A stretch of DNA of 33,702 bases from Candidatus Gastranaerophilales bacterium. GTDB taxonomy: Bacteria; Cyanobacteriota; Vampirovibrionia; Gastranaerophilales; Gastranaerophilaceae. The stretch spans positions 1 to 33,702 of the forward strand of contig CALVAA010000021.1 of the NCBI GenBank assembly GCA_944325315.1, in the 5' to 3' direction. This document shows positions 1-33,702 of the stretch, piece by piece; the stretch's first letter is position 1, and each line of letters starts with the position of its first letter. The notes below the pieces were generated by a model. That model did not search any database and was not told the DNA's origin. It was given only the letters and a program-made list of their open reading frames with translations. Position numbers and translations under genes: made by a program.

Positions 1-90
1 TCGGTTGTTGGAGGCTCGGTTGTCGGAGGCTCGGTTGTTGGAGGCTCGGTTGTCGGAGGCTCTGTTGTCGGAGGCTCGGTTGTCGGAGGC
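1..90 (-). repeat. Six tandem 15-bp units coding EPPTT
   Basis: The unit TCGGTTGTTGGAGGC occurs six times head to tail, with only T/C or G/T changes (third unit position and a TTG/TCG alternation). Units 1-4 alternate in pairs, so there is also a 30-bp period. The array is in frame with the minus-strand gene and continues to, or past, the left edge. Unit gain or loss keeps the frame and only changes linker length. Confidence 0.9.
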
Positions 91-1658
91 TCTGCTACCG
101 GCACATCAGACGCCGGTGGATTTGTCACCGCAGTGCTTATTGTTGGGCTAACTGTTTTAGGTGTTACTTGCGGTTCAGCCTCAGCTTCCATTACGGTATA
201 TTGGATATTTTCCAATATAATTTTATTTTCATGTCCTAAAGCATCAGGGTTATCATAGAAAATATCGCCTTGTTGACCGTTATTTTCATTGTAATCGTTC
301 ATGATTGATTTTAAATCAATATTTAAAATATCTTTATTTGATAAATCAGGATTATTATTTAAATAGTCTGCTAAAGCAGGGTTGTTTTCCGCAATTTGAT
401 ATACGGCGCTTGCGCCCAATGCTTCAAGACTTGAAGCATCACCTTCATTTTGCGCTTCAACTATTGCTTCTTTTAAACTTGCATCTTTATATCCGACATG
501 TTCTAAAATATCAAGTGCGCTATAAGCTTCACTTCCAACCTCATCAAGCGCAACAGCGTCTGTATCAACATGAAGGTATGTAATTTCTTCATCATTTCCG
601 TTTTGGCTTTGAAGAACGTATTCTCTTGCTTCATCATCGGTCATTTCACTATCTGAAAGCATAGAAATTGCCGTGTCAGGACAAGATAAATCTATTGAGC
701 CTGTTTCCATTGCTTTTTTTGCAATTTTTTCAATAACAGAAGATGTATCTTCATTTGTATATTGGAAAATATCGTTATTGCCTTCGTCTTTTCCTAAAGC
801 ACTAAGGATATTTGTCCCTTGAAGACTGTTTAAGTCTTCAAGTCCGTAGTTTTCGGCTATAGCTTTTTCGATAGCCTGTTGAGCTTCTTGTTCATCCATA
901 TCGGAAACATCAATATTCAGATTTTTTTCATTTGAATTAAATGCTATACTTTTTGTAAAACCGGATTCGTCTGATGCCTGTTCTTGAGATAATGTAGAAA
1001 TTTGAGGACAGAATACATATTCATTCCCGGCATCATTTGAAAAATCTGCCGCCATTATAATTTCAGGCGGAATTTTATCTGTTCTTACATCTCTTGCAAA
1101 CTGTTCATATCCGTCATTTTCAATTTTACTTTGAACAACGTCCAAATACTGTTTTTCAAGTTTATTATAAGCATCTGAATCTAATTGGTTTTTATAATCT
1201 TCAATATTAAAATCGGAAGGATTATCAACCAAAGCTGCTGCTGCTTCGTATACTGTCTGTTGATTTTCTTCTTCTATATCAGCGGATAAATCTTGGGCAA
1301 CCTGCGCAATTTTATAAGTCTTATTTATACCGTCTATCATCCAACGGTTATTATCCAAAATTGCTGCCGCAGCCGAATTTCTTTGTTCTTCGGTCAAATT
1401 TCCGTATCTGCTGTTTATCAATTCTTCCATCTGGCCGTCATCGCTATCAAAGTTAATTTTTCCCAAAGCCTGATCCGGCGCTTGGACTGTAGCGGCATAG
1501 CTGTTTGATACAATAACTGTCATTGAAGAAGCATTGTTGCTTTCAAAAACACTATTGTCTACGATAGGAGAACTGCTTGTTTCGCTTGCTGAAACACCTG
1601 CCGTGTTTAAATTAGCCGTTGCAGCTTTAAATTTGTCTAAATTTAATTCAAATCCCAT
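1..1658 (-). CDS. Large acidic protein with Thr-Pro-Glu repeat, 3' end cut by window edge
   Basis: An open frame runs from ATG at 1658 (AAGGAAGG Shine-Dalgarno just upstream) to the left edge, giving 552 visible codons and no stop. It starts MGFELNLDKFKAATANLN and has no signal peptide or membrane segment. Most of it is acidic, Asn/Gln/Ala-rich and probably helical. The last visible 30 residues are six five-residue units of the type EPPTT, a typical extended linker, so at least one more domain or a tail should follow beyond the edge. It lies downstream of the lipM-like gene on the same strand, about 105 bp away, and probably has its own promoter. I do not recognise the family. Export by a non-Sec route is possible given the flagellar genes nearby, but nothing in the sequence shows it. 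Confidence 0.8.
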   Translation of the reverse strand, partial: MGFELNLDKFKAATANLNTAGVSASETSSSPIVDNSVFESNNASSMTVIVSNSYAATVQAPDQALGKINFDSDDGQMEELINSRYGNLTEEQRNSAAAAILDNNRWMIDGINKTYKIAQVAQDLSADIEEENQQTVYEAAAALVDNPSDFNIEDYKNQLDSDAYNKLEKQYLDVVQSKIENDGYEQFARDVRTDKIPPEIIMAADFSNDAGNEYVFCPQISTLSQEQASDESGFTKSIAFNSNEKNLNIDVSDMDEQEAQQAIEKAIAENYGLEDLNSLQGTNILSALGKDEGNNDIFQYTNEDTSSVIEKIAKKAMETGSIDLSCPDTAISMLSDSEMTDDEAREYVLQSQNGNDEEITYLHVDTDAVALDEVGSEAYSALDILEHVGYKDASLKEAIVEAQNEGDASSLEALGASAVYQIAENNPALADYLNNNPDLSNKDILNIDLKSIMNDYNENNGQQGDIFYDNPDALGHENKIILENIQYTVMEAEAEPQVTPKTVSPTISTAVTNPPASDVPVAEPPTTEPPTTEPPTTEPPTTEPPTTEPPTT

Positions 1659-1709
1659 ATCCAACCTTCCTTTTGTTGTTCTACATTTAATTACATAAAT
1701 CCACGTATT

Positions 1710-1726
1710 GGTGTTAGCAAAACACC
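1710..1726. promoter_or_regulatory. Short inverted repeat upstream of the large acidic gene
   Basis: GGTGTT (1710-1715) and AACACC (1721-1726) flank a 5-nt loop, about 50 bp upstream of the start at 1658 and 38 bp downstream of the lipM-like stop. There is no U-run on the minus strand, so an operator or a weak hairpin is as likely as a terminator. Confidence 0.3.
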
Positions 1727-1763
1727 TAATACAATATTTATTTACAAAAGTTAATATTAGATA

Positions 1764-2420
1764 TTAAATCTGACTGAACTTTTCCCTAAAACCCTCTTTT
1801 AAAGCATCAATTATCTGCCCGGTTGATAAATCCTGTCTTATTTCATTAAGGGTTATAATTTTTTCTTTTTCAACTCTTTGATTAAAAATTTTTTCAATTA
1901 AATCATAGTCCAAGCAATATGGAATTGAACCGTGTTGCAGTAAATAGCCTTTTTTTCTGTATTGGGCAGATCCTATAAATTTTTTTCCTTCATAAGAAAC
2001 ATCAGCACCGGATGAGATATTCATACAATAAAAAAAATTTTTATTTTCGCCTTTGGCGTATGAAAGTTTAATATTTAATTTTTCAAAGCCCAAAATTAAA
2101 GCGTCCGAAATATCTTTATAGCTTTCGATTATGCTGTCTTTAAAAATTTTAGAAACAAAACAATAAGTAAGTTCTCTGTCGTGCAAAAGTGCCCTGCCTC
2201 CGCTTGGACGCCTTACAACATCAATATTAAAATTATTGTAACAATTTTCTTTTTGATTTCTGCCCAAAGAAATGCACTTCGGATACCACTGGTAAAACCT
2301 CACAATAGCGTAATTAATACCGTTTTCAACAGCAAAGTTAAGCATGTCGATATCCGTTTTCATATTAGTTTTGCCATCGTTTACAATGTTACAATTATCC
2401 GATTCGAAATTGACATTCAT
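1764..2420 (-). CDS. lipM: Octanoyltransferase/lipoate ligase family protein, LipM-like
   Basis: This is a biotin/lipoate A/B ligase-fold protein of 218 aa. It should move an octanoyl (or lipoyl) group onto lipoyl domains of 2-oxoacid dehydrogenases or GcvH in the cytoplasm. The motif RRPSGGRALLHDRELTY (residues 70-86) and GKKFIGSAQYRKKG with LQHGSI (about 145-166) are family hallmarks; Lys146/147 is the substrate-binding lysine. Cys132 aligns with the catalytic Cys of Bacillus LipM (CF-APS region), which favours LipM over ATP-dependent LplA. The frame is open 53 codons further upstream, but that part overlaps the divergent gene. ATG at 2420 gives the usual family N-terminus and lies 7 nt after a TATGAT -10 box (2428-2433), with no Shine-Dalgarno. 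The exact enzyme activity is inferred. Confidence 0.8.
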   Translation of the reverse strand: MNVNFESDNCNIVNDGKTNMKTDIDMLNFAVENGINYAIVRFYQWYPKCISLGRNQKENCYNNFNIDVVRRPSGGRALLHDRELTYCFVSKIFKDSIIESYKDISDALILGFEKLNIKLSYAKGENKNFFYCMNISSGADVSYEGKKFIGSAQYRKKGYLLQHGSIPYCLDYDLIEKIFNQRVEKEKIITLNEIRQDLSTGQIIDALKEGFREKFSQI

Positions 2421-2449
2421 AAAATAAATCATATCATATAAGTATGAGG

Positions 2450-2719
2450 ATGATACAAAAACTAAAATTATTTGAACAAACGGTTGTCTTTTTGAGATGG
2501 GCAACTGATGCTGAATTTGGCAAAATTCTATATGTTGGAGAAGATTTTGTCGAATTCCTTGTTTTAAACCCCGATACAATGGAATATGGCGATAAAATTC
2601 TTATCAATTCACAATTAATACTTGAAGTAATGGTTTCGGGTTATGAAATTTCAAGACTGTTAGCTGAAATTTCCGCTAAGGTTACAAGCCAACTAGATGC
2701 CAACGACCTGCCTTTTTAG
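2450..2719 (+). CDS. Small hypothetical protein, possible Sm/SH3-like barrel
   Basis: An 89-aa protein, MIQKLKLFEQTVVFLRWA onward. The middle (GKILYVGEDFVEFLVLN, then a short turn and GDKILINSQLILEV) alternates hydrophobic residues like the strands of a small beta barrel of the Sm/PRC/SH3 type; the C-terminus is helical. No family is recognised with certainty. A second in-frame ATG exists at 2444, but the one at 2450 stands 7 nt after TATAAG (2437-2442) and 29 nt from the divergent lipM-like ATG. Its last 27 bp overlap the end of the convergent kinase-like gene, which supports a compact real gene rather than a chance frame. Confidence 0.65.
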   Translation: MIQKLKLFEQTVVFLRWATDAEFGKILYVGEDFVEFLVLNPDTMEYGDKILINSQLILEVMVSGYEISRLLAEISAKVTSQLDANDLPF

Positions 2720-3343
2720 GTTTTTAAGGTTTGGTATTTTCAAACATACACAAACACTGTTTTTGCTTTTTGTAAATTTCAAGTCTGTTTTTGTGCATCT
2801 TGCAAGCTTAGCACAAAACTCAAGCCCTAAAGTAAAATTATCGTTAGCTTCACTGCAATTATTTTTAAATTCGGCGCAAATACAAGAGTCTTTTTTGTAG
2901 ATTCTAATTTTTGCTTTGTCGTTTTTGCTTGCATGGAATGCAATATTTGAAACAATATTTCCGATTATACTTGATAAAAATATTTCAATTGAATTGACAT
3001 TAAAATCGCAATCATCCAAAACCATATCTATATTTATATTTCTGTCTATAAAAATATATTTATAATTTTCAATTTTTTTATCAATAATTTTTTTAATATC
3101 ACAAGGAGCAATTTTATTTTCAAATTTTCCGGTTTTAAAACTGTAATTAACCAAAAAATTTTCAATATATTCAAGAATATCTATAGTTGTTGCTAAAATA
3201 TCTTTGTTTAATTCAGTTTCTAATTTGCCTTGCAAACCTATTTTAATGCTATACAAAGGGCTTTTAATATCATGCAGAATATTTGCAATTACTTTCTCGT
3301 TCTCATTAATTATATCCGCTTGTTCGTTAATAGTTTTTTCCAT
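2693..3343 (-). CDS. Histidine-kinase-like protein with degenerate ATPase domain
   Basis: A 216-aa soluble protein. Residues 1-60 form a HisKA-type helix pair with the phospho-acceptor motif NILHDIKSPLYSIK (His24). Residues about 80-205 correspond to the HATPase domain: an N-box is recognisable (IIGNIVSNIAFHAS, 126-139) and LGLEFCAKLA (172-181) matches the G2 end of the fold. The DxGxG box is lost: the equivalent stretch reads EFKNNCSE. There is no sensor or membrane segment and no response regulator beside it. It may be a phosphotransfer or scaffold protein rather than an active kinase. ATG at 3343 lies 8 nt after TATAAT (3352-3357), so it may be transcribed separately from the glycosyltransferase upstream. 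Confidence 0.7.
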   Translation of the reverse strand: MEKTINEQADIINENEKVIANILHDIKSPLYSIKIGLQGKLETELNKDILATTIDILEYIENFLVNYSFKTGKFENKIAPCDIKKIIDKKIENYKYIFIDRNINIDMVLDDCDFNVNSIEIFLSSIIGNIVSNIAFHASKNDKAKIRIYKKDSCICAEFKNNCSEANDNFTLGLEFCAKLARCTKTDLKFTKSKNSVCVCLKIPNLKNLKRQVVGI

Positions 3344-3416
3344 AGACTAAAATTATACCGATGGAAGAAAAAAATAAATTACCCTATAAGGCTATTTAAA
3401 CAATTACTACAGGTAA

Positions 3417-3705
3417 CTATATCTTTTCAAAGCAATAAATTGTCCACGAGCCTGTCTGTTTCTTTTCGATATATTCAAGCCTTGTGTCCGCCCATTCAAG
3501 AGCTTTATTTCTTGAATAAGATGCAATTAGATACAAAAAAGGCGTTGAATAATACTTTTTATCATCTGATGCAAGATTGAAAAGCTGCTGTTGACTATAA
3601 AGGCTGACTGATTCAAGATCTACAACAAAAAGCTTTTCTCCCTTTTTCATTGAAGCCAAAATTCTTTTGTCCAGCTTAAAAAAAAGTGTATCGTCTTTAT
3701 TTTCT
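3417..3705 (-). pseudogene. Out-of-frame C-terminal part of the GT39 glycosyltransferase
   Basis: This frame has no good start of its own: the only early initiator is a TTG at 3659 without a Shine-Dalgarno. It is open back into the end of the glycosyltransferase. Reading one extra T in the T9 run (plus-strand A9, 3706-3714) turns the terminating ...YRVFF-stop into ...YRVFFLENKDDTLFFKL and continues for about 95 residues to CFEKI. The result is a soluble C-terminal domain such as GT39 proteins often carry. The tract could be a programmed -1 frameshift or slippage site, a real indel, or an assembly error in a homopolymer. Confidence 0.7.
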
Positions 3706-5095
3706 AAAAAAAAACTCTATATATGTTGTGCCCGTCTTTAAAAGCATCGTAGGTTGTGCCTTTGTTGTACATGTAGGGAAAATTATATTTATCTATCGAA
3801 TAAGCAATGTAGTCATCATCATTGTAGTATTTCGTAAAATGGGTTTTAGGATAGAACAAAAAGAGAATTTTATCATTCTTTTTTACATTCATCTCTTTTA
3901 TCGCAACAATAGGAAGTCTCTGACCTTCAGTCCTTGTAAGCCTTATTGAAGAAGTATGAGAGACAATAATATAAAACAAGCTCATAAATATATAAACGGT
4001 AGCAAGCATAATTTTTGTATTTCTTGAGTTTAATTGAGCCCAACCAATAGCTGCCATTAAAATCAAAATTGGGTATAATTCGGTTAAATATTTTGTTAAA
4101 AACACAATTTTTCCCGCAACTGCGGCAATTAAAATTGTTAAAAAAGTTGCTATAAATACACTAAGAAAGTACTTGTTTATTCTTTTTGCTTCAATATTTG
4201 ATTTAATTATCACAAAAAGAGCAATCACGGAAGGCACAAGAGCAAAAAGAATAAAGCCCACATTTATAACATCATTGCAAATTATCTGATGGTAAAAACT
4301 TTTAGGAGAATTTGTAATGTTTTTCAAAACAGGAGAAAATAAATCAGTAAAATAGAAAAATATTTTAGACCAATTAAAAGGCGACCACCACTGGGAAAAA
4401 TATGTCGGGTGGGCAAAAATTCTGAATAAAAACGGAATTAAAGGCAAACAAAGAATTAAACCGGAAACAATAGGGATGTATAAATCGTGTTCTTTTTTCT
4501 TTTTGGGTCTGAATGCCATTAAACCAAACATATTAAATATTACAAAAACAAAACCTATTGTATGTTCTAAAATCAATAAAACAGAAAATAATGTTAAAAT
4601 TGAAGCATTTTTTCTTGAAGGAAACTCATACATTTTAATTGAATACAATAAAACCAAAGATGACAATAGAAATATCATCGAATAAATTCTTACTTCCTGT
4701 GAAAAGTATATTAAAAATGAACTTATTGCGCTAATAAGAACACAGGCAAGTCCTATTTGTACCGAATGATTTTTGGTTTGATAATTTTTACCGACAAAAT
4801 ACATAACCAAACATCCTAGAACATTAGGCACTAAGGATGATAATCTAAGCATAAAGTCAGAATTTTTAAATATCATTATCCAAAGCTTAAGATAAAAGTA
4901 ATGCAAAGGCGCATGACAATTTTGCCTGATTGCCTGGAAGAAATCCGTATTGAACTTCAACATAGCAGTTGAATATGTCACATATTCATCATTCCACAAG
5001 CCTTCAGGTCTGTTTAAATTCCAGAGCCTTAAAGCTATACCTAAAATTAAAATTAAAATTAAAACTACTTTGTTATCTTTTAATAAGTCTTTCAT
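3704..5095 (-). CDS. GT39/ArnT-like membrane glycosyltransferase
   Basis: A polytopic GT-C protein of 463 aa, with about ten hydrophobic segments from residue 8 onward. The first periplasmic loop carries the acidic motif LWNDEY (Asp36, Glu37), followed by NCHAPLHYFYLKLW (His61) and SQEVRIYSM, the arginine-containing motif of the ArnT/PMT_2 family. It should transfer a sugar from a polyprenyl-phosphate donor to a lipid or protein at the outer face of the inner membrane; donor and acceptor cannot be read. ATG at 5095 follows TAAAAT (5102-5107) by 6 nt, with AAGACA 17 nt further upstream and no Shine-Dalgarno. The protein ends early at a T9 tract, and its likely C-terminal domain continues in another frame down to 3417. 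Confidence 0.85.
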   Translation of the reverse strand: MKDLLKDNKVVLILILILGIALRLWNLNRPEGLWNDEYVTYSTAMLKFNTDFFQAIRQNCHAPLHYFYLKLWIMIFKNSDFMLRLSSLVPNVLGCLVMYFVGKNYQTKNHSVQIGLACVLISAISSFLIYFSQEVRIYSMIFLLSSLVLLYSIKMYEFPSRKNASILTLFSVLLILEHTIGFVFVIFNMFGLMAFRPKKKKEHDLYIPIVSGLILCLPLIPFLFRIFAHPTYFSQWWSPFNWSKIFFYFTDLFSPVLKNITNSPKSFYHQIICNDVINVGFILFALVPSVIALFVIIKSNIEAKRINKYFLSVFIATFLTILIAAVAGKIVFLTKYLTELYPILILMAAIGWAQLNSRNTKIMLATVYIFMSLFYIIVSHTSSIRLTRTEGQRLPIVAIKEMNVKKNDKILFLFYPKTHFTKYYNDDDYIAYSIDKYNFPYMYNKGTTYDAFKDGHNIYRVFF

Positions 5096-5161
5096 AAGGC
5101 CATTTTATCAAAAGCACCGTGTACTGTCTTCATAAATTAAGATGAGTTGAATAAGGTTTAT

Positions 5162-5190
5162 TTGCTTAAATTAAAAATAAATTTTATAAT
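5162..5190 (+). promoter_or_regulatory. Promoter of the type IV prepilin gene
   Basis: TTGCTT (5162-5167), a 17-bp spacer, and TATAAT (5185-5190). Predicted start near 5197 leaves a short leader holding the AGAGGAAA Shine-Dalgarno. Confidence 0.6.
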
Positions 5191-5208
5191 TAAAAAAAAG
5201 AGGAAATT

Positions 5209-5820
5209 ATGAACAAAAAAAACGGCTTTACACTTGTAGAAATATTAATCTGCCTTATATTAATAGGCGTTTTGTCGGCTGCCATGATTGCAAATATGAA
5301 AGTAAAGAGGTTTGACGATCAAACCATGCTTGCAAATATCTTCAAAGCAGTTGATGCAATTGATGGTGCAACCACAAAAATTATAGAGCTGGAGACGGAA
5401 AAATGCCCTACCGGTTCTTTAATTACAAACGTCACCGGAACTCCGACTTTCACATTTGTAAACAATTCCGGAACCAATATGACAACAAATGAAGTTGTGG
5501 ATTTATATGGAAACTATTTGAAATATGAAGAAACAGGATTTAATTTCTGCGACAAAACTTCATACTGCACAAAAGCAAGCATCACCGATACTGACAAAAT
5601 AAAAGGCGCAAAATTACCGGGAGATATATATATCGGCTTTGAAGTAACAGATATTATAGATTGCCCGAATTATTATCTTCCAAACTCATCCACAGAAACA
5701 ACAGGACGAGGAAAATGTTGGGGAAAAACATACATTGATATAAACGGCAGTGAAGCTCCAAATGAACTCGGAAAAGATGTTTTTATATACGGATTAAACG
5801 GAAAAGGAATTGCTAAATAA
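5209..5820 (+). CDS. Type IV prepilin / pseudopilin
   Basis: A 203-aa protein with a class III (prepilin) signal: MNKKNG followed by FTLVEILICLILIGVL. Prepilin peptidase should cut after Gly6 and leave Phe at +1 and Glu at +5; the following hydrophobic helix anchors and packs the pilin. The globular part has six cysteines, some in close pairs, and Thr/Asn-rich loops. It is monocistronic, with its own TTGCTT/TATAAT promoter, an AGAGGAAATT Shine-Dalgarno and a strong terminator directly after the stop. Major pilin, minor pilin or type II secretion pseudopilin cannot be told apart here. A second prepilin gene starts at 33596. Confidence 0.9.
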   Translation: MNKKNGFTLVEILICLILIGVLSAAMIANMKVKRFDDQTMLANIFKAVDAIDGATTKIIELETEKCPTGSLITNVTGTPTFTFVNNSGTNMTTNEVVDLYGNYLKYEETGFNFCDKTSYCTKASITDTDKIKGAKLPGDIYIGFEVTDIIDCPNYYLPNSSTETTGRGKCWGKTYIDINGSEAPNELGKDVFIYGLNGKGIAK

Positions 5821-5850
5821 AATAAGGAGGAAATTTCCTCCTTATTTTTT
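5821..5850. terminator. Bidirectional terminator between prepilin gene and glnA
   Basis: AATAAGGAGGAAA (5821-5833) is followed directly by its exact complement TTTCCTCCTTATT (5834-5846) and a T-run. On the minus strand the same hairpin, followed by TTATTTTATTT, lies just after the glnA stop, so it can serve both convergent genes. Confidence 0.85.
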
Positions 5851-7192
5851 AATATGCTTCTAAATATGAATCCAATTCCCAAGCGCTTACATAGGTTCTA
5901 TATTTATCCCATTCTATGTATTTTGTTGCCGTGAATTCGTTAAAGATGTGCTCTCCTAAAGAATTTTTTATAACATCATCCTTTTTAAGAAGGTATAAAG
6001 CCTCAAACAAAGTTCCCGGTAAAGCCTCTATATTAGCTTGTTTACGCTCAGAATCAGACATTTCGTAAATATTTTTCTCTTCAATTTGTTCCGGAGGCTC
6101 AATTTTATTTTCAATACCGTCTAAAATTGCACCCAAAATTACTGCCAATGCCAAATACGGGTTGCAGGAAGGATCAGGAGAGCGGAGCTCTATTCTTGTT
6201 GCAATACCACGTTTAGCAGGAACTCTAATAAGAGCCGAACGATTAGCCAAGCTCCAAGCAAGGTAAACAGGAGCTTCGTAACCCGAAACAAGTCTTTTAT
6301 AGCTGTTTACAAGAGGGTTTGTAACCGCACTGAAGGATTTAACATGTTTTAAAATCCCGCCTATGGAATACAACGCCTCTTTTGAGAGTTGATATGGCTC
6401 ATCCGGTGCATAAAAAATATTTTTATTATCTTTAAATAAAGATAAATTACAGTGCATGCCTGAACCATTTATTCCAAAAACCGGTTTTGGCATAAAAGTG
6501 GCATGAAGCCCATAGTCTTTTGCTATGGTTTTCACAACATATTTAAAAGTGATAATATTATCAGCAGCCTTAAGAGCATCTGCATATCTGAAATCAATTT
6601 CATGCTGTCCGTCTGCTACCTCGTGGTGGCTTGCTTCAATTTCAAACTCCATAGCTTCAAGAGTACTTACAATATCCCTTCTTATATCTTCAGCCATATC
6701 AGTAGGGGCTGCATCATAGTATCCGCCCTTATCATGCGGAATGGTTGTAGGGCAATCGTTTTCATCTACTTTAAAGATAAAAAACTCGGCTTCAGGCCCT
6801 ACGTTCATCTTGTAGCCCATTTTTTCCGCTCTTGCTATTACTCTTTTTAAATTACACCTTGGGCAGCCTTCAAAGGGAGTGCCGTCTGCGTTGTGAATAT
6901 CACAAATTATCCTTGCAACGTTTTCCCCGTTTCTTTCGCACCATGGAAGTATCATGAATGTGTCCAAATCCGGGAAAAAATACATATCCGAAGTTTCAAT
7001 ATTCCTAAAACCTTTAATAGACGAGCCATCCAGCATAATTTCATTATTTAAGACTTTATTTAGCTGGCTTATTGGCAAGGACAAATTTTTAATTGCACCG
7101 TTTATATCACAAAACTGCAATCTGATAAAACATACGTTGTTTTCTTCGCACAATTTGGCAATTTTTGCTTTTTTTGCTTGAATGTCTGACAT
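5849..7192 (-). CDS. glnA: Type I glutamine synthetase
   Basis: A 447-aa enzyme that makes glutamine from glutamate, ammonia and ATP as a cytoplasmic dodecamer. Recognisable GSI blocks, in order: LDGSSIKGF (about 55-63), GPEAEFFIF with the metal-binding glutamates, [38 protein letters not shown] and [18 protein letters not shown]. The length and the C-terminal [21 protein letters not shown] match the GSI-alpha subtype, which is usually feedback-inhibited rather than adenylylated; no adenylylation-type tyrosine motif is evident. The start ATG has a CTGGAGGAAAA Shine-Dalgarno. It is transcribed from its own promoter behind the flagellar fliN gene. No operator for a nitrogen regulator was recognised. 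Confidence 0.97.
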
Positions 7193-7225
7193 TTTTCCTC
7201 CAGATTTGTTAAAATAATAGACTTT

Positions 7226-7253
7226 ATTATAAAATACTATACGAAAAAAGCAA
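7226..7253 (-). promoter_or_regulatory. glnA promoter
   Basis: On the minus strand, TTGCTT (plus 7248-7253), a 16-bp spacer and TATAAT (plus 7226-7231). Predicted start near 7219 gives a leader of about 26 nt containing the Shine-Dalgarno. Confidence 0.6.
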
Positions 7254-7295
7254 AAAATGTCTTTTTTTTAATACAAACTTAATATGTATCAAAAT

Positions 7296-7721
7296 TTAAA
7301 CAATACTTTTCGGCAAGCTTGTACTTGTTACTCTCACGCCGAATTTATCTTCTATAACTATTACTTCGCCTTTTGCAACAAGTTTTTCATTGACAAATAT
7401 TTCAACCTGTTCACCTGCAATTTTTTCAAGCTCTACTATCGAGCCTTCCTCCAAGTCCATTACTTCTTTAATAGAAGATTTTGTCCTTCCCAATTCTACG
7501 CTGACATGCATCGGAATATCCTGCAAAATATCCAGATTCTTTTTTATAGAACGATTTTCAACTATTTCATCAAACTCTTGAAATCTAACAGGTCGCACCG
7601 TTACAAGTTCGGCTGTGCCTTTTTCATCCGAATTATCTTGTTTAGTCTCGTCAAAAGTACTGTCATTCGGTTCACTTTGCTTTATTCCGGCATCAATATC
7701 ATTTTGAATATTATCTTCCAT
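7296..7721 (-). CDS. fliN: Flagellar motor switch protein FliN
   Basis: A 141-aa C-ring component. The first 60 residues are acidic and low in complexity. Residues about 62-138 form a SpoA (FliN/FliM C-terminal) domain: LDILQDIPMHVSVELGRTK, then VMDLEEGSIVELEKIAGEQV, FVNEKLVAKGEVIVIEDKFGVRV. It is the last gene of the leftward flagellar unit, 7 bp after fliL, with AGGA 6 nt before ATG. FliN builds the switch that sets rotation direction and receives export cargo on the cytoplasmic face. Confidence 0.95.
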   Translation of the reverse strand: MEDNIQNDIDAGIKQSEPNDSTFDETKQDNSDEKGTAELVTVRPVRFQEFDEIVENRSIKKNLDILQDIPMHVSVELGRTKSSIKEVMDLEEGSIVELEKIAGEQVEIFVNEKLVAKGEVIVIEDKFGVRVTSTSLPKSIV

Positions 7722-7728
7722 TTTATTC

Positions 7729-8349
7729 CTATTGAATTATAAACTGACCAAAACTAACTCTCATTACTTCTCTTTTGCCTTCAAAAATATTGTTTACCAT
7801 TGCCAGAATTTCTTCCTTAGCAATTTCCTTTCCCGTTGGGGTTGAAAGCTCATCTGAAGTTTTATTGGACAAAACAGATATAATAGCATCCCTAATTGCA
7901 GGTTTATATCTTTCCATTTCTGCTATTATTGCTTCATTTGGATCAACAGGAGCGCTTGCACCATGGCCGCTTGCTTTTGGAGCAGGCATTGAAGCAAGTT
8001 CAATTTCCTCCTGAGTCTTGGATAATTCCATTGCAACACCTACTTTTAGGTATCTTCTTGATGTTGCGTCTGCAAGATTTAAAATGAAATCTCCCAAATC
8101 CAACAAAACTCCTTCTTCTTTTATTTCTTCTCCGTCTTCTTCAAGTTGCTCTATACCGTCTTGGGGAGCAATTTTTGCAATTTTTTTATTAAAAGATGTT
8201 TCAAGCAAAAAATACATTATTGTAAGAGAAATTATAATTACAATAAGCATGACAACATTGTTTAAAATCATCACAACATTTGGGGTCAACTCAAAAGGTT
8301 TTTTATTATTAGGATTTTTATCTGTTTTATCATCTGTAGGTCTTGCCAT
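7729..8349 (-). CDS. fliL: Flagellar basal body-associated protein FliL
   Basis: A 206-aa single-pass inner-membrane protein. After a short Lys/Asn-rich cytoplasmic tail, residues about 24-50 form the membrane helix (MLIVIIISLTIMYFLL). The periplasmic FliL domain follows: VLLDLGDFILNLADATSRRYLKV, then PAIRDAIISVLSNKTSDEL and the final VMRVSFGQFIIQ, all typical of the family. FliL surrounds the stator and supports torque. ATG at 8349 is chosen because it has a GGAGGAAAT Shine-Dalgarno; an in-frame ATG eight codons upstream at 8373 would overlap the preceding gene. Confidence 0.93.
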   Translation of the reverse strand: MARPTDDKTDKNPNNKKPFELTPNVVMILNNVVMLIVIIISLTIMYFLLETSFNKKIAKIAPQDGIEQLEEDGEEIKEEGVLLDLGDFILNLADATSRRYLKVGVAMELSKTQEEIELASMPAPKASGHGASAPVDPNEAIIAEMERYKPAIRDAIISVLSNKTSDELSTPTGKEIAKEEILAMVNNIFEGKREVMRVSFGQFIIQ

Positions 8350-8363
8350 ATTTCCTCCAATTA

Positions 8364-9323
8364 TTATAGCCATTCATTATTTTTTTTATTTCTGAACTTA
8401 AATTTAGAAAAGAAGTTCTTTGTTTTTGTCCCTAATGTGCTTACGCCTTTTTTTGCGCTTACACCTACTGTTTTTATGCCTTCTTTTGTTGTATTTATTC
8501 CATCTTTTATATTATCAACCGTATCATCTTTGAGCTTTTCAGTATCCCATTTTTTTCTCTCAATTTCCGATAGTTCTTTTTTAGAACCTATATTATGTCT
8601 ATCTTTTACATACTGTTTTAGATTTTCTCTTGTAATATAAGTAGGAGGTTCGACATAATTTGGATTCAACATTTTCATTTTAACATTATAAGCAATATCA
8701 GGGCTTATATATTTGGAGTATTCTTTTAATCTTAACATTCCTTCGTAGTTATTTGAAATTGTTGTATCTAAATTTTTCATTTTATTATTTCTGATATTCT
8801 TAGCATAAATGCTTTCCCAAAGAACGGTTTCCTTTTCAACATCCACAAAACCAACATAAACACTTACCCTGTGAGTAGGGTTTACTACATCCATACCCGA
8901 AACATTGAAAATATTCCAAACGGTATTCTTTAAAAAATCACGCTGAATATCCATTCCCATGGTTACAACAACGATTTTTTTAACACCGATTTTTTTGGCA
9001 ATTTTCTTTAAAAGCGGATATTCAATATTGTATCCTTGTTGCAACCCTTGCAGCGCTTCAAGGTCATATTGCCTTAATCCTGCTTGTTTTAATGCAATTA
9101 TAGCCGTATCAATGGGGACAACCTGAACATTTTTTTTCAATAATTGCCCCCTTATATCGGAAGCAAAAAACTCGGGTGTTCTAAAGTATGCATTGTAATA
9201 ATTAACGGGAGTCAGCATAGTATCTGTTATAATCCCGATTTTTTCAAGTGCAAAGGATTGATTCACACTAAAAAACATTACAACAAAAAACAATAAAAAT
9301 CTAAATACAAAACCCCTCATCAT
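8364..9323 (-). CDS. Periplasmic protein of the flagellar cluster, function unknown
   Basis: From the ATG at 9323 it is about 319 aa and begins with a Sec signal peptide, MMRGFVFRFLLFFVVMFFSV then NQSFA, probably cut before LEKIG. The mature N-terminal half alternates strands and helices (KKIVVVTMGMDIQRDF, VSVYVGFVDVEKETVLWES), somewhat like periplasmic lipoprotein-assembly folds such as CsgG/TolB-N; this resemblance is weak. The last 60 residues are basic and helical (Lys/Thr/Gly-rich). It precedes fliL by 14 bp on the same strand, so a role in the flagellar envelope passage is plausible. An upstream ATG at 9404 would give an oddly long signal N-region, so I prefer 9323; neither has a Shine-Dalgarno. 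Confidence 0.75.
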   Translation of the reverse strand: MMRGFVFRFLLFFVVMFFSVNQSFALEKIGIITDTMLTPVNYYNAYFRTPEFFASDIRGQLLKKNVQVVPIDTAIIALKQAGLRQYDLEALQGLQQGYNIEYPLLKKIAKKIGVKKIVVVTMGMDIQRDFLKNTVWNIFNVSGMDVVNPTHRVSVYVGFVDVEKETVLWESIYAKNIRNNKMKNLDTTISNNYEGMLRLKEYSKYISPDIAYNVKMKMLNPNYVEPPTYITRENLKQYVKDRHNIGSKKELSEIERKKWDTEKLKDDTVDNIKDGINTTKEGIKTVGVSAKKGVSTLGTKTKNFFSKFKFRNKKNNEWL

Positions 9324-9462
9324 AATAATTAAATTATCAGCTATATTTTTCTTAATTAAAATCATATATTTAAACGATTTTTTTGATTTTAAAATTTTTT
9401 TCATTAAATAAAAAAATGTAAAGACCGTAAATTAGTATAGAACTATATTTATAGGACTTTAT

Positions 9463-9951
9463 ATGGCTTTTAGATACAGATTGCAAAAAATTCTTGAAAT
9501 TAGAATTAAAAAAAAAGAAGAGCAATTGCAAATTGTAATAAAAGCGCAAGAAGAAGTAAACAGAATCGAGTTTTTAATTATTGAAAATTTAAATCAAATA
9601 AAAAGCTCGACAGCACAAATGCGGCAAGCAGACCCTATGATGTATGAACAATTTGATAACTTTATAAAGCATCTTTGGGAAGAAGACAAAAAACTACAAG
9701 AACAAAAACAAGAAGCAATAAATGAACTAAATAAACAAAAAGATATTTTAAGAATAAAAGAACAAGAAGTAAATGTATTAGAAAAGCATAAAGAACACCT
9801 GAAAGAAGAATACATCAAAGAACAAAAAGCGCTCGAGCTTAAAGAATTAAATGAAATCGGCTCACAAAAATTTTTCATGAAAAACCGTGAAAAAAAAGAA
9901 TTAGAAGAATTTGAAGAATATATAGAAAACCTTAAAAACAATGGAAATTGA
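9463..9951 (+). CDS. fliJ: Flagellar export protein FliJ
   Basis: A 162-aa, almost fully helical coiled-coil protein. It starts MAFRYRLQKILEIRIKKKEE, the typical FliJ opening (F-F/Y-R-LQ-LL--R), and stays rich in Lys, Glu and Gln to the end. FliJ is the stalk of the FliI ATPase ring and links it to FlhA. It opens the rightward flagellar unit, divergent from the periplasmic protein gene. The next gene starts inside its last codons (11-bp overlap), so translation is probably coupled. Assignment rests on the N-terminal pattern, the length and the neighbours. Confidence 0.88.
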   Translation: MAFRYRLQKILEIRIKKKEEQLQIVIKAQEEVNRIEFLIIENLNQIKSSTAQMRQADPMMYEQFDNFIKHLWEEDKKLQEQKQEAINELNKQKDILRIKEQEVNVLEKHKEHLKEEYIKEQKALELKELNEIGSQKFFMKNREKKELEEFEEYIENLKNNGN

Positions 9952-10600
9952 TACTTTAGCCTCAAAAGAATACAGCGAAGATATTATAGAAACTAACCTC
10001 AGAGAAATTTTTCAACAAGGACAATACATCAGGCCCAAAAAAATAAATGCCTTTGATGAAGTCAGGTTGAAATTATCGGAAATTTTTGAAAATTTTTTAA
10101 AGCGTGATGAAAATGCAAGCATTGAAGATTTGTTAAACGACAAATTTTTAGATTTGGATTTTGCTTCGGAATATAATATTGATGCAAGTAAAATCGGAGT
10201 GAATGATGCAATCTTTTTTGTAAATCTTTTAAATCAACAAAATTTAATCAGCTATACTGTTGAAGATAACTCAATAAGCCTCAATACAATAGACAACAAA
10301 AAAATAAACGCAACAAATTCACTTCTTGAGATGCTGAAAAGCTCTTTTGACAGCAAAAAACCAATTAGGCTTGATTTTGATAAAGATGTAACAGTTATTT
10401 TAAAACTTGACCATAAAGGAAAAATCCAAGCACACTTTATACCGGGCAATGCCGAAGTTGAAAGTTATCTTAAAAACAATATATCCTGCCTAAAGCAAAC
10501 ATTTGATAATGAACAAATAAACTACTCTTATTTGGGTTATTCAAAGTATAAAGAAGAAAAACAACAACAAAACCCTAAAAAACAAAAAAAGGAGCAATAA
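9941..10600 (+). CDS. Short FliK-like protein (Flg_hook C-terminal domain)
   Basis: A 219-aa acidic cytoplasmic protein. Residues 140-199 (PIRLDFDKDVTVILKLDHKG, then KIQAHFIPGNAEVESYLKNN and a helix plus strand) follow the FliK C-terminal pattern: a strand pair with alternating hydrophobics, then helix, L-x-L and a final strand. The first 130 residues are helical and do not resemble the long Pro/Gln-rich FliK ruler. It sits between fliJ and a rod/hook gene, the usual place for fliK. It ends in a Lys/Gln-rich tail. If it is FliK, its ruler part is far shorter than usual. The stop abuts the next ATG. Confidence 0.6.
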   Translation: MEIDTLASKEYSEDIIETNLREIFQQGQYIRPKKINAFDEVRLKLSEIFENFLKRDENASIEDLLNDKFLDLDFASEYNIDASKIGVNDAIFFVNLLNQQNLISYTVEDNSISLNTIDNKKINATNSLLEMLKSSFDSKKPIRLDFDKDVTVILKLDHKGKIQAHFIPGNAEVESYLKNNISCLKQTFDNEQINYSYLGYSKYKEEKQQQNPKKQKKEQ

Positions 10601-11434
10601 ATGAGAGATTCCTATATTAACGCAATGAACACCCAAAGAACAACGGTTCAGTGGATGAATGCAATATCAGAAAACCTTGTTAATTTATATACACCGGGCT
10701 ATAGAGAAAATCAGGTAACATTTAAAACATATCTGGATAGTGCCGTTCCTGACATGGTTTTAAAAAACTCGGGTCAAGGAAAAGCAATACCCGGAACTTC
10801 AAATGAAAATGTATTTTTAGAGGGCAAAGGCTTCTTTGTTTTAAGAAATGACGAAGGAAGAATTGCATATACAAGACTGGGCGAATTCAAATTTGACGGC
10901 GAAGGTGTATATAGAGCAACTGATGGCTCTAAAGTACAAGGATACATTCTAAACGACAAAGGCGAAATAATGTCCGGAACAAAATCTTTAACTTCTGATT
11001 CGTATGAAGATACAATTGCACAAGGCGGAGCACTTGCAGTTCCCACAACCGAGATTAAGCTTTGGATAGACCCTGATAACGGAAAGTATCTTGGAAAGTA
11101 CGACGAATTCGAGATTAAAGAAGACGGAATTTTATACGGGAAAGCAAACAACGGAAAAGACAGTGCTCCCCTATACAAGCTTGCTATAATGAATTTCCAC
11201 AACCCCCAAGAGCTTTTTGAATACAAACAAGGGCAATACCTGGAAACCGAATACTCGGGAAAACCGGTTATAGGAAAGGGTGAAGTAAGAAGCGGACTTT
11301 TAGAATTATCTAATATTGATTTTAAGGCAAATGCCACATACTGGCAGCAAGCAAACACCCAGCTGGATTTGTCCGGTAAAATAATGTCTACATACAAACA
11401 ACTGTTAGAATCAGCAATGGAATTATTGAGCTAA
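10601..11434 (+). CDS. Flagellar rod/hook protein (FlgF/FlgG/FlgE family)
   Basis: A 277-aa axial protein. The N-terminus MRDSYINAMNTQRTTVQWMN, then ISENLVNLYTPGYRENQ, is the flagellar basal-body rod motif (N-L-N-T-G-F/Y). The middle holds GFFVLRNDEGRIAYTRLGEF, the common FlgF/FlgG/FlgE block. The C-terminus (VRSGLLELSNIDFKANATYW then a helix ending SAMELL) is the paired rod helix. Length suits FlgF or FlgG better than FlgE; TPGYRE resembles FlgF. There is no Sec signal, as expected for an export-apparatus substrate. An AAGGAG Shine-Dalgarno lies 7 nt upstream, overlapping the end of the FliK-like gene. Confidence 0.88.
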   Translation: MRDSYINAMNTQRTTVQWMNAISENLVNLYTPGYRENQVTFKTYLDSAVPDMVLKNSGQGKAIPGTSNENVFLEGKGFFVLRNDEGRIAYTRLGEFKFDGEGVYRATDGSKVQGYILNDKGEIMSGTKSLTSDSYEDTIAQGGALAVPTTEIKLWIDPDNGKYLGKYDEFEIKEDGILYGKANNGKDSAPLYKLAIMNFHNPQELFEYKQGQYLETEYSGKPVIGKGEVRSGLLELSNIDFKANATYWQQANTQLDLSGKIMSTYKQLLESAMELLS

Positions 11435-12163
11435 ATGAAAAAAATTATCTCTCTTTATTTAATGATATTTGTTTACTTCTGCGCAATTAATTTCGGCTAT
11501 TGCGCAGAAGATTTTTTCTTTGATTCAGGCAACACAAAAAAAAGCAGTCCTAAAACTTTGTTTAAAAAAGAGAGAAAATGGTGGTTTTTTAATAAAAAAA
11601 ATGATAATGAACCCCAACAAGGATACAGCGGAGTATTGCCCAACATAGAAGATGATTTTAAATATAAAAAACAATCAACAACAACACAAAAACAGGATAT
11701 GATTATTCCGGAAGAAAAAAATATAGAAGAAGAAAATCTCAAACAAGCTCCTTTCAATGATGCGCTTTTTTTAGATGTTATTGTTAAAAAAGAAAAGTCT
11801 TCAAATTATGTTAATGATCTTCAAAGAACAAAATTTGCACTTAATAATTTAAAAAAGTGTATTGAAAACAAAGAAGACATACAACGTTTTAATGCTTGCG
11901 TAAATATGGTTGATATGTATGTTAAAAATCTTCAAAATAAATATCAAGATACCTCCACGAGCTTGAAAGAAAGCTATATTGATATTTTAAATACCAATTA
12001 TTATGCAAAACTTTTGGGAAATTTAAAATACGATTCAAATTACTACTCGCAATACATTCCGACTTCACAAGGCAAATACTCTAAAAGCAATATTGAACAA
12101 GAAGAAGAAAAACTTTTAAACAGAATAAATAAAACTTTATTTTTAATTAATAATGAAGCATAG
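11435..12163 (+). CDS. Secreted protein at the end of the flagellar unit, function unknown
   Basis: A 242-aa protein with a Sec signal peptide (MKKIISLYLMIFVYFCAINF, then GYCA and probable cleavage before EDFFF). A charged low-complexity stretch rich in Lys, Asn, Gln and Glu runs to about residue 105, followed by a helical domain with two cysteines (KKCIEN and NACVNM, about 15 residues apart) that may pair. Its ATG follows the rod/hook stop without a gap, so it is co-transcribed and probably co-translated. No family is recognised. The position suggests a periplasmic or outer-membrane role in flagellar assembly (P/L-ring or chaperone type), an inference from context alone. Confidence 0.75.
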   Translation: MKKIISLYLMIFVYFCAINFGYCAEDFFFDSGNTKKSSPKTLFKKERKWWFFNKKNDNEPQQGYSGVLPNIEDDFKYKKQSTTTQKQDMIIPEEKNIEEENLKQAPFNDALFLDVIVKKEKSSNYVNDLQRTKFALNNLKKCIENKEDIQRFNACVNMVDMYVKNLQNKYQDTSTSLKESYIDILNTNYYAKLLGNLKYDSNYYSQYIPTSQGKYSKSNIEQEEEKLLNRINKTLFLINNEA

Positions 12164-12186
12164 TTTGCTATTTGGTGCAGAATGTC

Positions 12187-12215
12187 TTGTTTTTTATAAT
12201 TTTTTGTACTATAGT
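12187..12215 (+). promoter_or_regulatory. Promoter of tRNA-Lys
   Basis: TTGTTT (12187-12192), a 17-bp spacer and TATAGT (12210-12215). Predicted start near 12222 lies 7 nt before the mature tRNA. Confidence 0.6.
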
Positions 12216-12228
12216 ATGAATAATATTC

Positions 12229-12304
<76 letters not shown>

Positions 12305-12311
12305 TTTAATT

Positions 12312-12335
12312 AAGAGCCTCAAAAGGCTCTTTTTT
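12312..12335 (+). terminator. Terminator after tRNA-Lys
   Basis: Stem AAGAGCC (12312-12318) and GGCTCTT (12325-12331), loop TCAAAA, followed by a T-run. Confidence 0.85.
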
Positions 12336-13135
12336 AGTGGCTTTTTGTTTTGAGGTTTGCGTTTGCGGATTTATAGTTATATGTATATTAAATTATATTT
12401 TAAATATATCTTTAAATTATTCAGTTCAGTTTAATCCTTTCAAGGTTTCGTTTCATAGAATAGATGAGTTTTGGTATTTTTATCCATTTCTTTTTGTTTG
12501 TTATCGAATTTTAAATTTTTTGGGTAAAAAGTATCCAAATTTTTTTGGCAGAATCGGCTATTATTGTTCTATTGAGTTTTACAGAGATGTTTTTAGGAAA
12601 TATATAAAAAGAATGCAAAATAAGCGTAATTGATTCAAATATTATGTTTGCATGCTATAAGCTACCAATTGTTTTGCTGAAGTTCTTTTTGAATTCTTTA
12701 ACAAAGTTTGATTGCAAGAATAAAAGCGCAAATTGTCATTCCGAACTAGTTTCGGAATCTTATCGGGTTTGGTTAAAAAAAATAAAACTACCAACTGTCA
12801 TGCTGAGCTTTCTTCAGCATCCTACCGGGTTTCATTTATGGAATTCAATTTCAATTTCCTAAGGTGTATAAACTGAAATTATTAAACCCTAAATCCCTAA
12901 GACCCTGAAACGCACGCTTGTGTCCAGAATTTTTGGGTGACAGTATAGAGTTTGATGCCTATAAATAAAGTTAATTGTAATTATCCGCACAAATTATACT
13001 TCCATACTACCAACAAAACCGCCATCTCAGAGCCACTAAAACTTTCAAAATAAGCAAATAAAAAACAAATAAAACATTTGGAACAAAATTAAAACAAATT
13101 CGTCTTATAAAGTATAAATGCCGTATTTGCTACTG
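12336..13135. other. Gene-poor region of about 800 bp
   Basis: No convincing gene. A GTG-initiated frame at 12337-12633 (98 codons, very Phe/Tyr/Cys-rich) starts right after the tRNA terminator, has no Shine-Dalgarno and no recognisable family; it may be a remnant. A second frame at 12644-12862 runs across hairpin repeats and is unlikely to be real. Around 12880-12910, CCCTAAA/CCCTAAG/CCCTGAAA units recur like a decayed direct repeat. The rest is AT-rich without structure I can name. Confidence 0.5.
12661..12832. repeat. Three diverged hairpin-forming intergenic repeats
   Basis: Two clear copies begin TGTCAT at 12734 and 12796 and end in a shared (T/C)ACCGGGTTT-like tail (TATCGGGTTT and TACCGGGTTT). 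Each has a palindromic core: ATTCCGAA/TTCGGAAT (12738-12758) and ATGCTGA/TCAGCAT (12800-12820). The stems differ at several positions but stay paired. A third, decayed copy, CTACCAATTGTTTTGCTGA, lies near 12661 and matches the flank CTACCAACTGTCATGCTGA of the third. Spacing is 60-70 bp. The type resembles the 'TGTCATTCCGAA' intergenic repeats found in many bacteria. Confidence 0.7.
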
Positions 13136-13167
13136 GGCTCTTGTGGAGAGAACAAGAGCCTTTTTTT
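13136..13167 (+). terminator. Strong terminator with no obvious gene upstream
   Basis: A perfect 9-bp stem, GGCTCTTGT (13136-13144) and ACAAGAGCC (13152-13160), a 7-nt loop and seven T. It is oriented for plus-strand transcripts, but no gene ends nearby on that strand; AT-rich TATAAA boxes lie at 13106 and 13113. It may end a small RNA or stop readthrough into the converging gene. Confidence 0.7.
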
Positions 13168-13774
13168 ATTTTAGTGCTTTTTTATAAATTAAAATCAACG
13201 CAAGAATTAAAGAATACAAAACAAGCTCGGCAGTTTCTTCAATAACCGTACTGTGCAAACTTGTCTCTGAAATAATTTGCAATAAAACACACAAACAGCA
13301 ACAAAAAATTTCAAAAAAGGGAATCTTCACTTTTTTTAAAACAAAAATTGCATCAATCCAAACTTTATTTATAATCGCATAAATGCTTCCCAATGCAATA
13401 TACAAACCGACAACATAATTTGCAATCCAACCGTATTTATAATCCCTCCAAGGATGCATGGCATTAGGGCCTTCTTCCGGTATCATTGCAAAAATAGCCC
13501 TTCCATAGCTTATTTCTCTCATAAACATTAAAAATAATACAATAGCTATAACTCTAAATAAAACCTTGTTCTTTTTTACACTAAAACAAAAGAAAAAAGC
13601 AATCATCAAAACAATAAGCTGCGTGTTTTCCAGCAAACTGTTTTCATAAATTTCTACAATATTAAAAATCCTAACTGTGACTATGCTGAAAATCAGCGCT
13701 GTAAAAGCCACAGCAATTTCTTTTTGCGGCAGAAAATTAAATCTATTCAATAAATTCCAAATGTTTTTCTTCAA
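13166..13774 (-). CDS. Integral membrane protein, function unknown
   Basis: A 202-aa protein with about six hydrophobic helices. The third is followed by MREISYGRAIFAM, which resembles the EEISWGQ/REISWGR signature seen in several uncharacterised small membrane proteins, and by an amphipathic stretch with MHPWRDYKYGW. A run FEIFCCCLCVLL in a late helix has four cysteines in five residues. The frame begins with TTG at 13774, and the next Met is more than 50 codons inside, so TTG is the probable start. It is divergent from the FlhA-like gene with only 39 bp between them. Confidence 0.65.
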   Translation of the reverse strand: MKKNIWNLLNRFNFLPQKEIAVAFTALIFSIVTVRIFNIVEIYENSLLENTQLIVLMIAFFFCFSVKKNKVLFRVIAIVLFLMFMREISYGRAIFAMIPEEGPNAMHPWRDYKYGWIANYVVGLYIALGSIYAIINKVWIDAIFVLKKVKIPFFEIFCCCLCVLLQIISETSLHSTVIEETAELVLYSLILALILIYKKALK

Positions 13775-13813
13775 GATGTTATTATTCTAGCACATTTATG
13801 ATAAAATTAATAT

Positions 13814-15265
13814 ATGGAAAAACAATTTAGACAAGAATTCTCAATAAAATCTATTCCAACAGACGATACAACACTTTTGGAAAATACCTTAAATGCAATG
13901 TCAGCTTCGGATTGGGAGCTGTATTCAATATACGAAGCAGAGCAAAATTCAAAAATAGTATACAACTGTATTTTTGTAAAAGAAATACAAAACTCAAAAG
14001 ACAACTCTGATGATGAGTTGGTAAACTACAGAAGCTCGGTTGAGCGTATGTTGTATTCCAAAGATGAGCCTTATGAATTATGCATTAACATGCAAAAGAA
14101 AATTTCCGATAAAAAGGATAAAATAGAACGCATAAAAAAATTCTTAGAAAGCTCAAAAGACGAAGAAAGAGAGCTTTTAAACGAAGAGATAAAAAAAGAT
14201 ATTGATGAATTAAACGACTTGAAGCGTGATTTAAAAGAAATTCTCGCTCCTTCTAAAATGACAAAATTTTTGGGCGAACAAAAACTCTCAATAAGCCTTA
14301 GCTCTGAAAATTATTGCCTTTGCGATCCGGCATTAGAAAAAAATTTACTATCGCAAACTGTTAAAGTGCGTCAGGAATTGACGAATGAATTAGGCTATAT
14401 TATTCCAAAGGTTCAATTTATTGAAAATTCTTCTTTAGATGAATTTGATTTTTCAATAAATGTCCATGGCGTAAGTGTAATTTGTGCCAAAGCATATCCT
14501 GGCTATCTTGCTTTTTTTGAAGACGAATTAAATTTCGATAAACCTCCGAAAAAATCTTTTAGAGTGAAAGACCCTCTGAGCAAAAGAAAAATTATCTGGA
14601 TAGAAAAAGAGGAGTGCCAAAACTATTGGGCTGAAGGAATTGAGCCCGGCGAATATATTGCAAATTATCTGAGTTACTTTTCAATAGTCCATGTTGATGA
14701 AATTTTCGACTACAACGATTTAAACCGCTATGTTGAATTTGTAAATAACCAAAATTCTTTTTTAACGGACTCAATTTTAGGAGAATTCATCAGTATTTCA
14801 GAACTTAAATATGTTCTTGTACAATTAATAAGAGAAAGAGTAAGCATTAAAGATATTGTCTACATTTTTGAAAAATTAAACGATTTTTCGGACGATTCAA
14901 ATAAATCCGACCTGTTAGACAGGCTAAGAATTGCGCTTTCAAGACAAATTTCAGACAGCATAGCGAATAAAGACAAGGAAATCTTTGCTTATGAAATAGA
15001 CGACGATACAATTGAACTATTACAAAAACAAACAAGCAAAGAGGAATCCGCAGTAAAAATAGATCTTTCAAAGTTTTCAAAGTTCAAAAAAATATTAAAA
15101 GAAACAAAAAAAGATATAATAGAACAAAATGCCGTTCTTGTTGTACCGCAGCAATACCGCCAAATAATTTTTATTCTTGTTTCCCAGTTATTTATGGATA
15201 TTCCTGTCATTTGCTTTGAAGAAATATCTCCGGATTATAAATTAAGAATTATGGGCAAAATATAA
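13814..15265 (+). CDS. Membrane-free FlhA cytoplasmic-domain (FHIPEP) protein with extra N-terminal domain
   Basis: A 483-aa soluble protein. Residues 157-483 match the cytoplasmic half of FlhA: RQELTNELGYIIPKVQFIEN and FDFSINVHGVSVICAKAYPG (subdomain 1), IANYLSYFSIVHVDEIF (the T-V-D-x-x-x-V block), ISELKYVLVQLIRERVSIKD, and the C-terminal AVLVVPQQYRQIIFILVSQL then IPVICFEEISPDYKLRIMG. The roughly 300-residue FlhA membrane part is absent. Instead, residues 1-58 form a small domain (LENTLNAMSASDWELYSIYE) resembling DUF4177-type folds, and 85-145 a charged coiled coil. ATG at 13814 follows TAAAAT (13802-13807) by 6 nt without a Shine-Dalgarno. It may form a free ring or dock export cargo; a full-length FlhA is expected elsewhere. 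Domain assignment is from motif reading. Confidence 0.85.
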   Translation: MEKQFRQEFSIKSIPTDDTTLLENTLNAMSASDWELYSIYEAEQNSKIVYNCIFVKEIQNSKDNSDDELVNYRSSVERMLYSKDEPYELCINMQKKISDKKDKIERIKKFLESSKDEERELLNEEIKKDIDELNDLKRDLKEILAPSKMTKFLGEQKLSISLSSENYCLCDPALEKNLLSQTVKVRQELTNELGYIIPKVQFIENSSLDEFDFSINVHGVSVICAKAYPGYLAFFEDELNFDKPPKKSFRVKDPLSKRKIIWIEKEECQNYWAEGIEPGEYIANYLSYFSIVHVDEIFDYNDLNRYVEFVNNQNSFLTDSILGEFISISELKYVLVQLIRERVSIKDIVYIFEKLNDFSDDSNKSDLLDRLRIALSRQISDSIANKDKEIFAYEIDDDTIELLQKQTSKEESAVKIDLSKFSKFKKILKETKKDIIEQNAVLVVPQQYRQIIFILVSQLFMDIPVICFEEISPDYKLRIMGKI

Positions 15266-15281
15266 AAAGGCTTAAAAGCCT
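15261..15281. terminator. Small hairpin between convergent FlhA-like and CDF genes
   Basis: AGGCT (15268-15272) and AGCCT (15277-15281) with a 4-nt loop. On the minus strand it is followed by TTTTATATTTT, so it terminates the CDF gene and overlaps its stop; on the plus strand GATTTTT follows. Confidence 0.6.
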
Positions 15282-16180
15282 GATTTTTGACAACTATAGC
15301 TATTTGTTTCCGTGTTTTCATAAGGTTCACAGTGAATTGTAATTAATGCTTTGCCTAAAGCAATTCTGATATTTTCTTCCAATTCATCGCAAACCTTGTG
15401 ACAAAGCTTTATTGTCATATTTTCATCTACCAATAATGTAATATCGATATCTCTTTGTGAACCGCTTTTCCTGCTTTTAAGGGCTTTGTATCCTCGAATT
15501 TTATCACATTTTTGTAAAATTTTTTCTATTTTTTCAACATCTTCAAAAGGTAAACTGCCGTCTAAAAGATTATTTAAAGCATCTTTTGTGAGCGTAAAAC
15601 CTGTTTTTAATATTATAAGAGCAACAAAAATCGCAATTAAAGAGTCAAATATATAAAACCCCGTAATTTTAATCAAAATAAGACCAATAATTACACCAAA
15701 AGAAGAATATATATCCGCACTTAAATGTTTTGCGTCTGCTTTTAATGATATTGAATCCGATTTTTTTGCAACATAAAAAAGATACTTACTCACAAAAATA
15801 TTAGCAACAACTGAAATTGCCATAACAACAATTCCCAAGGTTGAATCAAAATTCGTAATCTCTGAAGTTATTATCTTTTTAACCGCTTCAAATATTATAT
15901 AAAATGCGGCAATAACAATCAAACACCCCTCTATAAAACCTGCCATATCCTCATACCTTCCATGGCCAAAAGGATGTTCTTTATCAGCAGGTTTAACGGA
16001 GCGGATTACAGCAAAATAAGTTAAAATCGAGGCAAAAAAATCACTCATGGAATGTATAGCTTCAGATATAATGCTCATGCTGCCCGAAATCAAGCCCGCT
16101 ATCAACTTTAGAATAATTATCATGGCATTTGAAAAAGCAGAAAGAGATGCCGCTAATTTTTTTTCTGTTTCAATTTTCAT
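15272..16180 (-). CDS. Cation diffusion facilitator (CDF) metal exporter
   Basis: A 302-aa inner-membrane antiporter with six helices and a cytoplasmic metal-sensing domain. The transport site reads HSMSD in TM2 (His43, Asp47) and HLSAD in TM5 (His152, Asp156); the H-D/H-D quartet is usual in zinc transporters, whereas E. coli FieF has Asp-Asp/His-Asp. HPFGHGRYE marks the loop after TM2. The C-terminal domain (about 205-290) ends in ITIHCEPYE, the typical HxEP motif. It exports Zn2+ or a similar ion in exchange for protons. No metal regulator is adjacent; the LysR gene upstream on the same strand is separated by 70 bp. Confidence 0.93.
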   Translation of the reverse strand: MKIETEKKLAASLSAFSNAMIIILKLIAGLISGSMSIISEAIHSMSDFFASILTYFAVIRSVKPADKEHPFGHGRYEDMAGFIEGCLIVIAAFYIIFEAVKKIITSEITNFDSTLGIVVMAISVVANIFVSKYLFYVAKKSDSISLKADAKHLSADIYSSFGVIIGLILIKITGFYIFDSLIAIFVALIILKTGFTLTKDALNNLLDGSLPFEDVEKIEKILQKCDKIRGYKALKSRKSGSQRDIDITLLVDENMTIKLCHKVCDELEENIRIALGKALITIHCEPYENTETNSYSCQKSGF

Positions 16181-16250
16181 TAAAGAACCGTTAACTTTTA
16201 TATTTTACTATCTATAATAGTACTCATTTTATAAAATTACAAATTCCGCA

Positions 16251-17138
16251 TTAAAATTTTTTCTTTATTCTTTCCAAAAAAAGCTTTGCAGCAGGTGAAA
16301 AAACTTGATGTTTTTTCCACACGATATCCAATCCCGATTCAAGCTTTGGTCTTAGAGGTCTAAAACACAATTCGCTTTCAGGCGATGTATCAACAAGTTT
16401 GTCAAGCGTTATTGCGTATCCTATTCCGGCTTTCACCATTATTGCCGCATTATAGACGAGGTTAAAAGTTGCAACCGTATTTAATTCATCAAATTTTCCC
16501 TGAAACCATTCAACAAATTCGTTCTTTGAGGAAGTTTTTCTTATTGCCTGCCTTGAATTAAGGAGGGGAATGTTTTTTAAATCATCAAGCTCAATGTAGT
16601 CTTTCTTTGCAAGCGGGCTGTTTTTTTTCATAATAACGCCCCAACGGTCTTTTTTTGGCAGCACAATTTTATCATACTTAGAAACATCAACCGGCTGAAT
16701 CAATATTCCGAAATCCAAAAGCCCTTTGTCTAATTTTTCTACAACATCTTCAGCATTTCCGGAATAAATATGAAACTTTACTTTTGAATATTCAGACCGG
16801 ATTTCTTTTATTATTTCTGCAATACAGTCCATACATTCGGACTCACCGCCTCCTATGTACACATCTCCGCCTACAATATCGTTTATCGAAAAAAATTCCG
16901 CTTTCGTTTTTTCAACCATATCGACAATTTCTTCTGCACGTTTTTTCAGAATTTCTCCTTCATATGTAATTGAAATTTTGTTTTTACCACGAATAAAAAG
17001 TTTCTGCCCTAATTCCGCCTCAAGCTCCTGCAATTGTCGTGTAAGCGTTGGTTGGGTTAAATGAAGCGAATTTGCGGCTTTTGTAATAGTTCCTTCTTTT
17101 ACAACCGCCAAAAAATATTTTAAAACTCTAAGTTCCAT
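16251..17138 (-). CDS. LysR-family transcriptional regulator
   Basis: A 295-aa regulator. Residues 1-60 carry the winged HTH: MELRVLKYFLAVVKEGTITK, AANSLHLTQPTLTRQLQELE, LGQKLFIRGKN. Residues 90-295 are the periplasmic-binding-type effector domain (VYIGGGESECMDCIAEIIKE). It is divergent from an alpha/beta hydrolase-hydrolase-DUF3737 unit and probably controls it. Its own promoter lies inside the intergenic palindrome, so autorepression is likely. ATG at 17138 follows TATTAT by 6 nt, without a Shine-Dalgarno. The ligand is unknown. Confidence 0.93.
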   Translation of the reverse strand: MELRVLKYFLAVVKEGTITKAANSLHLTQPTLTRQLQELEAELGQKLFIRGKNKISITYEGEILKKRAEEIVDMVEKTKAEFFSINDIVGGDVYIGGGESECMDCIAEIIKEIRSEYSKVKFHIYSGNAEDVVEKLDKGLLDFGILIQPVDVSKYDKIVLPKKDRWGVIMKKNSPLAKKDYIELDDLKNIPLLNSRQAIRKTSSKNEFVEWFQGKFDELNTVATFNLVYNAAIMVKAGIGYAITLDKLVDTSPESELCFRPLRPKLESGLDIVWKKHQVFSPAAKLFLERIKKKF

Positions 17139-17144
17139 AAAACT

Positions 17145-17183
17145 ATAATAAATTTCTTATTTATGCTTGTCAAGCATAAATAA
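17145..17183 (-). promoter_or_regulatory. LysR promoter with embedded 27-bp palindromic operator
   Basis: TTATTTATGCTTG (17157-17169) and its exact complement CAAGCATAAATAA (17171-17183) flank one base. On the minus strand the centre reads TTGACA (plus 17168-17173), a perfect -35, followed after 17 bp by TATTAT (plus 17145-17150), 6 nt before the lysR ATG. This matches the T-N11-A style of LysR operators and places the regulator on its own promoter. Confidence 0.75.
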
Positions 17184-17197
17184 CTATTTAATATAAG

Positions 17198-17226
17198 TAT
17201 TTGCTATTTTCAAAAAATAGTAAATA
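17198..17226 (+). promoter_or_regulatory. Second inverted repeat before the hydrolase unit
   Basis: TATTTGCTATTTT (17198-17210) and AAAATAGTAAATA (17214-17226) pair with one mismatch around 3 nt. It lies 20 bp before the hydrolase ATG, where an activation or repression site of the divergent LysR protein would be expected. The hydrolase promoter itself is unclear; TATAAG at 17192-17197 is a candidate -10. Confidence 0.5.
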
Positions 17227-17246
17227 ATAAATACAGGAGACATATA

Positions 17247-18116
17247 ATGAAAATAATAAGAGTAAACACCCCCAGAGGACTGGAACTAAAAGGCGCAATG
17301 TTTAACTGCGATAAAAGCGACACTGTAGCTATTATGATAAGCGGAATATGCTCAAACGTTTTTCAAAACGATTTATTAACCGCAACAGGCGAGCTTTTAG
17401 CTAAAAACAATATAACTTTTATTATAGGCCATGCAATGGATGCGTTTTCTTGTATTGCCTACAGTGATTTTACAACAGGAAAACAAAAATATACAGGGGT
17501 TGTTTTTGATGATTTTTCTCTTTCTTACGAAGATACTGAAAGCTATGTAAAATATGCAAAAGAATTAGGTTTTAAAAACATAATTCTTATGGGGCATTCT
17601 TTGGGCTCAAATAAAATTATTGACTACCTTGGAAACACTCCGGATAATTTTGTTAACTATTTTATTGTAACAGCTCCAGTTGATTTATCCCACTGGTTTA
17701 ATGTAATGCCAAACGTAAAAGAATGCGTTAAATTAGCTGAAAAATATAAAAACGAAGGTAAAGGAGACCATATTTTACCTTATCTTTTCGGCGGCTTTTC
17801 CCCAATGTCCGCTGATGCTGTTTTATCTTTTTACAATGCGGACAACCTAAAAAACTGCCCCGTTATAAGTAATGAAGGCAAAACAGATTCTCTGTACAAT
17901 ATCAAAATTAACGGCTCTTTTGTTATAGGAGAAAAGGACAGTCTGGTTAACGGAGATCCTCAGGGCTTTGTTGAAAAAATAAATTCATACACAAAACACC
18001 CTGAACTCAATGCAACAATAGTTGCTTCCGGTGCATCTCATATTTTTTACGGAAAACACGAACAATACGCAGCTATAATGCTTGATTGCATAAAAAAGCA
18101 AATGTGTTTGGTATAG
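17247..18116 (+). CDS. Alpha/beta hydrolase, cytoplasmic
   Basis: A 289-aa serine hydrolase. The nucleophile elbow is MGHSLGSNK (Ser118), the oxyanion side AIMISGICSN (28-37), the acid probably Asp in VIGEKDSLVNG, and the histidine in GASHIFYGKHEQY near the C-terminus. There is no signal peptide. ATG has an ACAGGAGAC Shine-Dalgarno. It is the first gene of a unit with a second hydrolase 15 bp downstream and a DUF3737 gene, all opposite a LysR regulator. The substrate cannot be read; DUF1749-like esterases are the nearest group I recall. Confidence 0.88.
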   Translation: MKIIRVNTPRGLELKGAMFNCDKSDTVAIMISGICSNVFQNDLLTATGELLAKNNITFIIGHAMDAFSCIAYSDFTTGKQKYTGVVFDDFSLSYEDTESYVKYAKELGFKNIILMGHSLGSNKIIDYLGNTPDNFVNYFIVTAPVDLSHWFNVMPNVKECVKLAEKYKNEGKGDHILPYLFGGFSPMSADAVLSFYNADNLKNCPVISNEGKTDSLYNIKINGSFVIGEKDSLVNGDPQGFVEKINSYTKHPELNATIVASGASHIFYGKHEQYAAIMLDCIKKQMCLV

Positions 18117-18131
18117 TTTAGGGAAGACAAA

Positions 18132-19166
18132 ATGAATTTTAAAAAAATATTAAACATTTTTATAATTACCGCAATGATACTTATGGGAGAAAATATAATG
18201 AGTGAAGCAAAAACGAATAATTGGGATAAAATTTTTCCAAAAAGCGACAAAGTGAATATTGAAAAAGTACACTTCAAAAACAGATACGGCATTGAATTAA
18301 CAGGCGATTTATACACTCCGAAAGAAAAAAACGAGAAAAAATATGCAGCAATTGCAATTTCCGGGCCGTTTGGTGCTGTAAAGGAGCAGGCATCGGGTTT
18401 ATATGCTCAAACTTTAGCTGAAAGAGGTTTTATAACCCTTGCTTTTGACCCTTCATACACCGGTGAAAGCAAAGGAGAGCCAAGGGATGTTGCATCTCCC
18501 GATATAAATACTGAAGATTTTTCTGCCGCAGTTGATTATTTGAGCAACAGAAAAGATGTTGATCCTGATAAAATAGGTATTTTGGGTATCTGCGGTTTTG
18601 GAGGCATGGGATTAAACGCGGCTTCTATGGATACAAGAATTAAAGCAACAGTAACTTCAACTATGTATGATATGTCCAGAGTTAATGCCAACGGATATTT
18701 CGATACAATGGATGAAAAAGCACGATATGAACTAAAACAAAAATTAAACAGACAAAGAAGCGAGGACTTTAAAAACAAAACATACGCCAAAGGTTCAGGC
18801 TTGCCTGACAAATTGACAGGCCAAGAGCCTCAATTTGTAAAAGATTATTATGACTACTACAAAACAAAAAGAGGTTTCCATAAACGCTCTATCAACTCAA
18901 ACGGCAATTGGAATATGACATCTTCATTATCATTTGTGAATATGCCAATACTCACATACAGCAATGAAATTCAAAATGCCGTATTAATAATACACGGCGA
19001 AAAAGCACACAGCAAATATTTTAGTGAAGATGCTTTTAAAAATCTAAAAGGAGAAAACAAAGAACTATTAATAATTCCGGATGCAAGCCATACAGATTTA
19101 TATGACAATATGGAAAAAATACCTTTTGACAAAATCGAAGCATTCTATAAAGAATACTTAAAATAG
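18132..19166 (+). CDS. Alpha/beta hydrolase with Cys nucleophile, possible dual start
   Basis: A 344-aa protein of the YcjY/dienelactone-hydrolase type. The nucleophile elbow is GILGICGFGGMG with Cys154 instead of Ser; FDPSYTGESKGEP is conserved in YcjY relatives; the His is in DASHTDLYDN and an acid probably in IIHGEKAHS. The first 22 residues (MNFKKILNIFIITAMILMGE) look like a signal or anchor segment. ATG at 18132 has AGGGAAG 5 nt upstream. A second in-frame ATG at 18198 has GGGAGA 7 nt upstream and would give a cytoplasmic form starting MSEAKTNNWD. Both starts look usable. Confidence 0.88.
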   Translation: MNFKKILNIFIITAMILMGENIMSEAKTNNWDKIFPKSDKVNIEKVHFKNRYGIELTGDLYTPKEKNEKKYAAIAISGPFGAVKEQASGLYAQTLAERGFITLAFDPSYTGESKGEPRDVASPDINTEDFSAAVDYLSNRKDVDPDKIGILGICGFGGMGLNAASMDTRIKATVTSTMYDMSRVNANGYFDTMDEKARYELKQKLNRQRSEDFKNKTYAKGSGLPDKLTGQEPQFVKDYYDYYKTKRGFHKRSINSNGNWNMTSSLSFVNMPILTYSNEIQNAVLIIHGEKAHSKYFSEDAFKNLKGENKELLIIPDASHTDLYDNMEKIPFDKIEAFYKEYLK

Positions 19167-19184
19167 TTATGCAAAGGAGGTTTA

Positions 19185-20039
19185 ATGCAGATTATTAACC
19201 AAACATTTGACAAAGAACGTTCATTATACAACACAAAAAATTCAGATATTTTAAACTGCAAATTTCAAGGCATAAACGATGGCGAATCAGTTTTAAAAGA
19301 ATGCTCAAATATCAATGTTTTAAATTGCAATTTTTCACTCCGTTATCCTATGTGGCATACAAAAAAATTTACACTAAAAAATTCAACAACAGATTCCAAA
19401 GCAAGAGCACCTCTTTGGTATTGCACCAAAGGCGAAATAGAAGATTGCACCATACAAAGCATCAAATGCTTAAGAGAATGCAAAAATATCCTTTTAAAAG
19501 ACACAAAAATAGTCTCGGATGAATTCGGCTGGAAATGCAATAATATCAAAGTTTCGAACTGTAATATCAATGGCTTGTATCTTTTTTTAGAATCGAAAAA
19601 TATTGAAATTGATAATTTGAATATGGAAGGAAAATACTCTTTTCAATATATTAAAAATCTTTATATTAAAAACTCAAATTTAAACACAAAAGACGCTTTC
19701 TGGCACTGCGATAATGTTACGGTTGAAAATTCAATTATAAAAGGTGAATATTTAGGCTGGTTTTCCAAAAATTTAACCCTTATAAACTGTAAAATTATTG
19801 GTACGCAGCCATTGTGCTACTGCAAAAATTTAAAACTGACAGACTGTACAATGGAAAATACCGATTTATCATTCGAATATTCAGATGTCGAAGCAAATAT
19901 TAAAGGTAACATTCTATCCGTTAAAAATCCTAAATCAGGAATTATTATAGCAGATTCAATAGGGCAGATTATTAAAAAAGATTCTATTATGCCTTTTGGA
20001 GCAATCATAAAAACAAAAAAAGAAAAAATTGCCTGCTAG
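19185..20039 (+). CDS. DUF3737-family right-handed beta-helix protein
   Basis: A 284-aa protein made of about 12 short repeats of the type 'NIxxxNCxxxG', for example NINVLNCNFS, NIKVSNCNINGLYLF, NVTVENSIIKGEYLGW and NLTLINCKIIG. Aromatic WH/WYC/WF positions recur at the turns. This is the DUF3737 pattern, predicted to fold as a beta solenoid. No signal peptide. It has a strong AAAGGAGG Shine-Dalgarno 18 bp after the second hydrolase, so it is co-transcribed. DUF3737 genes next to LysR regulators and alpha/beta hydrolases are common in gut Firmicutes as far as I recall; the function is unknown. Confidence 0.88.
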   Translation: MQIINQTFDKERSLYNTKNSDILNCKFQGINDGESVLKECSNINVLNCNFSLRYPMWHTKKFTLKNSTTDSKARAPLWYCTKGEIEDCTIQSIKCLRECKNILLKDTKIVSDEFGWKCNNIKVSNCNINGLYLFLESKNIEIDNLNMEGKYSFQYIKNLYIKNSNLNTKDAFWHCDNVTVENSIIKGEYLGWFSKNLTLINCKIIGTQPLCYCKNLKLTDCTMENTDLSFEYSDVEANIKGNILSVKNPKSGIIIADSIGQIIKKDSIMPFGAIIKTKKEKIAC

Positions 20040-20131
20040 ATTTTATTTACTTATTGAAAAAAGTACATACGATAAAAATATAAGTAATAATAAAATATGC
20101 TCAAAAAATCAAAATAAAGGCAATTTTTCTT

Positions 20132-20800
20132 ATGCTTAAGTTTTATTTATGTATGAAAATTTTCCCAAATGAAATAAAATATCAAAAACAACAGCCAAAA
20201 AGCCAAAAGACATTGCAATTTTGCGCCAGAGATTTATATAATATTAACCTTATAAAAAAAACAACAAAAAAACCTGCTGAAGCAAAAATTGTCGAATTCG
20301 ATCATTCCGAAAGGGACAAAAATTTAATCTATAGCTTGGATTCCATCTGGCAAGATACAACATATATGCCATGTATTTCATATAATTACTTCCAGGAGCT
20401 TAAAAATAACTCTTTTATTGCGGTCAGTGAAAAAAACAGTAAAAATTTAAAAGCAAAAGATATTAAAAGCATTCTGCAATATGAAGATTCAATCATTGAC
20501 GGCAAAAAGCAATGCGAAATAATATATATTCAGGCTGCTCCTGAAATTGCAAACAATAAAAAAGCACCGGTTAAAGGAGCAGGCGAACTTATAGTTTGGG
20601 CAGCGGTTAAACATGCAAAACAGACAGGATGCGAAGAAGTTTTTTTAACAAGTACAAACAACGGTTTTTATGAAAATATAGGTTTTGAAAATTGCAAAAG
20701 ACAATATGTATTCGGAAATGAATTTTGTTTAAAAAGCAAAGATTTTGATTGGTTTTTAAAAAAGACAGAAAAAAAATACCACCTTGACTGTAACATATAA
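20132..20800 (+). CDS. GNAT-like N-acetyltransferase domain protein
   Basis: A 222-aa protein. The C-terminal half has a GNAT-like core: CEIIYIQAAPEI (strand beta4), VKGAGELIVWAAVKHAKQTG (acetyl-CoA-binding turn and helix) and EEVFLTSTNNGFYENIGFEN (beta5 plus the usual 'FYxxxGF' motif). The N-terminal 50 residues are basic and end in a FCARDLYNINLIKK stretch. ATG at 20132 is taken; a second Met, MKIFPNEIKY at 20153, is equally possible, and AAAGG lies 11 nt before the first. It is monocistronic, convergent with the autotransporter gene. The substrate is unknown. Confidence 0.75.
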   Translation: MLKFYLCMKIFPNEIKYQKQQPKSQKTLQFCARDLYNINLIKKTTKKPAEAKIVEFDHSERDKNLIYSLDSIWQDTTYMPCISYNYFQELKNNSFIAVSEKNSKNLKAKDIKSILQYEDSIIDGKKQCEIIYIQAAPEIANNKKAPVKGAGELIVWAAVKHAKQTGCEEVFLTSTNNGFYENIGFENCKRQYVFGNEFCLKSKDFDWFLKKTEKKYHLDCNI

Positions 20801-20805
20801 AATTG

Positions 20806-23406
20806 TTATATGCTTATTCTCAAACCAAGCATCAAGCCTATACCTTCCCTGCCACCGTTTCTTACCATTGCCTCAAAAAAGCCTAAAATTCTATCTCCCC
20901 AACGTTTTTGAATTCCAACACCGTACCTTACGTAGGGTTTAACAGATAAATCAGGCAGATATACATCATTCGCCTTAAATCTTCCCGCATCTAAGACATT
21001 CCAAGCGACAGAAACGCTTAAATAGGGCTGCAGAAAATCTTTCAAATTTGCAATAATTTTCAACTGAGGCTCAATATGTATAGCATTCAAAGGCTCTGTA
21101 TTTATATCAACACTAAAAGGAGTACTATAGTCAAAAGTATTAATGAAAGAATACGCCATCATAAAATTCGGCTGCATGATTAACCTGTTGTTAAATAAAG
21201 AAAGATTATAACCTGTTTTTTGTGCAACAGCGGCATTCAATGTTGTAAAATCTTCGCTTCCGAAATATGTATGCGCTTTTGCACAATTTGCCCCTGCATT
21301 TATACTCCAAAGAGAATAAAATTTGTTTTTATAAAACGCAGCAGTCAAACCAAATAAGCCGCCATTATTATATATATCGTTATTGTCAAATGTCTGATAA
21401 GAGCCGTTATACATTGCATAAGCACCAAACATTCCCTTCCAGCCCTTTTTTAAATCTTTTAATCCGCTCTGTGAACCAAATAAACTTCCCCAACCAATAT
21501 TTGAAACATCAATTCCGTTTTTCAAAGGAACATTTTCAAAGACAGAATAAGGCTTAAACCAAATTCCTTCTCTTTGTTCAGGTATTGATAAATTAGAAAA
21601 TTCAAACCGATTTTTACTTATTGAAGCAACTTTATTTTGAAAAGACACCCCGACTTTATCATATTCGTCCATAACCATAACCATATCAAGATTTGAAAAT
21701 ACTCTGTTAAAAGTGTCTATTTGCATTAGATATCCTGCAAGTTGTGACGAAACCAAAGAGGAGAGAATTCCGGAATTAAAACCTTTTTTTGAAAAGTTAA
21801 AATTACCATCTTGCGAGTTATAAGAAGAAAAATAATCAAAAATAGGAGTTTTTATTATTTTAGGGCTATATCTTATTGAATCTTTAAGGACGGAATTACT
21901 AAAAGGTATTGATATAAAATTGCCTTCCGGTGTGCCTGAAATTAAAAGGTCGGGAATGTAAATATTTCCCTGTCCGCTCAAAGAATCCGCACTTATAGTG
22001 TCCATTGTATTTGTATTAAAGTTTACATCCGGATAGATATATGATTCTTGAGACAGATTCATTGAGCCAAAATTAATATTATTTATTTCACTATTTTGCA
22101 TATCAAAAATTACACCTGATGAAAAACTTGTATTTTTGCTATTAAAATAATTGCATCCTTTGAGTATATTTACCCTACCTCCCTGAAATAAAAAATCGCC
22201 TCTGTAGTTAGCATTATTTCCCCCCAAATTCAAAATGCCGGAATCTTCTTTATATATTAAACCGCTCCCTCTTATGCCATCAAAAATATTTGTTGTACCC
22301 TCGCCTTTAAATCTAATAATATTATTGGAAAAAATATCGTTTGCTCCGCTTTGGTCTTTATTTCCTTGAAAAGTAGAATTTTCAATAATAACTTCACCCT
22401 CATTTCCAATAGCTCCGCCCCTTGAAGAAGAAGATTCCAAATAATTATTTAAAAATGCAGAATTTTTAATCGTTAATTTTCCGTTTATATAATTATAAAT
22501 AGCCCCTCCCGAAGCATCAATATCGGAATTTATATAGTTGTTATTAAAAACGGAATTTTCAATATTTAAATCACTGTTATTATAAATAGCTCCGCCATAA
22601 GAAAAAGAACCGTTTGAGCCAAGAACATGGTTATTGTTAAAATATGTATTTTTAATATCCATCCGGCCTATATTAAAAATACTACCACCATAGGTATACG
22701 TATCTCTTTCATCACCGATAGCACGATTGCTGTCAAACAAAGAAGAAGCGATATTCAAAGTACTGTTTCTGCCGTTATAAACAGCTCCTCCATAAGAAGT
22801 GACAGAACCTTTAGAATAATTGTTGCTAAATATTGAATTATTTATATCGACTTCGGTTGTACCCGTAGTATCGCTTTCAGAACCTAAAGCCCCGCCGGAT
22901 GAGCTTGCAGCGTCCGTATAATTATTATAAAAAAGCGAAGAATCAATTGAAAGTTTCCCGTCTCTATAATTATAAACAGCTCCACCCAGTGCAAAATTAA
23001 AACTTTGAGAATCAGCATGGTTATCATTAAATACAACATTTTTTATAACTGTATCAGACAGTGCATTAAGTATTGCACCTGCAAAATATGAATTTCCGCT
23101 CAGCTGCCCTTTACAATTAATTATTTGAAGATTTTCAAAAAGGCCTCCGTTACTCAACACAAAACCGCCAAAAACATTATCTCCGTCAATAAAGTGATTA
23201 TCCCCTTCGAAAGTAATCTCTTTTGTATAAAAACCGTTTCCTATATTTTCGGTTGAAGCAAGGTTATCTAAAATAATTATAGTATCTCCGCTGATACTAT
23301 CATCAGCCGACTGCATAAGTTCGTCAAAAGTTCTTACGTAAATATCATTTGCCAAAGCAAATTGTACACACATTAAAAAACCGACTAATATTATTTTTAG
23401 CTTCAT
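20806..23406 (-). CDS. Pmp-like autotransporter (type V secretion)
   Basis: An 866-aa outer-membrane protein. Signal peptide MKLKIILVGFLMCVQFALA is probably cut before NDIY. Residues about 95-360 hold roughly eight repeats of 35-45 residues pairing a GGA(I/V)YN motif with an FxxN motif (GGAVYNYRDGK, GGAIYNNSD; FYNNY, FNNNH), as in chlamydial polymorphic membrane proteins, so the passenger is a beta helix. From about residue 600 (GIWFKPYSVFEN) to the end it has the amphipathic strands of an autotransporter barrel, ending VRNGGREGIGLMLGLRISI; the last residue is Ile rather than Phe/Trp. It is probably a surface adhesin. TATAAT-like boxes lie upstream, but no clear Shine-Dalgarno. Confidence 0.88.
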   Translation of the reverse strand: MKLKIILVGFLMCVQFALANDIYVRTFDELMQSADDSISGDTIIILDNLASTENIGNGFYTKEITFEGDNHFIDGDNVFGGFVLSNGGLFENLQIINCKGQLSGNSYFAGAILNALSDTVIKNVVFNDNHADSQSFNFALGGAVYNYRDGKLSIDSSLFYNNYTDAASSSGGALGSESDTTGTTEVDINNSIFSNNYSKGSVTSYGGAVYNGRNSTLNIASSLFDSNRAIGDERDTYTYGGSIFNIGRMDIKNTYFNNNHVLGSNGSFSYGGAIYNNSDLNIENSVFNNNYINSDIDASGGAIYNYINGKLTIKNSAFLNNYLESSSSRGGAIGNEGEVIIENSTFQGNKDQSGANDIFSNNIIRFKGEGTTNIFDGIRGSGLIYKEDSGILNLGGNNANYRGDFLFQGGRVNILKGCNYFNSKNTSFSSGVIFDMQNSEINNINFGSMNLSQESYIYPDVNFNTNTMDTISADSLSGQGNIYIPDLLISGTPEGNFISIPFSNSVLKDSIRYSPKIIKTPIFDYFSSYNSQDGNFNFSKKGFNSGILSSLVSSQLAGYLMQIDTFNRVFSNLDMVMVMDEYDKVGVSFQNKVASISKNRFEFSNLSIPEQREGIWFKPYSVFENVPLKNGIDVSNIGWGSLFGSQSGLKDLKKGWKGMFGAYAMYNGSYQTFDNNDIYNNGGLFGLTAAFYKNKFYSLWSINAGANCAKAHTYFGSEDFTTLNAAVAQKTGYNLSLFNNRLIMQPNFMMAYSFINTFDYSTPFSVDINTEPLNAIHIEPQLKIIANLKDFLQPYLSVSVAWNVLDAGRFKANDVYLPDLSVKPYVRYGVGIQKRWGDRILGFFEAMVRNGGREGIGLMLGLRISI

Positions 23407-23485
23407 TGCATTTATAATATTAGTTATTATTTATTCTTTGTATTATACAAAAAGGTATTGTTTAGTGCTTATTTATAATAAACCT

Positions 23486-23514
23486 TTGTATAACCATGGT
23501 ATAATTATTATAAT
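23486..23514 (+). promoter_or_regulatory. Promoter of the DnaQ-like exonuclease gene
   Basis: TTGTAT (23486-23491), 17-bp spacer, TATAAT (23509-23514). A second TATAAT lies 9 bp earlier. The GGAGAAAG Shine-Dalgarno follows. Confidence 0.5.
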
Positions 23515-23534
23515 AAAATTTTTTTGGAGAAAGA

Positions 23535-24128
23535 ATGCAATTAAATTTATTTTCGGATACAAACGATACGCCTGAAATTTTAAAGCAAAAACACACAAAG
23601 CCAAACAGTCTGGATAATATTCCTGAAAACTGTGTTATTGTAGACATTGAAACAACCGGCTTCAGTGTTCTGAATGATTCTATTATTGAAATTTGCGCTC
23701 TTAAAATTAAAAACAACAAAATTGAAGATGAATTTTCTTCTCTTGTAAGGCCAAACAAACCTGTACCGTCTTTTATATCGAACCTTACAGGAATAACAAA
23801 TGAAATGCTTAAAGATGCAATAGAATGCAGAAGTGCTTTAAAAAATTTCTGTAATTTTATTCAAACAAACCCGATTGTGGGACACAACATCAGATTTGAC
23901 CTTTCGTTTATAAATAAAAATCTTGAACAATTTTATAACAACACCCTGCCCAATAATTTTTTCGACACTTTGGTTCTTGCAAGAAAAATTTATAACTTGG
24001 CATCTTCCAAACTAACAAACATTGCAAATCATTTAAATATTGATACGCAAAATGCTCACAGGGCACTAAAAGACTGCTACATTACCTATGAGATTATACA
24101 AGATATGAGACAAAAACTAAGTAAGTAA
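23535..24128 (+). CDS. DnaQ-type DEDDh 3'-5' exonuclease with clamp-binding N-terminus
   Basis: A 197-aa exonuclease. Exo I is VIVDIETTGF (Asp37, Glu39), Exo II VGHNIRFDLSFI, and Exo III HRALKDCYIT, which gives the DEDDh set used by the polymerase III epsilon subunit and PolC proofreading domains. The protein begins MQLNLFSD: QLNLF at residues 2-6 matches the consensus beta-clamp-binding pentapeptide QL(S/D)LF, and a flexible linker to about residue 30 follows. It could be the replicative proofreader or a clamp-tethered repair nuclease; the length suits either. Strong GGAGAAAG Shine-Dalgarno. Confidence 0.9.
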   Translation: MQLNLFSDTNDTPEILKQKHTKPNSLDNIPENCVIVDIETTGFSVLNDSIIEICALKIKNNKIEDEFSSLVRPNKPVPSFISNLTGITNEMLKDAIECRSALKNFCNFIQTNPIVGHNIRFDLSFINKNLEQFYNNTLPNNFFDTLVLARKIYNLASSKLTNIANHLNIDTQNAHRALKDCYITYEIIQDMRQKLSK

Positions 24129-24169
24129 GTTAATATCTAAATTTTAAAATAGTTATTATCATTTTAACT

Positions 24170-24988
24170 ATGAAAAAAATTTTACTTGTATCCTCTTTAA
24201 TTTTGATTACTTTTTTAGTAATTTCTATACTAAAAGCACTAAACTACACATACATCAGTGCAAAATTCAAAGAATTGCGCCCAATACAGGAAAATATCCC
24301 TGTTTATTATAAGGGTATAATTATCGGAAAAGCAAAAGAAAGAAAACACAGCAAAGATTTTAATCATACGCTTGTTAAAATTGTGCTCTATCCTAAAAAG
24401 CTTCTTTTACCCAAAAACACTGCTGCCATTTTAAAAAAAGAGAAAAGAGACAAAAAAGAAAAAGATTTTCTTGAATTAATTTATCCAAAAAATCCCTCAA
24501 ATATTATGTTATCAAACGGCAGTATTATAGAAGGAAAAGTAAGCAGCGATATAGATACATTTTTACAAAACCAGAATCCTGATGATCTTGAAGCAATTAA
24601 AAGGAACTTTGCCCAAAGCATCGAAAACTTAAACAAAGCCTCACTGGAGCTTGCAAACATGTTTCAAACCCTGGATAAAATTTTATTGCAAAACCGAAAA
24701 AATATATACTCAACAACAGAAAACATTGAAAATTTGACTAAAAAAATTGATAACTCCCTTGAGCAGGAAAAGATAAATGCAACGGTAGACTACATTGAAA
24801 AAACAACTGATAATATAGCAGCCCTGACAGGAGGAATCAACGGTTCTCTGCCGACAACTATGGAAAATGTCAACGGAATAAGCTCAAATATTAATGCAAT
24901 AACTTGCGGAATGAGAAAAACTTTAAGAAAACGCTTTGGAGGGCTAAGGCTAATTTTCGGACAAGTAATAGATGAGTGTAACAACTAA
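24170..24988 (+). CDS. MCE/MlaD-family lipid-transport protein
   Basis: A 272-aa protein with an N-terminal membrane anchor (KKILLVSSLILITFLVISIL), an MCE domain at about 32-125 (FKELRPIQENIPVYYKGIII, GKAKERK, LPKNTAAILKK, GSIIEGKVSSDID) and a long helical tail with repeated ENI-NLTKKID and NVNGISSNINAIT segments. Such proteins form rings that carry phospholipids between the two membranes, usually with an ABC permease/ATPase (MlaE/MlaF). No partner gene is adjacent. It starts 41 bp after the exonuclease gene and has no Shine-Dalgarno. Confidence 0.85.
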   Translation: MKKILLVSSLILITFLVISILKALNYTYISAKFKELRPIQENIPVYYKGIIIGKAKERKHSKDFNHTLVKIVLYPKKLLLPKNTAAILKKEKRDKKEKDFLELIYPKNPSNIMLSNGSIIEGKVSSDIDTFLQNQNPDDLEAIKRNFAQSIENLNKASLELANMFQTLDKILLQNRKNIYSTTENIENLTKKIDNSLEQEKINATVDYIEKTTDNIAALTGGINGSLPTTMENVNGISSNINAITCGMRKTLRKRFGGLRLIFGQVIDECNN

Positions 24989-24996
24989 AAATTTAA

Positions 24997-25410
24997 TCAC
25001 ACTTTTTCAACAAGGCCTTTCATTATAAAAAAGTTCAAAATCATTGTAATTGGAGTAATAAATATTTTTGACAATACCGCAGAAAAATTAACAATAAAGC
25101 ACTTAGCGAAACAATTTATTATAGTGTCATTAATATATACCAATAATTTTGATACCAGATAAATTAGCACTATTTGATAAAGAATATAAATAAAATATTT
25201 TATACCAAGCGGAATTTTGCTGTTGTTTTTAAAGATATGTCTTGTTGAAAATACAAAAACAAAAGTCACTCCGGCAATTGCTCCTATTGCATTATCCAAA
25301 AATAAATTAGAACAAAACAAAGACAATATTGTATAGCAAGAAAAGTCTAAAACCCAGCCAATCCCGCTATAGCCTATAAAATTTATCATTTGTTTAAATA
25401 ATTTATTCAT
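24997..25410 (-). CDS. GtrA-family membrane protein (putative flippase)
   Basis: A 137-aa protein with four membrane helices. It opens with FIGYSGIGWVLDFSCYTILS, the GtrA signature (F-x-x-x-G-x-x-x-x-x-D), and has FVFSTRHIFKNN after helix 2, matching the FxxxRxWxF motif. GtrA proteins are thought to flip or position polyprenyl-phosphate sugars for surface-glycan decoration. Its ATG overlaps the stop of the HAD-nucleotidyltransferase gene by 4 bp, so the two are coupled. The GT39 enzyme at 3704-5095 would be a suitable client, but it is 20 kb away. Confidence 0.88.
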   Translation of the reverse strand: MNKLFKQMINFIGYSGIGWVLDFSCYTILSLFCSNLFLDNAIGAIAGVTFVFVFSTRHIFKNNSKIPLGIKYFIYILYQIVLIYLVSKLLVYINDTIINCFAKCFIVNFSAVLSKIFITPITMILNFFIMKGLVEKV

Positions 25411-26537
25411 TTTAAAAATTCTTCCAATTCTTCAGGAGTTCCGAGTACGTGTACTTTTTTAGAATCTATATCCGAAATATAAATCTTTCCTCCTTTTTTA
25501 AGCAGATAATCATACAAAGGAGCAACATATTTTTCCTTAGAAAATTGTTGTTCGCTATAAAATTCATCATACAAATTCTGATACAATTTACAGGTTTTAA
25601 AGTAGTATGCGCCAATAGTGCAATAATTTGATATTCTTTCTTTTTCCTTAATTTCAACCACTTCATTATTTTCATCCAGCCTTACAAAGCTCCAATGATT
25701 TCCTGGTGCTTGAAAACAAGGAATAAAGCCATCGCCTTTTAATTGAGATGTCTTCATTTCATTTTTTTCAACATAAGTGTCAATATTATAAATCAATAAA
25801 GAATTTTCACTATTCCAATATTTTTTAGCGAGCATTGCTGTTGTAGCTTGTCCGTCTGTTAATTCATCAATTATAATAATATGATATTTTTTAATGTCTA
25901 ATTTTTTTAACTCAGTTTCAATAAAACTTTCTACATCTTTCTTTTCATCCTTTAAGGCAATAAAAATATATTTATCGGCACTATCTTTAAACCCTTCAAG
26001 GCTAATCATTGACCATTCAAAAAGAGTTTTTCCTTTTGCTTCTATCATATACTTTGGAAAATCATACCCCATTTTCCTGAATCTTGAGCCCAATCCTCCC
26101 ATTGTAATTACTATATCTATCTTATTTTGCCGCCCTTGCAGTTTAATATTGCTTCTTGATTTTTCGCAAATTCCTTCCAATTCTTCAATTGAATTATTTA
26201 AAAATTCATCCGGTCTTATGGTTCTATCATCAACATAAAAACCCTTATGTCCCGGCCATACTTTTCCGTAAACAATCTCGTCATAAGGAATCTCCCACTT
26301 CTCAAGCCATTTAGTTAAAACAGAAGCAGTATGCTTATTTATAAGCCCTATATTTCCATTGTATGAGTTCATATTTCTTGATGTATAAAGAACAATTTTT
26401 GCGCCATTATTTTTATAGTATTTTATTTTTTCAACAATATTTTTATAAGGCACTAAATCCTCGTATTTTTCCTCTTTTTTCTTTATAGGACAAATAGTTC
26501 CGTCAATATCAAACACAAAAGAATAATCTTTAAACAT
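25407..26537 (-). CDS. Fused HAD phosphatase and sugar nucleotidyltransferase
   Basis: A two-domain protein of 376 aa. Residues 5-120: HAD hydrolase with FVFDIDGTICP (nucleophile and acid/base Asp), IVLYTSRNM and FYVDDRTIRP. Residues about 140-376: NTP-transferase fold with ITMGGLGSRFRKMGYDFPKY (nucleotide-binding loop with the Lys) and IIDELTDGQATTAMLAKKY, then LLIYNIDTYV. It probably activates a sugar or polyol phosphate as an NDP derivative for a capsule or glycan, with the HAD part removing or proofreading a phosphate. ATG at 26537 overlaps the stop of an upstream broken frame; an alternative TTG lies at 26546. Confidence 0.87.
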   Translation of the reverse strand: MFKDYSFVFDIDGTICPIKKKEEKYEDLVPYKNIVEKIKYYKNNGAKIVLYTSRNMNSYNGNIGLINKHTASVLTKWLEKWEIPYDEIVYGKVWPGHKGFYVDDRTIRPDEFLNNSIEELEGICEKSRSNIKLQGRQNKIDIVITMGGLGSRFRKMGYDFPKYMIEAKGKTLFEWSMISLEGFKDSADKYIFIALKDEKKDVESFIETELKKLDIKKYHIIIIDELTDGQATTAMLAKKYWNSENSLLIYNIDTYVEKNEMKTSQLKGDGFIPCFQAPGNHWSFVRLDENNEVVEIKEKERISNYCTIGAYYFKTCKLYQNLYDEFYSEQQFSKEKYVAPLYDYLLKKGGKIYISDIDSKKVHVLGTPEELEEFLK

Positions 26538-27103
26538 CTCTTTCAAGCTCTCCCATAATGTTTTGTGCGTTTAAAATAAATCCTAAAACTTTATATTCAT
26601 TATCAATATGCAAAGGAAGCATAGAGCCTGAAAATTGCATATACTGTGTATAAATTAATAAAATAAAATATTAAGCCGTCAATAATTTTATTTTTGTTTT
26701 TAAAATATAAGATTAAAGTATATAAAAAAGCAAATATAAAAACAAAATTTTTAATATCAAAAACAACTAATGTTTCATAGAATACTGCTGCTCCGATTAA
26801 GAACAATACCGGTTTTGAAATTGGAATTTCCTTAATATTTTCTGTTTCATTTTTATTTTTATATTTAACAAAAAAGTAATATATCAGATAAGAGATAATA
26901 CCAAAAAAGGACAGAAGATAAATTAAAAACATTTCAGCGGATTTATTGGCAAAAACTCTGCTTGTCCATTCAAGCACTATATCGTTATAAATTTGGGGAG
27001 TATTACCTGTTAAAATCATATAGGGTATGCAAAAAATAAAAGCAGCTATTATAAGCAGAGTTTAAAAAGCAGCTTCATCCCCGTTTTTAATTTTTTTAAA
27101 CAT
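26530..27103 (-). pseudogene. Decayed membrane-protein gene
   Basis: A start at 27103 with an AAGGA Shine-Dalgarno opens MFKKIKNGDEAAF, then TAA (27062-27064). The same frame goes on as TLLIIAAFIFCIPYMILTGN with several membrane helices to TGA at 26603. From about 26670 another frame gives a plausible tail (YTQYMQFSGSMLPLHIDNEY, ending QNIMGELERDV) that stops at 26530, its stop overlapping the ATG of the next gene. So an in-frame stop plus one frameshift break what was probably one inner-membrane protein of the glycan operon. A shorter intact reading, 27019-26603 (138 aa), is also possible. Family not recognised. Confidence 0.6.
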
Positions 27104-27113
27104 AATAAATCCT

Positions 27114-27137
27114 TATAATTTTTTATAAAAAATTATA
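27114..27137. promoter_or_regulatory. Perfect 24-bp AT palindrome
   Basis: TATAATTTTTTA (27114-27125) is followed at once by its complement TAAAAAATTATA. It lies 11 bp upstream of the decayed membrane-protein gene and downstream of the isomerase gene. It contains TATAAT on both strands and could be a promoter, a weak terminator or simply low-complexity DNA. Confidence 0.35.
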
Positions 27138-27204
27138 ATATAAATTATAATTATATTCTATATTTCAAATTTGTTTGCAGTGCAATTTTAATTAAAAAAA
27201 CCAA

Positions 27205-28017
27205 TCAAGAACAAGGAATACCAATTTCAGCGCATAGTAAATTAAAATATTCTACTGATTCATATAGTTCTTCTTTATCAAATATTTCAAACGTAACTTG
27301 CGGGAACAAATGCAATTCTTTTAATGCCAAAAGTATAGATTTAATATCTATATCGCCTTTTAAAAGGCTTGAATGGGAATCTTCCTGCTTAAAATTATTA
27401 TGAAAGTGCATGTGATGAAGCATAATACCGTATTCTTTTATCCAAGAAGAAACCGGAATATCAGAATGCAAATTACAATGCCCTATATCGATTGTTGCTT
27501 TTAAATTGGAACTGTTTATTGCCGCTATTAAGTCTCTTATAAAAACAGGGTTTGGTTCATGAACATTTTCAATTGTAGCCGTTATACCTAAAGCCTTAAA
27601 TTCTTCAATGAATTCTTTGTAAAATTCGATATTTTTTAAAAAAAACATTTCCTGATATTTTTTCTGCTTCAAAAGATTGTTAAAGCATGTGTGAAAAACA
27701 ACCGTTTCAGCATCAAAACAAGCTGCAAGTTCCAAGCTTTGATAGTATCTTTTTGTGCTTACTTTTTTAATTAAAGGGTCTTTTGCCGCAATATTAAGAT
27801 TTGAAAAAAACCCATGGAGTGTAACTTTACCGTCAAAATCGTTTAAAATCGCTTTGTATTCTTTTTTGTTTTTTTCAAAATTATCTTCAATATCAACAAG
27901 CCTTCCAAAACGGGAAATTTCAATCCCGCAATTTAATTCATTAGCTATATGGATTGCCTCCCTAAAATCATGGTATGATACGGTTGATGAGATGAATTTT
28001 TTAATTTTATTATTCAT
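27205..28017 (-). CDS. Sugar phosphate isomerase/epimerase (AP-endonuclease-2 TIM barrel)
   Basis: A 270-aa protein of the xylose-isomerase-like TIM-barrel family. The strand ends carry the expected metal ligands: TIENVHEPNP (Glu), TIDIGHCNLHSD (Asp/His), HHMHFHNN (His) and TFEIFDKEE (Glu). KVTLHGFFSNLN and AETVVFHTCFNN are the early strands with His. It could be an isomerase, an epimerase or an endonuclease IV-like enzyme; the lack of the longer endo IV loops favours a sugar enzyme. ATG at 28017 follows TATAAT (28024-28029) by 6 nt with no Shine-Dalgarno. Confidence 0.85.
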   Translation of the reverse strand: MNNKIKKFISSTVSYHDFREAIHIANELNCGIEISRFGRLVDIEDNFEKNKKEYKAILNDFDGKVTLHGFFSNLNIAAKDPLIKKVSTKRYYQSLELAACFDAETVVFHTCFNNLLKQKKYQEMFFLKNIEFYKEFIEEFKALGITATIENVHEPNPVFIRDLIAAINSSNLKATIDIGHCNLHSDIPVSSWIKEYGIMLHHMHFHNNFKQEDSHSSLLKGDIDIKSILLALKELHLFPQVTFEIFDKEELYESVEYFNLLCAEIGIPCS

Positions 28018-28046
28018 AATAAAATTATAAGTTAAAAAGCTAAAAA

Positions 28047-28268
28047 ATGTATATAATTGAATTATTTTTAAAATTAAAAGAAGATTTTAAAAAAAGAAAA
28101 AATAAACCTGCCGCCATAATTGAAGATGAGCCTGAAAAATGTTCACATTTGTTCATTCCGATTGACTCAACCGGGAAAATTCTTGCCTGTTCAAAATGCG
28201 GAGAAATATATAAATTAAAAAAAGGCGAAGTCAATCCCTTCGAAAAAAAGAACAATATTATATCATAA
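28047..28268 (+). CDS. Small Cys/His protein, possible zinc ribbon
   Basis: A 73-aa protein. A basic amphipathic N-terminus (MYIIELFLKLKEDFKKRKNK) precedes CSHLFIPIDSTGKILACSKC, so Cys, His and a CxxC pair could bind one zinc ion. It has a PF-E/K tail. It is divergent from the isomerase gene with 29 bp between the ATGs and no Shine-Dalgarno. The compact hydrophilic composition and the CxxC knuckle support a real gene; the function is unknown. TATAAG (28026-28031) is a possible -10. Confidence 0.7.
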   Translation: MYIIELFLKLKEDFKKRKNKPAAIIEDEPEKCSHLFIPIDSTGKILACSKCGEIYKLKKGEVNPFEKKNNIIS

Positions 28269-28334
28269 TTATTTAAAAATTACCAAAAATTAGCCATATT
28301 TTTAGACTGCTGTTTTAAATTCCGACAAAAAATA

Positions 28335-28362
28335 ATGACTTTTTTAAAACACCTGTTATACT
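28335..28362 (+). promoter_or_regulatory. Orphan extended -10 promoter pointing into the trmD 3' end
   Basis: ATGACT (28335-28340), 16 bp, then TGT-TATACT (-10 at 28357-28362) with the extended TG. Downstream is TTGGAGGTGGTGGCC, a perfect Shine-Dalgarno core, but no frame of useful length follows. Confidence 0.35.
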
Positions 28363-28407
28363 TAAAATATAGGCTTTTAAGTGATTGGAGGTGGTGGCCT
28401 TTTAAAA

Positions 28408-29088
28408 TTAGTTGAGCAAATCAGGGCGCTTTGCTTTTGTTCTTTTTAAGCTTTCCTTTCTCCTAAAATTCTCAATTTCCTTATGATTACCGTTCAATAA
28501 AACTTCAGGCACTTTCATTCCTTCAAATTCTCTTGGTTTTGTATAATGCGGATATTCTAAAAGCCCTTCTAAACCCTCTGAAAAGCTGTCATTTGATGCA
28601 CAATTATCCTTTCCCAGATAGTTTTTTAAATTCCTCGAAATGCAGTCGATTAAAATCAAACAAGGGAGTTCACCTCCGGTCAAAACAAAGTCTCCGATTG
28701 AAATTTCTCTTGGTTTTAAGCCCAATCTTATCCTTTCGTCAAAGCCTTCATAGTGTCCGCAAAGAAAAATAAGCTGGTCTTTTTTTGATAATTCATCCGC
28801 AATTTCCTGACTGAATTTTTCCCCTTGAGGGGTGAGCATTATAAATTCAGAATTTTCCTTGCGTTCTATACTTCGGTAGCAGTCAAAAATGGGTTGACAA
28901 GTAAGTACCATGCCGCTTCCGCCGCCATAGGGAGTATCATCTACTTTTTTATGTTTATCAATGGAAAAATCCCTGGGATTATAAGTGTTGACACTAATAA
29001 TACCTTTTTCAATTCCTCTTTTTGTAATTGAACAAGAACAATAAGAATTTATTATTTCAGGAAAAAGAGTAATCACATCATAAATCAA
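28408..29088 (-). CDS. trmD: tRNA (guanine-37-N1)-methyltransferase TrmD
   Basis: A 226-aa SPOUT methyltransferase that makes m1G37 in tRNAs reading CNN/CGG codons and so prevents frameshifting. Motifs: MIYDVITLFPEII at the start, YGGGSGMVL, FLCGHYEGFDERI and SIGDFVLTGGELPCLILID (the S-adenosylmethionine-binding trefoil knot), EYPHYTKPREFEG near the C-terminus. Its ATG overlaps the rimM stop by 4 bp, the classic rimM-trmD order; no rplS follows. Somewhat shorter than the E. coli enzyme, but complete. Confidence 0.97.
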   Translation of the reverse strand: MIYDVITLFPEIINSYCSCSITKRGIEKGIISVNTYNPRDFSIDKHKKVDDTPYGGGSGMVLTCQPIFDCYRSIERKENSEFIMLTPQGEKFSQEIADELSKKDQLIFLCGHYEGFDERIRLGLKPREISIGDFVLTGGELPCLILIDCISRNLKNYLGKDNCASNDSFSEGLEGLLEYPHYTKPREFEGMKVPEVLLNGNHKEIENFRRKESLKRTKAKRPDLLN

Positions 29089-29594
29089 GACAAAAGTCCT
29101 TCTATTGGGTTTATTATAATTTTTTTATTTTCAATGTCCACTAAAGGAAAAAACTCGTCAACAAAAGGTACAAGCTTAATTTGACCTATTAAGGTTTTAA
29201 TGTTTAATAAATCTTGAGAAGCATTGGATGAAACATTAACCACTTCGCCGATTTTTTCCTCATTTTTATTAAAAACAATACATCCGATTAAATCATTAAT
29301 AAGAAACTCATCTTTTTCGAGCTTTTTTAAAGCCTCTTCTTTTGAAACAAAAAGTCTTTGGCCTTTATATTGCATTAATTCATTTATATCATTAATTTCT
29401 TCAAACTTTACAATTGCAAAATTTTTATGGAAACGCACGCTTTTAATCTTGAGTTCTTTTTTTGAAACATCGTCCAATAAAATAACATTTTTAGCGTTTT
29501 TTATCTGATTAATATTGTCGTATCCGACCTTGGCTTCGCCTTTAATACCAAAAAAATTAGTGATTTTTCCTATTGAAATATAATTGTTTTCCAT
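29085..29594 (-). CDS. rimM: 16S rRNA maturation factor RimM
   Basis: A 169-aa protein needed for 30S head assembly through S19. The N-terminal RimM barrel begins YISIGKITNFFGIKGEAKVG; RLFVSKEEALKK ends it. The C-terminal PRC-like barrel has DLIGCIVFNKNEEKIGEVVN, QDLLNIKT and IKLVPFVDEFFPLVDIENKK. ATG at 29594 follows TATAAT (29601-29606) by 6 nt, with no Shine-Dalgarno, so the rimM-trmD mRNA is predicted to be leaderless. A terminator for leftward transcripts sits just upstream. Confidence 0.96.
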   Translation of the reverse strand: MENNYISIGKITNFFGIKGEAKVGYDNINQIKNAKNVILLDDVSKKELKIKSVRFHKNFAIVKFEEINDINELMQYKGQRLFVSKEEALKKLEKDEFLINDLIGCIVFNKNEEKIGEVVNVSSNASQDLLNIKTLIGQIKLVPFVDEFFPLVDIENKKIIINPIEGLLS

Positions 29595-29600
29595 ATCGAA

Positions 29601-29606
29601 ATTATA
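29601..29606 (-). promoter_or_regulatory. rimM -10 box
   Basis: TATAAT on the minus strand, 6 nt before ATG. TTGAAG (plus 29626-29631) is a possible -35 at a long 19-bp spacing and lies in the upstream terminator hairpin. Confidence 0.5.
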
Positions 29607-29621
29607 TCACAAAATAAAAAA

Positions 29622-29648
29622 CCCGCTTCAATCTCTCCTAAAAGCGGG
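29622..29648 (-). terminator. Terminator for leftward transcripts
   Basis: CCCGCTT (29622-29628) and AAGCGGG (29642-29648), 13-nt loop. On the minus strand it is followed by TTTTTTATTTT. No leftward gene lies directly upstream, since pcrA ends at 29965 and the XRE gene between is on the plus strand. Confidence 0.75.
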
Positions 29649-29650
29649 CT

Positions 29651-29675
29651 AAACGAGTAGGGCAAACTCGTTTTT
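29651..29675 (+). terminator. Terminator-like hairpin
   Basis: AAACGAGT (29651-29658) and ACTCGTTT (29666-29673), 7-nt loop, two further T on the plus strand. Its 2-bp distance from the leftward terminator makes a back-to-back pair. Confidence 0.6.
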
Positions 29676-29751
29676 ATGGTTTATAACATTAACAAGCTTT
29701 CCGTGCTATATGCCTGTTATTTTATCATAATTATAATATTAAAATTGTAAC

Positions 29752-29960
29752 ATGGCAAATCATACGGTAGGTCAAATTCAAAAAAATATTAAATTTTACA
29801 GAAAACAAAAAGGCTTGACCCAGGAGGAATTAAGCGAACTTGCCAATATATCATGCGATTATCTTTCCGAAATTGAGAGAGGAAAAAAATCCCGAGCATT
29901 AAAAGACTACTAGCTATAGCAGACGTTTTGAATATTTCTGCTTATAAGTTTTTAATATAA
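29752..29960 (+). pseudogene. XRE-family HTH regulator broken by a frameshift
   Basis: The frame from ATG at 29752 gives MANHTVGQIQKNIKFYRKQK, then GLTQEELSELANISCDYLSE and IERGKK, a complete XRE helix-turn-helix. After the A7 run (29883-29889) it reads SRALKDY and stops at 29913. With one more A, the frame becomes KIPSIKRLLAIADVLNISAY and ends KFLI at 29960, exactly the normal XRE C-terminus. So a one-base deletion (or sequencing error) truncates the last two helices. The gene is convergent with pcrA, the stops being about 5 bp apart. Confidence 0.8.
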
Positions 29961-29964
29961 ATAT

Positions 29965-32463
29965 TTAGAATGTTTTCAAATTAGATGTCATACAATCAAG
30001 TGTTTTCTTGCCGTATTTTGTAAACTCTACAACATAACAAGAAGCATTATTTTCTTTTAGAACGCTTACTATTTTCCCAACACCAAAATTTGTATGAAAA
30101 ACTCTTGTCCCGATAGGGAAAAACCCTTCCGACCTGTTTTTATTGCCGTCGGCAGGAGATATTGCTTTTTGTTTTGCTTTAGCTATCATTTCAGCAATTG
30201 AAGCAGAATTTTGTGCTTTTTTTTCACCGTCTTCTTTCTTTTTTACAACAAAAGCATTTGTGTGTTTAATTTCAGTCTTTGGAAGGGTTTTGTTTTCTTC
30301 AAATTTTTGCTTGCTTTGTTTTATTCTTGCTAGTGAACTTGCAAAGTTACCCTTAAAAGATGAATCAGTATTTGTTTTGGAACTATATTCATATGATTTT
30401 TTTTCTTTTACACTTGAAACAGCAGCCTTAAAGCTGGATTTTAGTTGACTAAAGCCGCCTTGAGCCGACGATTCATCTTCAATTAATGAAGATGGGATTT
30501 CATCCAAAAATCTGCTTTTAGGATTAGTTTGATAGTTTCCCCAGACTTTTCTTTGTTTAGCGTATGTTAAAAAAAGCTTTTCTTTTGCTCTTGTAAGCCC
30601 CACATACATTAATCTTCTTTCTTCTTCGAGTTCTGTATTGCCTCCCCCGAAAGCAACACTTCTTGAGTGAGGAAAAATGCCGTCTTCAAGTCCGGCTAAA
30701 AATACAACGGGAAACTCTAATCCTTTTGCAGCGTGGAGCGTCATTAAAGTAACGCTTTTTTCATCATCTTTAATTTCATCAATATCACTTACAAGTGCTA
30801 CTTGAGATAAAAAATTTCCCAAAGCTCCAAGGTCATCTTCTGTTTCAAGTGTAAAATCGTCTGTTTCAAATTCTTTTACAACATTTACAAATTCTTGTAA
30901 GTTTTCAAGACGAGACTGGTTTTCAACACTATCATCCTGCCTTAAAGAAGGGCTATAACCGCTTGCTTCTAATACATAAGGAACATACTCTGACAGCATA
31001 TACTCATTTTGTTTAGATGTAATTTCTTCAATTGTTGTATAAAAATTTTTAAGTTTAGTTTTTGCTGAAGCATTTATTTCTTCAATTTCATCTAAGTGTT
31101 TTAAAGCTTCATATATGCTTAGTTCTCTTTTATCTGCCCAATTCGAAAGCTTACTTATTGTAGTATCCCCTATGCCTCTTTTAGGCTCATTTATAATTCT
31201 TCTTAGCGCTTGAGAATCATTATGGTTATAAATTAGTTTTAAATATGCAATTATATCTTTGATTTCTTTTCTTTCATAAAACTTTAACCCTCCGACAATT
31301 TTATAAGGAATTGAATAACTCATAAGCGCTTCTTCAATTGAACGGGATTGGGCGTTTGTCCTGTAAAGAATTGCTATTTCATCTTTTCTGTAATTAATAT
31401 TTTCAATTTTTCTTGCAATGTATCTGCTTTCCGAAAAATCGTCCTGCGCTTCATAAAGACCCAGTTTTTCGCCTTGACCTTTGTTTGAATAAAGATTTTT
31501 TTCAAGTCTCTGTTCATTGTTTTTTATAACAAAATTGGCAGCTTCAAGTATGTTTCCGCAAGAGCGGTAGTTTTGTTCAAGTTTAATTAATTTTGTGTTT
31601 TTATAATCATTTTGAAAATTAAGAATAATTTTAAAATCCGCTCCCCTCCAGGAATATATTGATTGGTCAACATCACCGACAGCACAAAGCGAACCTGTTT
31701 CATCTTTTGATGAATCAGGCGGGTATAATAAATTTATTAAATCATACTGAGCTTTATTGGTGTCTTGAAATTCATCAACCAGAATATGTTTAAAACGATT
31801 TTCATATTTTTTTCTTATATCTTCGTTTTCTTTTAATAAATTTACGCTTAGCATTAGCATATCATCAAAATCTATAGCGTTATTTAAGGCAAGCTGCCGC
31901 TCGTATTCATAGTATATTTCTGAAATTTTTTGATTATAATAATCACGTGCAAGTGTAGCAAAAGCATAAGCATCCTGCATTTTATTTTTAGCATTTGAAA
32001 TTGCTGATTTTACCGCTTTAATTTCAAAAGATTTTTCATCAATATTTAATTTTTTTAAAGCATTTTTAATAACGGTTTTAGTATCGGTAACATCATAAAT
32101 TACATAGTTATTATCCCAGTGCCTGCCGTCTTTTGTTTTATAATTTTCAAGGTCATACCTTAGAATTCTGCCGCAAATATTATGAAAAGTTCCGACCCAC
32201 ATTCTTTTTACGACGTTTTCACCTAAATACTTTGAAAGTCTTTGTTGCATTTCTTTTGCTGCTTTATTTGTAAAAGTTACAGCTAAAATTTCATTAGGGC
32301 TTACGCCGCTTGAAACAAGATTTGCTATTCTCGAAGTTAATACTTTTGTTTTTCCGCTTCCGGCACCGGCCAAAACAAGAATTGCACCATTTTTTATGCA
32401 AACCGCCTGTTTTTGTTCGTTATTAAGCCCTTGTAAAAATTCAGCTTCCATATGCGTCAACAC
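29965..32463 (-). CDS. pcrA: ATP-dependent DNA helicase PcrA/UvrD
   Basis: An 832-aa SF1A helicase, full length. Motif I is LVLAGAGSGKTK (33-39), II LVDEFQDTNKAQ, III GDVDQSIYSWRGAD, IV QNYRSC, V LMTLHAAKGLEFPVVFLAGL and VI EERRLMYVGLTRAKE. After a Lys/Ser-rich linker the C-terminus has a Tudor-like RNA-polymerase-binding domain (PIGTRVFHTNFGVGKIVSVL). It unwinds DNA in nucleotide excision and mismatch repair and clears RNA polymerase. A GAGGGG Shine-Dalgarno 7 nt before GTG at 32463 decides the start over the internal ATG at 32451. It is divergent from the DprA-like gene. Confidence 0.97.
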   Translation of the reverse strand: MLTHMEAEFLQGLNNEQKQAVCIKNGAILVLAGAGSGKTKVLTSRIANLVSSGVSPNEILAVTFTNKAAKEMQQRLSKYLGENVVKRMWVGTFHNICGRILRYDLENYKTKDGRHWDNNYVIYDVTDTKTVIKNALKKLNIDEKSFEIKAVKSAISNAKNKMQDAYAFATLARDYYNQKISEIYYEYERQLALNNAIDFDDMLMLSVNLLKENEDIRKKYENRFKHILVDEFQDTNKAQYDLINLLYPPDSSKDETGSLCAVGDVDQSIYSWRGADFKIILNFQNDYKNTKLIKLEQNYRSCGNILEAANFVIKNNEQRLEKNLYSNKGQGEKLGLYEAQDDFSESRYIARKIENINYRKDEIAILYRTNAQSRSIEEALMSYSIPYKIVGGLKFYERKEIKDIIAYLKLIYNHNDSQALRRIINEPKRGIGDTTISKLSNWADKRELSIYEALKHLDEIEEINASAKTKLKNFYTTIEEITSKQNEYMLSEYVPYVLEASGYSPSLRQDDSVENQSRLENLQEFVNVVKEFETDDFTLETEDDLGALGNFLSQVALVSDIDEIKDDEKSVTLMTLHAAKGLEFPVVFLAGLEDGIFPHSRSVAFGGGNTELEEERRLMYVGLTRAKEKLFLTYAKQRKVWGNYQTNPKSRFLDEIPSSLIEDESSAQGGFSQLKSSFKAAVSSVKEKKSYEYSSKTNTDSSFKGNFASSLARIKQSKQKFEENKTLPKTEIKHTNAFVVKKKEDGEKKAQNSASIAEMIAKAKQKAISPADGNKNRSEGFFPIGTRVFHTNFGVGKIVSVLKENNASCYVVEFTKYGKKTLDCMTSNLKTF

Positions 32464-32559
32464 TATTTGTCCCCTCTAAGTATTTTCAAAAATGAATAAA
32501 TATGGTATTATTATAAACAACATTATACAAGAAAAAAATAAAGGAATAAGTAAACAAAT

Positions 32560-33126
32560 ATGGAAGAAAATTTCGATAAGCAAAATCCGCCCTCAATTGT
32601 AGTTCCGCTTGAAGATTTAGATAAAGTTGAACCATCAGAAGGCGATGATGTAGATGCACTTGCTCAAGAGCTTGCTACAATAAGACAAAGCGCCAAAAGA
32701 ATTGCTATTATCGGATCAAGAAATCTTACTATTACTCATCAACAAATTATCGAAACTCTAACCACAAGCCTTGTTATGCAAGGAAACACAATAATTACAT
32801 CGGGCGGCTCATCAGGAACTAATGCCGCTGCTATAAGAGGGGCTCTTAAAGCGAATCCGGATAAGTTAAAAATTATTCTTCCCCAAACAATAGGTCAACA
32901 ACCTTCAGATGTTCAAGACCAGTTAATTGGTGTTCCCAATATAATAGAGCATCCGGATAGAGCAATGATGACATTGGCAGACGCTTCCAGAATATGCAAC
33001 CGTGAGATAATTTCACAATGCCAACAATTAATTTGTTTTTTATCACATTCTTCAAACACTCTTCACAAAGCAGTAGAATTCGCTGAAGAATCTCATAAAG
33101 TTGTAACGGTATTTTATTTAGATTAA
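32560..33126 (+). CDS. DprA/SLOG-like protein of the short cyanobacterial type
   Basis: A 188-aa protein. After an acidic leader, IRQSAKRIAIIGSRNLTITH and TIITSGGSSGTNAAAIRGAL (residues 41-96) give the Rossmann 'GSR...SGG-GTN-AA-GAL' motif of DprA/SLOG nucleotide- or DNA-binding domains. LADASRICNREIISQCQQLI and HKVVTVFYLD close the fold. The whole reads like the short proteins named DNA recombination-mediator protein A in cyanobacteria, without the extra domains of true DprA. It may load RecA on single-stranded DNA; binding of a nucleotide signal is the alternative. AAAGGAATAAG is a distant Shine-Dalgarno. Confidence 0.85.
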   Translation: MEENFDKQNPPSIVVPLEDLDKVEPSEGDDVDALAQELATIRQSAKRIAIIGSRNLTITHQQIIETLTTSLVMQGNTIITSGGSSGTNAAAIRGALKANPDKLKIILPQTIGQQPSDVQDQLIGVPNIIEHPDRAMMTLADASRICNREIISQCQQLICFLSHSSNTLHKAVEFAEESHKVVTVFYLD

Positions 33127-33438
33127 AAAAGTTCTGATATATTTATGTGCTAAAATCAGATCTTCTTTTTTTAGCACTTCAAGCATTTGTATTATTTCAT
33201 TTTTTAAATTTTCTGATTCATCTAAATGATAAAATTCAAAAAAATCTTTAGGTTCAACTTTGAGCGCTCTTGAAAGTCTGTCTATTAAATCCGGGGAGGG
33301 AAAGTTTTTTCCTCCTTCAATACAGCTTATGTGTTTGTCATCGACATTTACAAGCTCAGCCAGCCCGGCCTGGGTATAACCTCTTTTTTTTCTGTATTCT
33401 TTTACTTTTTTACCGAATAAAATTTTAATATTACTCAT
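33118..33438 (-). CDS. XRE-family transcriptional repressor
   Basis: A 106-aa regulator. Residues 8-62 are the helix-turn-helix: VKEYRKKRGYTQAGLAELVN, then VDDKHISCIEGGKNFPSPDL with the recognition helix, and LSRALKVEPKDFF. The C-terminal 40 residues form a charged helical dimerisation tail. A GAGGGA Shine-Dalgarno lies 5 nt before ATG. It is divergent from the prepilin gene at 33596; the 157-bp gap holds a perfect palindrome and repeated TAGGT half-sites, so it probably represses that promoter and its own. Its end overlaps the DprA-like gene by 9 bp. Confidence 0.9.
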   Translation of the reverse strand: MSNIKILFGKKVKEYRKKRGYTQAGLAELVNVDDKHISCIEGGKNFPSPDLIDRLSRALKVEPKDFFEFYHLDESENLKNEIIQMLEVLKKEDLILAHKYIRTFLI

Positions 33439-33460
33439 TTTTCCCTCATTAATATTCTAT

Positions 33461-33556
33461 ATAGGTTTGTTTTTTTAAAAAATGTAATATTAGGTAATTT
33501 ATTGACAATAAATTACCTATTTGATAGAATTCATGACAAGATAGGTAAAAATAGGT
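33461..33556. promoter_or_regulatory. Operator cluster and prepilin promoter
   Basis: TAGGTAATTTATTG (33491-33504) and its exact complement CAATAAATTACCTA (33506-33519) flank one base. The centre contains TTGACA (33502-33507), and TAGAAT (33525-33530) follows at 17 bp, so the plus-strand promoter is covered by the palindrome. Further ATAGGT sites stand at 33461, 33541 and 33551, the last two 10 bp apart (one helical turn). This is a typical layout for an autoregulated XRE repressor. Confidence 0.75.
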
Positions 33557-33595
33557 CATTTTTTGCACTTAATTGACAGAAAAGTTAGGAATACT

Positions 33596-33702
33596 ATGAA
33601 AAAAGCTTTTTCACTTGTTGAAATATTGATTTCACTTATTGTGATATCTTGTATTGTTGCGGCGTTTGCTCCGCTATTTACAAAAAAAGTAAGCGGAAGT
33701 CT
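33596..33702 (+). CDS. Prepilin-type protein, cut by window edge
   Basis: ATG at 33596 has AGGA 6 nt upstream. The 35 visible codons read MKKAFSLVEILISLIVISCI and VAAFAPLFTKKVSG: a short basic leader, Phe at +1, Glu at +5 and a hydrophobic helix, the prepilin signal. The residue before the cut is Ala4 instead of the usual Gly, which prepilin peptidases accept less well. The gene is controlled from the operator region upstream. It is probably a minor pilin or pseudopilin; the rest is outside the window. Confidence 0.85.
   Translation, partial: MKKAFSLVEILISLIVISCIVAAFAPLFTKKVSGS

Follow-up and report, generated by a model that had tools for sequence, protein, structure and literature searches.

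The open reading frame at 13814..15265 of the window, the 33,702-nucleotide stretch of a Candidatus Gastranaerophilales genome analysed here, encodes a soluble paralogue of the cytoplasmic domain of the export gate protein FlhA (FlhA-C). Judged from sequence, this protein, which we call S, belongs to an ancient, order-wide family of single origin that is newly recognised here. Searches of the literature, mainly open-access, returned no description of a free FlhA-C paralogue and no protein with the architecture of S, as the initial annotation had supposed. To our knowledge, the only role considered for FlhA-C has been that of the gate's tethered docking ring. We tentatively propose, at somewhat less than an even chance, that S is derived from the FlhA of a second flagellar-type system (FlhA_B) and has been neofunctionalised into a soluble protomer that regulates the FlhA_B ring by docking on it.

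Domain architecture of S

S is a member of the FHIPEP family (PF00771): its Pfam match scores 155.3 bits against a gathering cut-off of 29.1 (E 3.1e-45) and aligns residues 129-475 with profile positions 321-656 of 657, the cytoplasmic half only. Profile positions 1-320, the membrane half with the FHIPEP loop, have no match in S. Its sequence relatives in the PDB are cytoplasmic domains of FlhA and SctV (best 3mix, 9.6e-21). In an AlphaFold2 model (monomer, 34-row alignment, pLDDT 81.5), residues 154-483 superpose on FlhA-C 6ch1 with Z 30.1 and an rmsd of 3.5 over 324 residues; on this model, the C-terminal part of S has the four-subdomain fold of FlhA-C and SctV-C. The Pfam match and the superposition bear out the FHIPEP cytoplasmic domain that had been assigned initially. 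The parts of S are as follows.

13814..15265, plus strand: S, soluble FlhA-C paralogue, 483 aa, ATG start (ORF, profile match, model)
13823..13990, plus strand: aa 4-59, DUF4177-like beta-alpha-beta-beta domain (DUF4177 match; pLDDT 90)
13991..14065, plus strand: aa 60-84, variable linker of low model confidence (pLDDT mostly below 60; dN/dS 0.27)
14069..14242, plus strand: aa 86-143, predicted antiparallel coiled-coil hairpin with helices 86-113 and 116-143 (model; dN/dS 0.08)
14249..14266, plus strand: aa 146-151, linker peptide with P146 and M149, at the site of Salmonella FlhA E351/W354/D356
14273..15262, plus strand: aa 154-483, FlhA-C fold, D1-D4 (Z 30.1 to 6ch1)
14300..14302, plus strand: S163, which replaces the GYXLI hinge glycine G368 (alignment)
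14570..14665, plus strand: D253, S256, R258 and N284, the former chaperone dimple (Salmonella D456 kept; F459, L461 and T490 lost)
14705..14941, plus strand: aa 298-376, D3, best conserved relative to FlhA_B (S-B identity 0.36, A-B 0.35)

The N-terminal domain is similar in sequence to DUF4177 (PF13783), which is matched by 14 of 15 S family members with E values of up to 1 (best 4.6e-5). Given that the scores in the two genomes with a whole-genome match, 23.0 and 22.1 bits, lie below the Pfam curated cut-off of 25, we call the domain DUF4177-like rather than a DUF4177 member. A DUF4177-like domain followed by a coiled coil had been predicted from the outset, and both the resemblance and the hairpin at 86-143 hold, while the DUF4177 cut-off is not reached. 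Foldseek returned no match under 0.001 for this domain, its best VIA match (KCTD5, Z 6.2) is uninformative, and no PDB sequence relative was found. The end of the second hairpin helix aligns with the linker of FlhA_B. Compared with two FliJ sequences by hhalign, the hairpin gave a probability below 1%, coiled coils being poorly aligned in such comparisons; the idea of a FliJ mimic thus gains no support. Some family members (L066 5022-6554, L054 2965-4482) carry insertions after the 'EKLND' segment of D3 (alignment A1, columns 380-402). Promoter-like sites around S are no commoner than chance, and the terminator scan found just one short, weak hairpin 3' of its stop codon.

S thus resembles FlhA-C, the C-terminal half of FHIPEP, in its fold, the order of D1-D4 and several ring-contact positions, and differs from FlhA in lacking the membrane half and FHIPEP loop, in the loss of the hinge glycine and of F459, L461 and T490, in its added N-terminal domain and coiled coil, and in being encoded alone. 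The injectisome SctV-C domains (CdsV, SsaV, YscV) belong to the same fold family, with a lower score of S against HrcV (91.6 bits) than against FlhA (142.8 bits). In Campylobacterota, the C-terminal domain of FlhB has a soluble paralogue, FlhX, which is likewise a cytoplasmic domain of the export gate that lacks the membrane half; unlike FlhX, S is homologous to FlhA rather than FlhB and carries a DUF4177-like domain and a hairpin.

Two flagellar-type export systems and the setting of S

The S genome has flagellin and system A, the canonical flagellum, which comprises FliP, FliR, FlhB and FlhA_A plus its own FliF. System B comprises a transglycosylase, FliE, FliF, a gene in the FliG position without a Pfam match, FliH and FlhA_B, with FliO, FliP, FliQ, FliR and FliM/N nearby and a second FlhB elsewhere; its loci include L069 9404-15997, L078 6628-10272, L161 8426-9448 and, most likely, 7729-12163 in the window. 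Our literature search, mainly open-access, yielded no paper describing system B. Partial flagellar gene sets of Gastranaerophilales have been read as not coding for a functional flagellum (Soo et al., 2014; PMC4040986), and these previously reported sets may represent system B.

Six relatives (G010, G028, G029, G030, G033 and G034) are without flagellin. Each has one FlhB and keeps the B-type FliF and FlhA; no A-type FliF and no A-type FlhA were found in these six, with one further weak FliF match of 50 bits in G034. A seventh genome without flagellin, G047, is 87% complete, had its FHIPEP matches covered in part, and was placed outside the six. S is present in four of the six (G010, G028, G033, G034), which indicates that it is independent of system A, as these genomes have neither flagellin nor the system-A FlhA, FlhB and FliF. 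System B also occurs without S, in G029, G030 and G537, and FlhA_B-like genes are found in other orders. Since almost the whole order has system B, co-occurrence with S is no proof of a link.

The initial annotation had S standing away from the flagellar operons, which is wrong for the window: a cluster of export genes ends at 12163, 1.65 kb upstream of S. This cluster most likely belongs to system B, because its FlgE/F/G-like gene is kept in 6/6 flagellin-less relatives. It is listed here with the gene next to S.

7729..8373, minus strand: FliL, in the system-B cluster near S, its functional tie to S putative
8364-9404, minus strand: protein of 346 aa without a Pfam match, beside FliL, system-B cluster
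9463..9951, plus strand: FliJ/YscO-like, system-B cluster
9941..10600, plus strand: FliK-like (Flg_hook 0.00039, below cut-off)
10601..11434, plus strand: FlgE/F/G-like rod or hook protein, also kept in genomes without flagellin
11435-12163, plus strand: protein of 242 aa without a Pfam match, beside the rod/hook-like gene, system-B cluster
13166..13774, minus strand: membrane protein of 202 aa and no known family, divergent from S and 39 bp from it

The 202-aa membrane protein adjoins S only within the genus, in several of its species. Across relatives, no conserved S operon or set of neighbours was found, and in most genomes the adjoining genes, judged by eye, are housekeeping-like. In two close genomes, G040 (L074 889-6576) and G045 (L050), S lies immediately 5' of FliJ-FliK-FlgD-FlgE on the same strand, an adjacency limited to this pair.

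Distribution and descent of the S family

Among 382 genomes of the class (286 Gastranaerophilales and 96 others), S is present in about 283 of the 286, as counted by hand from the table at a best E of 3e-137 or better. G029, G030 and G537, all Gastranaerophilales, have matches at the level of full-length FlhA only; because G597, a congener of G029, carries S, its absence from G029 points to a recent loss or an assembly gap. S is absent from all 96 other genomes: their best match (6.5e-81) is again at the full-length FlhA level, and best matches, where checked, lie in open frames of 630-720 aa. Three assemblies, G272 (C3), G532 and G549, contain S yet no further match to its profile; as G272 retains FlhB, an assembly gap is the likelier cause of its lack of FlhA. 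Within the genus, pairwise dN/dS comes to 0.08 for the N-terminal domain, 0.08 for the hairpin, 0.10 for FlhA-C and 0.27 for the linker 60-84, and selection on the folded parts of S is strongly purifying.

A tree built from 79 cytoplasmic domains gives S as one clade (100/100) that adjoins FlhA_B, the split between S plus FlhA_B and all others being supported at 91/81; the placement beside FlhA_B is likely rather than certain, because the tree tool warns of long branches. Well-conserved residues point the same way, with 19 common to S and FlhA_B and absent from FlhA_A, and four common to S and FlhA_A and absent from FlhA_B. The 19 include two linker positions: P146 is proline in 25/25 S and 19/19 FlhA_B and R/K in FlhA_A, although proline is also common here outside the order, and M149 is methionine in 23/25 S and 19/19 FlhA_B and valine in FlhA_A. 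FlhA_B of the same genomes is therefore the closest relative of S, sharing the linker P/M and 17 further diagnostic residues; unlike S, it is a full membrane gate protein of about 700 aa, encoded beside FliE-FliF-FliG-FliH. Neither equivalog cut-off of NCBIfam is reached by S, which scores 142.8 bits against FlhA (TIGR01398; cut-off 772.1) and 91.6 bits against HrcV (cut-off 692.25). Against TIGR01398, full-length FlhA_B itself falls below the cut-off at 687.5 bits, and FlhA_A lies above it at 848.6 bits. These scores and the tree put S with FlhA, beside FlhA_B, and speak against an origin from SctV. It is thus likely, from its sequence affinities, that S derives from FlhA_B with loss of the membrane half.

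A match confined to the C-terminal half of the FHIPEP profile could also be expected of a split or frameshifted flhA, or of a decaying remnant, a reading that we discount almost completely. The genome holds two full-length FlhA genes (C2:102273-104258 and C5:48981-50957), and tblastn searches with their two membrane halves found none in the window or in 56 S neighbourhoods, while two positive controls were recovered. Two full-length genes and no membrane half nearby in relatives rule out a split gene, as does an identical architecture throughout an order, and dN/dS of about 0.1 rules out a pseudogene. The earlier view of S as a soluble FlhA-C paralogue distinct from flhA, missing its membrane half, has therefore withstood each of the findings that would have spoken against it: S matches FHIPEP, relatives have no membrane half upstream, full-length flhA is present, and the architecture is conserved across relatives.

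Surfaces kept and lost, and what S may do

Residues are numbered after Salmonella FlhA, with the sequence taken from the 36hw alignment; we take this sequence to be Salmonella FlhA because GYXLI, W354, D456, F459 and T490 fall at their published positions. The chaperone-docking dimple consists of D456, F459 and T490, and complex formation requires D456 and L461 (PMC5932034, PMC8166844). D456 is kept in 24/25 S, while position 459 is mostly Thr or Ser, position 461 polar or charged and position 490 variable; in FlhA_B, position 459 is still aromatic and position 490 still T/S, while L461 is not kept. The loss of docking residues makes the carriage of cargo, an early suggestion for S, less likely, although S may still bind at this cleft in some form, D456 being kept. 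The open-close motion of FlhA-C is under the control of G368 in the GYXLI switch motif (PMC9431611), which is Gly in 14/14 FlhA_A and 19/19 FlhA_B and Ser in 24/25 S.

Contacts within the FlhA-C ring come from D1 and D3 (PMC7584215, PMC8635156). Positions of the SsaV R563/E482-type ring salt bridge are kept in S, FlhA_A and FlhA_B (in S, R377 in 23/25 and E/D at E296 in 23/25), as is the E488 ring-contact position; the remaining SsaV salt-bridge positions are conserved in none of S, FlhA_A and FlhA_B. With subdomain boundaries that we take to be those of the Salmonella structure, the ratio of S-B to A-B identity is 0.98 for D1a, 0.97 for D2, 0.96 for D1b, 1.05 for D3 and 0.58 for D4, where D2 is poorly conserved whichever groups are compared and absolute S-B identity per subdomain is only about 0.2-0.36. 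By these comparisons, the ring-forming D1/D3 half of S stays B-like and D4 has diverged.

Rather than being the export gate itself, S is probably its regulator or adaptor, and plausibly competes with, caps or regulates it, as had been envisaged at the start. FlhA_B-derived S would have lost its membrane half and gained the DUF4177-like domain and coiled-coil hairpin. Most likely cytosolic, it would dock onto or into the cytoplasmic FlhA_B ring by way of the D1/D3 faces and the B-type linker peptide. Once docked, it could not take chaperone-cargo in the usual way, the dimple being lost, and its open-close motion would probably be restricted, the hinge glycine being replaced; it would thereby limit or time access to the gate, while the N-terminal domain and hairpin bind a partner. 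We infer ring docking, regulation of system B and such a partner from the fold, the clade with FlhA_B, the B-like D1/D3, the kept salt-bridge positions and the lost dimple and hinge, together with the retention of S in flagellin-less genomes and a dN/dS of 0.08-0.10 in its folded parts. The missing conserved neighbourhood, the occurrence of system B without S, the kept D456 and the low S-B identity count against this proposal.

Some of the same points would fit an exaptation of S to some cellular function outside secretion, with the fold alone kept, which we consider unlikely but worth taking seriously: S has no operon linkage and housekeeping neighbours, system B can do without it, and G272, G532 and G549 have S and no other profile match. 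Yet the gate-assembly surfaces of S are its most B-like parts, and G272, with its FlhB, has more likely lost FlhA to an assembly gap. Rather less probable is that S acts as a free homo-oligomeric ring or monomeric adaptor, a cytosolic sorting platform that would collect cargo through the DUF4177-like domain and hairpin and hand system-B substrates, chaperones or FliJ/FliK to the gate. Its ring-forming subdomains and linker peptide, an FlhA-C fold naturally suited to docking, the kept D456 and its position directly upstream of FliJ-FliK-FlgD-FlgE in G040 and G045 would suit this role; however, the known chaperone dimple is dismantled, D4, which is part of the cargo and FliJ clefts, is the subdomain most diverged from FlhA_B, and the FliJ linkage is confined to two close genomes. 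The same linkage, and the flagellin and system A of the S genome, might suggest a part in the canonical flagellum, for example as a hook-to-filament export switch. We regard this as very improbable: the sequence affinity of S is to FlhA_B, and its survival, intact, where flagellin and the system-A FliF, FlhB and FlhA are lost largely rules out a system-A role.

Returning to S as a regulator of the FlhA_B ring, a free FlhA-C that keeps the ring-forming parts and discards cargo docking and hinge would lend itself naturally to acting as a dominant-negative or timing subunit, and would allow a test of whether the FlhA ring is regulated through subunit exchange or capping. The surfaces kept and lost in S make this a specific, testable prediction. 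With S, a second flagellar-type system also comes to notice in the Gastranaerophilales, the non-photosynthetic gut relatives of cyanobacteria. The broader picture, in which the order as a whole runs a second, flagellin-independent flagellar-type export machine and a dedicated, cargo-incompetent S controls its gate ring by entering or capping it, is on the doubtful side; if true, it would add a new regulatory layer to type III export, with a conserved protein family of its own.
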